Positions 1-47,272 of a stretch of 47,272 bases of DNA are shown here, piece by piece. The notes beneath the pieces were generated by a model. The model saw nothing but the letters and a program-made list of their open reading frames with translations. It did no database searches and had not been told where the DNA came from. Source of the stretch: Candidatus Peribacteraceae bacterium (GTDB lineage Bacteria; Patescibacteriota; Gracilibacteria; Peribacterales; Peribacteraceae); assembly GCA_028711445.1 (NCBI GenBank), contig JAQTSD010000008.1:1-47272 (forward strand). Direction: 5' to 3'. The translations under genes were made by a program, and so were the position numbers. Position 1 is the stretch's first letter, and each line of letters starts with the position of its first letter.

Positions 1-2
1 CC

Positions 3-215
3 ACGCCCGTACCGCATCGTGCCCCCCCAGCTCCCGCCACGCCCGAACCCGATCGTGCCACCCCAGCTCCTGCCACGCCCGAACCGGATCGTGCCACCCC
101 AGCTCCTGCCACGCCCGAACCGGATCGTGCCACTCCAGCTCCTGCCATGCCCGAACCAGCTCGTCCAACTCCTCCTGCCACGCCCGAACCGGATCGTGCA
201 GATCGCCCTGCTCCC
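3..215 (+). repeat. 36-bp in-frame tandem repeat
   Basis: Six consecutive units (3-38, 39-74, 75-110, 111-146, 147-179, 180-215) encode TPxPxRAxPAPA-like 12-mers. The fifth unit is one codon shorter and more diverged. The units at 75 and 111 are nearly identical, so copy number could change by slippage without breaking the frame. Confidence 0.85.
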
Positions 216-290
216 ACGCCCGCTGATCCCACAGTGAACGCTCCGAAGCCTAGGCAGAGAAGGCCACTTAACCCCCCTCCAAATAATTAG
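3..290 (+). CDS. C-terminal end of a Pro/Ala-rich repeat protein (5' partial)
   Basis: The frame beginning at base 3 is open from the window edge to TAG at 288-290 and reads as tandem copies of the 12-residue unit TPEPDRATPAPA, followed by a basic tail (APKPRQRRPLNPPPNN). Pro/Ala/Glu repeats of this kind are typical of extended linkers or wall-spanning stalks in surface proteins. The shifted frame starting at 19 is also open, but it gives an odd Pro/Arg/Leu/Ile peptide and is probably a by-product of the repeat; the phase cannot be proven without the upstream part. The start and any N-terminal domain lie outside the window. It converges on the 856-aa gene, with a palindromic repeat element between them. 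Function unknown; an envelope role is inference from composition only. Confidence 0.6.
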   Translation, partial: TPVPHRAPPAPATPEPDRATPAPATPEPDRATPAPATPEPDRATPAPAMPEPARPTPPATPEPDRADRPAPTPADPTVNAPKPRQRRPLNPPPNN

Positions 291-294
291 GAGA

Positions 295-447
295 GGCGAC
301 TATCCCTTGAAAACTAGTAAGCCTAGGTGTCATGGTGAGGTGCGAGCGGCGTGTATGGATTCGTGGCTTTTTGCTGATGCAAAAAGCTCCTCACCATGAC
401 ACGCCGCGAGCCACGAACCATCACCTAGGTTTCAAGGGATAGTCGCC
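295..447. repeat. Palindromic repeat element with 18-bp inverted ends (copy 1)
   Basis: Bases 295-312 (GGCGACTATCCCTTGAAA) are the exact reverse complement of 430-447, which ends at the base before the neighbouring stop codon. Inside lies a core at 327-424 that recurs, inverted, at 20634-20730. The core has its own inverted segments: GTGTCATGGTGAGG against CCTCACCATGACAC, and a central GCTTTTTGC/GCAAAAAGC hairpin. It sits between two convergent genes and could also stop transcription from both sides. No transposase is present, so this is a MITE-like or REP-like element by structure. Confidence 0.8.
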
Positions 448-3018
448 TTACTTATTTCCCTCCACGGCGATGGACTGACGCCTCGAGTAAGTCTCTTTCC
501 CTCGGGCGTCTATAACGGCGATACAGTAGTTGAGGGTCTGGCCGCTTAAGTCAACATCTGGGGGAAGAGTGGCTTCACTTGCGCTTCTGTAGGTCTCCAC
601 TTGCGCGAATGGTACCCCCGGTTTGTTTGCGAATATAACGAGGGTATCACCGAGTTTGTAATGCGCTCCTACGTCTGCAGGAAGTGAGAACGTGGCTGTG
701 CGATTTACAGCATCCACTTTCGTGATCCTGAACTCCTCGAGGATGCACTGCTCGATCGTCTTCGGTGCTTCGACTTTCTCCATTTTTTGTGGCTCCTCAG
801 TCTTCTTCTGTTCCTTCCTCTCCGTTTTCTTCGGTTCCTCCTCCTCCTCCTCCTTCGTTTCGTCTCTCTTCTCCTCTCGCGTCACAGGCACCTCTGTCTT
901 CCGAGTCATGCCGTCTTCTTTTCGCGGACTCTCCGGCTGCGCACCCGCACCCGACAAGAGCTTGAGACCCATTTGTGCCGCGATGGTTCCAACCGCCCCC
1001 GCTCCCGCCATGCGGGCGGAGTGTGCGAGGAACCTGCGGCGCTGAGTCCATGTGACCGCGGCTGCGATCCGCCTGTAGAGCGCCGCGATCTGCGCGCGCA
1101 TCGGGTTTGGGTTTTTGATGTCCGGATGCACGGATGGTTTCGTACCGAAGGCGACGCGTGCGACACTCTTCGCGACGGAGCGCATGATCTTGCCTGTCCT
1201 GGCCGTCTTCGTATCGTAGGTCCGGGCTTCCTCTCCCGGCCACACGAGACCGAGGAGTTTCTTCAGGCTCTTCGCGGCACCCGTGAGTGTGCGCTGATCC
1301 GCCAGAGAGAGGTTGTACTCCGCTCCATCGACATAGGTATTCATCGGATACAGGATGCTCGTAAGGAGGGGGCTGAGTCTCCACTCCACGTCGTCTGCGC
1401 TGATTTCATTCCCCTCAATCTCCGCTATGAGCTGATTGGCTTGCTCACCTGCTTCACGAACGTGCGCAGTCACGAGTTCCTCGGGGGTTTTGGATGGAGT
1501 TTCTTCAAGGGGAAGGAGGGGATTTGCATCCGGTTCGTTGCCGGGAGCGGGTGCATCGCTATCGGGGGACGATTCGTCTGACGGCTCTCGCGACCCGGTC
1601 GCTATCATGACCGGCGCCTCGGATAACAGTCCCCAGGCATCAGCGGCAGCCGGCATCTCGAATGTGCGGCTGATGATGGGCAGATTGCCATTGGCTGCGA
1701 GCTCGATGATGATTTCTCTATTCTCCGATTCGAGGCGGAGCGAATGTTCGAATGGTCGGCCTTGCTGATGCGCGGGTGTGACAAAACGGGAATCCGCTCT
1801 GTTTGCGGGATTGATCACAGTGATGGACCAGCGGTATCCCGCTGGCGGTTCGGCGGCTCTGATAACGAAATTCTCATCCTTCTCTTCGGCATGGATGCTC
1901 TGCTCATATCGCTCGATGTCTTCCTGCGAGAGGCCCGACTCGCTCGGAGCGGGGGAGGGCTGCTCTGCGTCGATCGATTCGGGTTCGAGTAATGAGATTC
2001 CGGAAACGGATGCATCCAGACCTATGCCGGAGTCCCCCGGCCCCTGGGACCACGGTCCTTCCCCTTCAAGCACCGAGTCATCATCACCTTCGAGTGTGAG
2101 GAGATCGCCGTCACCCAGATCAGGCGAAGAATCAAGTATTCCGGAGTCGATAAGTTCTTCTTCAGAGGACTGGTCATCGGCTGCCTCTTCCAGCGGCGTG
2201 AGCTCGAAGCCGGAATCCCCTCCCTCTTCTTCAAAGGATGGCGCGTCTGTCGGCCCTCCACTTTGCGCATCGGATACGGATGATGCCTTCGCGGGAGTCG
2301 CCTGTCCTGCAGGTTCGAGCGCGTCGATGGTGAGCTCGCGTTTGCCTTCCGACCGTTTACCGTTAGCGTCTTTGAGACGCAGGAAGACCGAGCACGGTTG
2401 TGACCTTCTTCTGATTGAGAGTGTCCTTTGAGCTGGATTGATGGGGGTGTAGAGCTTCCCCTCAGGTCCAGAGACATAGTAGATCCAGTGCATTCCTGCT
2501 GGCGGCGGTGGCAAGATGAACTCTTCATGTTCTGGATCAGGAGGAGGTGTCCGCAGGAATACAGCGGAACTGAGATCGGATGGGTCGTATTCGCGTTGGT
2601 CGGGAGCGGCTGCAAGCACCTCGCGTGCCTGATCTCTCACGGGTTCCAGCGGGAGAGGCTGCTGCTGTGCGCCTTTGGCGGGTCCAAGCTTAAGAGTCAG
2701 TTCCGTCGAGCGCCTTTCGGGTTCATTTGGCTTCTCCGTCACAATCTGAAACGATACATCGGAATTATCGTCTCCCCTCATGAGGTACGTGAGGTAGTCT
2801 TCGAGATAACCTTTGACGTCGATTTCTCCTCCCCGCATCTGTGTGGTGCAGCCGGCCGAGTTGCCGACGCAAAAGTACCACCTCGCGTACTGCTGTTCTT
2901 CCTTCGGGACCCACTTCAGCTGGAAGCGGCGATTCCCCAATGGCGTCACGTCTCCCTCATGAAGAGTGGAGGTGTCGGAGACGTACTCGGTGGAGGATCT
3001 CTCAGGAGCTTGAGACAT
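448..3018 (-). CDS. Large modular hypothetical protein with beta-domain repeats, acidic linkers and a basic helical region
   Basis: 856 aa, not recognised as a known family. Visible layout: a beta-rich domain at about 30-110 (WYFCVGNSAGC); similar-looking beta units near 165-235 and 395-465, both opening with PPAGxxW; Ser/Asp/Glu-rich probably disordered stretches (about 240-390 and 465-515); a helical basic region at 515-690 ending in a hydrophobic segment after the RRRFLAHSARMAG arginine cluster; a Lys/Glu-only stretch (about 695-760); and a final beta domain (770-856). There is no N-terminal signal peptide. The start at 3018 is the first ATG after a good promoter; it has no Shine-Dalgarno and follows a pyrimidine-rich leader. 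A scaffold or adhesin-like role is guesswork. The repeated PPAG-W units suggest internal duplication. Confidence 0.8.
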   Translation of the reverse strand: MSQAPERSSTEYVSDTSTLHEGDVTPLGNRRFQLKWVPKEEQQYARWYFCVGNSAGCTTQMRGGEIDVKGYLEDYLTYLMRGDDNSDVSFQIVTEKPNEPERRSTELTLKLGPAKGAQQQPLPLEPVRDQAREVLAAAPDQREYDPSDLSSAVFLRTPPPDPEHEEFILPPPPAGMHWIYYVSGPEGKLYTPINPAQRTLSIRRRSQPCSVFLRLKDANGKRSEGKRELTIDALEPAGQATPAKASSVSDAQSGGPTDAPSFEEEGGDSGFELTPLEEAADDQSSEEELIDSGILDSSPDLGDGDLLTLEGDDDSVLEGEGPWSQGPGDSGIGLDASVSGISLLEPESIDAEQPSPAPSESGLSQEDIERYEQSIHAEEKDENFVIRAAEPPAGYRWSITVINPANRADSRFVTPAHQQGRPFEHSLRLESENREIIIELAANGNLPIISRTFEMPAAADAWGLLSEAPVMIATGSREPSDESSPDSDAPAPGNEPDANPLLPLEETPSKTPEELVTAHVREAGEQANQLIAEIEGNEISADDVEWRLSPLLTSILYPMNTYVDGAEYNLSLADQRTLTGAAKSLKKLLGLVWPGEEARTYDTKTARTGKIMRSVAKSVARVAFGTKPSVHPDIKNPNPMRAQIAALYRRIAAAVTWTQRRRFLAHSARMAGAGAVGTIAAQMGLKLLSGAGAQPESPRKEDGMTRKTEVPVTREEKRDETKEEEEEEPKKTERKEQKKTEEPQKMEKVEAPKTIEQCILEEFRITKVDAVNRTATFSLPADVGAHYKLGDTLVIFANKPGVPFAQVETYRSASEATLPPDVDLSGQTLNYCIAVIDARGKETYSRRQSIAVEGNK

Positions 3019-3055
3019 GTGGATGGATGGGGAGAGAATAGCGAATTACTGTATA

Positions 3056-3083
3056 ATTATATTATAATTTAAAGATATGTCAA
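3056..3083 (-). promoter_or_regulatory. Sigma70-type promoter for the 856-aa gene
   Basis: On the minus strand TTGACA (3078-3083), a 16-bp spacer and TATAAT (3056-3061) match consensus perfectly. It stands in an AT-rich island between the gene start at 3018 and the terminator of the next gene upstream. Confidence 0.75.
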
Positions 3084-3094
3084 TAAGACAGAAA

Positions 3095-3172
3095 TTGCCA
3101 CATTTGGCAAAAGGGCCGTGCGAACACGGCCCCTTGAGCTGAACGACGTGCAGCCTGTACATGACAGGCTGC
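3095..3172 (-). terminator. Hairpins terminating the 69-aa membrane protein gene
   Basis: Downstream of the minus-strand stop come three hairpins: GCAGCCTGT/ACAGGCTGC (3150-3172), GGGCCGTG/CACGGCCC with a TTCG loop (3111-3135) followed by TTTT on the minus strand, and TTGCCA/TGGCAA (3095-3110). The middle one is a good intrinsic terminator. Confidence 0.75.
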
Positions 3173-3179
3173 GGTGCCT

Positions 3180-3389
3180 TCACACATAGCGGAGGTTCAT
3201 CACGACCCACATGAATGTGACCCCCACTGCTCCTCCGAAGAGGAGGGTGATGAGGATTGTTCCGAAACCACCGCCACCTCCTGCCGGTCGGGGCATGAAG
3301 ACGACGATGATGAACCACGCGAACAATCCTGCAACAACCAAAACCCACCAGAACGGCAACATCGCCGAAGCTGCATAGATCCTGTCCAT
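3180..3389 (-). CDS. Small two-helix membrane protein
   Basis: 69 aa with two clear membrane segments (about residues 11-31, LPFWWVLVVAGLFAWFIIVV, and 43-65) joined by a Pro-Arg-Pro and poly-Gly loop. A Shine-Dalgarno-like AGAGGAT lies upstream, a promoter stands at 3445-3474 and a terminator follows the stop, so this is a complete monocistronic unit and not chance coding. It is the first of four consecutive minus-strand genes for small membrane proteins (3180-5973), each with private promoter and terminator. Family not recognised. The short length and two helices would fit an accessory subunit or small pore-like protein, but nothing in the sequence fixes a function. Confidence 0.75.
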   Translation of the reverse strand: MDRIYAASAMLPFWWVLVVAGLFAWFIIVVFMPRPAGGGGGFGTILITLLFGGAVGVTFMWVVMNLRYV

Positions 3390-3444
3390 ACAACAATCCT
3401 CTTCTTCGTGGTGTAAAGAAACGCGGAATCGAACAGCGAGAAGG

Positions 3445-3474
3445 ATTATAGCACAGTATGATAATAAAAATCAA
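3445..3474 (-). promoter_or_regulatory. Promoter for the 69-aa membrane protein
   Basis: Minus strand TTGATT (3469-3474), 18 bp, TATAAT (3445-3450). A further TTGACA at 3486-3491 is too far from this -10 box to pair with it. Confidence 0.65.
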
Positions 3475-3519
3475 TTATTAAAGTATGTCAAATCTTCTCA
3501 CAATCATTGGCATACGAAA

Positions 3520-3550
3520 GAGGGGCCACAGCCGTTGGCTGCAGCCCCTC
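3520..3550 (-). terminator. Terminator of the 231-aa gene
   Basis: GAGGGGC...GCCCCTC long stem with an internal GCAGCC/GGCTGT helix, followed on the minus strand by CTTTCG. It lies 25 nt after the stop codon of the gene at 3575-4270. Confidence 0.75.
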
Positions 3551-3574
3551 AAGTTTGGGGTGGTTGATCGGACG

Positions 3575-4270
3575 TTACTTCTTACCTGACGAAGCGTTTG
3601 GTGCAGTGACTTCAAATTCAACGTAGCTTCCGGCTTTGCCGTCAGCGACCTTGAAGAAGCGCACCTTGCCCGCTTGATCCATGGACAGCGTCTTCCCCTC
3701 GAGAGGTTTCGACTGACCAGGGAGGATCTTGTAAGCCCAGTAGCCCCCTTGGGGGGCATCCGTGAGAATGGTGAAGGTGTTTCCTTCGCGCTTCACCTCT
3801 TCCCACTGAGCATCGAGTGACACGGCTGGCGGTGTTGCCACAGCCGTTTTCTCTTCGGCCTTCGGCTCGGAAGCCTCTTGCATCGGCAGTACCGCTTGTA
3901 CCTTCTTCTCAACCTTTTCCTTGAAGGTCTTCGGCTTCGAAGCTTCCTGCCTCGTCGACTCCGCAACCGGAGCAGTTTCCGCCTTCGTGGCGGCTTCTGC
4001 GTGCTGCTCCTTCGGCTTCGCATCTTCTTTCTGGACTTCCGCGTTGCCTCCGAAGATGCGTGGCATCACGTCCTTCCATGCGGGCACGATCAGCCCGCCG
4101 AAGAGTCCGCAGGCGATCATGAGGGACAAGAGGCGCTTCGGCCCCTCGCATCGCATTTTCACTGCGAACACGCTCGCCACCACGGTGGCGATTGCGACCC
4201 AGAACCACTCTTTCGAGAGGCCCCAGCAGACCCAATCCAAGACGACGTTCACATAATCTCCAGTGCTCAT
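3575..4270 (-). CDS. Membrane-anchored protein with Ala/Lys/Glu-rich stalk and C-terminal beta domain
   Basis: 231 aa. Two hydrophobic segments (about 20-40 and 46-66) are followed by a charged low-complexity stalk (about 75-150, rich in Ala, Lys, Glu and Pro) and a compact C-terminal beta-rich domain (about 150-225, ending YVEFEVTAPNASSGKK). This looks like a membrane-anchored protein displaying a small soluble domain. The ATG at 4270 has a GGAGA Shine-Dalgarno sequence nearby. It lies between the 69-aa gene and the two PH-like membrane paralogues, all on the minus strand with separate promoters, so the cluster may serve one envelope function, but that is inference. Family not recognised. 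Confidence 0.8.
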   Translation of the reverse strand: MSTGDYVNVVLDWVCWGLSKEWFWVAIATVVASVFAVKMRCEGPKRLLSLMIACGLFGGLIVPAWKDVMPRIFGGNAEVQKEDAKPKEQHAEAATKAETAPVAESTRQEASKPKTFKEKVEKKVQAVLPMQEASEPKAEEKTAVATPPAVSLDAQWEEVKREGNTFTILTDAPQGGYWAYKILPGQSKPLEGKTLSMDQAGKVRFFKVADGKAGSYVEFEVTAPNASSGKK

Positions 4271-4329
4271 AAAATTCTCCCATGGTTTGAGGGTTTCGTT
4301 GCTTTCAATGACCGATCAACCAATAAATA

Positions 4330-4357
4330 ATTTTACATAAATTTATCAATATGTCAA
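4330..4357 (-). promoter_or_regulatory. Promoter for the 231-aa gene
   Basis: Minus strand TTGACA (4352-4357), 16 bp, TAAAAT (4330-4335), in an AT-rich patch about 60 nt upstream of the start. Confidence 0.7.
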
Positions 4358-4370
4358 TATACGAAAAGCT

Positions 4371-4396
4371 CCGGTGGGAAAGCGATTTCCCACCGG
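4371..4396 (-). terminator. Terminator of PH-like membrane paralogue 1
   Basis: Perfect CCGGTGGGAA/TTCCCACCGG stem with a 6-nt loop, followed by AGCTTTTCG on the minus strand, downstream of the stop at 4435. Confidence 0.8.
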
Positions 4397-4434
4397 TTCG
4401 GCTGTTTCCAAAGTCGGCTTTTGAGTGCCATAGC

Positions 4435-5112
4435 CTACTTAGGGTTCTCCTCAATCTCCACCTCGAGAAGTCCCTGCTCTTCGATCGTTTGTTCGAGACC
4501 TGCGAGCAATGGGACATTCGGGAGCACGATTTCGCTGTTGCTTGCCCTGTCGCGAATGGTGATCTGCCCCGCGCCGAAACCGAGCAACCATTCGAGGGTA
4601 TCCGGCCAGTCCACGGAGAAGCACCTGTTATCCGCAAGGTACTTGGTGGCGCTTTCGCCGAAGACCTTGACGATCACTGCGCCTCCCGCGCCGATGTGTA
4701 CCCGCTGGAAGAGGTGCACCCATATGTACATGAGGATGTACACGACGGAGAGCGTGATGCTGATGAGCAGTGTCCCGCCTCGATCGAATCTTGGGGTGCA
4801 AGCGTGCAGGAATTCGAGAGATCTGCTGGCAACTGCATAGCCCTTGATGCCGAATGCGACGGCGGTCACCACTCCGAGAGCAATTGCCAGGACGACCACT
4901 CCGGCCACTCGAAGTCTCAAATCGATTCCCAGCGTGGTCACGACGGCAACCACCGTGATGGTGTAGACCCACCCGAGAAACACATCAGCGTTCGGACCCG
5001 CGCTCTGCGAGACCGCATAACAGAGATACCCGGCCACGATGAGCGGCCAGGTATAGAGAAACTTCGGGTAGTAGAAGAAATCCACCCCCTTCTTCTCCGT
5101 GATGTTCGGCAT
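4435..5112 (-). CDS. Membrane protein with C-terminal bacterial PH-like domain, paralogue 1
   Basis: 225 aa. About four membrane helices lie in the first 140 residues (WPLIVAGYLCYAV; VYTITVVAVVTTLGI; VVVLAIALGVVTAV; LLISITLSVVYILMYIWV). A soluble C-terminal domain (about 142-220) has the pattern ADNRCFSVDWPDTLEWLLGFGAGQI. That pattern resembles the bacterial PH domain family bPH_2/DUF304; the assignment is from memory of the family pattern. It is a clear paralogue of the gene at 5302-5973: FxYYPKxLYxWPLIVAG, TLGIDLRxR and YGES/FGES-like motifs are shared. The ATG at 5112 follows AAAGGAG. The mRNA begins with a leader identical over 37 nt to that of the paralogue. It is transcribed alone, from its own promoter. 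Confidence 0.85.
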   Translation of the reverse strand: MPNITEKKGVDFFYYPKFLYTWPLIVAGYLCYAVSQSAGPNADVFLGWVYTITVVAVVTTLGIDLRLRVAGVVVLAIALGVVTAVAFGIKGYAVASRSLEFLHACTPRFDRGGTLLISITLSVVYILMYIWVHLFQRVHIGAGGAVIVKVFGESATKYLADNRCFSVDWPDTLEWLLGFGAGQITIRDRASNSEIVLPNVPLLAGLEQTIEEQGLLEVEIEENPK

Positions 5113-5135
5113 GACATTCTCCTTTCAGAGTATTT

Positions 5136-5187
5136 GCCGACTGTGGTGTAAACGACCGACCCCCGGTTGCCGTCCGACGAGGACAGC
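5136..5187 (-). promoter_or_regulatory. Conserved 5' leader element, copy 1
   Basis: Bases 5151-5187 are identical to 6019-6055 (37 of 37) and the similarity continues more weakly to about 5136. On the minus strand the leader begins a few bases after the predicted transcription start and includes GTCCTCGTCGGAC, which can form a small hairpin, then GGGGGTCGGTCGTT. It ends about 24 nt before the start codon. Candidate structured regulatory RNA or target of a shared regulator; no known riboswitch class was recognised. Confidence 0.65.
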
Positions 5188-5199
5188 AATGGGCTGATT

Positions 5200-5228
5200 A
5201 TTATCAAATTTTGTGTCAGTTAAGTCAA
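5200..5228 (-). promoter_or_regulatory. Promoter for PH-like paralogue 1
   Basis: Minus strand TTGACT (5223-5228), 17 bp, GATAAT (5200-5205). The expected start site is near 5192, just ahead of the conserved leader block. Confidence 0.75.
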
Positions 5229-5245
5229 TATCTGGGAATATCAGT

Positions 5246-5278
5246 AAACCGGAGGGATTGCCAATATCCCTCCGGTTT
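5246..5278 (-). terminator. Terminator of PH-like membrane paralogue 2
   Basis: AAACCGGAGGGA/TCCCTCCGGTTT, a perfect 12-bp stem with a 9-nt loop, 24 nt after the stop of the gene at 5302. Confidence 0.85.
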
Positions 5279-5301
5279 CGATCTCATGCGTCGGTACCGC
5301 G

Positions 5302-5973
5302 TTAGTTCTTTTCCGATGTGATCACTTTCATGATGAGAAGGTGTTGGATCCGTTTCTTTAGTGACGAGAGGAACGGGATGTTCTGTAGTGTCACTGACCG
5401 ACCTGATTTCGTATCGGTGATGGTAACGGTACCGGCATCCGGTCCCAGCAGACGTTTCAGTACGTCGGGGAAGTCCACGTTGATCACACGGCTGTCCGCG
5501 AGGAACGTGATATCCGATTCACCGTAGATTGAGACAGTCACGATTCCTTCACTAATTTTCACCTTTCTGAAGAAGTGTACCCATACGTACATGAGCACAT
5601 ATAGGATGGCTAGGATGATACTCGTGAAGAACGCTCCTCCCGCGTCGAAGTACGGTTTGCAGAGCTTGAGGACACTGAATGGTCCGGTGTAGATATCCAC
5701 ACCTGCGAGATTCAACGTCACCAAGCTGACGATGAGGAGCATTGCCACTACCAGGCAAACCAACATGTGCCGAAACCGCAGGTCGATGCCCAAGGTAACG
5801 ACGACGATGATCAGGATGCTTTGGTAGAGCCATCCGAGCGGCGTATCGGCCTTGGGGCCGAGCGCGAAGTACAGTACCCAGAACAAGACGCCGGCCACGA
5901 TGAGTGGCCACATGTAGAGCATTTTCGGGTAATGGTAGAATGTGATGCTCTGCGGGAAATCGGATTTTGGCAT
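5302..5973 (-). CDS. Membrane protein with C-terminal bacterial PH-like domain, paralogue 2
   Basis: 223 aa from the ATG at 5973, chosen because it follows a perfect AAAGGAGG and aligns with the start of paralogue 1 (MPKSDF against MPNITE). The frame is open further upstream, but that stretch is the leader and repeat DNA. Layout as in paralogue 1: four membrane helices, then a C-terminal domain with the pattern ADSRVINVDFPDVLKRLLGPDAG, typical of bPH_2-like folds. Protein identity between the two is only moderate, while the leader DNA is identical over 37 nt. That is unexpected for a simple old duplication and points to selection on the leader or to gene conversion there. Function unknown; an envelope or membrane-stress role is speculation. 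Confidence 0.85.
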   Translation of the reverse strand: MPKSDFPQSITFYHYPKMLYMWPLIVAGVLFWVLYFALGPKADTPLGWLYQSILIIVVVTLGIDLRFRHMLVCLVVAMLLIVSLVTLNLAGVDIYTGPFSVLKLCKPYFDAGGAFFTSIILAILYVLMYVWVHFFRKVKISEGIVTVSIYGESDITFLADSRVINVDFPDVLKRLLGPDAGTVTITDTKSGRSVTLQNIPFLSSLKKRIQHLLIMKVITSEKN

Positions 5974-6002
5974 GGTATGCCTCCTTTGAGTGAAAACGTG
6001 TG

Positions 6003-6055
6003 TACCGACGATGGTTTTAACGACCGACCCCCGGTTGCCGTCCGACGAGGACAGC
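6003..6055 (-). promoter_or_regulatory. Conserved 5' leader element, copy 2
   Basis: Second copy of the 37-nt identical block (6019-6055), with weaker similarity to about 6003. Here a CACGCCTC/GAGGCGTG hairpin (6060-6081) lies between the promoter and the block, which copy 1 lacks. Confidence 0.65.
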
Positions 6056-6095
6056 GTGCCACGCCTCACATGCGAGGCGTGACGGGGGAAAGGAA

Positions 6096-6123
6096 AGTTT
6101 ACATTGTTTAGGTGAATTGGCAA
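6096..6123 (-). promoter_or_regulatory. Probable promoter for PH-like paralogue 2
   Basis: Minus strand TTGCCA (6118-6123), 16 bp, TAAACT (6096-6101). A weaker match than the promoters of the neighbouring genes. Confidence 0.5.
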
Positions 6124-6297
6124 GGCTGGAGTTATGGCGGGAAGGCGCGGTGGAGAAGTCCGCACTCGTGGTTCGAGACGCCCCGCATGCGCGGGGCTCC
6201 TCACCATGACGAGCGCGGCCTCCGTGGCACGTTTTGATTGTTCCTACGATGGGTCGCCCCTTGCCTCTTCTTTCTGTACACTGCCGCCAACGTGGCA
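6124..6297. other. Intergenic region upstream of carA
   Basis: With 5974-6123 this makes a 324-bp gap between genes. It contains a GCCCCGC/GCGGGGC hairpin (6180-6197) immediately followed by GCTCCTCACCATGAC (6195-6209), a 15-mer identical to part of the palindromic elements at 327-424 and 20634-20730, so a decayed fragment of that repeat is likely. No convincing -35/-10 pair for carA was found and no gene is seen. Confidence 0.55.
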
Positions 6298-7395
6298 ATG
6301 CTCACTCTCGCCGACGGCACCGTCTTCTCCGGAGAATCCTTCGGTGCTGTGATCGATGTTGACGGAGAAGTCGTCTTCAATACGGGGATGGCGGGGTATC
6401 CGGAGAGTCTCACGGACCCAAGCTATCGCGGACAGATCCTCGTCTTCACGTATCCCCTCATCGGCAACTATGGCGTGCCGAGCGCGGAGATGAATGAGTG
6501 GGGATTCTCCAAGAACTTCGAGAGCGAAGCGGTGCACGTGCGCGGTGTGGTCGTCTCACAGGTGAGCGAAGATTTCAGTCACTTCAAGGCGGTGAGCTCG
6601 CTTGGAAACTGGCTGGAGCACCATAAGATTCCGGGCATCACGGGTGTGGATACGCGTGCCCTCACGCAGAAGCTAAGAGAGCACGGGGTGATGCTGGGTC
6701 GGATCCAACAGAGTTCGGAGGGGATGAGAGAACCGGGGGACATCCCCGACCCCAATCTCACGAATCTCGTGGCCGAGGTGAGCTGCAAGGAGGTGATGCG
6801 CTACGAGCCGAAGGAGAAAGCGGATCATCCGCACACCATCATCGCCTACGATTGCGGCATGAAGCGCACGATCATCCGCAGTTTCCTGAAGAGAGGAGTG
6901 ACGGTCGTGCGCGTGCCGTGGGACTTCGACTTGGACAGCTACGATGCGTCGTATGATGCGGTCTTCATCAGTAACGGCCCCGGCGATCCGAAGATGTGCC
7001 AGACGACCATCGTCCAGATCCGGAAAGCCATTGAGCGGAAGATTCCCACGTTCGGGATTTGCCTCGGCAATCAGCTCCTCGCGCTCGCCGTCGGCGGCGA
7101 CACCTTCAAGCTCAAGTATGGCCATCGCAGCGCCAACCAACCGTGTATCGAGCACGATGCCTCAGGCAAGCCGACGCACAAGTGCATCATCACGTCCCAG
7201 AACCACGGCTTCGCCGTGAAGCCGGAGCTTCCCGCTGGCTGGCGCGTGTGGTTCACCAACGCGAACGACGGAACGATCGAAGGCATCCGTCACGAGTCGG
7301 GAAAGTTCTTCTCCGTGCAGTTCCACCCGGAAGCGACCCCCGGGCCGGAGGATGCGAACTATCTGTTCGATGAGTTCTTGGCGAAATTGAAGTGA
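6298..7395 (+). CDS. carA: Carbamoyl-phosphate synthase small (glutaminase) subunit
   Basis: 365 aa. CarA hydrolyses glutamine and passes ammonia to CarB for carbamoyl phosphate, feeding pyrimidine and arginine synthesis in the cytosol. The N-terminal domain begins LTLADGTVFSGESFG. The class I glutamine amidotransferase half has the nucleophile loop FGICLGNQLLALAVGG and the catalytic His-Glu in FHPEATPGP, plus ISNGPGDP. Length is normal for the family. ATG 6298 is chosen because it matches the usual CarA start; the frame is open for 20 more codons with an un-CarA-like hydrophobic extension. No Shine-Dalgarno is seen. CarB is not in the window, so the two subunits are not encoded together here. 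It converges on the reductase gene, with a hairpin between. Confidence 0.95.
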   Translation: MLTLADGTVFSGESFGAVIDVDGEVVFNTGMAGYPESLTDPSYRGQILVFTYPLIGNYGVPSAEMNEWGFSKNFESEAVHVRGVVVSQVSEDFSHFKAVSSLGNWLEHHKIPGITGVDTRALTQKLREHGVMLGRIQQSSEGMREPGDIPDPNLTNLVAEVSCKEVMRYEPKEKADHPHTIIAYDCGMKRTIIRSFLKRGVTVVRVPWDFDLDSYDASYDAVFISNGPGDPKMCQTTIVQIRKAIERKIPTFGICLGNQLLALAVGGDTFKLKYGHRSANQPCIEHDASGKPTHKCIITSQNHGFAVKPELPAGWRVWFTNANDGTIEGIRHESGKFFSVQFHPEATPGPEDANYLFDEFLAKLK

Positions 7396-7428
7396 TTGTT
7401 GAACAACGTCGCTCAAAGAGACGCACGA

Positions 7429-7447
7429 AGGCGGGCTCCGCCCGCCT
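7429..7447. terminator. Hairpin between convergent carA and reductase genes
   Basis: AGGCGGGC/GCCCGCCT stem with a 3-nt loop. It lies 33 nt after the carA stop and 16 nt from the other stop, and probably serves both directions. There is no long T-run. Confidence 0.6.
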
Positions 7448-7463
7448 GGAGCGCAACCGCGCT

Positions 7464-8174
7464 TCATCCATACCCCTCCGTCTTCACCTGCTCTCCCGGA
7501 ATGCCCCACTCCTCGAGGCAGAGCCTCTGGACGTCCTTGACCATGTCAGGGTTGCCGCAGATGGCGACGGAGCGCTCGCGGAAATTCTCGACGCGGTCGA
7601 TGAATGCCTGCACCCAGCCACGGTAGCCGGTCCACTGTGGCGATGGCTGGCTCAAGATGGTGGTATAGGTGAAGTTTCGGTACGTCTTGGCGAGAGACGT
7701 AAATTCCTGACTCCAGAAGATGTCCTCCTCGGTGAACGCACCGAAGATGAGGTCGAAGCGGCGCGTGTCACCTTGTGCGAGAGCGGAGAGGATCTGCGAT
7801 CGGAACGGGGCCACTCCGACACCTGTTGCGACGAAGATGCAGTCGCGCACGGACTCATTTGCCAGGAACGATCCGAGCGGACCTAAGAGCTCCACGGTCG
7901 ATCCTTCGCGCAGCGACTGCTCCACCCACGCACTCGCCCTGCCGCCGGGTTTCAACTTGATGACGAATTTCAGATCGGGCTCCTCCGGAGTGGAGGCGAT
8001 GGAGTAGGCGCGTGGCTGGATGTCCGTGGGGTTACCGACGAGAGGGACGGAAAAAAGGACGAACTGTCCTGGCCGGAAGGTGAAGCCTTCGGGTTTCGAG
8101 AGCGTCACTTCGTAGACCTTCCGTGCGATCACTTTCTTCCCTGTGCATGTGACGGTATAGCGGGGAGTAGACAT
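7464..8174 (-). CDS. FAD/NAD(P)-binding oxidoreductase of the ferredoxin-NADP reductase family
   Basis: 236 aa. The fold is shown by the FAD-binding motif RAYSIAST (near residue 55), the pyridine-nucleotide loop GVGVAPFRS (near 118) and CGNPDMV close to the C-terminus, in the usual order for ferredoxin/flavodoxin-NADP reductases. There is no iron-sulfur or ferredoxin domain, so it is a stand-alone flavin reductase module that would move electrons between NAD(P)H and a small carrier. ATG 8174 is chosen over longer open sequence because it gives the standard beta-barrel start (YTVTCTGKKVIARKVYEVTL). It begins 11 nt after purN and is third in the CofE-like/purN/reductase operon. Its physiological partner cannot be told from the sequence. 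Confidence 0.88.
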   Translation of the reverse strand: MSTPRYTVTCTGKKVIARKVYEVTLSKPEGFTFRPGQFVLFSVPLVGNPTDIQPRAYSIASTPEEPDLKFVIKLKPGGRASAWVEQSLREGSTVELLGPLGSFLANESVRDCIFVATGVGVAPFRSQILSALAQGDTRRFDLIFGAFTEEDIFWSQEFTSLAKTYRNFTYTTILSQPSPQWTGYRGWVQAFIDRVENFRERSVAICGNPDMVKDVQRLCLEEWGIPGEQVKTEGYG

Positions 8175-8185
8175 GGGGAGGGGAC

Positions 8186-8779
8186 TTAGGACTGAGGATT
8201 CGGGGGGAGGATCATCGTCCCCTTCGCGATCATTCCCAACACCTTCGGGTACCACTCTTTCTCGAGCTCTTGCACACGCGTTTTCAAGGTGTCGGGCGTG
8301 TCGGAGGGGAGGACGGGGCAGCGCTTCTGGATGAGGATGGGGCCCGTGTCCACGCCTTCGTCGATCAGGTGGATGGTCATCCCCGATTCCTTCTCCCCCG
8401 CCGCGAGGACGTCTTCATGCGCGTGCGCTCCCGGGAATCTTGGCAGCAGCGACGGATGCACGTTGAGGATACGGTTGCGCCAGCTTTTCACGAACCATGG
8501 GGAGAGCACATACATCCAGCCGATTGCGGCGATGAGCTCGACCTTGCCAAGATTTTGGATGGCGGCGTCGAGGCGCCGGTCATAGCTTTCGCGGTCTTCG
8601 CCTGCGGCGTGCTCAACGATCGAGACGGGGAGATGTGCTTTGCGCGCTTTCTCCACGCACCCGCGATCCTCCCGGTCGGCCACAAGCCCGAGGCAGCCTG
8701 TGAGTGTCCCATCGGTGAGCCGGTCGAGGATGGCTTGGAAGGTGGTGCCGCGCGAGGAGGAGAGGACGACGAAATTCAT
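8186..8779 (-). CDS. purN: Phosphoribosylglycinamide formyltransferase
   Basis: 197 aa, normal for PurN. It transfers a formyl group from 10-formyl-THF to glycinamide ribonucleotide in purine synthesis. Seen: the N-terminal SSRGTTFQAI substrate loop, NVHPSLLPRFPGAHAHEDVL with catalytic Asn and His, and DEGVDTGPIL with the catalytic Asp. The gene starts 9 nt after the CofE-like gene. TAAAAT overlaps the upstream gene's stop codon and stands 6 nt before the ATG, so a secondary leaderless transcript is possible. No other purine genes are in the window. Members of the wider formyltransferase family act on other substrates, so the precise substrate rests on overall similarity. Confidence 0.9.
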   Translation of the reverse strand: MNFVVLSSSRGTTFQAILDRLTDGTLTGCLGLVADREDRGCVEKARKAHLPVSIVEHAAGEDRESYDRRLDAAIQNLGKVELIAAIGWMYVLSPWFVKSWRNRILNVHPSLLPRFPGAHAHEDVLAAGEKESGMTIHLIDEGVDTGPILIQKRCPVLPSDTPDTLKTRVQELEKEWYPKVLGMIAKGTMILPPNPQS

Positions 8780-8788
8780 GCGTGCATT

Positions 8789-9553
8789 TTAGATGATCCC
8801 GCGGAAAAGATCTTCTTCCGGTTCGATGCCCGGCACCCATCCTTCGAAGTTGTTGAAAGACAGTCCGTGGTCGCGGATGATCGCCGCGGGGATCGACTCA
8901 CTCGCATTGCCCATCACCGCATTCGCAGCGGTCGCGAGCTGGTCGGCCCGCGCTTCTTGTGTCATCGAGAGTGTATGTCCGAAGAGGTCTTCCCGTCCGC
9001 GCAGATCTTCGAGCGGATCAAGTCCGCTGATGGCGAGGGCACAGGCGACCACGCCCCACCTGCGCGGGCGGCACTGCGAATCCGTGATGATGACGGCGAC
9101 GTCCGCACCGGTCTTCTCCTTTATATGCCGTCGAATAGATGCGATGGATTCCACGGGATCGTGCGGCCATCCGATGGCTGTCCCCTCTGCCGTATTGGAC
9201 AGATCCAGTCCCGCATTCGCCACGAGGATGGTCCCTGGAGAGAGGCCGTCGGGCCGGAGCTCGGTGAGCATTGCGAGAGGACAGAAACTGAAGACGCGCC
9301 CGTGCATCCGTTCCGTTTCGTCGAGTACCGCCTGTCGAAACTCCGCTGAACGTCCGCAGCGCTTCGCCCATGCAATCGCTTCTTTTGATGGTGTGATCTT
9401 CGTAAGGTCAATCATCGCTCCTTCGGCGGTCGCAATCGCTTTGGACGACACGGCGACAATGTCACCGCTCCGTAGTTTCGCACATGCGATCAGTACATCC
9501 GCGATGGAATCGTCGCGACGGATGAGGGGGGTGGGAATGGGGAGGACTTGCAT
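8789..9553 (-). CDS. CofE-like gamma-glutamyl ligase (F420-0:L-glutamate ligase family)
   Basis: 254 aa. CofE adds glutamates to F420-0 with GTP in archaea and actinobacteria. Family patterns seen in order: LRSGDIVAVSSKAIATAEGA, NAGLDLSNTAEGT, DPVESIASIRRHIKE, VIITDSQCRPRRWG, and LEDLRGREDLFGHTLSMTQEARADQLATAANAVMG. Length matches single-domain CofE. No other F420 genes (cofC, cofD, cofG/H) are in the window. Its neighbours are purN and a flavin reductase, so it may act on another acceptor or use salvaged precursor; this is inference. Leading gene of a three-gene minus-strand operon with 9- and 11-nt gaps. No Shine-Dalgarno; the leader is CTTCCTTTCTC. Confidence 0.85.
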   Translation of the reverse strand: MQVLPIPTPLIRRDDSIADVLIACAKLRSGDIVAVSSKAIATAEGAMIDLTKITPSKEAIAWAKRCGRSAEFRQAVLDETERMHGRVFSFCPLAMLTELRPDGLSPGTILVANAGLDLSNTAEGTAIGWPHDPVESIASIRRHIKEKTGADVAVIITDSQCRPRRWGVVACALAISGLDPLEDLRGREDLFGHTLSMTQEARADQLATAANAVMGNASESIPAAIIRDHGLSFNNFEGWVPGIEPEEDLFRGII

Positions 9554-9567
9554 GAGAAAGGAAGCCT

Positions 9568-9576
9568 ATCGTAACA
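9568..9576 (-). promoter_or_regulatory. Extended -10 promoter of the CofE-like operon
   Basis: On the minus strand TGT followed by TACGAT (9568-9573) stands 14 nt before the ATG at 9553, giving a leader of about 7-8 nt. No good -35 box is visible. Confidence 0.5.
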
Positions 9577-9602
9577 CTGTTCGAGGTTTCCTCTCATGCT
9601 GA

Positions 9603-10124
9603 TCACCACAAAGTCACCGGCAACTCTTTCACGAGGAGGATGTTGCGGTCACTTGCACCGGTGAAGAGATTCACGAGAGTGAGGGGCACCGTGAGAGATA
9701 CCTTCGAGGGGTTGTGAATCATGACCGACTCCGGGAAAGCGGGGAGACCGAACGATACCGAGGCTTGTGCCGGGAGATTCCAGCGGGTCGATCCGAGAGA
9801 AGAAGCATCGGCGATCACTGCTTTCAGCGGGACGCCGCGCACCTCGCGACGGTTCCAGGAAGTGGGGATGGAGAGAGCGATCGTCTCCTGGCCCTGATTG
9901 GTGACGTCGAGCATTCCTACGCCCTTGAGGACGGAAGCGGAAACGGAGAGGGTGAGCGGTTGCGAATGTTCGACGATGATATCGGTGGCAGGTGGGAGAT
10001 CTCGACCGGGAGTCGACACATCCGCTTGCAGGGAACCGAATACGGTCGCTCCGATTGCAGCGGCAACGGCGAGAGCGGCGATGACATGGGTTTGCAGTGA
10101 AAGGCGCGGGGCGCGGATGGGCAT
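9603..10124 (-). CDS. Hypothetical exported or membrane-anchored protein
   Basis: 173 aa. A basic N-terminus is followed by a hydrophobic helix (about 12-31, HVIAALAVAAAIGATVFGSL) and then a beta-rich domain with many alternating hydrophobic residues (SASVLKGVGMLDVTNQGQETIALSIP), resembling an immunoglobulin-like fold in character only. No lipobox. Most likely an outer-face protein with an uncleaved anchor or a Sec signal. The ATG at 10124 is only 6 nt from a TACTAT -10 box, so the mRNA is probably leaderless. It is divergent from the zinc-ribbon gene at 10202, with just 77 bp shared upstream. Family not recognised. Confidence 0.75.
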   Translation of the reverse strand: MPIRAPRLSLQTHVIAALAVAAAIGATVFGSLQADVSTPGRDLPPATDIIVEHSQPLTLSVSASVLKGVGMLDVTNQGQETIALSIPTSWNRREVRGVPLKAVIADASSLGSTRWNLPAQASVSFGLPAFPESVMIHNPSKVSLTVPLTLVNLFTGASDRNILLVKELPVTLW

Positions 10125-10130
10125 ACGTGT

Positions 10131-10194
10131 ATAGTATCTTTTTCTCAGCAGGAACAGGAAATTTTTTGTTGCGGAGTGCAGAACGTGGTATACT
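10131..10194. promoter_or_regulatory. Divergent promoters for two leaderless genes
   Basis: Minus strand: TACTAT (10131-10136), 6 nt before the ATG at 10124. Plus strand: TTGTTG (10166-10171), 17 bp, then extended -10 TGGTATACT with TATACT at 10189-10194, 7 nt before the ATG at 10202. With transcription starting about 7 nt after the -10 box, both mRNAs would begin at or next to the start codon. Confidence 0.65.
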
Positions 10195-10201
10195 ACTGTT
10201 G

Positions 10202-10579
10202 ATGGAGATTGACCCGCATACGCTGCAACAGATTCTCCTGCGCATCTACCAACAAATGCGTTGTCCCCAGTGTGGAAACAGAGTACCAGTTGACTTTTCT
10301 GCCGTGCGTGTCGTCGCGGCCAATGCCATGCTCCTGCAGCTCAAGTGCGAGGCGTGCAGCGCGTTCATCGTGCTTCATGCATCCCTCACCGGCATGGAAA
10401 AGGCAGCGGAAGATCGTCCGGAGTTTCAAACGGCCAATGTCTCTTCCACATTGAACTTGGCGGAGCATGAGGCGCAGATGCTCCATCAGGCGCTTGCGGA
10501 GTCGGGTGGCTCGTTTGAGAAACTCTTCGCCAAATACGGAGTGAAGGAGGATGGCATCAATCACAAGAAGCTTCCGTGA
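10202..10579 (+). CDS. Small zinc-ribbon protein
   Basis: 125 aa. CPQC at residues 21-24 and CEAC at 49-52 make a four-cysteine zinc ribbon; the remainder is helical, with an acidic C-terminal half. No known family name is recognised. ATG 10202 is chosen because it follows the -10 box by 7 nt; an upstream in-frame ATG would lie ahead of the promoter. It is followed after 10 nt by the lipoprotein gene, so the two are probably co-transcribed. Zinc ribbons of this size often act in nucleic-acid or protein contacts, but the role here is unknown. Confidence 0.8.
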   Translation: MEIDPHTLQQILLRIYQQMRCPQCGNRVPVDFSAVRVVAANAMLLQLKCEACSAFIVLHASLTGMEKAAEDRPEFQTANVSSTLNLAEHEAQMLHQALAESGGSFEKLFAKYGVKEDGINHKKLP

Positions 10580-10589
10580 GACGGCGCCT

Positions 10590-10952
10590 ATGCACACTCG
10601 CATTTCACATCGGTTGAATGGCGGTGTTGCGTTTCTCCTCATGTTCATCCTCAGCGCGGTGCTCCTTGTCGGTTGTGTACCGGTAGAACAGCGTCAGGCG
10701 CGCGCGGAAGGATATTGGGCGTCCATGTCGACGACGGTCATGACATCGTGGCGGGATGCAGTCGCACAGATCCGGGCGGTGGTGGATCTTGGCAAGGTTC
10801 TTCTGGGGAATGTCCAGTCGGGCGTGGAGGAAGTGAAGCGTCGCGCGGATGCGGTTCAAGAGGGGGTCGATAAGATTGCGGAAGGGAAGAAACTCCTGGA
10901 AGAGGGGCTAGGGAAAGCGGCGGCACAGTCGTCCGTGTCGTCAGGAGATTGA
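10590..10952 (+). CDS. Putative lipoprotein with a coiled-coil-like C-terminus
   Basis: 120 aa. An N-terminal signal peptide (hydrophobic 13-28) ends in the lipobox LVGC with Cys29, so the mature protein should be lipid-anchored by Lgt and LspA. Residues 40-110 are helical and heptad-like (AVAQIRAVVDLGKVLLGNV; GVEEVKRRADAVQEGVDKIA). The ATG at 10590 sits 10 nt after the zinc-ribbon stop without a Shine-Dalgarno, suggesting translation coupled to the upstream gene. A hairpin follows at 10978-11004. Function unknown. Confidence 0.8.
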   Translation: MHTRISHRLNGGVAFLLMFILSAVLLVGCVPVEQRQARAEGYWASMSTTVMTSWRDAVAQIRAVVDLGKVLLGNVQSGVEEVKRRADAVQEGVDKIAEGKKLLEEGLGKAAAQSSVSSGD

Positions 10953-10977
10953 ACTCATTCCGATTGTATCCCTTCTT

Positions 10978-11004
10978 CTTTCTTTGCCAGGGTGACAAAG
11001 AAAG
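10978..11004 (+). terminator. Possible terminator after the lipoprotein gene
   Basis: CTTTCTTTG/CAAAGAAAG, a 9-bp perfect stem with a 9-nt loop, 26 nt downstream of the stop. A second small hairpin (CTGTTC/GAACAG) follows near 11018. There is no T-run, so termination is uncertain. Confidence 0.5.
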
Positions 11005-11041
11005 CGGTACCCGCTCCTGTTCTAGGAACAGAAAGAATTGC

Positions 11042-11069
11042 TTGCACTCACGGAAAACGTCAGTAAAAT
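11042..11069 (+). promoter_or_regulatory. Promoter of rpoC
   Basis: TTGCAC (11042-11047), 16 bp, TAAAAT (11064-11069). The leader to the rpoC ATG would be about 85 nt. Supports separate transcription of rpoC, in keeping with rpoB being absent upstream. Confidence 0.6.
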
Positions 11070-11160
11070 GCTTTCGAAATCGCCGAAGTCTTTCCGCTGA
11101 TTCAGACGATCAGGGCCGGGAGGGCTGCGGTCTTTCGTACGTGCTTCCCCCCTTTCTCCC

Positions 11161-14100
11161 ATGCCAGCGCCCGCACGCCGCCAGACATCCGCCACGGATT
11201 CCTTCGATGCCGTGGCACTCTCCATCGCCAGTCCCGAGGATATCCTCGCGTGGTCGCGCGGAGAGGTGACCAAACCTGAAACGGTGAACTATCGCACTCA
11301 GCGTGCGGAACCGGACGGGCTCTTCTGTGAACGTATCTTCGGGCCGACGAAGAATTTCCAGTGCTTCTGCGGCAAGTACAAGGGCGTGCGCTACTCCGGC
11401 GTCATTTGCGAGAAATGCGGTGTGGAGGTGACACGCTCGATCGTCCGCCGCGAGCGGATGGGGCACATCAACCTCGCCGTTCCCGTGACGCACATCTGGT
11501 TCCTTCGCAGCTCCCCCTCGCGCATCGGATTGCTCCTTGATCTGCCCATCAAGACGCTCGAGCAGATCGTCTACTTCGCCGCGTACATCGTCATTACCGT
11601 GGACGATTCCATCAAGCAGGAAGCGGAGAAGGAGCTCAATGCGGGGATGGAGACGCGCAGGACTCAGCTCAAGCGCGAGTACGAGGACGCGAGCAAGCAT
11701 CTGCAGGAGAGCAAGGCGACGCGTGCCCAGCTCGATGCGCTCGACAAGGAGTATGCCGATAAGATGGAGAACTTGAAGGCCAACCACCGCGAAGCGCTCG
11801 AGGACTTGCGCCATCTCAAGATCGGATCGGTCTTGAGTGAACTCAAGTTCCGGGAGATGAACATGAAGTTCGGACACGTGTTTCGCGCAGGAACGGGTGC
11901 CGAATCGCTTCGCGAGATCGTGGCCAACATTGATTTGAACCGCATGTTCGACGAGCTGCAGAAGGAGCGCGAGCAGTCGAGCGGCCAGAGGCTCAAGAAG
12001 ATCATGAAGCGCATCAAGCTGGTGAGCTCGCTCAAGAAAGCCGGCATCAAGCCGGAGTGGATGGTTACGACGCGCTTGCAGGTCATCCCGCCGGATCTGC
12101 GTCCAATGGTGCAGCTCGACGGCGGTCGCTTCGCTGCATCGGATTTGAATGATCTCTACCGTCGCGTCATCAATCGTAACAATCGCCTGAAGAAGCTCAT
12201 GAGCATCGGTGCGCCGGAGGTGATCTGCCGCAATGAGAAGCGCATGTTGCAGGAGGCGGTCGATACGCTGCTGAATAACTCCGCTCGCGCAGGCAAGACC
12301 CTCTTCACTGCGGGGGATCGGCGTAAGCTGAGGAGTCTCTCAGACATGCTCAAAGGCAAGCAGGGTCGCTTCCGCCAGAACCTGCTCGGAAAGCGTGTGG
12401 ACTATTCCGGCCGCTCCGTCATCGTCGTCGGACCGCATTTGAAGCTCAACCAGTGCGGCTTGCCGAAGGAGATGGCGATGAAGCTCTTCAAGCCGTTCGT
12501 GATCGGCCGCCTCATTCGCGAGGAGCTCGCGCACAACGTGAAGGGCGCCGAGCGTCTCGTGCAGGATGGCGGCAAGGAGGTGTGGGACATCCTCGAGGAT
12601 GTGATCAAAGACAAGTATGTCCTCTTGAATCGTGCGCCGACGCTCCACCGTCTTGGTATCCAGGCCTTCAAGCCGCGGCTTGTGGAAGGTCTCGCCATCC
12701 AGGTGCACCCGCTTGTTTGCGCCGCATTCAACGCAGACTTCGATGGAGATCAAATGGCTGTGCACGTACCGCTCTCCGAGAAGGCACAGAAGGAGGCGCA
12801 CGAGCTTATGTCTGCTTCGACGAACGTTCTCAAGCCTTCTGCGGGAGAACCGGTCATCAATCCGTCACAGGATATGGTGCTCGGCTGCTACTTCCTCACG
12901 AAGATGCATAACGGCAGAAAGGGGGAGGGGATGATCTTCAGTTCTCCCGAGGAAGCGATCATGGCACATGAACATGAAGTGGTGGATCTGCAGGCCAAGA
13001 TCTCCGTGCGCATTACGGACGCCGAAGGCAACTCGCAGATGCACGAGACGTCCGTTGGACGTCTGTATTTCCGTGAGATCGTGCCACCGGCGATGGGCTT
13101 CTACAACGAAACGCTCAAGAAGGGCTTGCTTTCGCGCATGATTCACCACGCTCTCGACGTCGTGGGGATCGAAGAGACCGTTGCCCTCGCGGATCGTATC
13201 AAGGACATCGGCTTCGCCTACGCGACGAAGTCAGGCTTCTCCATCGGTTCCACCGACATGCTCATTCCGAAAGAGCGCGAAGAGATGATCAAAAACGCCA
13301 ACGAGAGCGTACGCCAAATCAACAACTATTATTGGAAAGGTCTCATCACGGCGGACGAACGCTACAGTCATGCGATTCGCATCTGGTCGCAGACAAAGAA
13401 CGACGTTTCCGCCAAAATGATCGAGGAATTCCTCCGGCACGAAGAGAATCCGATTACGTACGTGATCGACTCCGGCGCCCGTGGCAACTGGGGACAGGTA
13501 ACCCAGCTCACCGGCATGAAAGGGTTGGTCGCCAACCCGTCGGGTCGTACGATCGAGCTGCCAATCCAGTCCAACCTCAAGGGCGGCTTCTCGGTTCTCG
13601 AATACTTCATCGCCACACACGGAGGACGCAAAGGGAAGTCCGACACTGCACTGAAAACCGCGGAAGCTGGCTACCTCACGCGCCGTCTTGTGGATGCCGT
13701 GCAGGACATTCTTATTCGTGAGGAAGATTGTGGCAGCAAGGAGGTGCACATGGTGAGCCGCTCGGAATCCGAGCAGATCGGTGAGAAATTCGAAAGCCGC
13801 ATCTTCGGCCGAACGCTTGCGCAAGATTTGTCCGTCAATGGGAAGGTGGTTGCGAAGCGCGATGACGAGATTGACAACCAGCTCTTGAAACTCATCAACG
13901 ATCATAAGATCGATGCCATTCCGGTCCGTTCCGTCATGACTTGCAAGACTCGCAAGGGCATTTGCGTGAAGTGTTACGGACGCGACCTTGGAGACAACGA
14001 TACGGTCCAGATCGGCACGCCGGTTGGCATCATCGCCGCGCAGTCCATCGGAGAGCCTGGCACGCAGCTCACTATGCGCACCTTCCACATGGGAGGAGTC

Positions 14101-15030
14101 GCCGAAGGCTCGGACATCACACAAGGTCTCACCCGTGTTGAGGAACTCTTCGAAGCACGCTCACCGCGCACCCCCGCCGTCCTCGCGGATATCGCAGGAA
14201 AGGTAAAGGTCACCCACTCGGGCGGTCGCACCTTCGTGAATATCATTGCCATGGAGCGGGGAGAGGACAATTACCGTATTCCTGCGGGATACGTTATCCA
14301 AGTAAAGAAAGGGCAGTCCGTTAAGGAGCGCACTGTGCTCGCCAAATCTTCCATGGACAAATCCACAGTGAAAGCTGCGGTGGCCGGCAAGGTTTCCGAA
14401 GCGGAAAACGGAGTCGTGAAAGTGCATCATGGGGAGATTCAAGAGCGTGATTACGAGTTCGGTCCGCGCGAGTCGCTCTACATCAGAACGGGTGACATGG
14501 TGGACGTTGGGCAACCGCTCAACGTTGGACACTTCAATCTGCAGGAGCTTCTCGAAAAGAAGGGGCCCTACGCCGTTCAGCGTTATATTGTGCACGAGGT
14601 ACAGCATATCTACGCATCACAGGGACAGACGATCAATGACAAACATCTTGAGATCATCGTTCGTAAAATGTTCTCCAAGGTCCGCATTCTTGACGCCGGT
14701 TCGACGCCGCTTGTGCCTGGCGAGACCGTGGATCTCGGTGATGTGATCTACGAGAACGATCACCTCAAGGCCAAACAGAAGCCTGCTACTTTCGAACCGC
14801 TGCTGCTCGGGATCACGCGTGCCGCGCTCGCCACGGACTCGTGGCTTTCCGGCGCATCCTTCCAGGAGACCATTCGAGTGCTTGTGGAAGCTGCGACCAC
14901 GCGCCGCGTCGACACGCTCCAGGGTTTGAAGGAGAATGTGATCATCGGCCGCCTCATTCCCACGGGCGAGGTCTATCGCGCCCGGTTCGTCGGAGGGGTG
15001 GAGGTGAAGGGGGGAGACAAGGAGGAGTGA
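11161..15030 (+). CDS. rpoC: RNA polymerase beta' subunit
   Basis: 1289 aa, full length. Beta' forms half of the polymerase active cleft. The N-terminal zinc site is C68xC70...C83xxC86. The catalytic magnesium loop NADFDGDQMAVH has Asp526, 528 and 530. The bridge-helix/trigger-loop part is represented by IGEPGTQLTMRTFHMGG, and the second zinc site includes CKTRKGICVKC. A helical insert of about 90 residues around 160-250 (charged, coiled-coil-like) lies between the clamp and the rest. The ATG at 11161 has no Shine-Dalgarno and follows a CCCCCCTTTCTCCC tract. Unusually, rpoB is not upstream: the preceding genes are the lipoprotein and zinc-ribbon genes. A terminator follows at 15058. Confidence 0.98.
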   Translation: MPAPARRQTSATDSFDAVALSIASPEDILAWSRGEVTKPETVNYRTQRAEPDGLFCERIFGPTKNFQCFCGKYKGVRYSGVICEKCGVEVTRSIVRRERMGHINLAVPVTHIWFLRSSPSRIGLLLDLPIKTLEQIVYFAAYIVITVDDSIKQEAEKELNAGMETRRTQLKREYEDASKHLQESKATRAQLDALDKEYADKMENLKANHREALEDLRHLKIGSVLSELKFREMNMKFGHVFRAGTGAESLREIVANIDLNRMFDELQKEREQSSGQRLKKIMKRIKLVSSLKKAGIKPEWMVTTRLQVIPPDLRPMVQLDGGRFAASDLNDLYRRVINRNNRLKKLMSIGAPEVICRNEKRMLQEAVDTLLNNSARAGKTLFTAGDRRKLRSLSDMLKGKQGRFRQNLLGKRVDYSGRSVIVVGPHLKLNQCGLPKEMAMKLFKPFVIGRLIREELAHNVKGAERLVQDGGKEVWDILEDVIKDKYVLLNRAPTLHRLGIQAFKPRLVEGLAIQVHPLVCAAFNADFDGDQMAVHVPLSEKAQKEAHELMSASTNVLKPSAGEPVINPSQDMVLGCYFLTKMHNGRKGEGMIFSSPEEAIMAHEHEVVDLQAKISVRITDAEGNSQMHETSVGRLYFREIVPPAMGFYNETLKKGLLSRMIHHALDVVGIEETVALADRIKDIGFAYATKSGFSIGSTDMLIPKEREEMIKNANESVRQINNYYWKGLITADERYSHAIRIWSQTKNDVSAKMIEEFLRHEENPITYVIDSGARGNWGQVTQLTGMKGLVANPSGRTIELPIQSNLKGGFSVLEYFIATHGGRKGKSDTALKTAEAGYLTRRLVDAVQDILIREEDCGSKEVHMVSRSESEQIGEKFESRIFGRTLAQDLSVNGKVVAKRDDEIDNQLLKLINDHKIDAIPVRSVMTCKTRKGICVKCYGRDLGDNDTVQIGTPVGIIAAQSIGEPGTQLTMRTFHMGGVAEGSDITQGLTRVEELFEARSPRTPAVLADIAGKVKVTHSGGRTFVNIIAMERGEDNYRIPAGYVIQVKKGQSVKERTVLAKSSMDKSTVKAAVAGKVSEAENGVVKVHHGEIQERDYEFGPRESLYIRTGDMVDVGQPLNVGHFNLQELLEKKGPYAVQRYIVHEVQHIYASQGQTINDKHLEIIVRKMFSKVRILDAGSTPLVPGETVDLGDVIYENDHLKAKQKPATFEPLLLGITRAALATDSWLSGASFQETIRVLVEAATTRRVDTLQGLKENVIIGRLIPTGEVYRARFVGGVEVKGGDKEE

Positions 15031-15057
15031 GATAAAATCACATGACAAAAGCCCGAG

Positions 15058-15084
15058 GACCTCAGCCAAATACTGAGGTCTTTT
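15058..15084 (+). terminator. Intrinsic terminator of rpoC
   Basis: GACCTCAG/CTGAGGTC stem with a 7-nt loop followed by TTTT, 28 nt after the stop. Confidence 0.85.
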
Positions 15085-15124
15085 GGCTTATCAATCACTG
15101 CCCCCTTGTTCATCCGGGGGGTCG

Positions 15125-15284
15125 GCGTGCCACGGGGGTGAAAGGGGAAAGCCCTGCGCAGTTTGCCGACGGGGAGGCACAGGGCCGAAGCGGAAGAGCT
15201 CTGGCGCGCCGGCGTTTTGCCCGCCCGAACGTACCGACGTTCGGTACGGGCGGGGCTTCACCTTTGTCGCCGGACAAAGGCGGA
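15125..15284 (+). repeat. Structured dispersed repeat, copy A
   Basis: Related to 33796-33955 (inverted) and 35471-35631. It shares ACGGGGGTGAAAGGGGAA, GAGGCACAGGGCC, AGAGCTCTGGCGCGCCGGC and the end hairpin ACCTTTGTC/GACAAAGG. It is the most diverged copy: the internal hairpin segment is shortened, and a separate GTACCGA/TCGGTAC palindrome within CCCGCCC...GGGCGGG (about 15219-15255) interrupts the region before the end hairpin. It fills most of the 360-bp gap between rpoC and the next gene; no gene is seen here. Confidence 0.75.
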
Positions 15285-15359
15285 AAAGAGAAGCGTGGGA
15301 ACGTTTTCTGAGTTTTCAATACTTGAATTATGGCTAGTATATGGCTTATAGATCGCATA

Positions 15360-15388
15360 TTGCTTCACCATGCCTTTTATGCTACAAT
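15360..15388 (+). promoter_or_regulatory. Promoter of the first small+large gene pair
   Basis: TTGCTT (15360-15365), 17 bp, extended -10 TGCTACAAT (TACAAT 15383-15388). The start codon follows within 4 nt (15393) or 16 nt (15405). Confidence 0.65.
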
Positions 15389-15392
15389 AGTG

Positions 15393-15728
15393 ATGAACAC
15401 ACACATGCAACCCACGATCGCCAATCCGGTGGCGCGTAGCCTCTATAACGCCCTTATGGGTGAGATCGAACCGGATCTGCGTTTGGATGCGACTGAGACT
15501 ACTGCGGCCAAACTGGCAGCGATGTCCCCCGAAGAGCGTCGAGTGCAGGTTGCTCGTTACGAGGAGGCGTATGCCACATTCCATGAGCGCTGGCCGAAAT
15601 TCGTGGAGGAATCGAAGGAGCGGGTAAAGCTGATCATGAAAATGTTCCGGTCATTCAAGGAGCATGAGGACGACAACACTGCGGATATTCTTGAGCAATC
15701 TCTCAACTCCTTTCCCTCGGCATCATGA
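15393..15728 (+). CDS. Small protein, first member of a two-gene module (module 1)
   Basis: 111 aa from the ATG at 15393; a second ATG at 15405 (MQPTIANP) is equally possible and fits the promoter better. A paralogue of the small protein at 17444: both have LYxAxMxxxEPxL near the N-terminus and ARYxxAxATF in the middle (SLYNALMGEIEPDL/ARYEEAYATF against WLYDAIMEVLEPEL/ARYDRAFATF). Mostly helical, acidic, without signal or membrane segment. Its stop overlaps the start of the following 540-aa gene (ATGA), which implies coupled translation and a fixed stoichiometry. Family not recognised. The arrangement suggests a chaperone, adaptor or antitoxin-like partner for the large protein, but this is only a guess from gene order. 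Confidence 0.8.
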   Translation: MNTHMQPTIANPVARSLYNALMGEIEPDLRLDATETTAAKLAAMSPEERRVQVARYEEAYATFHERWPKFVEESKERVKLIMKMFRSFKEHEDDNTADILEQSLNSFPSAS

Positions 15729-17347
15729 GTCACTTCACGTTCTCCTCATCGGAGCGAAGGCTTCTTCATAAGTTGACCGGAGGAGCCCCGGACAAGCTTC
15801 CCATCGTACGCGGTGACAAGGCGTTCGATCCGGAGTCGAAGACGTGGAAGGAACAGGAGGGCAAAGTCGTGTACAAGAGTAGAGAACAGCTGAAAGAGGA
15901 GTTTCGGGCAAAACTTCAGACCATCTTTGAACGCAATCGCAAGCGGGATTTTGCGAAGAATGCCAACGACGAGTGGGAGCAACATGCGAAGTATGCGTAT
16001 CTTCACAAATATCCTCCACAACCACGCGGCAACAAGTCTCGGGGGCAACATCTGCTCGACTGGAATTATCGTCACAGTCAGATGACCCACACGAAGCACG
16101 AGTTCATCTCCGGACAGATTGCCAGACAGGAAGCACAGGTTGCTGCGGATGGTAATAACTCCTTCGAGGATGCGATGAATACCCGATTCGGAGAGAATAA
16201 GGAGGGTAAGCCCCTTTTCGATGCTGCATTGGATGAGGTGGTGAATGGCATCATGGAGGACGAGAGGTTTCAGAGAGGCGTCGCAAGTTTCACCGAAGTG
16301 AGCGAATTGGCGTTCAAGCGTTTCGGAGAACAGCTCATGGATACGGACAAACTGTGGGCGAGTAACGACATTCCGCCCGAGTTCAAGAATCTCTGGAAGC
16401 GCGGGAACGACGGAAAGTATGCCCTCCGTGCACCCGGCATGTACGAGAACGGACGTCTGGTGAAGGATTCTTCGGACCGGTATGAGCGATTTACGGGAGG
16501 GAGGAAGGACAAAAATTATCTCTACCAGCATGAGGTCGATCAGCTGGATCCCAACGAATGGAAGCGTTTGGACGAGACGATCGATTTGCGCATCCGCACC
16601 TCCGTCGATGCGGATGGCGAGAAATTCGGCAAGAGGATTGCCGATGTCATCGGGTATGACGTCGAGAAGCCGAAGCTCGCTCCCTTTGCGCATTTCCGCG
16701 AAGTGAAGCATGAATCCCCGGCGATCCCCGGGCGCATCTTCGCGTTCTCCATCGACAAGGCGGCTGACCGGAAGGTGCCGGCCGATGAGCTCAAAACCAT
16801 CAACAAAGCGGGTCGGGAGGGGATCGTTGTCGTCGATACGGAGGGCAAGATCCTCAACGCCGTGCATTTCGAGCAGGTCGATCGGCGGATGGACTTCATG
16901 AAATCCGATCCGGAGGGGCAGCGATTCTTACGGATATTTCCAAGAATGGGAGATGCGGGAGCCGCTTTCGACGAACAGCAGTACGTCACGGACTTCAAAA
17001 CGAATCTGGCGTATCGGGATGCCGTACAGTACGCGGATCCCAAGCTTAAGATGGTGATGGACCGCTACGAGCGTCTCAGTAAGATCGACAAGACAATGGA
17101 AGACGTGATGACGAAGAATGGGCTGACCAAAGCGGATATCGAAGGAAGAGCTCATTTCGGTCTTGCCCCTGCGAACAGGAATGCATTGGTCGATGCGCTT
17201 GCGAAGCTGGCGAAGAAAACGTCTCCGCAGACCATCGGCGATATCATGCGGTACTTTGCCGTGGAATTGGGTACGGTGGGAGAGGCGGAAATGGGTCCGC
17301 CCAAGGGGGTTGGGACACTCGTGCACGAGAAGTATAGGATGCTGTAG
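15725..17347 (+). CDS. Large hypothetical protein, second member of module 1
   Basis: 540 aa, unrecognised. Highly charged, with no signal peptide or membrane helix, and helical in the N-terminal 200 residues (LKEEFRAKLQTIFERNRKRDFAKNA). There is a central region with mixed secondary structure (IFAFSIDKAADRKVP, EGIVVVDTEGKILNAVHFEQVD) and a helical C-terminus ending VHEKYRML. The start overlaps the small gene's stop by four bases. No enzyme motif was recognised. It lies between rpoC and rpsL, which are adjacent in many bacteria, so the module looks inserted into a conserved cluster. A secreted or effector role is not supported by any visible signal. Confidence 0.8.
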   Translation: MSHFTFSSSERRLLHKLTGGAPDKLPIVRGDKAFDPESKTWKEQEGKVVYKSREQLKEEFRAKLQTIFERNRKRDFAKNANDEWEQHAKYAYLHKYPPQPRGNKSRGQHLLDWNYRHSQMTHTKHEFISGQIARQEAQVAADGNNSFEDAMNTRFGENKEGKPLFDAALDEVVNGIMEDERFQRGVASFTEVSELAFKRFGEQLMDTDKLWASNDIPPEFKNLWKRGNDGKYALRAPGMYENGRLVKDSSDRYERFTGGRKDKNYLYQHEVDQLDPNEWKRLDETIDLRIRTSVDADGEKFGKRIADVIGYDVEKPKLAPFAHFREVKHESPAIPGRIFAFSIDKAADRKVPADELKTINKAGREGIVVVDTEGKILNAVHFEQVDRRMDFMKSDPEGQRFLRIFPRMGDAGAAFDEQQYVTDFKTNLAYRDAVQYADPKLKMVMDRYERLSKIDKTMEDVMTKNGLTKADIEGRAHFGLAPANRNALVDALAKLAKKTSPQTIGDIMRYFAVELGTVGEAEMGPPKGVGTLVHEKYRML

Positions 17348-17407
17348 ATATCTTTCTGAGCGCTCTTCGAAGCCGTTTCGGAGCTGTTTCGAGGAGGCCG
17401 AAATTCC

Positions 17408-17436
17408 TTCTCAAGGGGGCAGAAAAGTGCTATACT
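17408..17436 (+). promoter_or_regulatory. Promoter of the second small+large gene pair
   Basis: TTCTCA (17408-17413), 17 bp, extended -10 TGCTATACT (TATACT 17431-17436). The ATG at 17444 is 7 nt after the -10 box, consistent with a leaderless mRNA. Confidence 0.65.
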
Positions 17437-17443
17437 ATTTATG

Positions 17444-17782
17444 ATGAAACATACATCAACACAGAGTGCCGCGATGAAGGAAGGATGGCTCTATGATGCG
17501 ATCATGGAGGTGCTCGAACCGGAGCTGATGTCACAGTCCATCGAGACACTGGATGGCACGTACCGAAGCGAGTCTGCAGAGGCGCATACCGAGCGCATGG
17601 CGCGCTACGATCGGGCGTTTGCGACGTTCGATGACGTACTCACGTCTCTCGGGGCCGACATGATTGAGAAAACGCGTGCACAGGGGCGTGGCAAGAAAGC
17701 GGCTGTGCGCAAGCAGGAGGAGAAAGAGCGTGGGGCATCCCTTACGAAGCTGGAACAAGATCTCGATTCCTCTCTCTCCTGA
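17444..17782 (+). CDS. Small protein, first member of a two-gene module (module 2)
   Basis: 112 aa, a paralogue of the small protein of module 1 (shared LYxAxMxxxEPxL and ARYxxAxATF). The C-terminal half is more basic (KTRAQGRGKKAAVRKQEEKE). The ATG at 17444 is chosen because it matches the expected transcription start; an adjacent ATG lies at 17441. The stop TGA shares its last base with the ATG of the 593-aa gene (TGATG), so the partner proteins are translationally coupled, just as in module 1. The cognate large proteins show no clear similarity to each other, which suggests the small protein is the conserved part of the system. Function unknown. Confidence 0.8.
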   Translation: MKHTSTQSAAMKEGWLYDAIMEVLEPELMSQSIETLDGTYRSESAEAHTERMARYDRAFATFDDVLTSLGADMIEKTRAQGRGKKAAVRKQEEKERGASLTKLEQDLDSSLS

Positions 17783-19563
17783 TGCGCTCTGAACTGCTCC
17801 ATACGTTCGGCTGGATGTTCTCAGATTCTCTCTTCCGCGAAGCGCGGATGCTGCGGGAAGTGCCTGCAGAGGGTCCGAAGAATGCTGCGGAGAAAGCGGA
17901 GGCGGATGACATCATGGATCGTTATCGCAAGCACAGCACGGAAGCGAGGAGAGTGGAGAAGCGATTGGATGATCTGCGAAGCGCCCATCCAGATGATCCC
18001 GAGCTTGGCCGCGAGCGCGTGAAAGGGGAAGCAAGGAGACTGGCTTCGGAAAGATCATTCTCGAGGAATTTCTCGCATCTTGGCTATCCGGAAAACCTGA
18101 CGGACAAGTACGTCACGAACATGGCTCGTATACATAATATTACGTTCGGCTTGAGAGGGACGAGTCTCATCGTCACGCGGGGGACGTTGGATGAGGTCAA
18201 TGGCGCTCTGGATGATATGCAGGCGCTCACGATTGAGTTTAAGAAGAGAGGCGTTCAGAGGGTCGAGAGCGCATACGGCGCAGTAACACCGCTCAATCGC
18301 GGACAGCGCACGATCGTTACCATCGATGAGCATAACCGACAGTACGTCGAACGGGTGAAGGAAGCGGAATTGGGAGACATGGTTATCAAGGCGCTCACAG
18401 ATTGCCGCGATCATTTTACGAAGTACGACGGTGCCAATTTCCGCAACTCCGTAAGCGATCCTACGTGGATAGCGGACAATCCGGAGCGTTATCGCGAGGT
18501 GGCCATGCAGGCGCTCAAGCAGGATCCGGAGAATATCAAGTACTTCGATAGGACCGTTTTCCCGAAAGCCGATATCAATCGGCTCATTACTCAGCAGTTG
18601 TCTCGGGATTCAGGTTTCATCCTTCGTGTGCCAGATGAATGGAGAACGGAGAATGCCGATGACTATAAGGTCGCGGTGCTGAGGTATGCCATGCAGACAG
18701 GTGATCCGGCGATATTGGATGCGTTACATCCTCGGGATTGGCCGTCCGATGATCGGGCCTTGGATAGTGTTATCGAAGCTATTGTTGCGAAAGATCCCTC
18801 GCTCGTTGATCAGTTGGCAACACGCTGCAAGTTCTACGTGGACCAAAAGAGAGGCATGGGCCATGTCCTGCGGGAACTTCTGACGAAGGATGCGGTAGTG
18901 AAGAATGAAAATATTCTCGACATGGTGATCGGGAAAAGGATGACTTTCGAGGGTATCGATGGTGGTTATGGCGATGCATTTGAGGATGCGCTGAAGAGAA
19001 TTTATGAAAGGCAGCCTGCGGCGGCCGTGCGGTATCTCATGTTCTTCCCACAGGAGAGACTGTCCGAGAAGGGCGACGAGGAGATCCGGCAGTTCTTCGA
19101 AAAGATTGCCATGGCCAATCCGACGATCATGCAGCGGTACATCGTCGATCATGACCCGGGGAAGGTTCTGAGGAAGTTCCCAGCGCTCTTGCGGTTCGCC
19201 CCGGTCGATCTGCAAGGCCGATTTGTCGTGACAAGGGAGCTTGCGAAGACGAGTCCGTGGATTTTGTTCAACTTAAATGACACACTGAAAAACACGATTG
19301 AGAACCCGACTGCTGACAAGGAGAAAGACAATCGTGACGATTACAGGCAATTGGTGCTGAAGGCATTCGATGGTGCCAATGCATCGACGGATTTCGAGAC
19401 GATGTGCGGTCTCTTTGAGAACCAGGCAGTGTACCTCAAGAGAGAATTACCGAACGTATGGAGAGAGATCAGAACGAAAGTCTGGGACAAAGCGGTTCAA
19501 AAATGGAATACGCCGGCACAGACAAAAGCAATGGGAGGGCTATACAGAAAGCATAGTCTGTGA
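17782..19563 (+). CDS. Large alpha-helical repeat protein, second member of module 2
   Basis: 593 aa. From about residue 230 to 560 it is built of degenerate helical repeats of 35-45 residues with the pattern (Y/A)xxVAxxALKxDPxxIxxFD. Examples are YREVAMQALKQDPENIKYFD, DSVIEAIVAKDPSLVDQL, EDALKRIYERQPAAAVRYL and RQFFEKIAMANPTIMQRYI. The pattern resembles DUF4116-type or HEAT-like solenoids; I cannot confirm the family. The N-terminal 180 residues are charged and helical (residues 23-75 likely coiled). No signal peptide, membrane segment or catalytic motif. The start shares one base with the upstream small gene's stop. A solenoid would suit protein-protein binding. It ends about 120 nt before rpsL. 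Confidence 0.78.
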   Translation: MRSELLHTFGWMFSDSLFREARMLREVPAEGPKNAAEKAEADDIMDRYRKHSTEARRVEKRLDDLRSAHPDDPELGRERVKGEARRLASERSFSRNFSHLGYPENLTDKYVTNMARIHNITFGLRGTSLIVTRGTLDEVNGALDDMQALTIEFKKRGVQRVESAYGAVTPLNRGQRTIVTIDEHNRQYVERVKEAELGDMVIKALTDCRDHFTKYDGANFRNSVSDPTWIADNPERYREVAMQALKQDPENIKYFDRTVFPKADINRLITQQLSRDSGFILRVPDEWRTENADDYKVAVLRYAMQTGDPAILDALHPRDWPSDDRALDSVIEAIVAKDPSLVDQLATRCKFYVDQKRGMGHVLRELLTKDAVVKNENILDMVIGKRMTFEGIDGGYGDAFEDALKRIYERQPAAAVRYLMFFPQERLSEKGDEEIRQFFEKIAMANPTIMQRYIVDHDPGKVLRKFPALLRFAPVDLQGRFVVTRELAKTSPWILFNLNDTLKNTIENPTADKEKDNRDDYRQLVLKAFDGANASTDFETMCGLFENQAVYLKRELPNVWREIRTKVWDKAVQKWNTPAQTKAMGGLYRKHSL

Positions 19564-19687
19564 GGTCTTTTGAGCCTTAAACGGTAGAGGTAAACGGAGG
19601 GCTTTTCTCTGAAACTCTCTTTACTTCTCCCTTCCTCTGCCAGTAGCATAGTGCCCTCTCCTCTTTGGAAGAGGGGAGATCCTTACG
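19564..19687 (+). promoter_or_regulatory. rpsL upstream region
   Basis: Contains a possible promoter TTTACT (about 19620) - 18 bp - TAGCAT and, just before the start, CCTCTTTGGAAGAGGGGAGA. In that stretch CCTCTT can pair with AAGAGG, partly hiding the Shine-Dalgarno GAGGGGAGA. Such a fold could allow translational control, but this is inference. Confidence 0.4.
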
Positions 19688-20110
19688 ATGCCAACGATCA
19701 ATCAGCTCATCCGCCGGCCACGACACGCCAAGGTCCGCAAGTCCAAGGCACCTGCGCTGCAGTACACATGGAACGCGCTTAACATGCGTGCGGTCCCATT
19801 GCCCGGCGGTGCGCCCTTCAAACGCGGCGTATGTATCAAAGTGACCACGATGACGCCCAAGAAGCCAAATTCCGCTCTGCGTAAGATCGCCCGCGTGCGT
19901 CTCGTGAACGGTCACGAGGTGAAGGCGTACATTATGGGAGAGGGGCACAACTTGCAGGAACACTCCGTAGTGCTCGTGCGTGGCGGCCGCGTGAAAGATC
20001 TTCCGGGCGTGCGTTACCACATCGTCCGCGGCATCCTCGACACGGAGGGCGTGCAGAACCGCAAGCAGGGTCGCAGCCGTTACGGTGCCAAACGGCCGAA
20101 AGCTTCTTAA
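19688..20110 (+). CDS. rpsL: 30S ribosomal protein S12
   Basis: 140 aa. S12 lies at the decoding centre. Seen: [11 protein letters not shown] at the start, [37 protein letters not shown] and the basic [14 protein letters not shown] tail. The spacer between APAL and KRGVC is longer than in E. coli but matches the length seen in Firmicutes S12, so it is not unusual. GAGGGGAGA provides a Shine-Dalgarno. It is first in rpsL-rpsG, with rpoC upstream as in many bacteria, though here separated from rpoC by two extra gene pairs. Confidence 0.98.
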
Positions 20111-20142
20111 AACATCTCCCGTCTTCCTCTTTCACTCCGCTC

Positions 20143-20595
20143 ATGCCGAAACCCATCAAGCCTTTCATTCCATCCGGCTCCGACCCATTGATCGAGAAAT
20201 TCATCTGTTCGATGATGATGCAGGGGAAGAAGTCCATTGCCCGTGGGATCTTTCAAGATGCCATGGACATCATCAAGACGCGTACAAAGGACAGCCCTTT
20301 GGATATCTTCAGCAAGGCTCTGCTCAATGTGACACCCCTCGTGGAAGTGCGACCAAAGCGTGTGGGTGGTGCGGTGTACCAGGTACCGGTGGAGGTGAAC
20401 CCCAAGCGCCAGCAAGCCCTCTCCATTCGCTGGATCATCACGGCTGCTCGTGACAGGAAGGGTATTCCCATGGCCCAGAGATTGGCGCTCGAGCTCCTCG
20501 ACGCATCGTCCGATCAGGGTGCTGCGGTGAAGAAGAAGCAGGATGTCCTCAAGATGGCGCAGGCCAATAAAGCTTTTGCACACTTGGCGAAGTAG
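20143..20595 (+). CDS. rpsG: 30S ribosomal protein S7
   Basis: 150 aa. S7 nucleates assembly of the 30S head and contacts the E site. Family patterns: LIEKFICSMMMQGKKSIARGI, ALLNVTPLVEVRPKRVGGAVYQVPVEV, and RWIITAARDRKGIPMAQRLALELLDA. Length is close to the usual 155. It starts 32 nt after rpsL behind a pyrimidine-rich stretch (CTTCCTCTTTCACTCCGCTC) without a Shine-Dalgarno. In most bacteria fusA follows directly; here about 730 bp of repeats and gene relics intervene. Confidence 0.98.
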   Translation: MPKPIKPFIPSGSDPLIEKFICSMMMQGKKSIARGIFQDAMDIIKTRTKDSPLDIFSKALLNVTPLVEVRPKRVGGAVYQVPVEVNPKRQQALSIRWIITAARDRKGIPMAQRLALELLDASSDQGAAVKKKQDVLKMAQANKAFAHLAK

Positions 20596-20633
20596 ATTTG
20601 TGACAGAGGGATTATTGTTTTCATTGCTCCGCC

Positions 20634-20730
20634 GTGATGGTTCGTGGCTCGCGGCGTGTCATGGTGAGGAGCTTTTTGCGTGAGCGAAAGCCACGAATCC
20701 ATGCACGCCGCTCGTACCTCACCATGACAC
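20634..20730. repeat. Palindromic repeat element, copy 2 (inverted relative to copy 1)
   Basis: A near-exact reverse complement of 327-424, including GTGTCATGGTGAGG, GCTTTTTGC and CCACGAA segments. The GCTTTTTGC partner has changed to GCGAAAGC, which still pairs, with a G-T wobble, to form the hairpin. It lies between rpsG and a decayed GIY-YIG gene. It lacks the outer 18-bp inverted ends of copy 1. Confidence 0.8.
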
Positions 20731-20739
20731 GGCGGAGCT

Positions 20740-21059
20740 CTATCTCCTTGGCTTTCCACCGCGTCGTTTCGACAATCTCTCAAGTGTTTCTTGGTCCCTA
20801 CTTATCAGTGCTTCTTTCTTCCTTCTCCTCCATCTTTTGATTTGTTTTTCAAATGCAATTGCCTCCGTGACTTCAGAGAACTCTGCAACGTAGACCAATT
20901 CGACCGGTCTCCGGTTGTGTGTGTGTACGCTGACGGATCCCATCCTTCCTGATGCTGGCTGATGCGTTTTTGGAGGTCATTGGTAATCCGGACGTAATAG
21001 CTATTGTCGGCACACCGCAGCATGTGTACGACATAGTGATCCATAGGATGATCGTACAT
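20740..21059 (-). pseudogene. Frameshifted GIY-YIG nuclease-like gene
   Basis: Two overlapping minus-strand frames together give one small GIY-YIG domain protein (UPF0213/YhbQ type, about 100 aa). The first half (from ATG 21059 or 21044) reads DHYVVHMLRCADNSYYVRITNDLQKRISQHQEG, and the second half NRRPVELVYVAEFSEVTEAIAFEKQIKRW. The break falls in a (CA)n run near 20916-20926. Losing one CA would restore a continuous ...SAYTHNRRPVELVY reading. The family YVGITN motif is YVRITN here, so the conserved Gly is also lost, arguing for genuine decay and not only a sequencing slip. Intact members are presumed DNA-cleaving. It is flanked by a palindromic repeat and lies within the rpsG-fusA gap. Confidence 0.75.
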
Positions 21060-21210
21060 CTCTCGGTACGTTTTTCGTCCGTTTTAGCAGGAAAATCTTT
21101 TGCCAATCATTGCATTCCGCCCTCCTTTTCCCTATAGTTTTCGCACTTTCGGCAGCTTGCATAAGCATCTGCCAGGGTGCGTATTTCGTCTGACTCTTTT
21201 CTTCTCTCTC

Positions 21211-21321
21211 ATGGATCTCAAGAATCTTCGCAATATCGGAATCATCGCCCACCCGTCTTCGCTCGTTCGGAGCTACGCCGGGCAGGCATCGATGCCGCTT
21301 TCCTTCCTTTCCCAAGTGTAA
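21211..21321 (+). other. Truncated duplicate of the fusA 5' end, or upstream ORF
   Basis: An ATG at 21211 opens a 36-codon frame whose first 14 residues, [14 protein letters not shown], are identical to EF-G, with seven nucleotide differences from the real gene, all synonymous. After CAC there are 35 unrelated bases (21253-21287), then ATCGATGCCG, which again resembles the next fusA codons (ATC GAC GCC G). The frame stops with TAA at 21319-21321, two bases before the functional ATG. It could be a relic of a disrupted fusA start or a translated leader peptide; its codons are GC-rich at third positions, those of the functional start AT-rich. Confidence 0.75.
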
Positions 21322-21323
21322 TC

Positions 21324-23426
21324 ATGGATCTTAAGAATTTACGAAATATTGGCATTATCGCCCACATCGACGCCGGCAAGACGACAACCACCGAGCGTGT
21401 GCTCTTCTACACGGGCAAGAATTACAAGATCGGTGAAGTACACGAAGGAGAAGCCACCATGGATTGGATGGAGCAGGAGCGCGAGCGTGGCATCACTATC
21501 ACGTCTGCTGCTACACAGTGTCACTGGAAGGCCAAAAATGCCGAGGGAGAGATGATCGACTGTACGATCAATATCATCGATACGCCGGGGCACGTGGACT
21601 TCACCGCGGAGGTGGAGCGCAGTCTCCGGGTGCTTGATGGAGGTGTGGTGGTCTTCGATGGTAGCCAGGGAGTGGAGCCACAGAGTGAAACCGTCTGGCG
21701 TCAGGCGGACAAATATAACGTCCCACGTCTCGCCTTCATCAATAAGATGGATAAGACGGGTGGTGATTTCTTCATGTCCCTCGCGAGCATTCACGATCGC
21801 CTGAGCAAAGATGCCGTGGCCATCCAGCTTCCGATTGGCGCGGAGGATACATTCTCGGGCATGGTGGATATCGTGGGGAAGAAGGCTTATAAGTTCTCGG
21901 GTGAGCATGGTGAGAAGATCGAGGAGATCCCTATTCCGGAGGATATGCATGAGCAGGTGTCCGAGTATCGTGCGGTGCTCATGGAGAAGGTTGCTGAGTG
22001 TGACAATGACCTCACAGATTTATATCTGCAGAATAATGCGCTTACGGATGCGGAGCTCATCCGCGGCATCCGCATCGGTACGGTAAATGGAAAGATCTAC
22101 CCCGTTGTTTGCGGGTCATCTCTGCGAAACATGGGTGTGCAATTACTCCTCGATGCCGTCGTGGCATACCTTCCGTCTCCGTTGGAGATTCCTCCCGCTG
22201 TTGGTGTCAGCCTGAAGACGGACAAGGAGGAGGAGCGCAAACCAGACAACACTCAGCCGCTCGCCATGCTGGCCTTCAAGATTGCTACGGATCCGTTCGT
22301 TGGTAAGCTCACGTTCGTCCGTGTCTATTCGGGTGTCCTCCAGTCCGGTAGCTATGTCATCAATACGCATAGCGATACGAAGGAGCGCATCGGACGCATC
22401 GTGCGCATGCACGCCAACTCGCGACAGGAGATCGACAAGGTGGAAGCAGGAGACATCGCAGCTGTCATCGGTCTCAAGGACACGCGCACAGGCGACACGC
22501 TCTGTGACGAGGCGCATCCCATTCGTCTCGAGTCCATCACCTTCGCCGAGCCGGTTATTTCTATGGCTGTGGAACCCAAAACCAAGGCCGATCAAGAGAA
22601 GATGGGCATCGCCTTGAAGAAGCTTTCAGAAGAGGATCCTACGTTCCGCGTGCGTACGGATGACGAGACCGATCAGGTCGTCATCTCCGGCATGGGCGAG
22701 CTGCATCTCGACATTATCGTCGACCGGATGCGCCGCGAGTTTAAGGTGGAGTCGAACGTCGGCAAGCCACAGGTAGCATATCGCGAGACGATCCAAAAGG
22801 AGGTCGAGCACGAGGAAAAGTACATCAAGCAGACGGGTGGTCGTGGACAGTACGGACACGTGGTGTTTCGCTTGTCTCCACAGGAACCTGGCAAGGGCTA
22901 CGAATTCGAAAATTCCATCGTATCCGGCAGGATTCCCCGTGAGTTCATTCCGGCGTGCGACAAGGGCTTCCAGGAGGGCATGACGCGCGGCATCCTCGCA
23001 GGATACCCCGTGGTGGACGTGAAGGTGGAGCTCACCGACGGGTCCTATCATGACGTGGACTCCTCCGAAATGGCTTTCAAACTGGCGGCCTCGATCGGCT
23101 TTCAGGCGGCGGCGAAGAAGGCCGATCCGGTCATCCTCGAGCCGATCATGAAGGTCGAAGTCGTCACGCCCGAGGAATTCCTCGGGCAAATCATGGGCGA
23201 CTTGAACGCCCGTCGCGGCATCATCCAGTCTACGGGCTCGCGCGGAACGGCTAAGACGATCCAAGTGCTCGTGCCGATGGCCACGATGTTCGGCTACGCC
23301 ACGGATATGCGTTCCATGACTCAGGGGCGCGCGAGCTACGTCATGGAGTTCGGGCACTACAACAAGGTACCCAGAAATGTTGCCGAGGAGATCATTGCCA
23401 AACGTGCGGGGACGAAGGTCCGGTAG
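21324..23426 (+). CDS. fusA: Elongation factor G
   Basis: 700 aa, normal length. EF-G is the translocase GTPase of the elongating ribosome. The G domain has [19 protein letters not shown] (P-loop), [19 protein letters not shown] and [10 protein letters not shown]. Domains II-V follow, with [39 protein letters not shown] and the C-terminal [14 protein letters not shown] 21324 is chosen because it gives the canonical start; the frame is open further upstream through the duplicated start. There is no Shine-Dalgarno sequence; the region upstream is CTTTCCTTCCTTTCCC. The tuf gene does not follow. A repeat-bearing 3' region follows. Confidence 0.97.
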
Positions 23427-23637
23427 GCATGGAAGGAATTCCGCCCATGAACCCTCTTTCCCTTCAAGGAGGCGCTCCAGCGTGGGGCCCGCGAGACCCC
23501 GCTTCACGCATTTGTTTTTATAATGCGAAAAATGTGTCAGTCTGAGCCCTTCGTCAGGCTCAGGACAAGACTCGACACATTTGTGGTTAGGCGGCGTGTC
23601 GACCCTTCGACAAGCTCAGGGTGACACGCCTTTAGTG
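23427..23637. repeat. Composite repeat region after fusA
   Basis: Bases 23427-23506 resemble the sequence just after nrdJ (32619 onward): both read GGCATGGA right after a stop, then ATGAnCC, CTTTCCCT and GCTCCAGCG. At 23532-23580 ATGTGTC/GACACAT brackets CCTTCGTCAGGCTCAGGACA, and at 23593-23630 GGCGTGTC/GACACGCC brackets CTTCGACAAGCTCAGGGTGA. Both inner motifs recur near 32700 and 42181. The hairpins could terminate fusA. No gene is seen. Confidence 0.65.
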
Positions 23638-23645
23638 GTATTGAG

Positions 23646-23930
23646 CTACTTCCCGAGCAATGCCCGTAACGCTTCCACCGTTTCCACTTCCAGCCCGATG
23701 GTAGGGTCGGTGGGCGGGGGAATGATCGCCACGATGTCGATATCGGCTGCTGCGTGTCCGTTGAGCAGTTGGAAGAGCAGCCTCTGCCTGACGAGAATTC
23801 GTTGCCCTTCTAACCCTCTCACGCGAATTCCGAAGAGTGCGTCCGGTCCAAGTATCGCAACGTTCTCGAATGCTTCAGCACGTGTCACCGTTTCGGGGTC
23901 GTAAGGCCATTGATAGTAGATGTCTTTCAT
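23646..23930 (-). CDS. Small conserved-looking hypothetical protein
   Basis: 94 aa, MKDIYYQWPYDPETVTRAEA onward, mixed alpha/beta with no cysteine clusters, signal or membrane segment (AILGPDALFGIRVRGLEGQR; DIDIVAIIPPPTDPTIG). ATG 23930 is chosen because a CATACT -10-like box lies 8 nt upstream (23939-23944), so the mRNA may be leaderless. The longer frame from 24008 would run back through the operator of the divergent regulator. It is divergent from the TrpR-like gene, and the two could share control. Function not recognised. Confidence 0.6.
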   Translation of the reverse strand: MKDIYYQWPYDPETVTRAEAFENVAILGPDALFGIRVRGLEGQRILVRQRLLFQLLNGHAAADIDIVAIIPPPTDPTIGLEVETVEALRALLGK

Positions 23931-23989
23931 GGGCGGGCAGTATGACCCATATCGATTTCGAGAAGGAATAATTCCGTCGGTTTTTCTGC

Positions 23990-24028
23990 TTGACCTGCCC
24001 TGTGTCACTGTGATAAAACAGTGTCACA
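23990..24028 (+). promoter_or_regulatory. Promoter with palindromic operator upstream of the TrpR-like gene
   Basis: TTGACC (23990-23995), 16 bp, GATAAA (24012-24017). TGTGTCACTGT (24001-24011) and ACAGTGTCACA (24018-24028) are inverted repeats matching at 10 of 11 positions, placed symmetrically around the -10 box. A repressor bound here would block polymerase; self-regulation by the TrpR-like protein is the simplest reading. Confidence 0.7.
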
Positions 24029-24046
24029 TATCTTTCTTACTCTCTT

Positions 24047-24451
24047 ATGCAGAAGCGATTCACCGAAGACAGTTGGCGCCGCGAGCCGTGGCTCAAGTCC
24101 TTGTGTACTGCTCTCACCACTCTCAAAACCGAGGAGGATGTGGCGTCGTTTCTGCGGGACGTTGGCACCCTGAGTGAGTTACAGGCATGGTGTGAGCGTC
24201 TCGAGGTGGCTAGGGAGCTTGCGAAGGGGTTGAGTTACCGTCAGGTCGCTTCGAATACGGGTGCGAGTACCACAACCGTGACGCGTGTCGCCAAGTTCCT
24301 CGAGAACGGCGAAGGCGGCTATCGCAAAGTCCTCAATGCCCATCGGCATCATCGTTTGGTCCATTCCTCTGCGTCTCCGCATAGTTCGGAGGCCTCCGGG
24401 GAGAGGACGGCATCGGTGTTGCAGGGATATCTCGAAAAAGCCAAGAAGTGA
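24047..24451 (+). CDS. TrpR/YerC-YecD family DNA-binding regulator
   Basis: 134 aa. Typical YerC-type patterns: LTTLKTEEDVASFLRDVGTLSEL, WCERLEVARELAKGLSYRQVA and the helix-turn-helix NTGASTTTVTRVAKFLENGEGGY. The first 100 residues cover the whole known domain; the remaining 35 form a basic, low-complexity tail. The family binds DNA as dimers, in keeping with the palindrome at 24001-24028. Unlike true TrpR, YerC-type proteins have no established tryptophan response, so the ligand is unknown. hisI and hisG follow on the same strand, making histidine or PRPP-related genes possible targets. The start follows a pyrimidine-rich stretch without a Shine-Dalgarno. Confidence 0.88.
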   Translation: MQKRFTEDSWRREPWLKSLCTALTTLKTEEDVASFLRDVGTLSELQAWCERLEVARELAKGLSYRQVASNTGASTTTVTRVAKFLENGEGGYRKVLNAHRHHRLVHSSASPHSSEASGERTASVLQGYLEKAKK

Positions 24452-24557
24452 GTCGCACACCGAAATCGTTCCCTCCTCGGAGACGAGGGGGTGTTTGTCT
24501 TGTGCAAACAATCGGTCGTAGCGGTTCTTTCACATCACTGTTGTTGGGAGGTGACCT

Positions 24558-24944
24558 ATGTCGCTCATCGATTTCCAGGCGTGCGGCGGACTCGTCGCTG
24601 CAGTCGTCCGAGACGCTCAAACCGGAGAAGTGTTGATGTTGGCTTACATGAACGAAGAGGCCTTTCTCGAAACACTCCGAACCGGTCGTGCCGTCTACTA
24701 TTCCCGCAGACGCCGGAAGCTCTGGCGGAAGGGGGAGGAGAGCGGCCACGTCCAGATCGTGCGGGAAATCCGCGTGGATTGCCCGCCAGAGGATGCGATT
24801 CTGCTCAAGGTGGAGCAAACGGGTGCCGCGTGCCATGAGGGCTACAGAAGCTGTTTCTATCGGAGGATCGAAGACGGACGACTCGTCGTTGTCCTCGAAA
24901 GAATCTTTGATCCGGAGCAGGTGTACGGGAAGAAGGGAGACTGA
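24558..24944 (+). CDS. hisI: Phosphoribosyl-AMP cyclohydrolase
   Basis: 128 aa. HisI opens the adenine ring of PR-AMP in histidine synthesis. Seen: [39 protein letters not shown], and the metal-binding [29 protein letters not shown]. It is a single-domain form without the HisE pyrophosphohydrolase. A strong Shine-Dalgarno GGGAGGTGA precedes ATG 24558. hisG follows after 2 nt, so the genes are translated together. A small hairpin (CCCTC/GAGGG, about 24470-24490) separates it from the regulator. No other his genes occur in the window. Confidence 0.93.
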
Positions 24945-24946
24945 TC

Positions 24947-25819
24947 ATGGCTTTGAAGGTTGTGTGTGGGAACGGTTCGCTCGCGGAGCGGATCATGATG
25001 TATCTCGCCATTGCGGGATATGTATTGTTCAAGCCGGATCGCACCGGATACTGCGGAACGGCGAATGGCGTGGAGTTTTATCAGTTCGACCGGCGAACAG
25101 CCCCGTGGTTCCTCCTGAAGGGATTCCATGTAGTGATCACGGGGTACGACCTCTTCCTTGCGAGCAATCTGACGACCCTACGCGTTGTGGGGCCTCTCTG
25201 CTTCTCGCGGAAGACCGATCAGCCGACCCGTTGGGTTCTTGCGCGCCGCGCGGGATGGATTCCCGATGGAAAGAACACGGTCAGCATCGGATGCGAGCTC
25301 CCACGTCTGGCGAAGAAGCTTTTCGCATCTCTCAAGAAGCCCCTGCCGTTTCGCTATCGCATCGAGAAAATCGATGGTTCGGAGGAAGCGTGCGTGAAGT
25401 ACGAACTGGTCGACATGGTGCTCGCGGTAACGGAAACTGGTGAGAGCCTGCGGGCGTGCGGCTTGGAGATCGTTCCGGGATATGACTGTTTGTTGCAGAG
25501 CACGCCGGTACTCCTTGCGGCGAACGGACTGACACCGGAGCAGGAACGGCAGCTTCAGGAGCTGTATCTTGCGCTCCAGACCGTTGTGGGTGCTCAGACG
25601 TACGTCATGGTCACGTTCGATGCCCCCGTGGCGGCGGATATCAAGGTGCTCGATTTGCCTGCGGTGATTGCACCGACCAGGTCTCCGCTCGTCGATCCGC
25701 TGTGGACCGCGTGCGAGATTTGCATCCGGCGCACGGAGCTGGGAAGTGTGCTTCGCAAGCTGAGCGCTGCCGGAGCCAAAGGTATCGTGGTGCGCGACGT
25801 ACAGGGATACCTCGCATAA
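24947..25819 (+). CDS. hisG: ATP phosphoribosyltransferase, long form
   Basis: 290 aa. HisG joins ATP and PRPP as the first step of histidine synthesis. Patterns: VVITGYDLFLASN; the PRPP-binding region TETGESLRACGLEIV; and a C-terminal domain ending PTRSPLVDPLWTACEICIRRTELGSVLRKLSAAGAKGIVVRDVQGYL, which is the regulatory, histidine-binding part of long HisG. So it does not need HisZ. The first residues VCGNGSLAER replace the more usual PKGRL-type loop. It follows hisI after 2 nt with GGGAGA as ribosome site. With only hisI and hisG adjacent, the remaining pathway must be elsewhere or missing. Confidence 0.9.
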   Translation: MALKVVCGNGSLAERIMMYLAIAGYVLFKPDRTGYCGTANGVEFYQFDRRTAPWFLLKGFHVVITGYDLFLASNLTTLRVVGPLCFSRKTDQPTRWVLARRAGWIPDGKNTVSIGCELPRLAKKLFASLKKPLPFRYRIEKIDGSEEACVKYELVDMVLAVTETGESLRACGLEIVPGYDCLLQSTPVLLAANGLTPEQERQLQELYLALQTVVGAQTYVMVTFDAPVAADIKVLDLPAVIAPTRSPLVDPLWTACEICIRRTELGSVLRKLSAAGAKGIVVRDVQGYLA

Positions 25820-25854
25820 CGATAACGGCGTGAAAGGCCGAGGAGGTCTTAGTC

Positions 25855-25917
25855 ATGAGCCAATGGTTCATGGTTGCCCCGATCCGACGGGATCGGGGCT
25901 TTTTTGTGTCATACTGA
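25855..25917 (+). CDS. Possible 20-residue peptide ORF running through the his terminator
   Basis: ATG 25855 is preceded 8 nt upstream by a strong GAGGAGG and opens MSQWFMVAPIRRDRGFFVSY, ending with TGA at 25915-25917, just before ribD. It runs through the terminator stem, so a translating ribosome would disrupt the hairpin. It has no run of His codons. It could be a chance ORF or a leader peptide that controls read-through into ribD. Confidence 0.3.
   Translation: MSQWFMVAPIRRDRGFFVSY
25876..25905 (+). terminator. Intrinsic terminator after hisG
   Basis: CCCCGATCC/GGATCGGGG type stem around a short loop (25877-25898), followed by CTTTTTTG. One of the strongest terminators in the window. 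Confidence 0.9.
25907..25915 (+). promoter_or_regulatory. Extended -10 promoter giving leaderless ribD mRNA
   Basis: TGT followed by CATACT (25910-25915), 6 nt before the ATG at 25922. It lies immediately after the his terminator. No clear -35 box, as expected for an extended -10 promoter. Confidence 0.5.
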
Positions 25918-25921
25918 CATC

Positions 25922-27004
25922 ATGAAAGATACCGTCTACATGCATCGCTGCCTGGAGCTCGCCGAGCGTGGCCGGGGCAGGGTGGGGGTGAACCCCCTCG
26001 TCGGCTCCGTGCTTGTCAGAGGTGGCTCCATCGTCGCGGAGGACTGGCACCGGGGCTTTGGGCTTGCCCATGCCGAGAGAGCTCTCTTAGAGTCGTTTCC
26101 GGGGTCTATCGAACCCGATGATGTTCTCTACGTGAATCTGGAACCATGCTGTCATCGAGGCAAGACCCTGCCCTGCACAGGTTTTCTTATCGAGAGGGGG
26201 GTGAGGCATGTGGTGTACGGAATGGTTGATCCTAATCCGCACGTTGCGGGGAAGGGGATCACACAGCTAAAGAGCGCAGGGGTGGAGGCACGGGGGCCAA
26301 TCCTTCCGGAATTAGTTTTGAGATTAAACAGGGGGTTTGTGTCCCTCCATACGCGAGGGCGTCCGTGGGTCACCCTGAAAATGGCTTGTACAAGGGCTGG
26401 AGCCGTTTCCAATCCCGATGGAAGTCGCTTGAAGATTACCTCACAGGAGCAAGACGCATGGGCGCACGAATTTCTACGTGGAATGCACGATGCGATCATG
26501 ATCGGTGTGGGAACGGTGCTCTCCGATGACCCTCAGCTGACGCGACGAATCGTGAACAAAAAAGTTGATCAGAATTCCTCCCAACCGCTTCGTATCGTGC
26601 TCGACCCGAATTTCAGGATCCCGGAAACGGCTCGACTTGTCACCGAGCTTGCAGCAGGGACGATCGTTGTAATGAGCATAGGAACCTCTGAAAAACGCCA
26701 AAGGCATGTCATGGTGAATCCGTCGAACTGTGACAATTCGCTTTGTTTTTCAGAGGTTCCTATGCATGTTCCCGTGCAGGCCCTGGCGAAGCAGCAACGA
26801 TTGGAGGAGAGGGGAGTGAAGGTGTTCGCGTGTCCCTTGAGGGATAATCACTTCGACCTTGATGCTCTCTGGGAAATCCTCACGACACCGTTGGGCGATT
26901 TTCATGGCATCACCAGTGTGCTCGTCGAAGGAGGAGTGCAGACGTGGCAGTCGTTCCGGGAGGCGGGGGTCCTCGATGAGGAAGTGGTGCTGGTGGGAGA
27001 GTGA
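25922..27004 (+). CDS. ribD: RibD-like deaminase/reductase, with in-frame insertion and short C-terminus
   Basis: 360 aa. RibD deaminates and reduces an early riboflavin intermediate. The N-terminal deaminase keeps the zinc site: HAE (His50, Glu52) and PCCHRGKTLPCT (Cys76, Cys85). The reductase half starts at about 150 (RPWVTLKMACTRAG) with ITSQEQDAWAHEFLRGMHDAIMIGVGTVLSDDPQL. Two oddities. A 90-bp palindromic sequence (26676-26765) adds about 30 residues near 252-281 without breaking the frame. The protein also ends soon after LVEGG...VLDEEVVLVGE, some 35-45 residues earlier than usual, losing the last reductase strands. No other rib genes are near. Reductase activity is therefore doubtful. 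The leaderless start at 25922 is chosen over upstream frame. Confidence 0.85.
   Translation: MKDTVYMHRCLELAERGRGRVGVNPLVGSVLVRGGSIVAEDWHRGFGLAHAERALLESFPGSIEPDDVLYVNLEPCCHRGKTLPCTGFLIERGVRHVVYGMVDPNPHVAGKGITQLKSAGVEARGPILPELVLRLNRGFVSLHTRGRPWVTLKMACTRAGAVSNPDGSRLKITSQEQDAWAHEFLRGMHDAIMIGVGTVLSDDPQLTRRIVNKKVDQNSSQPLRIVLDPNFRIPETARLVTELAAGTIVVMSIGTSEKRQRHVMVNPSNCDNSLCFSEVPMHVPVQALAKQQRLEERGVKVFACPLRDNHFDLDALWEILTTPLGDFHGITSVLVEGGVQTWQSFREAGVLDEEVVLVGE
26676..26765. repeat. 90-bp palindromic element inserted in frame in ribD
   Basis: A 21-bp arm (26676-26696, beginning GCATAGGAACCTCTG) is repeated as an exact reverse complement at 26745-26765. The 48-bp centre includes TGTCATGGTGA, also found in the palindromic elements at 327-424 and 20634-20730. 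Length 90 is a multiple of three and neither strand of the inserted frame carries a stop in the ribD phase. Confidence 0.75.
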
Positions 27005-27047
27005 GTCATGCTGCCTGTACGAACCCGAGTGTGTTACCGTATGTGCC

Positions 27048-28325
27048 GTGCGTAGTTCCCGCCTCAAGAAATTTCTGAAATCTGTCGGCCCCGGATTCAT
27101 CACGGGGGCCGCGGATGACGACCCTTCCGGCATCGCCACGTACGCGCAGACCGGTGCGCAGTTCGGGTATACGCAGCTGTGGTTCGCACTCTTCGTGACG
27201 CCGTTCATGGTTGTCGTGCAAGAGATTTGCGGAAGGATTGGCATGGTGACCGGAAAGGGTCTCTCGAGCATCATTCGCATGCACTACTCGAAGTTACTTT
27301 TGTACGCTGTCGTTTCCCTCCTCTTTCTTGCCAATACGATCAACATCGGCGCGGATCTCGGAGCGATGGCCGCTTCCGCCACGCTCGTCACAGGCTTGCC
27401 CAGATGGCTTTGGTTGATCGGATTCACGGTACTCATCGTCCTTCTGGAGATCTTCGTAACTTATCGCATCTATGCCAAGTTTCTGAAGTATCTTGCCTTC
27501 TCACTTCTCGTCTACGTTCTCGCGGCTTTTACAATCACGCAGCCGTGGATGACGATTCTTGCCGCAACGCTCATCCCTTCCTTCTCGTTCGCTCCGGAGT
27601 ACATCGTAAACATCGTGGCGCTCTTCGGAACGACCATTTCTCCATACCTCTTCTTCTGGCAGACGGATGAAGAGGTGGAGGAGGAAGTCGCGCACCACGC
27701 GATTTCCGATATGGGATGCGGCATCCCGCGTGTGACGCGCAAAGGCTTGCGGTCCATGCGACTCGATACGGCGATGGGAATGATCTTCTCCAATATCATC
27801 ACTTTCTTCATTATCACGACATCCGCGTCCACGCTCGGTGCGCACGGTGTGCGCACGGTGGCAACTGCCGCAGAGGCGGCAGCCATGCTGCAGCCGCTCG
27901 CCGGGCGCGCCGCGTCTCTCCTCTTCGCGCTCGGTGTGATCGGTATCGGCCTGCTCGCGGTGCCCATTCTCGCGGGGGCGGCTTCTTATGCCGTTGCCGA
28001 AGCATTCGGGTGGCACGAAGGGCTCTTTCGGACGTTTAAGCAGGCGCCGGGATTCTATGGTGTGATCGTGCTTGCAACATGCTTTGGTTTGGTTGTGAGT
28101 GTCCTGAAATTCCCCGCCTTCGAGATGCTGTACTATGCCGCTGTTCTCAACGGCGTGATCGCCCCGCCGCTCCTTGTCCTCATCCTCCTGATCGCACGCA
28201 ATCGTCGTATCATGGGAACGCACACCACGCCCATGTTTTCCAATATTCTTGGATGGATCGTCACCGCGGTGATGGCAATTGCAGCTTTCGTGCTTGTTGT
28301 TCATTTGTACCAGGGGGCGCTTTAG
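27048..28325 (+). CDS. Nramp-related divalent metal transporter
   Basis: 425 aa from GTG 27048, about eleven membrane helices, Nramp/APC fold. Nramp proteins move Mn2+ or Fe2+ with protons. The first helix has GPGFITGAADDDPSGIATY where classic Nramps have DPGN, and the sixth has TTISPYLFFWQTDEE where classic Nramps have a Met-Pro-His motif. It therefore belongs to the Nramp-related branch, whose members include proposed Mg2+ or Mn2+ carriers; the metal cannot be told here. GTG 27048 is chosen as the first good start after the ribD stop; an ATG at 26976 lies within ribD. No Shine-Dalgarno. It converges closely with the FMN reductase gene (23-nt gap). Confidence 0.88.
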   Translation: MRSSRLKKFLKSVGPGFITGAADDDPSGIATYAQTGAQFGYTQLWFALFVTPFMVVVQEICGRIGMVTGKGLSSIIRMHYSKLLLYAVVSLLFLANTINIGADLGAMAASATLVTGLPRWLWLIGFTVLIVLLEIFVTYRIYAKFLKYLAFSLLVYVLAAFTITQPWMTILAATLIPSFSFAPEYIVNIVALFGTTISPYLFFWQTDEEVEEEVAHHAISDMGCGIPRVTRKGLRSMRLDTAMGMIFSNIITFFIITTSASTLGAHGVRTVATAAEAAAMLQPLAGRAASLLFALGVIGIGLLAVPILAGAASYAVAEAFGWHEGLFRTFKQAPGFYGVIVLATCFGLVVSVLKFPAFEMLYYAAVLNGVIAPPLLVLILLIARNRRIMGTHTTPMFSNILGWIVTAVMAIAAFVLVVHLYQGAL

Positions 28326-28348
28326 AGAAGCGGCCTCCGGGGGATTCT

Positions 28349-29020
28349 TCAGGAGAAGAACTTAAGGAGTCTCTGCGCAAAGCCGTAAATTTTGTGAATC
28401 ATGCCGTGTCGGATGGGCAAGGATCCGTCGGCTGCATACCGTGCAACGATGCATGCGAATCGGATTCCTTCTTGATATATGCGTTCCAGACTCTCGGGTC
28501 TCTTATCTACGACGAGACCAAACTTGCCACGTCCTTTCGTACAGCGAGGTTCGAAGTGGTGGCCGAGTACCGAGCCGCCAAAGTACTTGATTGCCTGCGG
28601 CAGGAAGCTTGTCGTCTTGTGCATGAGCGTTTTCCAAGCTGCCTTCGGTGAGCCTCCGGTGAAGATGAGGAAGAACGGTTTTCCTTCGAGAGTACCGCGG
28701 GAGTGGGTGGCATCGAGCGCGAATGATCCCATGCGATCGATGAAATTCTTCAGGTGTGCGGGCACAGAGAAATTCCAAACGGGAGTGGCAATGACGACAC
28801 CGTGGGCTTGTTCTACGAGCCGCTGCAGGGTGCGGAAATCTTCTTCTTGTGTGTGTGCAGAGTCATAGAACTCCAAGCGGAAATGATCAATCTTCAGTTC
28901 ATTGAGTTTCACGGTGTCGACCATAAGGTGAGAAACTTCTGATCGGGCGCCTTCGGCGAAGGTAGAAGCGAGCAGTGCGCAATTGCTCGGATTGTTGTTA
29001 CCGGCAATGAGGATGAGCAA
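28349..29020 (-). CDS. NAD(P)H-dependent FMN reductase-like flavoprotein
   Basis: 223 aa, flavodoxin-like fold. Seen: IAGNNNPSNCALLASTFAEGA (phosphate loop position), then ATPVWNFSVPAHLKNFIDRMG, the typical second flavin loop of this family, and FLIFTGGSPKAAWKTL. Such proteins pass electrons from NAD(P)H through FMN to quinones or other acceptors. The C-terminal 45 residues (HGMIHKIYGFAQRLLKFFS) are basic-amphipathic and may touch the membrane. The start appears to be TTG at 29020; no in-frame ATG exists upstream within the non-coding gap, so this start is tentative. It is divergent from nrdJ. Confidence 0.82.
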   Translation of the reverse strand: MLILIAGNNNPSNCALLASTFAEGARSEVSHLMVDTVKLNELKIDHFRLEFYDSAHTQEEDFRTLQRLVEQAHGVVIATPVWNFSVPAHLKNFIDRMGSFALDATHSRGTLEGKPFFLIFTGGSPKAAWKTLMHKTTSFLPQAIKYFGGSVLGHHFEPRCTKGRGKFGLVVDKRPESLERIYQEGIRFACIVARYAADGSLPIRHGMIHKIYGFAQRLLKFFS

Positions 29021-29131
29021 GTATGTCGTGTAGCCATCTTACAGGATATTTCCTGAATACGAATGCTGGCATTGCATCATTACATCTGTTTTCTCATCCA
29101 TTGCAACTGCAGTTTGTTGAGTGCGATATAG

Positions 29132-29182
29132 ACACCATATATCGTACCTCATTGCTATAGGTAGGCACAGCATATAGTATTT
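29132..29182 (+). promoter_or_regulatory. nrdJ promoter with possible NrdR boxes
   Basis: ACACCATATATCGTAC (29132-29147) is close to the NrdR consensus ACACwATATATwGTGT. A weaker copy, ACAGCATATAGTATTT (29167-29182), overlaps a -10 box TAGTAT; a TTGCTA -35 stands 17 bp before it. The centre-to-centre distance of 35 bp differs from the usual 31-32, so the second box is doubtful. Confidence 0.4.
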
Positions 29183-29204
29183 TCTATTCCTTCCGCCAAA
29201 ACGC

Positions 29205-32200
29205 ATGAACTCGGCAAATTCGCCTTCTTTCCCGCGTTCCACCGCCTCTTCCCACGGCACGATTCCGCGTGCGGACGCAGCCCGCGCCAAAGGGAAGGGG
29301 CTCTCCATTCCGCGTGTTTTCACGACGCCCGGCAACGATCCTTTGGAGGAGGTGACGTATGAGAAGCGAACGAGTGCAATTAAGAATACAGACGGCTCCA
29401 CCGTCTTCATGATGGAGGGGGCTGAGGTTCCCGTGGAGTGGAGTCAGATGGCGACAGATATCATCGTGAGTAAATACTTTCGCAAGGCGGGTGTGCCGCA
29501 GGAAGACGGGAAGGGCAATCTCCTGCGTGACCCAAAAGGGGAAGTCGTCACAGGACCGGAGCGCAGCGCCCGGCAAGTCGTGCGGCGCATGGCCGGTTGC
29601 TGGCGGCACTGGGGGCAGCAGGAGGGCTACTTCGAAACCGCACAAGATGCGCAGGTATTCGAAGATGAACTCTCATATATGCTCATCCACCAGATGGCTG
29701 CACCCAACAGCCCACAGTGGTTCAACACAGGTCTTCATTACGCGTATGGCATCACAGGACCGGCGCAGGGGCATTTCTACTGCGAATCAAAAACGGGCGA
29801 AGTACGTAAGAGCGAAGATGCCTACACACATCCACAGCCGCATGCATGTTTCATTCAGTCCGTAGAGGATGACATGGTCAATCCCGGCGGCATCATGGAT
29901 TTGTGGGTTCGGGAGGCACGATTGTTCAAGTATGGCTCGGGAACGGGTACCAATTTTTCTCGTCTTCGTGGGTCCGGCGAGCCACTCTCGGGTGGCGGCA
30001 TGAGTTCCGGTCTCATGAGCTTCCTTAAGATCGGCGATCGTGCAGCAGGGGCCATCAAGTCTGGCGGCACCACGCGCCGCGCCGCCAAGATGGTGTGCCT
30101 CGATCTCGATCATCCAGACATCGAGGTGTTCATCGATTGGAAGGCTAAAGAAGAGCAAAAAGTCGCTATCCTTGCGAAGGATGGCTTCTCCACGGATTTC
30201 AACGGTGAGGCATACCAGACGGTCTCGGGGCAGAACTCCAACAATTCCATCCGCGTGCCTCAGGCGTTCTTCGATGCGCTCGAAAAGGATGGAACGTGGG
30301 ATCTCTATTGGCGCACGGAGCTCAGGAAAGCGGAGGGGGAGGGGAGGGCACCCGTTCCCTGCAAGACGCTCAAGGCGCGCGATCTGTGGGACAAGATCGG
30401 GTACGCCGCGTGGGCGTGCGCCGATCCTGGGTTGCAGTACGACACGACGATCAATGACTGGCACACTTGTCCGGCTGACGGACGCATCAATGCATCGAAT
30501 CCCTGTAGTGAATACATGTTCGTCGACAACACCGCCTGCAATCTCGCATCCATCAATCTCTTGAAGTTCTATGATGATGAACACGGCACGTTCGATATCG
30601 AACGTTTCCGTCATGCGGTTCGTCTTTGGACCGTCGTCTTGGAGATTTCGGTGCTCATGGCGCAGTTTCCGAGTGCGGAGATCGCACGCTTGAGTTATGA
30701 ATTTCGAACGTTGGGCCTCGGTTATGCTAATCTTGGTGCGTTGCTCATGCACATGGGTGTTCCATACGATTCGGAGCGCGGACGTGCCTTCTGTGCTGCG
30801 ATCACCGCCATGATGACGGGCGAGGCGTATGCGATGTCTGCGGAAATGGCCAAGTATCTTGGGGCGTTTCAGGGCTTTACGCGCAACCGCGATCATATGC
30901 TCCGGGTGATCCGTAATCACCGTCGTGCGGCATACGATGCGCCAAAGGGAGAATACGAGGATCTCCATGTGACGCCCGTGGGTATCGATCAAAAGTACTG
31001 TCCGCTCGACCTGCTCCATGCAGCGAAAGAAGCGTGGGATCGTGCGCTTGCGCTCGGAGAAAAAGCCGGTTATCGCAATGCACAAGTCTCCGTCATCGCG
31101 CCGACCGGAACGATCGGTTTGCTCATGGATTGCGATACAACGGGCGTTGAGCCGGACTTTGCACTCGTAAAATTTAAAAAACTTGCGGGGGGTGGTTACA
31201 TGAAGATCGTGAACCAGTCCGTGCGTCCTGCTCTCGCCAAGCTCGGATATGGTGAGGATGAAGTGCGCGATATCATGCGCTATGTGTTGGGGACCCTCAC
31301 ACTCGAGGGATCTCCGCACATCAATCGCCAGTCGCTCAAGCTCAAAGGGTTCACGGATGAGGATATCGCGAATGTCGAGAAGACGCTGCCGCAGGTCTTC
31401 GATCTTCACTTCGCCTTCAATCGCTTCGTGCTCGGCGACGCCACGATGGCACGTCTCAAGATCACTGAGGAAGATCTGAGCAAGGCGGACGGGAACATGC
31501 TGCGTGCACTCGGCTTCGCTCCGGAGCACATTGAGGAGGCTAATGTCATCATTTGCGGTCACATGACAGTCGAGGGTGCTCCGCATCTTCGGGATGAGCA
31601 CCTTGCCGTCTTCGATTGTGCGAATCGCTGCGGAAAGATCGGTAAGCGCTCCATCGCACCTGAGGGGCATATCCGGATGATGGCTGCTGCGCAGCCGTTT
31701 ATCACTGGAGCAATTTCCAAGACCATCAATTTCCCCAACGAGGCGACAGTGGAAGATATCAAGAGTGCCTACTTCTTGAGCTGGAAACTGAGTCTCAAGG
31801 CCAATGCACTCTATCGCGATGGCTGCAAACTGAGTCAGCCGCTCTCATCGAAGAAGGAAGGCAAGGACAAGAAGGTGGAGAAGAATCAGGATCCGGAACG
31901 CATCCGCATCGTCGAGAAAATCGTCGTGAAGGAGATGCCACGGCGCCGCAAGCTGCCGGACGAGCGCATGTCTCTCACACACAAGTTCTCGGTTGCTGGT
32001 CACGAAGGTTACGTGCACGTCGGTCTCTATGAGGACGGAACGCCCGGTGAGATCTTCATCAAGATGAGCAAGGAAGGATCCACGCTCTCTGGGGTCATGG
32101 ACACGCTTGCCCTGAGTCTTTCCATGAATCTCCAGTACGGCGTGCCTCTCGAAGTACTGTGCCAGAAGCTTGTACGGACGCGCTTCGAGCCGATGGGCAT

Positions 32201-32618
32201 GACCATCAACAAGGAGATTCCAATGGTGAAGAGTCTCATGGATTATCTCGGGCGCTGGCTGGCGCTCAAGTTCCTTACCAAGGATAAGGCCATGCAGTTC
32301 CATAACAAGGATCTCGTCGAGAAGGCTTACGCGGAAGGCTCGAAGAGCAAGGACGCGTTTGCCATGCGCTTGACGATCGTGGATGAGGGGGCGCCTGCAC
32401 CTATGGCCCAGAGCAGCGAATCGGAAGGAGAGCAGACGCATTTCGATGATGAAGAATCCCCGCCAGAAGAGGTAGGAGTCGTCATGGGGAAGATCGAGTT
32501 AGCCAAGCAGCAGGGTTTCACCGGAGCCATTTGCAGCGGGTGTGGGAGTTTACGAGTGAAAGCGAACGGATCGTGCGAGGTGTGTTTGGATTGCGGCTCT
32601 ACGAGCGGTTGCAGCTAG
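29205..32618 (+). CDS. nrdJ: Class II (adenosylcobalamin-dependent) ribonucleotide reductase
   Basis: 1137 aa. It converts ribonucleotides to deoxyribonucleotides with a cobalamin-derived radical and needs no oxygen. Seen: APNSPQWFNTG, KYGSGTGTNFSRLR, GGTTRRAAKMVCLDLDHPDIEVF, the finger-loop cysteine NPCSEYMF, DNTACNLASINL, and APTGTIGLLMDCDTTGVEP. After about 890 comes a charged linker (KKEGKDKKVEKNQDPERIR), then the TSCPD-type domain (FIKMSKEGSTLSGVMDTLALSLSMNLQYGVPLEV) and a C-terminal zinc ribbon CSGCGS...CEVCLDCG. No intein. The ATG has no Shine-Dalgarno. No nrdAB is in the window, and no cobalamin genes, so B12 is probably taken from outside. Confidence 0.96.
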   Translation: MNSANSPSFPRSTASSHGTIPRADAARAKGKGLSIPRVFTTPGNDPLEEVTYEKRTSAIKNTDGSTVFMMEGAEVPVEWSQMATDIIVSKYFRKAGVPQEDGKGNLLRDPKGEVVTGPERSARQVVRRMAGCWRHWGQQEGYFETAQDAQVFEDELSYMLIHQMAAPNSPQWFNTGLHYAYGITGPAQGHFYCESKTGEVRKSEDAYTHPQPHACFIQSVEDDMVNPGGIMDLWVREARLFKYGSGTGTNFSRLRGSGEPLSGGGMSSGLMSFLKIGDRAAGAIKSGGTTRRAAKMVCLDLDHPDIEVFIDWKAKEEQKVAILAKDGFSTDFNGEAYQTVSGQNSNNSIRVPQAFFDALEKDGTWDLYWRTELRKAEGEGRAPVPCKTLKARDLWDKIGYAAWACADPGLQYDTTINDWHTCPADGRINASNPCSEYMFVDNTACNLASINLLKFYDDEHGTFDIERFRHAVRLWTVVLEISVLMAQFPSAEIARLSYEFRTLGLGYANLGALLMHMGVPYDSERGRAFCAAITAMMTGEAYAMSAEMAKYLGAFQGFTRNRDHMLRVIRNHRRAAYDAPKGEYEDLHVTPVGIDQKYCPLDLLHAAKEAWDRALALGEKAGYRNAQVSVIAPTGTIGLLMDCDTTGVEPDFALVKFKKLAGGGYMKIVNQSVRPALAKLGYGEDEVRDIMRYVLGTLTLEGSPHINRQSLKLKGFTDEDIANVEKTLPQVFDLHFAFNRFVLGDATMARLKITEEDLSKADGNMLRALGFAPEHIEEANVIICGHMTVEGAPHLRDEHLAVFDCANRCGKIGKRSIAPEGHIRMMAAAQPFITGAISKTINFPNEATVEDIKSAYFLSWKLSLKANALYRDGCKLSQPLSSKKEGKDKKVEKNQDPERIRIVEKIVVKEMPRRRKLPDERMSLTHKFSVAGHEGYVHVGLYEDGTPGEIFIKMSKEGSTLSGVMDTLALSLSMNLQYGVPLEVLCQKLVRTRFEPMGMTINKEIPMVKSLMDYLGRWLALKFLTKDKAMQFHNKDLVEKAYAEGSKSKDAFAMRLTIVDEGAPAPMAQSSESEGEQTHFDDEESPPEEVGVVMGKIELAKQQGFTGAICSGCGSLRVKANGSCEVCLDCGSTSGCS

Positions 32619-32722
32619 GCATGGAGAGGAAGACCTACGGTTTCCCCTCCATGACCCCCCTTTCCCTCTATGGTGCGGCTCCAGCGCAGGACCCCATCCT
32701 TCGTCAAGTTCAGGACAGGCTA
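32619..32722 (+). terminator. Terminator hairpin and shared repeat after nrdJ
   Basis: ATGGAGAGGAAGACC/GGTTTCCCCTCCAT (32621-32652) forms a long imperfect stem with a 3-nt loop just after the stop. The sequence from GGCATGGA to GCTCCAGCG and CCTTCGTCAAGTTCAGGACA parallels the region after fusA, so the 3' region is a repeat shared by the two genes. Confidence 0.65.
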
Positions 32723-32757
32723 TAACCCGCGCTTCGCTGATTATTGCGGACTATCCG

Positions 32758-32766
32758 TGGTAGACT
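32758..32766 (+). promoter_or_regulatory. Extended -10 promoter of the 144-aa gene
   Basis: TGG followed by TAGACT (32761-32766), 6 nt before ATG 32773. Predicted leaderless mRNA. Confidence 0.5.
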
Positions 32767-32772
32767 TTGTCT

Positions 32773-33207
32773 ATGTCCTATTGGCTCGATCTTCTGCCAT
32801 CGAATGAACGCGAGAAGATTCGCAAGCGCTTGCGCAGCCCGGAGGAGTACGAACGCTTGCGGGAGAAAGTGAAGGGTCCGGAGGATCTCGAACACGAGAT
32901 GGACCGGAACGAGCGGATGGCAGAAGCGCGCTTCGTGCTCGAATCCGAACCGAAAGCCAAGGAGATGCTTCGCAGGCAAATCGCTGAGGACCTGCAATCC
33001 TCACCCCCTGAAGTCGTGTTGGATCACGTTCCTGCCTCCATCCTGAAGGGCAATTTTGATGTCGTCATTGAAGTGCATCCTCAAACAAAAGAAGATCAGG
33101 TGTTCGTGATTCCCGAGGGCAATGTCCGAGAGAAGATTCCGGTGAAGCAGGTGTTTTCGGAGCAATATGTTTCACGGTTGCTGTCGGGAGGACAGACGAA
33201 GCTGTGA
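32773..33207 (+). CDS. Hypothetical charged helical protein
   Basis: 144 aa. The N-terminal two thirds are strongly charged and helical (SNEREKIRKRLRSPEEYERLREKVKG; HEMDRNERMAEARFVLESEPKAKEML). The rest is a short beta-rich segment (FDVVIEVHPQTKEDQVFVIPEGNVREKIPV). No signal, membrane helix or cysteine. The start is set by the promoter 6 nt upstream. It lies downstream of nrdJ but is separated by a terminator, so it is probably independent. Family not recognised. Confidence 0.72.
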   Translation: MSYWLDLLPSNEREKIRKRLRSPEEYERLREKVKGPEDLEHEMDRNERMAEARFVLESEPKAKEMLRRQIAEDLQSSPPEVVLDHVPASILKGNFDVVIEVHPQTKEDQVFVIPEGNVREKIPVKQVFSEQYVSRLLSGGQTKL

Positions 33208-33426
33208 TCCGTTGAATGGAGTGTGTTTCAGAGAGATAGGAACAGGACGCCGAACATGGCGACCAAGAGGAAGGCGCGCATGGCGAGAGGGGAATGGGGG
33301 GCGAAGCCTACGCCTCGGCAAGATGTATGTTCAACCTCAAAACGCAAAGAGCCCTTGCAAGTGAGAAAAAAAATGAACAAATAAATAATTCACAGTTTAA
33401 GATAGTGGAGAGATAAACTTGTGCAT
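33208..33426. other. Gene-poor gap between the 144-aa gene and the RNHCP gene
   Basis: A weak GCAAGG/CTTTGC hairpin near 33343-33357 could end the minus-strand RNHCP transcript. A minus-strand 17-codon hydrophobic frame (33281-33228, MRAFLLVAMFGVLFLSL) is open but has no Shine-Dalgarno or promoter. Nothing else is seen. Confidence 0.4.
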
Positions 33427-33729
33427 TCAATGCTCTTCCTTCGAGAAACAAGTCAAATCATCATCAGGAGCCGCTTTATTCGGGATGCGTTTGCCGCACC
33501 TCTCGCACTCATGAATAAGAATCCAGCCCTTCTTCGAGCGGAAATCGAGTGATACGGGTGCCATCATCCCCCCGCAGGTTGACGATCGATCACCGGGGCC
33601 TGTATTATCGACATGCTTGCTCCACAGGCACTTCGGACAGTGATTGCGGTAGGAGCCGTGTTCGAGTGGTAACACGCTGTGACGACAGTGCTCGCAGATG
33701 AAGGGCTCTTGCCGAGGGAGAAAGATCAT
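33427..33729 (-). CDS. RNHCP domain protein
   Basis: 100 aa. It carries the namesake motif RNHCPKCLWSKHVDNTGPGDR, with CEHC before it, STCGGMMAP after it and CERCGKRIPNKA near the end: four cysteine pairs consistent with two zinc sites. The family is small and of unknown function; zinc binding and a nucleic-acid or protein contact role are inference. The start at 33729 follows CTTATTCCCCTCTC, with no Shine-Dalgarno. It is flanked by copy B of the structured repeat. Confidence 0.88.
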   Translation of the reverse strand: MIFLPRQEPFICEHCRHSVLPLEHGSYRNHCPKCLWSKHVDNTGPGDRSSTCGGMMAPVSLDFRSKKGWILIHECERCGKRIPNKAAPDDDLTCFSKEEH

Positions 33730-33795
33730 GAGAGGGGAATAAGAGAATTAGATAGCTTGATTGGTAACTATTATCATTCTTTCTTGAATGGTTTG

Positions 33796-33955
33796 CCACC
33801 TTTGTCCGGTGACAAAGGTGGTGCCAAAACACCGGCGCGCCAAAGCTCCTCCGCTTGGCCCTGTGCCTCCTCGTCGACCCCTCCAAGGATTCGGGATCGC
33901 CTCGTCGGCGCGCTTCGCGCGGCAGGGCCTTCCCCTTCACCCCCCGTGGCGCGCC
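33796..33955 (-). repeat. Structured dispersed repeat, copy B
   Basis: The inverted counterpart of 35471-35631, about 90% identical. End hairpin CCACCTTTGTC/GACAAAGGTGG (33796-33821). An internal GCGCGAAGCGC hairpin (about 33912-33922) occupies the place where copy C has CTGCGAAGCAG. Beyond 33955 a further segment to about 34037 (CGGCGGCTCGCAGGGCGCCGA) matches bases before copy C, but in direct orientation, so the two loci are mosaic. The whole 331-bp gap between the RNHCP gene and ychF is this repeat DNA. Confidence 0.85.
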
Positions 33956-34060
33956 AACCCACCCACGTTGCGGAATTCGATAGGTGTTCGCCTCGCCCAA
34001 GTCGTACCACGGCGGCTCGCAGGGCGCCGAGTATGTAAGTGGATGGCGAGCGATAAGCTG

Positions 34061-35155
34061 TTACACATTAAATCTAAACACCATCACGTCCCCGTCTTGT
34101 ACAACGTAGTTCTTCCCTTCGATGCGAAGTTTTCCGGCTGCTTTTGCCTTCTGCTCTCCTCCAAGTGCCACATAGTCTTGATAACCGATTGTCTCTGCGG
34201 CGATGAAACCGCGCTGAAAATCGGTATGAATGACTCCCGCCGCTTCGGGGGCACTCGCTCCCCGGCGCGTTGTCCAGGCGCGCACCTCCTTTGGTCCTGC
34301 TGTGAAAAAGGTGATGTAACCGAGAAGGTGATATGCGCATGCAATGAGCCGATCAAGGCCCGATGACGTCACCCCGAGTTCGGCGAGAAATATCCTCGCT
34401 TCCTCCGGGGTCAGTTCCTGCAGGTCTTCCTCCACCTTGGCCGAGATCATGGCTACTTCGGCGCTTTCGGAAAGACCGAGAGCTTCCTTGGCTTTCTGAA
34501 GAGGGACGGTCTTGAGCTGCTCTTCCGACACGTTCGCGGCGTAAATGATGGGCTTCAGAGTAAGGAGCTGGAATTGCTGTGCGAGCTCAAAGTCCTCTTT
34601 GCTCCATGCAAGGCCGGATGCCAACTGTCCGCCTTGAAGAGCTGTTTCAATCTTTTCGAGGAGCGCGAGTTCCCGAATCTTCACCTTGTCTCCCGTGCGC
34701 GCAGCACCGCGGCACTTGTCGATGCGCTTGGCCACTTGGACAAGATCCGACAGCGCCAACTCCGTTTCCACGGTTTCGCGATCGCGCTTGGCGTCGACGG
34801 TTCCTTCGATGTGGATGACATCGCCGCCCTCGAAGAATCGGACGACGTGGCAGAGCGCGTGCACCTCGCGGATGGCTGCCAGAAATTGATTGCCCAAGCC
34901 CTCCCCCTTACTTGCCCCCTTCACGAGACCGGCGATATCCACGAATTCCACGGCTGCGGGGACGATCTTGGCGGGATGCACGATGGCGGCAAGTTTCTCG
35001 AGGCGCTCATCGGGTACCTCGACGATGCCGACATTGGGGTCGATGGTGCAGAACGGATAGTTGGCCGCTTGGGCGCCTTTGGAGCGCGTGAGGACATTGA
35101 AGAGCGTGGATTTGCCTACATTCGGCATGCCTATGATTCCGACGCGTAATGCCAT
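34061..35155 (-). CDS. ychF: Ribosome-binding ATPase/GTPase YchF (Obg family)
   Basis: 364 aa, normal length. Patterns: P-loop GMPNVGKSTLFN, DIAGLVKGASKGEGLGNQFL, and NVSE at the position of the NKxD motif, the change that gives YchF its ATP preference. A C-terminal TGS-like domain follows (FFTAGPKEVRAWT...DFQRGFIAAETIGYQDYV). ATG 35155 is chosen because it gives the usual start MALRVGIIGMPNVGKS; the frame stays open for 139 more codons through repeat DNA, which is chance. No Shine-Dalgarno (CACTGGCCCACAC upstream). Both flanks are occupied by copies of the structured repeat. Confidence 0.96.
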   Translation of the reverse strand: MALRVGIIGMPNVGKSTLFNVLTRSKGAQAANYPFCTIDPNVGIVEVPDERLEKLAAIVHPAKIVPAAVEFVDIAGLVKGASKGEGLGNQFLAAIREVHALCHVVRFFEGGDVIHIEGTVDAKRDRETVETELALSDLVQVAKRIDKCRGAARTGDKVKIRELALLEKIETALQGGQLASGLAWSKEDFELAQQFQLLTLKPIIYAANVSEEQLKTVPLQKAKEALGLSESAEVAMISAKVEEDLQELTPEEARIFLAELGVTSSGLDRLIACAYHLLGYITFFTAGPKEVRAWTTRRGASAPEAAGVIHTDFQRGFIAAETIGYQDYVALGGEQKAKAAGKLRIEGKNYVVQDGDVMVFRFNV

Positions 35156-35255
35156 GTGTGGGCCAGTGTCCCTGCTTTGTGGTGCAGATGCAAATGGGCT
35201 GTTCTGGCATTCCCTCTTCCCCAATCGACTCAGGATTGATCTTTGGCGAATCTCT

Positions 35256-35631
35256 GCCACCTTTTTCATAACTGAAAAAGGTGGCGCCAAAAAGGTTTCG
35301 GCGCTGATGCTCGCCGCCTGTACGACATCGGCTCGTCTCGTGTCGCACCACAAACTCCTCGCTCGCTTACGCTCACTCGTCGGACATGTGGCGCTCCCTG
35401 CGGGCGCTCGCCTCGCCGCGTCGTACAACGGCGGCTCGCAGGGCGCCGAAGATTCGTGTTTGGTGGGCCCGGCGCGCCACGGGGGGTGAAGGGGAAGGCC
35501 CTGCTGCGAAGCAGCTCGCCGACGAGGCGACCCCGAATCCTTGGAGGGGTCGACGAGGAGGCACAGGGCCAAGCGGAGGAGCTCTGGCGCGCCGGCGTTT
35601 TGGCTCCACCTTTTTCGCCGGAAAAAGGTGG
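35256..35631 (+). repeat. Structured dispersed repeat, copy C, with terminal hairpins at both ends
   Basis: The left end hairpin at 35256-35285 has GCCACCTTTTTC against GAAAAAGGTGGC. The right end hairpin at 35606-35631 has CCACCTTTTTC against GAAAAAGGTGG. The core (35471-35631) is shared with copies A and B. The left part (35286-35470) is unique here except for CGGCGGCTCGCAGGGCGCCGA, near 34000 as well. With inverted hairpin ends and no ORF, it resembles a non-autonomous mobile element. The 579-bp gap between ychF and the sortase gene holds no gene. Confidence 0.85.
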
Positions 35632-35706
35632 AAGAGAGTACTTATAGAAGGATCCCCGGAAGTTCAATGGCGAATCGTGTGGAGTGGGAGATCGCGTCTT
35701 GGGCTA

Positions 35707-35734
35707 TTGACAAAACATAAAAAATGTCTAATAT
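35707..35734 (+). promoter_or_regulatory. Promoter of the SLH-sortase gene
   Basis: TTGACA (35707-35712), 16 bp, TAATAT (35729-35734). The ATG at 35744 is 9 nt downstream, so the 5' leader is 2-3 nt or absent. Confidence 0.7.
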
Positions 35735-35743
35735 ATGTTCTCT

Positions 35744-36943
35744 ATGTCCACGCAACGCACCTCGGCGCTTCTCCTTGCAGTCTTTGTGGCCTTTGCACTG
35801 GCTGCGCCTGCTTTGGCCGCCTATTACCCGGATACTGCCGGGACCAAGTACGATGCGGGCTTCGCGCACCTCACGGAGAAGGGGATTGTTCAAGGGTACA
35901 GTGACGGGAACGGACGACCCGAAGCAGCCATCAATCGTGCGGAAGCGCTCAAGATTATTCTCGGGCTCAAAGATCCCGCCCGTGTGAAGAAGTTCCAGAC
36001 AAATATGCCGCCGCTGCCACTTTTTTCTGATATCGACCAGCGTGCGTGGTACGCACCGTACGTGGAGGCGGCCTTCGAGACACGCATGATCACGGGTTAT
36101 CCGGATCGCACATTTCGACCGGGGAATTATCTTACGGTCGAAGAAGCGGTAACGATGTTACTTCGGGCGTACGGATCCCAGGGGGTGCAGGGTGCCGCTC
36201 AGCTGTCGCCGTATATCCAGAATGAAGATGGTGAGTGGTTCACACCGTTCATCAATGCGGCGGTCGGCAAGAATCTCGTGATGCACAGCGGGCGTCTCGA
36301 ACTGGGGAGCACGATCACGCGCGGCAGTTTCTTCGATATGGCCTATCGCATCGATGATATCCAGTCGAAAGGGCTGGTGGCGTTTCAGGGGACGGAACCA
36401 TCTTCCGCTGTCATGAGTAACAACCAGACCACCGTCATTTCCATGACCAGTCCGGCGATCCGCGCGCCGCAACCGGCAAATCTTGCAGGTTCATCGGAGC
36501 GGTACTTCGCTATCAGCATGCCCACACTCGGTATCAGTGATCTCACCGTCACACATCCGACGGACCCCTTTAGCAAGGATGGCATTCTTCAGCCGCTTAA
36601 CTTCGGTGTTGGTCACCTCTTCGGCTATCCGGGCGGAGGAGGGAAGATTATGATTTATGGCCATTCCAGCGGTTATCCGTGGGATGTCTCGCAATTCACG
36701 AAGATCTTTCGCAAGGTGAATCAGCTGAAGGTCGGGGATCGTATCTCCGTTGCATACAACGGTACACTCTATGGATATGAGGTGTCGTACAGTCAGACGG
36801 TTCTGGCCGATGATACCAGTCCTTTCAAGGATGACGGACGCGGGGAGGAGCTTATCCTCTACACTTGCTGGCCACCCGATTCGATCACACAGCGCTACTT
36901 GGTTCACGCGCTTCCTGTGAGCTCGGCTGTTGCAGTGCGGTAG
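35744..36943 (+). CDS. Secreted SLH-domain protein with C-terminal sortase domain
   Basis: 399 aa. A signal peptide (residues 1-26, ending APALA-AYYP) is followed by three S-layer-homology-type units (about 28-80, 93-150, 160-210; FSDIDQRAWYAPYVEAAFETRMITGYPDRTFRPG is typical). A linker of about 45 residues leads to a sortase fold (250-395) with catalytic His307 (MIYGHSSG), Cys375 (ILYTCWPP) and Arg384 (ITQRYLV). Sortases join proteins to the wall or into pili; SLH units bind wall polymers. The fusion would hold the transpeptidase at the wall by SLH contacts instead of by a membrane anchor. No LPxTG substrates were recognised in the window. A terminator follows at 36973. Confidence 0.9.
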   Translation: MSTQRTSALLLAVFVAFALAAPALAAYYPDTAGTKYDAGFAHLTEKGIVQGYSDGNGRPEAAINRAEALKIILGLKDPARVKKFQTNMPPLPLFSDIDQRAWYAPYVEAAFETRMITGYPDRTFRPGNYLTVEEAVTMLLRAYGSQGVQGAAQLSPYIQNEDGEWFTPFINAAVGKNLVMHSGRLELGSTITRGSFFDMAYRIDDIQSKGLVAFQGTEPSSAVMSNNQTTVISMTSPAIRAPQPANLAGSSERYFAISMPTLGISDLTVTHPTDPFSKDGILQPLNFGVGHLFGYPGGGGKIMIYGHSSGYPWDVSQFTKIFRKVNQLKVGDRISVAYNGTLYGYEVSYSQTVLADDTSPFKDDGRGEELILYTCWPPDSITQRYLVHALPVSSAVAVR

Positions 36944-36972
36944 ATGCGGATATTCAAGTGAAGACAAGAAAA

Positions 36973-36993
36973 AAGAGAGGACAACCCTCTCTT
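36973..36993. terminator. Bidirectional terminator
   Basis: AAGAGAGG/CCTCTCTT stem with a 5-nt loop, flanked by A-rich sequence on the left and TCATTCTT on the right. It lies between the convergent SLH-sortase and 120-aa genes. Confidence 0.8.
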
Positions 36994-37013
36994 CATTCTT
37001 AAGGCAATGACCC

Positions 37014-37376
37014 TTAATTCATTTCATTTGCCTTGTACAGGATGCCATCCTGCCAAGAAGCCCAGCAGTTGATGAGGCGCCGACCTGTCAATTCTTGACA
37101 GTGTGCCGGTACCCCCTCCCATGCAGCGGCATGACTCTGCTCGGTCGTCTGCGTCGTTCCATTGACATAGCGGGGAACGAGCGGGTACTCATCGATGTAC
37201 GAGCGCTGTCTCGTGGACAGACCGGCACGCGCGCTATCACTCGTTGCAGCTGTGTTCGGGTTCACCCCGGAGAAAGCCACAACTTGCGCATACTGGACAG
37301 TACCTGCACCGAGGAGGGCCCCCATGATGAGGCCGGCAAGGGCGGTCACAACGAGATGGTTATCTCGATTGGCCAT
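37014..37376 (-). CDS. Hypothetical secreted or membrane-anchored protein
   Basis: 120 aa from ATG 37376. One N-terminal hydrophobic helix (about 9-33, VVTALAGLIMGALLGAGTVQYAQVVAF), then a soluble part with two cysteines (HCQELTGRRLINCW) that could form a disulfide outside the cell. ATG 37376 follows the pyrimidine-rich CTTCCTTTCCCCAACTTCCT; an ATG 39 nt upstream is too close to the -10 box. Its own promoter stands at 37416-37443. Family not recognised. It is convergent with the SLH-sortase gene. Confidence 0.72.
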   Translation of the reverse strand: MANRDNHLVVTALAGLIMGALLGAGTVQYAQVVAFSGVNPNTAATSDSARAGLSTRQRSYIDEYPLVPRYVNGTTQTTEQSHAAAWEGVPAHCQELTGRRLINCWASWQDGILYKANEMN

Positions 37377-37415
37377 AGGAAGTTGGGGAAAGGAAGTAAA
37401 TGTGTGTATGTACAT

Positions 37416-37443
37416 ATTATAACATAAATCAATATTATTACAA
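37416..37443 (-). promoter_or_regulatory. Promoter of the 120-aa gene
   Basis: Minus strand TTGTAA (37438-37443), 16 bp, extended -10 TGTTATAAT (TATAAT 37416-37421). Confidence 0.65.
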
Positions 37444-37477
37444 TATATGATATTTACTCTCTATTAAGCCAATAACT

Positions 37478-39961
37478 TCATCCAATCCTCCTCAAGATCT
37501 CCCGGTCTACGAACTCCTTCGAGCGCCCGTAGGTGAGACGGCTCAATTGCTTGAATGCTTCGGCGGCCTGCGCGTCCTTGGCGTAGGTCGTGTCCTGCCA
37601 GGGGCGGGGGACTTCGATGGAGAAGGGGCGGGACGGCTTGCCGTCGATGGAGAGCTTCATGGCGCCCTTGAATGCGTCCATGTTCACGAGGTCCTGCTCC
37701 GAGAAAACGGGGGCCATTTCTTTGGCGCAAACTTCCGCGTCCTGCGGACCGATCTTGTAGAACATCATGGTGCCGATGTTGCCGAAGACGGCACCCTTGA
37801 GACTGACTTTACCTGAGAGACGATCGTCCTTTTCGAGCTGATCGATATACTGGTGTGCGAGGATGAGGCCAAGACGGTACTTGCGTGCCTCGGAGAGGAT
37901 AGACTCGATGGACTGGGTGACGAAGTTCTGAAATTCGTCCACGTAGAGGAAAAAGTCTCTGCGGTTCTCCGTACTCTCCTTCTGTCGGCGCATGGCAGCC
38001 ACTTGGATTTTGTTCACGAAGATCATACCGAGCAATTGCGAGTTGATGTCACCGACGAGACCTTTGGACAGGTTCACGAGGAGAATCTTTCCCGAATTCA
38101 TGACGTCGGTGATGTCGAAAGCGCTCTTGGTCTGTCCTACGATGTTGCGGATGAGCGTGTTAGTGTAAAACTGGCCGAATTTTGCGGCGAAGTAGGGGAT
38201 CATCTCCTGTTTCTCGCGCTGGCCGGTCTGAGCCATCTGCTTCTCCCAGAAAGCGCGAACGATGGGGTTCTTCACTTTGGAAACCTTGTACTTTTGCCAT
38301 TCTTCGTCGGTGAAGAGCTTCACGAGATCCGTGATGGCGCCGCCTTCTTCCTCGTCTTCCATAAGCGTGAGACAGCCGTTACGGAAGTAGTCCTGGATGC
38401 GCGGGCCGAAGATCTCGTTGCCGAACATCTTGATCATCATGTTCATCGCGTCGAGAGCGATGAGGTCGCGCTCTTCGGGTGTTTTGCCTTCGAGGAGGTT
38501 CAAGCCCATGGGACGCTCAGTGTCCGATGGATTGAAGTAGATGACGTCATCGGCGCGGTTGCGAGGAATGTAGGGAATGAGGTCCTCCACGAGCGAGCCA
38601 TGCGGGTCCACGACGCAGAGCCCCGTTCCGTTGTGAAAGTCCTGGCGAGCCATAACCTGGATGATCGAGGACTTACCCGTTCCGGTTTGTCCGATGATGT
38701 AGAAGTGCCGGAAACGATCTTCGGTCTTCATGAAGATTTTTCGCCGTTCCCCACGATAAGTGTTCGTACCGAGGAGGAGTCCATCCTGCGGCACGTCCTT
38801 GGGGGCCGGGGCAACCTTGTAGTTCTGCCATTTGATCGTATCCACTTTGTTATATTTGATATTCGGTAGATGGAAGAAACCCGTGAGTTCGCTCGTACCC
38901 AGCAGGAGTTTGGGGGCGGTGAAGGCGAAGATCGGCGGATGGCGCGGCGAGCGTCGGATAAAACGCTCGATGGTGGAGCGACGGTGGGGGGTTCGTGGCA
39001 GGCGAAAACCGTTACCGCGGATGGAATTGAACTGTGCAAATGCGGCGGCAATTGTAGCGAGCAATGATTCAGCACGATTGCGGTTGTCCGCGGATGCAAG
39101 GAGGCGCAGGACCACTTCATAGCCCGGCTGCCCCGCTTTTTCGTCGACGGACTTGCTGTACTCTTCAACCATCTGCGAAACGCGTTCGCCTGTGGATTGT
39201 TCCTCGTTCTTGAGTTCAGCGATGTCGTCACCGGATGTGAGCATGCTGAAGAATGCGCTGAGCCATGTGATGGGGTTGAACAGGTTACCACGCCGTTTCT
39301 TTGGATTGATGAGTTTGCCGGCTTCGTGTTGCAAGTGTTTCTGCCAGCCGCTTGGGACGGGGCGCAGTACCATCTGAACCGCGGCGCCCTCTGTGATCTG
39401 CAGTTTGGAGAATGCGTTGGTGATCGTGTTGAACGGATCGCTCTTAAGTTGTTCAAATGTTTTGAAGACAGCCGTGAAAGGTTTGCGTGGCAGGAGAATT
39501 TGCGCGGCGACCACGGAATTATCCGTGAAGATGTTGAAGTCTTCGGTCTCATCGATGATCGCATCGGCATAGAAGGATGTGATCTGCTTCTCGATGAGTT
39601 GGGCGTAGGCGCGGGGACAGACGACGAAGAACAGGATCTCGCCGGCCAGTGCGGCGTACTCGACGGAGAAGAATGGTTGTCCGAGCCAGAACCGATCGAT
39701 CTTCGAGCGCTCGATAGCGTGAAGTGATTCGAAGAGATGTTCCATCACGCCGAGAATTTCGCGAAAATCCTGTCCCGTGGAAAATCGCTCGGATTCAACT
39801 TCTTTGTCCTGCTTACTCTCCTTCTTGGGCATTTGGATTTGCAGGAATGTGAGCGAGCGTTCCATCCGCCGTTCGTTTCCGAGGCGTAGAGCCCAAAGCA
39901 CGCAGACGGCGAGGCCTGCGAGGACGAGAGCTGCAGCGAGGAGGGTGAGGAAGGTGCTCAT
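37478..39961 (-). CDS. Membrane-anchored TraC/VirD4-like conjugation-type ATPase
   Basis: 827 aa. An N-terminal membrane helix (residues 4-26) is followed by a region of about 390 residues without clear family. The ATPase domain has Walker A GQTGTGKSS (424-432), VVDPHGSLVEDLIPYIP, and Walker B FFLYVDEFQNF (about 668), then ILSEARKYRLGLILAHQYIDQL. This is the arrangement of type IV secretion coupling/TraD-like or DUF87-type motors. No other secretion genes lie nearby, and such stand-alone ATPases are common in reduced genomes, where a role in DNA uptake or pilus function is suspected but unproven. An extended -10 box, TGGTAAGAT, ends 7 nt before the ATG (39969-39977), so the mRNA is probably leaderless. 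Confidence 0.88.
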   Translation of the reverse strand: MSTFLTLLAAALVLAGLAVCVLWALRLGNERRMERSLTFLQIQMPKKESKQDKEVESERFSTGQDFREILGVMEHLFESLHAIERSKIDRFWLGQPFFSVEYAALAGEILFFVVCPRAYAQLIEKQITSFYADAIIDETEDFNIFTDNSVVAAQILLPRKPFTAVFKTFEQLKSDPFNTITNAFSKLQITEGAAVQMVLRPVPSGWQKHLQHEAGKLINPKKRRGNLFNPITWLSAFFSMLTSGDDIAELKNEEQSTGERVSQMVEEYSKSVDEKAGQPGYEVVLRLLASADNRNRAESLLATIAAAFAQFNSIRGNGFRLPRTPHRRSTIERFIRRSPRHPPIFAFTAPKLLLGTSELTGFFHLPNIKYNKVDTIKWQNYKVAPAPKDVPQDGLLLGTNTYRGERRKIFMKTEDRFRHFYIIGQTGTGKSSIIQVMARQDFHNGTGLCVVDPHGSLVEDLIPYIPRNRADDVIYFNPSDTERPMGLNLLEGKTPEERDLIALDAMNMMIKMFGNEIFGPRIQDYFRNGCLTLMEDEEEGGAITDLVKLFTDEEWQKYKVSKVKNPIVRAFWEKQMAQTGQREKQEMIPYFAAKFGQFYTNTLIRNIVGQTKSAFDITDVMNSGKILLVNLSKGLVGDINSQLLGMIFVNKIQVAAMRRQKESTENRRDFFLYVDEFQNFVTQSIESILSEARKYRLGLILAHQYIDQLEKDDRLSGKVSLKGAVFGNIGTMMFYKIGPQDAEVCAKEMAPVFSEQDLVNMDAFKGAMKLSIDGKPSRPFSIEVPRPWQDTTYAKDAQAAEAFKQLSRLTYGRSKEFVDREILRRIG

Positions 39962-39968
39962 CGGCGCT

Positions 39969-39977
39969 ATCTTACCA
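39969..39977 (-). promoter_or_regulatory. Extended -10 promoter of the TraC/VirD4-like gene
   Basis: Minus strand TGG plus TAAGAT (39969-39974), 7 nt before the ATG at 39961. Confidence 0.5.
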
Positions 39978-40040
39978 TTTTAGCATGAAAGCTGCTGTGG
40001 CGGTAGCGGTGTTCTTCCTGTCCTTGATGAGGCATCCTCG

Positions 40041-40427
40041 TTACTTCTGCCAGTACTTCTTTGCCCGAAGAAGGTTCTGCACCATTTCCAGAAGCGATTT
40101 GATGGTCATTTCACTCTTTACGAAGAGGTCGTCTGCACCGAGTGATGTTGCTCGTTGGCGGGTCTTGTCATCTCCAAAATTGGTCAGCACGATGATCGGG
40201 AAACTGCGTTTGTCCTTGGGGAATTTCTCCATCACGGAAAACCCGTCGAGAACAGGCATATTGAGGTCGAGGATGAGGATGGCCGGTACCTTCGCGGTGA
40301 TGGCCTCGAGGGCCTTCTGGCCGTTCTCCACGGCACGAATCTGGAATCCGGACAGCGAAAATTTCTTCGTGTAGACCTCCCGCAGGACAGCATCGTCCTC
40401 TGCCACAAGAATATCTATGGTCTCCAT
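40041..40427 (-). CDS. Single-domain response regulator receiver (CheY-like)
   Basis: 128 aa. Acidic pocket Glu10-Asp11-Asp12, phosphoacceptor Asp54 in LILDLNMPVLDG, a conserved Thr in VLTNFGDD and Lys in LFVKSEMT. There is no output domain, so it signals by phosphorylation-dependent binding. No histidine kinase is in the window. TATAAT (40436-40441) is only 2 nt from the first ATG (40433) but 8 nt from the one at 40427, so the shorter METIDILVAEDD start is preferred and the mRNA is probably leaderless. It lies between the TraC/VirD4-like gene and tsf; a functional link with the ATPase is possible but unproven. Confidence 0.92.
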   Translation of the reverse strand: METIDILVAEDDAVLREVYTKKFSLSGFQIRAVENGQKALEAITAKVPAILILDLNMPVLDGFSVMEKFPKDKRSFPIIVLTNFGDDKTRQRATSLGADDLFVKSEMTIKSLLEMVQNLLRAKKYWQK

Positions 40428-40475
40428 AACCATCTATTATACGCTCTTTTGGACGAGAGGGCCAGATACTCCGAA

Positions 40476-40511
40476 CCCCGTAGCGGCAGATCATGATCTG
40501 CCGCTACGGGG
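40476..40511 (-). terminator. Perfect 36-bp palindrome, terminator of rpsB-tsf
   Basis: CCCCGTAGCGGCAGATCA and its exact complement form an uninterrupted palindrome about 23 nt after the tsf stop. It is immediately upstream of the receiver gene's promoter region. Confidence 0.8.
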
Positions 40512-40533
40512 ACTGAAAAACAGGATTGATTGC

Positions 40534-41310
40534 TTAGTTGAACGAGAGTCGTAAGTACTGCGTAACCTCGGCATCGCCGAGGTGGGCACCGACAGTCTTC
40601 GTAGGGTCTTTTACGAACAATTGTGACGTGAGGGCGCTCTCTTCGCGGAACTTCTTCTCCTTACCCATCATGATCTTGTCCCAGATTTGCTCGGGTTTAC
40701 CCTCCTTCTTGAGCTGCTCGCGCCAGATCTCCTTCTCCTTCTCGACGGAGGCACTGGAAACTTCGGTGGGAGTGCGGAAGAGCGGATTCATGGCGGCGGC
40801 ATGCATGGCGGCATCTCTCGCAAGTTCCTCCGACCCCTTACTTAAGCCGACGATGACGCCGATCTTGCGATTTGTGTGAACGTAGCTGCCGAGAACAGGT
40901 GCTTCCACGACCTCCGTCGATCCGATCGAAATGTTCTCTCCCAACTTCTGCACGATGGACGGGAGAGAACCTTGAAGCTTCTTGTCGAGGCCGACTTTTC
41001 CTTCTTTGAGCAGCAAGTCGGCACACTCTTGTCCGAAGGCCACGAAGTCGGCATTACGGGCAACGAAATCCGTTTCGCATTTGAGCAGAATCAACGCAGC
41101 CTTGTTGCCGGAATGTGCGAGAAACACTGCTCCCTGCGATTGCTCGCGTGCGGACTTCTTCACAGCTTGAGCTTCGCCTGAGCGGCGGAGAATCTCAATG
41201 GCTTTCTCTTCATCACCCTTTGCTTCTTCGAGAGCTTTCTTACACTGGAGGATAGAGACGCCAGTGCGGGTGCGGAGAGAAGCGACGGCGGCGGGGGAGA
41301 TGTCTGCCAT
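40534..41310 (-). CDS. tsf: Elongation factor Ts
   Basis: 258 aa. EF-Ts recycles EF-Tu-GDP. The N-terminal UBA-like part ISPAAVASLRTRTGVSILQCKKALEEAKGD and the core motif CETDFVARN are typical, and the C-terminal part (EVTQYLRLSF) is complete. Length is near that of the family, with a compact core. It starts 27 nt after rpsB behind CCTTTCTCTCTTTCCCTCTC, a pyrimidine tract without a Shine-Dalgarno. rpsB-tsf is the usual order. A palindromic terminator follows. Confidence 0.97.
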   Translation of the reverse strand: MADISPAAVASLRTRTGVSILQCKKALEEAKGDEEKAIEILRRSGEAQAVKKSAREQSQGAVFLAHSGNKAALILLKCETDFVARNADFVAFGQECADLLLKEGKVGLDKKLQGSLPSIVQKLGENISIGSTEVVEAPVLGSYVHTNRKIGVIVGLSKGSEELARDAAMHAAAMNPLFRTPTEVSSASVEKEKEIWREQLKKEGKPEQIWDKIMMGKEKKFREESALTSQLFVKDPTKTVGAHLGDAEVTQYLRLSFN

Positions 41311-41337
41311 AATCGTGAGAGGGAAAGAGAGAAAGGA

Positions 41338-42039
41338 TCAGTCTTGGGCGGAAGCGCGTTTGCTTGGGGCAGCTTTCATCTCGTTGATGACCGTTTCAAT
41401 AACGAGCGTGAGAGCTTTCACGGCATCATCATTGCAGGGAATGAAGGCCGTGAAGAGGTCCGGGTCGGCGATGGAATCGCAGATTCCAAAGAGAGGAATG
41501 GAGAGTTTTTTCGCCTCGAGAACCGCGACGCGGTCACGAACGGCATCCACGACAAATACGGCGTCGGGGAGCTGCGTCATCCCGGCGACACCACTTAAGG
41601 CTGCGTCGAGCTTAGCGAGCTTCTTGCGGAGCGTGAGTTGCTCCTTCTTCGTGTATTTCTCCACTTCACCTGTTTGGAAGGATTGCTGGAGCTCAAGGTA
41701 GTACTTGAGACGGCGTTTGATGGTGGGCCAGTTAGTGAGCAGACCCGGGATCCACTTCTTCGTGACTGTTGGTTGGTCGAGCTCTTTGCCTGCTTTCTCG
41801 ATGAAGGAAATGCTTTGCTGCTTCGTGGACACGAAGAGGACCGCCTTGCCCTCGGCTTGGAGTTGGCGCATCTGTGCACAAACATTTTCGAGGCGCTTGC
41901 GGGTCTCGGTCAGGTCGAAGATGTGGATACCCTTGCGGATGCCGAAAAGATATGGAGCCATCTTCGGATTCCACTTCTCTTTGCGGTGGCCGACGTGACA
42001 TGAGGCGGCGATGAGATCTTTTTCAGTGGGAATAGGCAT
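41338..42039 (-). CDS. rpsB: 30S ribosomal protein S2
   Basis: 233 aa. S2 binds the back of the 30S subunit. Patterns: ASCHVGHRKEKWNPKMAPYLFGIRKGIHIFDLTET, KKWIPGLLTNWPTIKRRLKYY, LPDAVFVVDAVRDRVAVLEAKKLSIPLFGICDSIADPD. ATG 42039 is chosen because it gives the usual N-terminus; the longer open frame passes into the leader. No Shine-Dalgarno; the start follows CACCTTTCCCCCTCCGTT. The best promoter lies 230 nt upstream, so the leader is long and contains repeat hairpins. Confidence 0.97.
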   Translation of the reverse strand: MPIPTEKDLIAASCHVGHRKEKWNPKMAPYLFGIRKGIHIFDLTETRKRLENVCAQMRQLQAEGKAVLFVSTKQQSISFIEKAGKELDQPTVTKKWIPGLLTNWPTIKRRLKYYLELQQSFQTGEVEKYTKKEQLTLRKKLAKLDAALSGVAGMTQLPDAVFVVDAVRDRVAVLEAKKLSIPLFGICDSIADPDLFTAFIPCNDDAVKALTLVIETVINEMKAAPSKRASAQD

Positions 42040-42180
42040 AACGGAGGGGGAAAGGTGATGGTGGAGGGGAGACAGAGGAGCGCCCTCGCGGAGCTTACAG
42101 AGTTTTGAACCAGTGGAATGTCCTTGGGGCTTCCTTCCGATGTCTTCTCGCTTGGGCGCAGGAACCGGCGTGGGACCACC

Positions 42181-42243
42181 CTTCGACTCGTCCCGCACGT
42201 GCGGGACTCGCTCAGGGTGACCGCGCTCGCGCGGTCAGGATCG
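42181..42243. repeat. Repeat with nested 16-bp palindrome in the rpsB leader
   Basis: CTTCGACTCG and CTCAGGGTGA resemble the uninterrupted CTTCGACAAGCTCAGGGTGA at 23605-23624. Between them sits the palindrome TCCCGCACGTGCGGGA (42191-42206), flanked by direct repeats ACTCG (42186-42190 and 42206-42210). GACCGCG/CGCGGTC (42219-42236) forms another hairpin directly after. Confidence 0.7.
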
Positions 42244-42269
42244 CGGCGATCGATCGGAAGTGTGGTGAC

Positions 42270-42298
42270 CTTATACCGACTCTGCAGATGCAATGCAA
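42270..42298 (-). promoter_or_regulatory. Promoter of rpsB-tsf
   Basis: Minus strand TTGCAT (42293-42298), 17 bp, TATAAG (42270-42275). Predicted leader about 224 nt. The 368-bp gap upstream of rpsB holds this promoter, the leader and the terminator of the next gene, and no other gene. Confidence 0.65.
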
Positions 42299-42377
42299 CC
42301 TACGAAGGTGGATTTTTATGCGGATCCCGTGGGGTTCCCGCGCCGGAGCGCCACCTTGAAGGGGAAGAGGGCTTATA

Positions 42378-42402
42378 GGAGGAAACCTTGACGGTTTCCT
42401 CC
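42378..42402 (-). terminator. Terminator of the Cys-rich protein gene
   Basis: GGAGGAAACC/GGTTTCCTCC, a perfect 10-bp stem with a 5-nt loop, a few bases after the stop at 42408. Confidence 0.8.
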
Positions 42403-42407
42403 CTGCT

Positions 42408-43244
42408 TCAGTCCACGCATAACTGCCGGGCGTTCCCCTGCATGAGGAAGATGCGGCAACCGAAGGTAAGACGCCATTCACTACAGGTACCGGAGGTTGC
42501 TGTCGGTACATTGCCGAGGCAGGTGCCCTCACACTCGTCGACGTTCGTGCAAATCTTGCCTTTGTCCGAGGTGGGAAGATTGCAGGACTTCATGGGGCTT
42601 AAGCCATGGATCGCCCATACGCCGTTTTTTGCGATACATTCTTCCTCTGTGGAGGGGAATGGAATCTGAGAGGCGAACTTTCTGCATCGTTGCTGTGTGG
42701 TGTCGGACGAGTCGGTGATGCGGTCGCAGAGGAGAGGATTTCTCGTTTGGACTGCGATGGCGTTATAGCAAATGTTGGCAAGATTTCCGGCGCGTGTACA
42801 CAGTTCGGCATCCGTTCGATCGATGGCGAGATCGCGGAAGCATTGGCTGCTCTTCGCGCCGCCCATTGCGGCACATTTACGTGTTTGATCATCATCCTGT
42901 TGGAATGTGCTCGTACTTATTGATGAGGAATTCGTTGTTTGCTTCCGTTGTTTGTCACAGCGCGCGCAGTCCGTGCATATCTTGTTTTCTTTGCATCCGA
43001 CGATTGCTCCGTTCACTGTTTCACACTTCTCCCCCCGTTCCTTCACGTTGTTCCCGCATTGAGATGCGATGCAGATACCAATTTTTTTACCCGTAGTGCG
43101 GACGCAGGAGGCTTTGCTGCCGCAATCGCGGTTGCGCTTGCACGCAGTGGTTACAGAACCGCTTAAAGAAGATCCTTTCCAGATGACGCCCGCGGAGACG
43201 AGGATGATGGCGAGACCGAGGACGAGGACGAGGCGCTTGGTCAT
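42408..43244 (-). CDS. Cysteine-rich secreted protein
   Basis: 278 aa. A hydrophobic N-terminal helix (residues 4-24, RLVLVLGLAIILVSAGVIW) is a signal or anchor. The rest contains about 25 cysteines in small clusters (CKRNRDCGSKASC; CKENKICTDCARCDKQ; CTNVDECEGTCLG), consistent with several disulfide-bonded mini-domains outside the membrane. A Ser/Thr-rich linker lies near 105-115. No thioredoxin-like partner is in the window. It is divergent from htrA, a protease of the same compartment, which fits an envelope protein-quality theme. Family not recognised. The start at 43244 follows a pyrimidine-rich leader without a Shine-Dalgarno. Confidence 0.8.
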   Translation of the reverse strand: MTKRLVLVLGLAIILVSAGVIWKGSSLSGSVTTACKRNRDCGSKASCVRTTGKKIGICIASQCGNNVKERGEKCETVNGAIVGCKENKICTDCARCDKQRKQTTNSSSISTSTFQQDDDQTRKCAAMGGAKSSQCFRDLAIDRTDAELCTRAGNLANICYNAIAVQTRNPLLCDRITDSSDTTQQRCRKFASQIPFPSTEEECIAKNGVWAIHGLSPMKSCNLPTSDKGKICTNVDECEGTCLGNVPTATSGTCSEWRLTFGCRIFLMQGNARQLCVD

Positions 43245-43265
43245 GGAAGGGGGGGGACTCCCGCC

Positions 43266-43294
43266 ATCTTAATCGCTTCTTAAATACTGTCCAA
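43266..43294 (-). promoter_or_regulatory. Promoter of the Cys-rich protein gene
   Basis: Minus strand TTGGAC (43289-43294), 17 bp, TAAGAT (43266-43271), back to back with the htrA promoter. Confidence 0.6.
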
Positions 43295-43308
43295 TATGCT
43301 CTCCGTGC

Positions 43309-43349
43309 TTGACGCTTCTCATTGGCACTTTATACTTTTGAGTGCCAAT
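43309..43349 (+). promoter_or_regulatory. htrA promoter with CIRCE-like operator
   Basis: TTGACG (43309-43314), 16 bp, TATACT (43331-43336). ATTGGCACT (43321-43329) and AGTGCCAAT (43341-43349) are perfect 9-bp inverted repeats enclosing the -10 box. This is close to the HrcA-binding CIRCE element TTAGCACTC-N9-GAGTGCTAA, with the TTGGCACT/AGTGCCAA variant. Heat-shock control by HrcA is the natural inference; hrcA is not in the window. Confidence 0.75.
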
Positions 43350-43367
43350 CACTTTACCCACCGTTGT

Positions 43368-44621
43368 ATGAAGAATGTGCTCTCGAAGGCAACGTTCACC
43401 ATCGGCATCGGTTCCTTGATCGCGTCGCTCTTCATTGTTTCGACGGGAGATGCGGCGTGGACATTCTGGAAGCCGTGGGGCAGCGGTGCGGATGCCAGTT
43501 CCTCGTCGGTGAGCCCGGTTGTTGCAGTGCCGCTTGTCCGTGATCAGGCGATGAATCAGGAGGATGCAATCGTACAGGTGGTGCGGGAGGCCAATCCGGC
43601 CGTGGTGAGCGTCGTCATTACCAAAGAGCTTCCCAAGATGGAGCAGTACTTCAAGAACATTCCGTTCGGCAACGGTTTTGGGTTTCCAAATGATCCCTTC
43701 TTCCAACAATTCAACATCCAGGTTCCGCAGTATCGCCAAAATGGTACCGAGAAGCAGGAGGTGGGCGGTGGAACCGCGTTCTTCGTAACAGTTGATGGGC
43801 TTCTCATGACGAATAAACATGTCGTGGAAGACGAGACAGCGGAGTTTACAGTGCTGCTCAATGACGGCCGCAAGCTCGATGCCAAGGTGGTCGCACGCGA
43901 TCCAGTGAATGACATTGCGCTTTTGAAAGTTGCTGGCAATGACTTCACACCGCTTTCGATCACGGAGAATGACGAGCTGAACCTTGGCCAGACGGCCATT
44001 GCCATCGGGAATGCTCTCGGCGAGTTTTCCAACACGGTAAGTGTCGGTGTCGTTTCCGGTCTCAAACGCTCCATCACCGCAGGTGGCATGTTCGGTGGTT
44101 CCACGGAGCGTCTCGATCAGATTATCCAAACGGATGCTGCGATCAATCAGGGCAACTCCGGCGGGCCGCTCTTAAGCAGTCGTGGCGAAGTGATCGGCAT
44201 GAATACGGCGGTCGCCTCCGGCGGGCAGAACGTCGGTTTCGCGTTGCCGGCTTATGAGTTGCGACGCGTCCTTGGGAGCTATCAGAAGAACGGACGGATC
44301 GTGACGCCGTACCTCGGCGTGCGCTACATGCCCATCACACCGGAGCTCAAGAAGAAGAATGACTTGAACTATGACTACGGCGTTCTCGTCATCCATGGAG
44401 AAAACGTTGATGATCTTGCGATTGTTCCCGGGTCTCCTGCGGACAAGGCTAACATCGTCGAGAACGATATCATCCTCGAAGCGGATGGCCGGAAACTCAC
44501 ATCCGAGGTGTCCTTAAGCAATCTCATCCGCGTGAAAGCTCCGGGTGATACCATCACGCTGAAAATCGTGCACAAAGGAGTAGAGAAGACGCTGACGGTT
44601 ACGCTCGAGGAAAGGAAATGA
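43368..44621 (+). CDS. htrA: HtrA/DegP-like membrane-anchored serine protease with one PDZ domain
   Basis: 417 aa. An N-terminal membrane segment (7-27) anchors the enzyme outside. The trypsin-like domain has His151 (TNKHVV), Asp182 (NDIALLKV) and Ser264 (NQGNSGGPLL). A Ser/Val linker lies before it (40-60), with a Phe/Asn-rich loop at 95-122. One PDZ domain follows (about 318-415; PGSPADKANIVENDIILEADGRKL). Such enzymes degrade misfolded envelope proteins. ATG 43368 lies about 25 nt after the predicted transcription start; there is no Shine-Dalgarno. The CIRCE-like operator over its promoter implies heat-shock regulation. It converges on glyS with only a 10-nt gap. Confidence 0.93.
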   Translation: MKNVLSKATFTIGIGSLIASLFIVSTGDAAWTFWKPWGSGADASSSSVSPVVAVPLVRDQAMNQEDAIVQVVREANPAVVSVVITKELPKMEQYFKNIPFGNGFGFPNDPFFQQFNIQVPQYRQNGTEKQEVGGGTAFFVTVDGLLMTNKHVVEDETAEFTVLLNDGRKLDAKVVARDPVNDIALLKVAGNDFTPLSITENDELNLGQTAIAIGNALGEFSNTVSVGVVSGLKRSITAGGMFGGSTERLDQIIQTDAAINQGNSGGPLLSSRGEVIGMNTAVASGGQNVGFALPAYELRRVLGSYQKNGRIVTPYLGVRYMPITPELKKKNDLNYDYGVLVIHGENVDDLAIVPGSPADKANIVENDIILEADGRKLTSEVSLSNLIRVKAPGDTITLKIVHKGVEKTLTVTLEERK

Positions 44622-44631
44622 TCCTGGATCC

Positions 44632-46032
44632 TCAGGCGACAGTCAGTGCTTGCGTGAGCTCTGCGAAGCTTACCCGTTTCTGCTTCAGACTATCACGATC
44701 CCGGATTGTGACAGTGTCTTTGGATCCTTGTTTGTCATCCTCTCCGAGCGTGCCGAAGTCCACGGTGATGCACTTCGGTGTGCCGATTTCGTCCTGCCTG
44801 CGGTAGCGCTTCCCGATGGATCCCGTGATGTCGAAGTCGATCGAGAGGGGAGTTTCTTTGACGAGTTTACGGTGGAGGTCGCGCGCCTTTTCGACGAGGT
44901 TTTCCTTCTTGCTCAAAGGTAAGATTGCCAGATCCACGGGTGCGATACGCGGATCCAATTTCATCACCGTGCGTACCTCACCGTTGGGCAGCTCCTCGTC
45001 CGTGTAGGCTTCGAGCAGGAGTGTGAGGATCGTGCGGTCGCAGCCGAAGCTCGGTTCGATGGTATACGGGAGGAACTTCTTTTCAGGTGCGTCAGGATCA
45101 GTATAGGTGAGGTCCTCACCCGAGAGTTTCTGGTGGCAGGAGAGGTCGTGATCCGTGCGACTCGCGAGACCGAAGAGCTCGCCCCAACCCCACGGGAACC
45201 GGTACTCGATGTCAATGGTACGCTTGCTGTAGAACGCGAGCTCATCTCGTTCATGTTCGCGGAAGCGCAGGCTCTTTTCTGCGATGCCAAGGGAGGAAAA
45301 CCACTCCCATACGAGCTCCTTCCACTCTTCGAAGGCGTCGGCATCCTTGCCGGGTTCGACGAAGTACTCGATCTCCATCTGTTCGAATTCGCGTGTGCGG
45401 AACGTGAAGTTGCCGGGAGTGATCTCGTTTCGGAAGGCCTTGCCGATCTGTGCGATGCCGAAGGGGAGCCGCGGACGCATGGTATTGAGGACGTTGTGGA
45501 AATTCACGAAGATCCCCTGCGCCGTCTCGGGGCGCAGGTACACGAGCGTGGCGTCATCTTCGACCACGCCCTGGTGTGTCTTGAACATCATGTTGAACTG
45601 CTTGGCTTCGGTCCAGTCGTGCGCGCCGCACGCGGGGCAGGCGATCTTCTCCGCCTTGAGCATGGGGCCGATCTGCGAGACCTTCAGGACCGCAGCCGCC
45701 TCAATGCCGAGCTTCTCCTCTAAGAGCTTGTCGCCCCGGAAGCGTTCCTTGCACTTCCGGCAATCCACGAGAGGGTCGGTGAACGATTGCACGTGCCCGC
45801 TTGCCTGCCAGACTTTCGGGTTCATGAGGATAGAGCTATCCATGCCGACCATGTCGGCACGCTTCGTCACGAAGCTCTCCCACCAGAGTCGCTTGAGGCG
45901 ATTCTTCACTTCCACGCCCAACGGGCCGTAATCCCACGTATTAGCCAAGCCGCCGTAGATCTCCGAACCCGGGAAGATGAATCCGCGGCGCTTGCAGAGG
46001 GAAGTGAGCTGGTCGAGGGAGCTTGCTGGCAT
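44632..46032 (-). CDS. glyS: Glycyl-tRNA synthetase, single-chain dimeric type
   Basis: 466 aa. Class IIa synthetase of the alpha2 type (as in Firmicutes, archaea and eukaryotes), not the alpha-beta type. Seen: CKRRGFIFPGSEIYGGLANTWDYGPLG, LRPETAQGIFVNF, motif 2 GKAFRNEITPGNFTFRTREFEQME, EYRFPWGWGELFGLASRTDHDLS, motif 3 TIEPSFGCDRTILTLL, and the anticodon-binding domain (about 365-460). There is a zinc-site candidate CRKCKERF...CPACGAHDW. ATG 46032 has no Shine-Dalgarno (CTACCCTTCATCCTCG upstream). In the convergent gap with htrA there is no clear terminator. Confidence 0.96.
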   Translation of the reverse strand: MPASSLDQLTSLCKRRGFIFPGSEIYGGLANTWDYGPLGVEVKNRLKRLWWESFVTKRADMVGMDSSILMNPKVWQASGHVQSFTDPLVDCRKCKERFRGDKLLEEKLGIEAAAVLKVSQIGPMLKAEKIACPACGAHDWTEAKQFNMMFKTHQGVVEDDATLVYLRPETAQGIFVNFHNVLNTMRPRLPFGIAQIGKAFRNEITPGNFTFRTREFEQMEIEYFVEPGKDADAFEEWKELVWEWFSSLGIAEKSLRFREHERDELAFYSKRTIDIEYRFPWGWGELFGLASRTDHDLSCHQKLSGEDLTYTDPDAPEKKFLPYTIEPSFGCDRTILTLLLEAYTDEELPNGEVRTVMKLDPRIAPVDLAILPLSKKENLVEKARDLHRKLVKETPLSIDFDITGSIGKRYRRQDEIGTPKCITVDFGTLGEDDKQGSKDTVTIRDRDSLKQKRVSFAELTQALTVA

Positions 46033-46095
46033 CGAGGATGAAGGGTAGCAGGGGGAAAGCCATGTTGCTACTGGTAGATGAGAACTCTTGGCATA

Positions 46096-46125
46096 TTGAC
46101 AATATCGATATATATGATATATTAT
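46096..46125 (+). promoter_or_regulatory. Promoter of the 166-aa gene
   Basis: TTGACA (46096-46101) followed after 16 bp by TATATT (46118-46123) or after 18 bp by TATTAT (46120-46125), in an AT-rich island divergent from glyS. Confidence 0.65.
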
Positions 46126-46130
46126 ACGAT

Positions 46131-46303
46131 GTCAGAATCTCTGATTCTGGCAAGTTCCTTGGCAGCAACGGAGTGCACCAGTGCAGGACCGCCTTCCGCA
46201 CTTTGGATTTCTGAGGGAATCTAAGGTGCGGAAGTTTCGTTCTTGCACATCCCCGAAAGGGGCGGCCTCAGCTCTGGCCGTAACCTTTGGAAAGGAGAGA
46301 GCC
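46131..46303 (+). promoter_or_regulatory. Long structured 5' leader, candidate riboswitch or protein-binding RNA
   Basis: About 173 nt between promoter and ATG. Five hairpins in order: CAGAATC/GATTCTG (46133-46149), CTTCCGCAC/GTGCGGAAG (46193-46234), CCCC-GAAA-GGGG (46251-46262), CGGCC/GGCCG (46263-46280), and CCTT/AAGG (46284-46295), the last covering the Shine-Dalgarno AAAGGAG. No known class was recognised. Confidence 0.55.
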
Positions 46304-46804
46304 ATGAACGCAGCAGTAGCTGGTGTCGAGTCGGTAGTGAAGGTTGAGGTGATGTTTGTGACTGTCGGCGGAGGAATGCCTCCCGATCAGTTACGAGCTG
46401 AGGTGGGCGAAATGCTCTCCTTGTCGGGAAAACTCTGGGTTGGAAATCTTGAGTTGTACCGAAACCAGTTTGGACGATCGATCCAAGGCCGGCAAATCTC
46501 GAGGCGAACAATCGTCTCGAGCTACGCCGAGCTTCTCGCGCAGGTTGTTTCGCTTTTGGCCGAAGAGGCCCAAGATGCGGAACCCTTCGGGGAAGAGGGG
46601 AGCAGCCTCATCAATGGACTGCTCATTCGCCCCTTCTTCGAAAAAGGGGAAACCCCCGATGCTCGATCGATTGCGATCGATTGCGTGAATGTGGAGCAAG
46701 GGCTTTTCCGTGTGTACCACCCGACGGTGGGGGACGAGCAAATGGGACTCAATGGGTCCCGAGCGTACATGATTTCCGATGGTCAGCTCTGCTTCGCAGA
46801 CTGA
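46304..46804 (+). CDS. Hypothetical protein under a structured leader
   Basis: 166 aa, unrecognised. Mixed alpha/beta; a start of alternating hydrophobics (VVKVEVMFVTVGGGMPPDQLRAEVGEML), a helical middle (IVSSYAELLAQVVSLLAEEAQDA) and a C-terminal beta part (SIAIDCVNVEQGLFRVYHPTVGDEQ). No signal or membrane helix. ATG 46304 follows AAAGGAG, which can be hidden in a hairpin. A strong terminator follows, so this is a single-gene unit. The long leader suggests its expression is tightly controlled. Confidence 0.78.
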   Translation: MNAAVAGVESVVKVEVMFVTVGGGMPPDQLRAEVGEMLSLSGKLWVGNLELYRNQFGRSIQGRQISRRTIVSSYAELLAQVVSLLAEEAQDAEPFGEEGSSLINGLLIRPFFEKGETPDARSIAIDCVNVEQGLFRVYHPTVGDEQMGLNGSRAYMISDGQLCFAD

Positions 46805-46830
46805 CGTCGCACTCCAGCGCAACCAAGGAG

Positions 46831-46858
46831 AACCCCCGACACCACGGTGTCGGGGGTT
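46831..46858 (+). terminator. Terminator of the 166-aa gene
   Basis: AACCCCCGACACC/GGTGTCGGGGGTT, a near-perfect long stem with a 2-3 nt loop, 26 nt after the stop. Confidence 0.85.
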
Positions 46859-46947
46859 CGTCACATGTAAGATCCCGGTCGTCAGATATTTGCTTGTAGC
46901 GGAGCTATTCTCTGACTTCGTCGATACTTCCAATATATATAGAAATA

Positions 46948-46956
46948 TGTTATAAT
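46948..46956 (+). promoter_or_regulatory. Extended -10 promoter of the last gene
   Basis: TGT followed by TATAAT (46951-46956) in an AT-rich patch. Transcription would start near 46963. Confidence 0.55.
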
Positions 46957-46980
46957 ATCTTTGAACATACCCACACCCCC

Positions 46981-47272
46981 ATTCGCCCCCTCCCACGATG
47001 GACGGCACGGATCATCGCGCTCGGCGCGAGCCTCGCGCTGCCTGCGATGGCGGCTGCTCAGGAGGCCGCTTCATCCGCCGGCGATCATTCCGTCAGTGCG
47101 GTCGCCATCGTCGCCGGCGTCATTGCAGTCGGTTGCGTGTTGGCATTCCTGTGGCTCGGGATCATGAACCACGGCTTCGTGCGTCACGAATCGCTCTCCT
47201 CCATTGAGAAGCGGCAGCCATTTCTCCCTCGTACGCGTATCATTATCGGAACGGTTCTCGCGACCGTATTTC
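46981..47272 (+). CDS. Start of a membrane protein, 3' partial, start codon uncertain
   Basis: The frame with codons at 46981, 46984 and so on is open to the window end. It reads as a signal peptide (RWTARIIALGASLALPAMA then AAQEAASS), a membrane helix (about AVAIVAGVIAVGCVLAFLWLGIM), a basic loop (VRHESLSSIEKRQPFLPRTR) and a second helix beginning IIIGTVLATVF. No ATG, GTG or TTG stands before the signal sequence in this frame. Possible starts are ATT 46981, which would keep the signal peptide, or ATG 47047, which would drop it. The two shifted ATG frames at 46998 and 46961 end early and have unlikely composition. Family not recognised. Confidence 0.6.
   Translation, partial: MRPLPRWTARIIALGASLALPAMAAAQEAASSAGDHSVSAVAIVAGVIAVGCVLAFLWLGIMNHGFVRHESLSSIEKRQPFLPRTRIIIGTVLATVF

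What the first reader, a model, noticed from the sequence alone, without database searches (positions are those of the whole stretch)
15393..19563. Two paralogous small+large overlapping gene pairs inserted in the rpoC-rpsL interval
Seen: 15393-15728/15725-17347 (ATGA overlap) and 17444-17782/17782-19563 (TGATG overlap). The small proteins (111 and 112 aa) are paralogues sharing LYxAxMxxxEPxL and ARYxxAxATF. The large proteins (540 and 593 aa) are not obviously related, the second being a helical-repeat solenoid. Each pair has its own promoter with an extended -10 box. Known: rpoC and rpsL are neighbours in many bacteria. Inference: a modular system with a conserved small partner and a variable large partner, gained as a block. 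It could be adaptor/effector, chaperone/client or antitoxin/toxin-like. No catalytic motif was recognised in either large protein. This is the best candidate here for an undescribed system.
Basis: partly seen in the sequence, partly recalled or inferred. Interest (0 to 1): 0.78.

Follow-up and report, generated by a model that had tools for sequence, protein, structure and literature searches.

The report
Tagged giant proteins with small partners
The two gene pairs belong to an apparently undescribed family of gene pairs in Peribacteria, in which a small helical protein is made together with a large, fast-changing protein that begins with a shared short tag, which hints at a sorting or docking system not seen before.

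Summary
The genome is Peribacteria-like (sister species UBA11694). The ~110-aa proteins are paralogues of a family found in 67 of 74 genomes of the same bacterial family. Of 153 usable copies, 147 are closely followed by another ORF and 6 stand alone. A strict form is in 113 of 155 N-termini, 15 of 2,253 internal 40-mers. Tags also occur without this small family, and in 13 sampled genomes of five other families of the class; outside the class only at chance level. 'Gained as a block' is not supported: about half of the copies lie in recurring slots, small proteins cluster by slot, and large protein 1 has remote homologues in three other genera. Best reading: a sorting/docking tag with a dedicated adaptor or chaperone. 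No predicted interface supports it. Function untested.

The parts
15405..15728 (+). small partner 1 (107 aa from 15405; 111 aa if the start is 15393)
   Evidence: ORF; profile A1 E 3e-25 (A1 contains it), small 2 alone finds it at E 7e-5
15725..17347 (+). tagged large protein 1, 540 aa; remote homologues in 4 other genomes of 3 other genera
15725..15790 (+). N-terminal tag of large 1: MSHFTFSSSERRLLHKLTGGAP
   Evidence: visible; tag profile A4 E 4e-4 (A4 contains it)
15725..15728 (+). ATGA overlap of small 1 and large 1 (translational coupling inferred)
   Evidence: sequence; -4 is the commonest offset, 41 of 127 tagged pairs
15380..15388 (+). extended -10 box TGCTACAAT of pair 1
   Evidence: sequence; loci-wide enrichment; not called by the consensus scan
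17444..17782 (+). small partner 2, 112 aa (alternative starts 17441, 17474)
   Evidence: ORF; profile A1 E 9e-31 (A1 contains it)
17782..19563 (+). tagged large protein 2, 593 aa, weak DUF4116 helical-repeat match; full-length homologue found only in UBA11694
17782..17865 (+). N-terminal tag of large 2: MRSELLHTFGWMFSDSLFREARMLREVP
   Evidence: tag profile A4 E 1.2e-6 (A4 contains it); phmmer match to a tag in another family, L236, E 3e-5
17780..17784 (+). TGATG overlap of small 2 and large 2
   Evidence: sequence; -1 offset in 13 of 127 tagged pairs
17408..17436 (+). promoter-like site of pair 2 (TTCTCA-17-TATACT with TG)
   Evidence: number of sites in the scan equals shuffles
15049..15089 (+). 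terminator-like inverted repeat after rpoC, lying between rpoC and pair 1
   Evidence: 17-nt arms, 82% complementary; the + strand terminator scan did not call it

Best explanation
Shown: these are two members of a fast-evolving set of two-gene modules in one family of Peribacteria, in about half of the copies kept in recurring genomic slots. Gene 1 encodes a conserved, mostly acidic protein of ~110 aa (predicted helical); gene 2, overlapping or close behind, usually encodes a large protein with a shared N-terminal tag, then a P/E/A-rich stretch and a rapidly diverging body. The tag is also used by proteins with other neighbouring partners, or none, in this and other families of the class. Inferred: the tag is a sorting or docking signal read by a common component of the cell; the small protein, made just before and in coupled amounts, is a dedicated adaptor or chaperone that holds the tag end of its partner and hands it over; the bodies are the cargo, which does the actual work and changes quickly because its own partners (host cells, phages or other proteins) change. 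The destination (export, possibly by the T4SS-like machine present in these genomes, or a place inside the cell) is not shown.
For: Coupling: 147 of 153 usable small genes are closely followed by an ORF on the same strand, 137 of them at -11 to +30 nt. Tag: strict motif in 113 of 155 N-termini against 15 of 2,253 internal 40-mers; for a marginally wider pattern, 62 of 3,120 shuffled N-termini and 7 of 261 flanking genes, several of which look like further true tags. The tag is kept while bodies fall into 94 blastp clusters. Tag on proteins with other partners: other short proteins, and what looks like a 2-TM membrane protein whose stop codon abuts the tagged ATG in L180, L191, L226 and L241; tag in 13 sampled genomes of 5 other families. 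Small: median net charge -6; tag: mean +1.3 and 22% F/H/W/Y. TM-like stretch in 2 of 133 complete large proteins; no signal peptide noticed in the N-termini, read by eye. Small-tag covariation in 122 pairs exceeds 60 of 60 within-slot shuffles, a small effect. A VirB4-like ATPase is in 70 of 74 family genomes; a T4SS is reported across most classes of Patescibacteria (PMC12102498, abstract and passages).
Against: AlphaFold2 of small plus tag for one pair (natural in-frame read-through, 15 paired rows) gives a confident small protein but leaves the tag at pLDDT about 60-73, undocked. Relatedness alone could give the covariation. 20 of 153 following ORFs have no recognised tag and 6 small genes stand alone. 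Several tagged proteins have no short partner before them, so the tag is not only a docking site for this small family. Seven other small partners, taken together, are not detectably related to it (hhalign 12%). G006, G009 and G059 have VirB4 but neither the small family nor a detected tag, so T4SS presence does not track the tag; all VirB4 scores are below NCBI's cut-off and 7 of 14 control genomes match too. C-termini show no clear T4SS-like positive charge (mean -0.14 against -0.65 internally, n 103). Three VirB4 loci viewed carried no tag; flanking genes of the pairs were clustered but not annotated systematically.
Confidence: 0.5

Rival explanations
1. Intracellular scaffold: the tag anchors large coiled-coil or helical-repeat proteins to a conserved membrane or core complex inside the cell (pole, division site, envelope base); the small protein is a structural subunit. 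Fast evolution reflects loose constraint on scaffold bodies.
For: Small proteins cluster by slot, as under vertical inheritance; the few Pfam matches among 139 large proteins are mainly coiled-coil families, DUF4116 repeats and one C-terminal J domain; three body clusters, mostly of the mfd slot, are linked by profile comparison, largely over coiled-coil-like parts; a likely membrane protein abuts tagged genes in four loci.
Against: One genome carries bodies that are unrelated by sequence; one body matched an enzyme family (InPase, E 1.6e-15). No cytoskeletal or division gene was noticed nearby, but flanking genes were not annotated systematically.
Confidence: 0.27
2. Effectors delivered into other cells, with the small protein as a secretion chaperone (T3SS-chaperone-like logic) and the T4SS-like machine as the route.
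For: Gene order (small, mostly acidic protein upstream of large cargo), common N-terminal signal, hardly any TM segments, fast bodies, VirB4-like ATPase in 70 of 74 genomes.
Against: None of 36 tagged proteins outside the small family matches a Pfam family at E 0.001 and only a handful of the 139 large partners do, InPase being the one enzyme-like match besides a weak ATPase; slots look vertically inherited; T4SS does not track the tag; known T4SS signals are mostly C-terminal (recalled).
Confidence: 0.17
3. Toxin-antitoxin or effector-immunity pairs.
For: Two-gene overlap, small first, fast evolution.
Against: The small partner is the conserved part and the large one is variable, up to 2,559 aa; no toxin family is among the Pfam matches listed; PADLOC gives nothing for large 1, large 2, small 2 or the third pair, and for small 1 only a weak match to the MukB-like JetC, E 0.0015; clustering by slot suggests long retention.
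Confidence: 0.03
4. The tag acts at the RNA or translation-start level (coupling, leader peptide) rather than as a protein signal.
For: It lies at the coupled start codon in most pairs.
Against: Conservation is of residues, with variable length before the motif (positions 2 to 27 in nearly all rows); it also occurs where no upstream gene is close, for example L225, L228 and L231.
Confidence: 0.03

Closest known systems
Type III secretion class I chaperone-effector gene pairs (recalled)
   Same: Small acidic protein encoded just upstream of a large protein whose N-terminus carries a signal; bodies unrelated to each other
   Different: No T3SS was looked for or found; the small protein is predicted to have one long helix and gave no convincing match to a solved structure; one small family serves very many bodies; tag residues E-x-R-L recur across families of a class
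WXG100 / LXG type VII modules (recalled)
   Same: ~100-aa helical protein encoded next to a large variable protein
   Different: The tag is ~25 aa rather than an LXG domain; no conserved WXG in the alignment; NCBIfam ESAT6_2 matched only 1 of 28 at E 0.008
Encapsulin or microcompartment cargo-loading peptides (recalled)
   Same: Short shared terminal peptide on otherwise unrelated proteins
   Different: Most pairs bring their own small partner; shell proteins were not searched for
DUF4116 (PF13475)
   Same: Weak match in large 2 (E 9e-4); above cut-off in L053 (31.4 against 24.9 bits)
   Different: Large 2 scores below Pfam's cut-off (19.1 against 24.9 bits)
Patescibacteria T4SS (PMC12102498, abstract and passages)
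   Same: A VirB4-like ATPase is present in this genome and in 70 of 74 genomes of the family
   Different: No link to the pairs was seen; substrates unknown

Membership tests
Small-partner family described here | Significant match to profile A1 | tested here: met
   Small 1 E 3e-25, small 2 E 9e-31, third copy in the own genome E 8.5e-29. A1 includes all three, so they match by construction; small 1 and the third copy were first found with small 2 alone (E 7e-5 and 0.002)
Tagged large proteins described here | N-terminal E-x-R-L/M tag | tested here: met
   Large 1 E 4e-4, large 2 E 1.2e-6 with A4, which contains both; motif visible in the sequence
Chaperone-effector secretion module | Physical binding of the small protein to the N-terminus of the large one | tested here: inconclusive
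   AF2 of one pair: tag undocked, pLDDT about 60-73, 15 paired rows; covariation weak
Chaperone-effector secretion module | Secretion of the large protein | not testable with these tools
   needs an experiment
Chaperone-effector secretion module | A candidate secretion machine present | tested here: inconclusive
   VirB4-like ATPase in 70 of 74 genomes at E 1e-5 or better, all below NCBI's cut-off; 7 of 14 control genomes also match; other components not searched
Toxin-antitoxin / anti-phage defence | Match to a known toxin, antitoxin or defence family | tested here: not met
   PADLOC, 6 proteins of three pairs: one weak match, E 0.0015; Pfam for the four window proteins
WXG100 (T7SS) | Match to the WXG100/ESAT-6 family | tested here: not met
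   No WXG100 among the Pfam matches of the two window small proteins; NCBIfam ESAT6_2 1 of 28 at E 0.008
DUF4116 repeat protein | Pfam score above the curated cut-off | tested here: not met
   Large 2: 19.1 bits against 24.9
Known fold for the small protein | Convincing structural match | tested here: inconclusive
   Foldseek PDB best E 4.7, BFVD best E 0.9; VIA-align best Z 5.8, in the range that the tool calls common for helical models
Phage protein | Match of the small family to PHROGs | tested here: not met
   Three families, each matched by 1 of 28 members at E 0.003 or weaker, without known function

The most novel reading that the evidence does not exclude
A class of Patescibacteria has an undescribed protein-sorting or export pathway: a ~25-residue N-terminal signal ([RK]-E-x-R-L-[IL]-[FHY] in an F/H/R-rich context) with several families of gene-coupled adaptor proteins, carrying mainly large proteins with no recognisable domain, possibly into the cells on which these bacteria live.
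Probability: 0.3. Interest if true: 0.92.

Novelty: categorically new. Interest (0 to 1): 0.74.

Why it matters
It ties a large set of unannotated, fast-evolving proteins of uncultured bacteria together by one short signal and gives a handle for finding more of them. If the tag is a delivery or sorting signal, it would show how Peribacteria-like cells place, or send out, proteins whose function cannot be guessed from sequence, and would make their interaction with other cells testable with a peptide and a small partner. 'Categorically new' rests on this: the small family and the tag gave no convincing match in the libraries searched (Pfam, NCBIfam, PHROGs, PADLOC, solved structures), not on a demonstrated mechanism, which may yet prove to be of a known kind.

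Tried and rejected
Recent gain as a block: rejected. Toxin-antitoxin or defence: no support. Phage origin: no support; viral contigs was not scanned. Large 2 as a remote homologue of the second large protein of tandem pairs in other genera: not found (hhalign 0.2%), nor of the large-1 family. Relation of the small family to seven other small partners: not found (12%). AlphaFold2 of large 1 with 6 rows: mean pLDDT 47, so no fold search was done with it. AlphaFold2 of small plus tag: small confident, tag not docked; fold searches with that model gave no convincing match. T4SS presence as a marker of the tag: does not discriminate. C-terminal charge as a T4SS sign: not convincing. Profile searches of solved structures with alignments A6, A8, A10 and A15 gave weak matches only (best E 0.026), many of them coiled coils. 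Literature: seven searches (listings only, two of them empty) showed nothing that describes the tag or the small family; two papers were opened (PMC4736985, passages only; PMC12102498, abstract, outline and passages). The library lacks most subscription papers and holds no preprints.

Rows dropped before counts: 158 small ORFs were found in the loci and the window; one that ran off its contig and one seen twice were left out (156 rows). Of these, 1 split hit, 1 contig end and 1 doubtful hit from another family (G037) were left out, giving 153. The following ORF was taken as the longest one starting within -45 to +200 nt; the six 'alone' cases were named by eye. The tag call there uses a profile built from part of the same rows as well as a strict pattern, so the independent figure is 113 of 155 (ORFs of 30 aa or more). 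Pfam was run on 139 of 141 selected large proteins of 140 aa or more (2 dropped for the residue cap). A4 holds 96 of 98 selected N-termini. A6 holds 15 of 16 in-frame joined rows and 87 of 140 small-only rows. A10 holds 8 of the 20 members of the largest body cluster. One search did not list all its matches; 139 hits were followed up.
Full report
1. What is there. The window is contig C11 of a 1.25 Mb, 99.7% complete genome. Its nearest relative with a name is Candidatus Peribacteria bacterium UBA11694 (DMXL01000005.1, 84% identity of small 2); NCBI places that name in class Candidatus Peribacteria of Candidatus Peregrinibacteriota. Between rpoC (11161-15030) and rpsL (19688-20110), names confirmed by NCBIfam, lie the two pairs as described. 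The small proteins are paralogues (29% identity, E 2e-8), the large bodies are not alike, and a third pair lies elsewhere in the same genome behind mfd (C23, locus L003/L005). A further protein with the tag (713 aa up to the contig end; weak hit, E 0.05) follows a 449-aa ORF on contig C4, and no member of the small family was found there.

2. The small family. Searching 59 relatives with small 2 alone gave matches at E 1 or better in 32. A profile of 28 small proteins (A1) matched 67 of 74 genomes of the same family, 1-5 copies each; in a class-wide draw of 288 genomes only 5 genomes outside the family matched at E 0.01 or better, the best at 3.6e-5. Consensus core: YDxLMxxIEPELxxxxxPxLxEKYxxETxExxxxRxxRYxxAFxxYD. 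There are only weak, scattered matches in Pfam for the two window proteins, in NCBIfam, PHROGs and solved structures (best E 0.04). AlphaFold2 gives the small part (residues 1-108 of the L090 model) with block pLDDT of 92-98: two short helices and one long helix from residue 44. No convincing fold match was found.

3. The large partners and the tag. I fetched 135 regions and examined the ORF behind each small gene. Of 158 small ORFs, five rows were left out (off the contig, seen twice, split hit, contig end, doubtful hit from another family). Of the remaining 153, 127 were followed by a tagged large ORF, 20 by an ORF without a recognised tag, and 6 by no close ORF. Among the tagged pairs, 118 of 127 have offsets of -11 to +30 nt, 63 overlap, and -4 (41) is commonest; 19 of the 20 untagged ones lie in the same range. 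The tagged ORFs have median length 603 aa, up to 2,559, some being cut by contig ends. By blastp the large partners fall into 94 clusters. Aligned on E-x-R (127 rows chosen for that motif), the next positions are L/M/F (90%), I/L/C/V (89%) and F/H/Y (60%), preceded by R/K (47%) and by F/H/R/S-rich residues, followed by P/G/A/E-rich sequence. The strict motif E-x-R-[LMF]-[ILVACTF] occurs in the first 40 residues of 113 of 155 proteins and in 15 of 2,253 internal 40-mers. A marginally wider pattern occurs in 62 of 3,120 shuffled N-termini and in 7 of 261 flanking genes, several of which look like further true tags. Pfam at E 0.001 finds little in 139 large partners: 13 families in 93 proteins and 6 in 46, each in one or two members, mainly coiled coils, with DUF4116, InPase (E 1.6e-15) and DnaJ (E 1.7e-9) as the best.

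4. The tag goes beyond the small family. A profile of 96 tags (A4) finds tagged proteins that do not follow a member of the small family. Many follow other short genes at -8 to +25 nt: a 124-134-aa pair (L177, L185), a ~100-aa pair (L178, L183), others (L181, L188, L234, L174 and a second one in L177), and in L180, L184, L191, L226 and L241 a protein that looks like a two-TM membrane protein (by eye); in L180, L191, L226 and L241 its stop codon directly precedes the tagged ATG. Others follow a 750-850-aa protein (L179, L189, L242, L243) or nothing close. Ten such partners gave no convincing Pfam match (best E 0.004). At E 0.001 or better, 60 of 288 genomes of the class have a tag, 13 of them in five other families; one or more hits in each of the 13 were read and begin with a methionine shortly before the tag, for example MLNPMFKSWGFKENRLIFMAGTTPEVA in L226. 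In a phylum-wide draw of 379 genomes, 27 matched at 0.003 or better; 25 belong to the class, and the other two are ORFs of 111 and 76 aa, about what chance would give. The tag of large 2 matches that of L236, from another family, at E 3e-5. Of 36 tagged proteins outside the small family (35,054 aa), none matched Pfam at E 0.001 and one matched a PHROG of unknown function.

5. Evolution. About half of the pairs sit in recurring places: behind mfd in 43 rows (39 genomes), behind rpoC in 15 rows (13 genomes, 8 genera), before carA in 12 rows, 11 probably behind mfd; 75 of 156 rows are elsewhere or undetermined. Slot genes were recognised by eye from clusters of flanking ORFs; the window's rpoC, rpsL, rpsG and fusA, an mfd (L003) and a carA (L150) were checked by NCBIfam. 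On a FastTree tree of 154 small proteins the mfd, rpoC and carA labels need 4, 6 and 6 changes against shuffled means of 21.5, 13.8 and 11.2. The tree has few columns and many weak forks, so this shows clustering, not exact history. Three clusters of large proteins, mostly of the mfd slot and separate by blastp, are linked by profile comparison (E 1e-10, 3e-13, 3e-8; the last over 24 columns only, and coiled-coil-like parts may inflate the first two). Large protein 1 is a remote homologue of large proteins in L159, L104, L168 and L097 (hhalign 94%, E 1.4e-7; hmmsearch with those four finds the window protein at E 3e-5 and that of UBA11694 at 9e-6); a profile of all six found no further member in 74 genomes. 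L159 and L168 are in the rpoC slot, L097 lies near carA and L104 is undetermined, so the block seems also to have moved. L168 and L097 carry two pairs in tandem, and L104 two small genes in tandem with the second large ORF cut by the contig end, as here. Large 2 has no full-length homologue beyond the sister species in the loci searched. dN/dS against that species is 0.067 and 0.142 (small), 0.148 and 0.228 (large), 0.014-0.022 for rpoC, rpsL and rpsG: constrained but fast.

6. Mechanism. Facts to be explained: coupled expression, a conserved and mostly acidic partner, a basic/aromatic tag that outlives its body, bodies with hardly any TM segments (2 of 133 have a TM-like stretch), different partners for the same tag. 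The simplest account is a tag read by a shared component, with the small protein as a dedicated adaptor or chaperone. The AlphaFold2 test on one pair did not dock the tag, and covariation between small protein and tag in 122 pairs exceeded all 60 within-slot shuffles by a small margin that relatedness could explain. Export through a T4SS is possible: a VirB4-like ATPase is in 70 of 74 genomes, below NCBI's cut-off, and such a system is reported across most classes of Patescibacteria (PMC12102498, abstract and passages). But genomes without tag or small family also have VirB4, and three VirB4 loci viewed carry no tag. An intracellular scaffold is the main rival: the few domains seen are coiled coils, DUF4116 repeats and one C-terminal J domain (L141, residues 1120-1169); InPase is the exception.

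7. Verdict. The idea of a conserved small partner with a variable large one is right in outline and much wider than proposed; recent gain as a block is not supported. The new point is the shared N-terminal tag. Function is unproven.

Noticed in passing
L180, L191, L226, L241 (upstream of tagged genes): A ~165-217 aa protein with two likely TM segments (by eye) ends in a stop codon that directly abuts the ATG of a tagged large protein, in two different families of the class; three of these were tested without a convincing Pfam match (L226 weak DUF5673 and VirB3).
   Followed up: partly
L179, L189, L242, L243; own genome L173:1292-4783: An untagged 449-849 aa protein lies directly before a tagged protein of 713 aa or more in the same layout in five genomes, including the window's own.
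   Followed up: partly
L045, L150, L153: In one genus the small gene stands alone before carA; in L045 a tagged 422-aa protein lies upstream of it.
   Followed up: no
L141:4474-7989 (-): A large tagged protein in the rpoC slot ends in a DnaJ domain (residues 1120-1169, Pfam E 1.7e-9).
   Followed up: no
window 15170-15280: GC-rich nested inverted repeats between the rpoC terminator-like repeat and pair 1.
   Followed up: no
G000:C19:9999-11564 and 35853-36398: A VirB4-like ATPase and a second, weaker match to the N-terminal part of the same model on one contig of the window's genome.
   Followed up: no
L186 (580-aa protein upstream of a tagged ORF): The protein before a tagged ORF shows a C...H...D pattern like a transglutaminase or papain-like fold, by eye only.
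   Followed up: no
one unnamed member of alignment A2: One large partner matches Pfam InPase (PF18823) at E 1.6e-15, the strongest domain match in the set; recalled as a domain of polyvalent proteins of phages and mobile elements.
   Followed up: no
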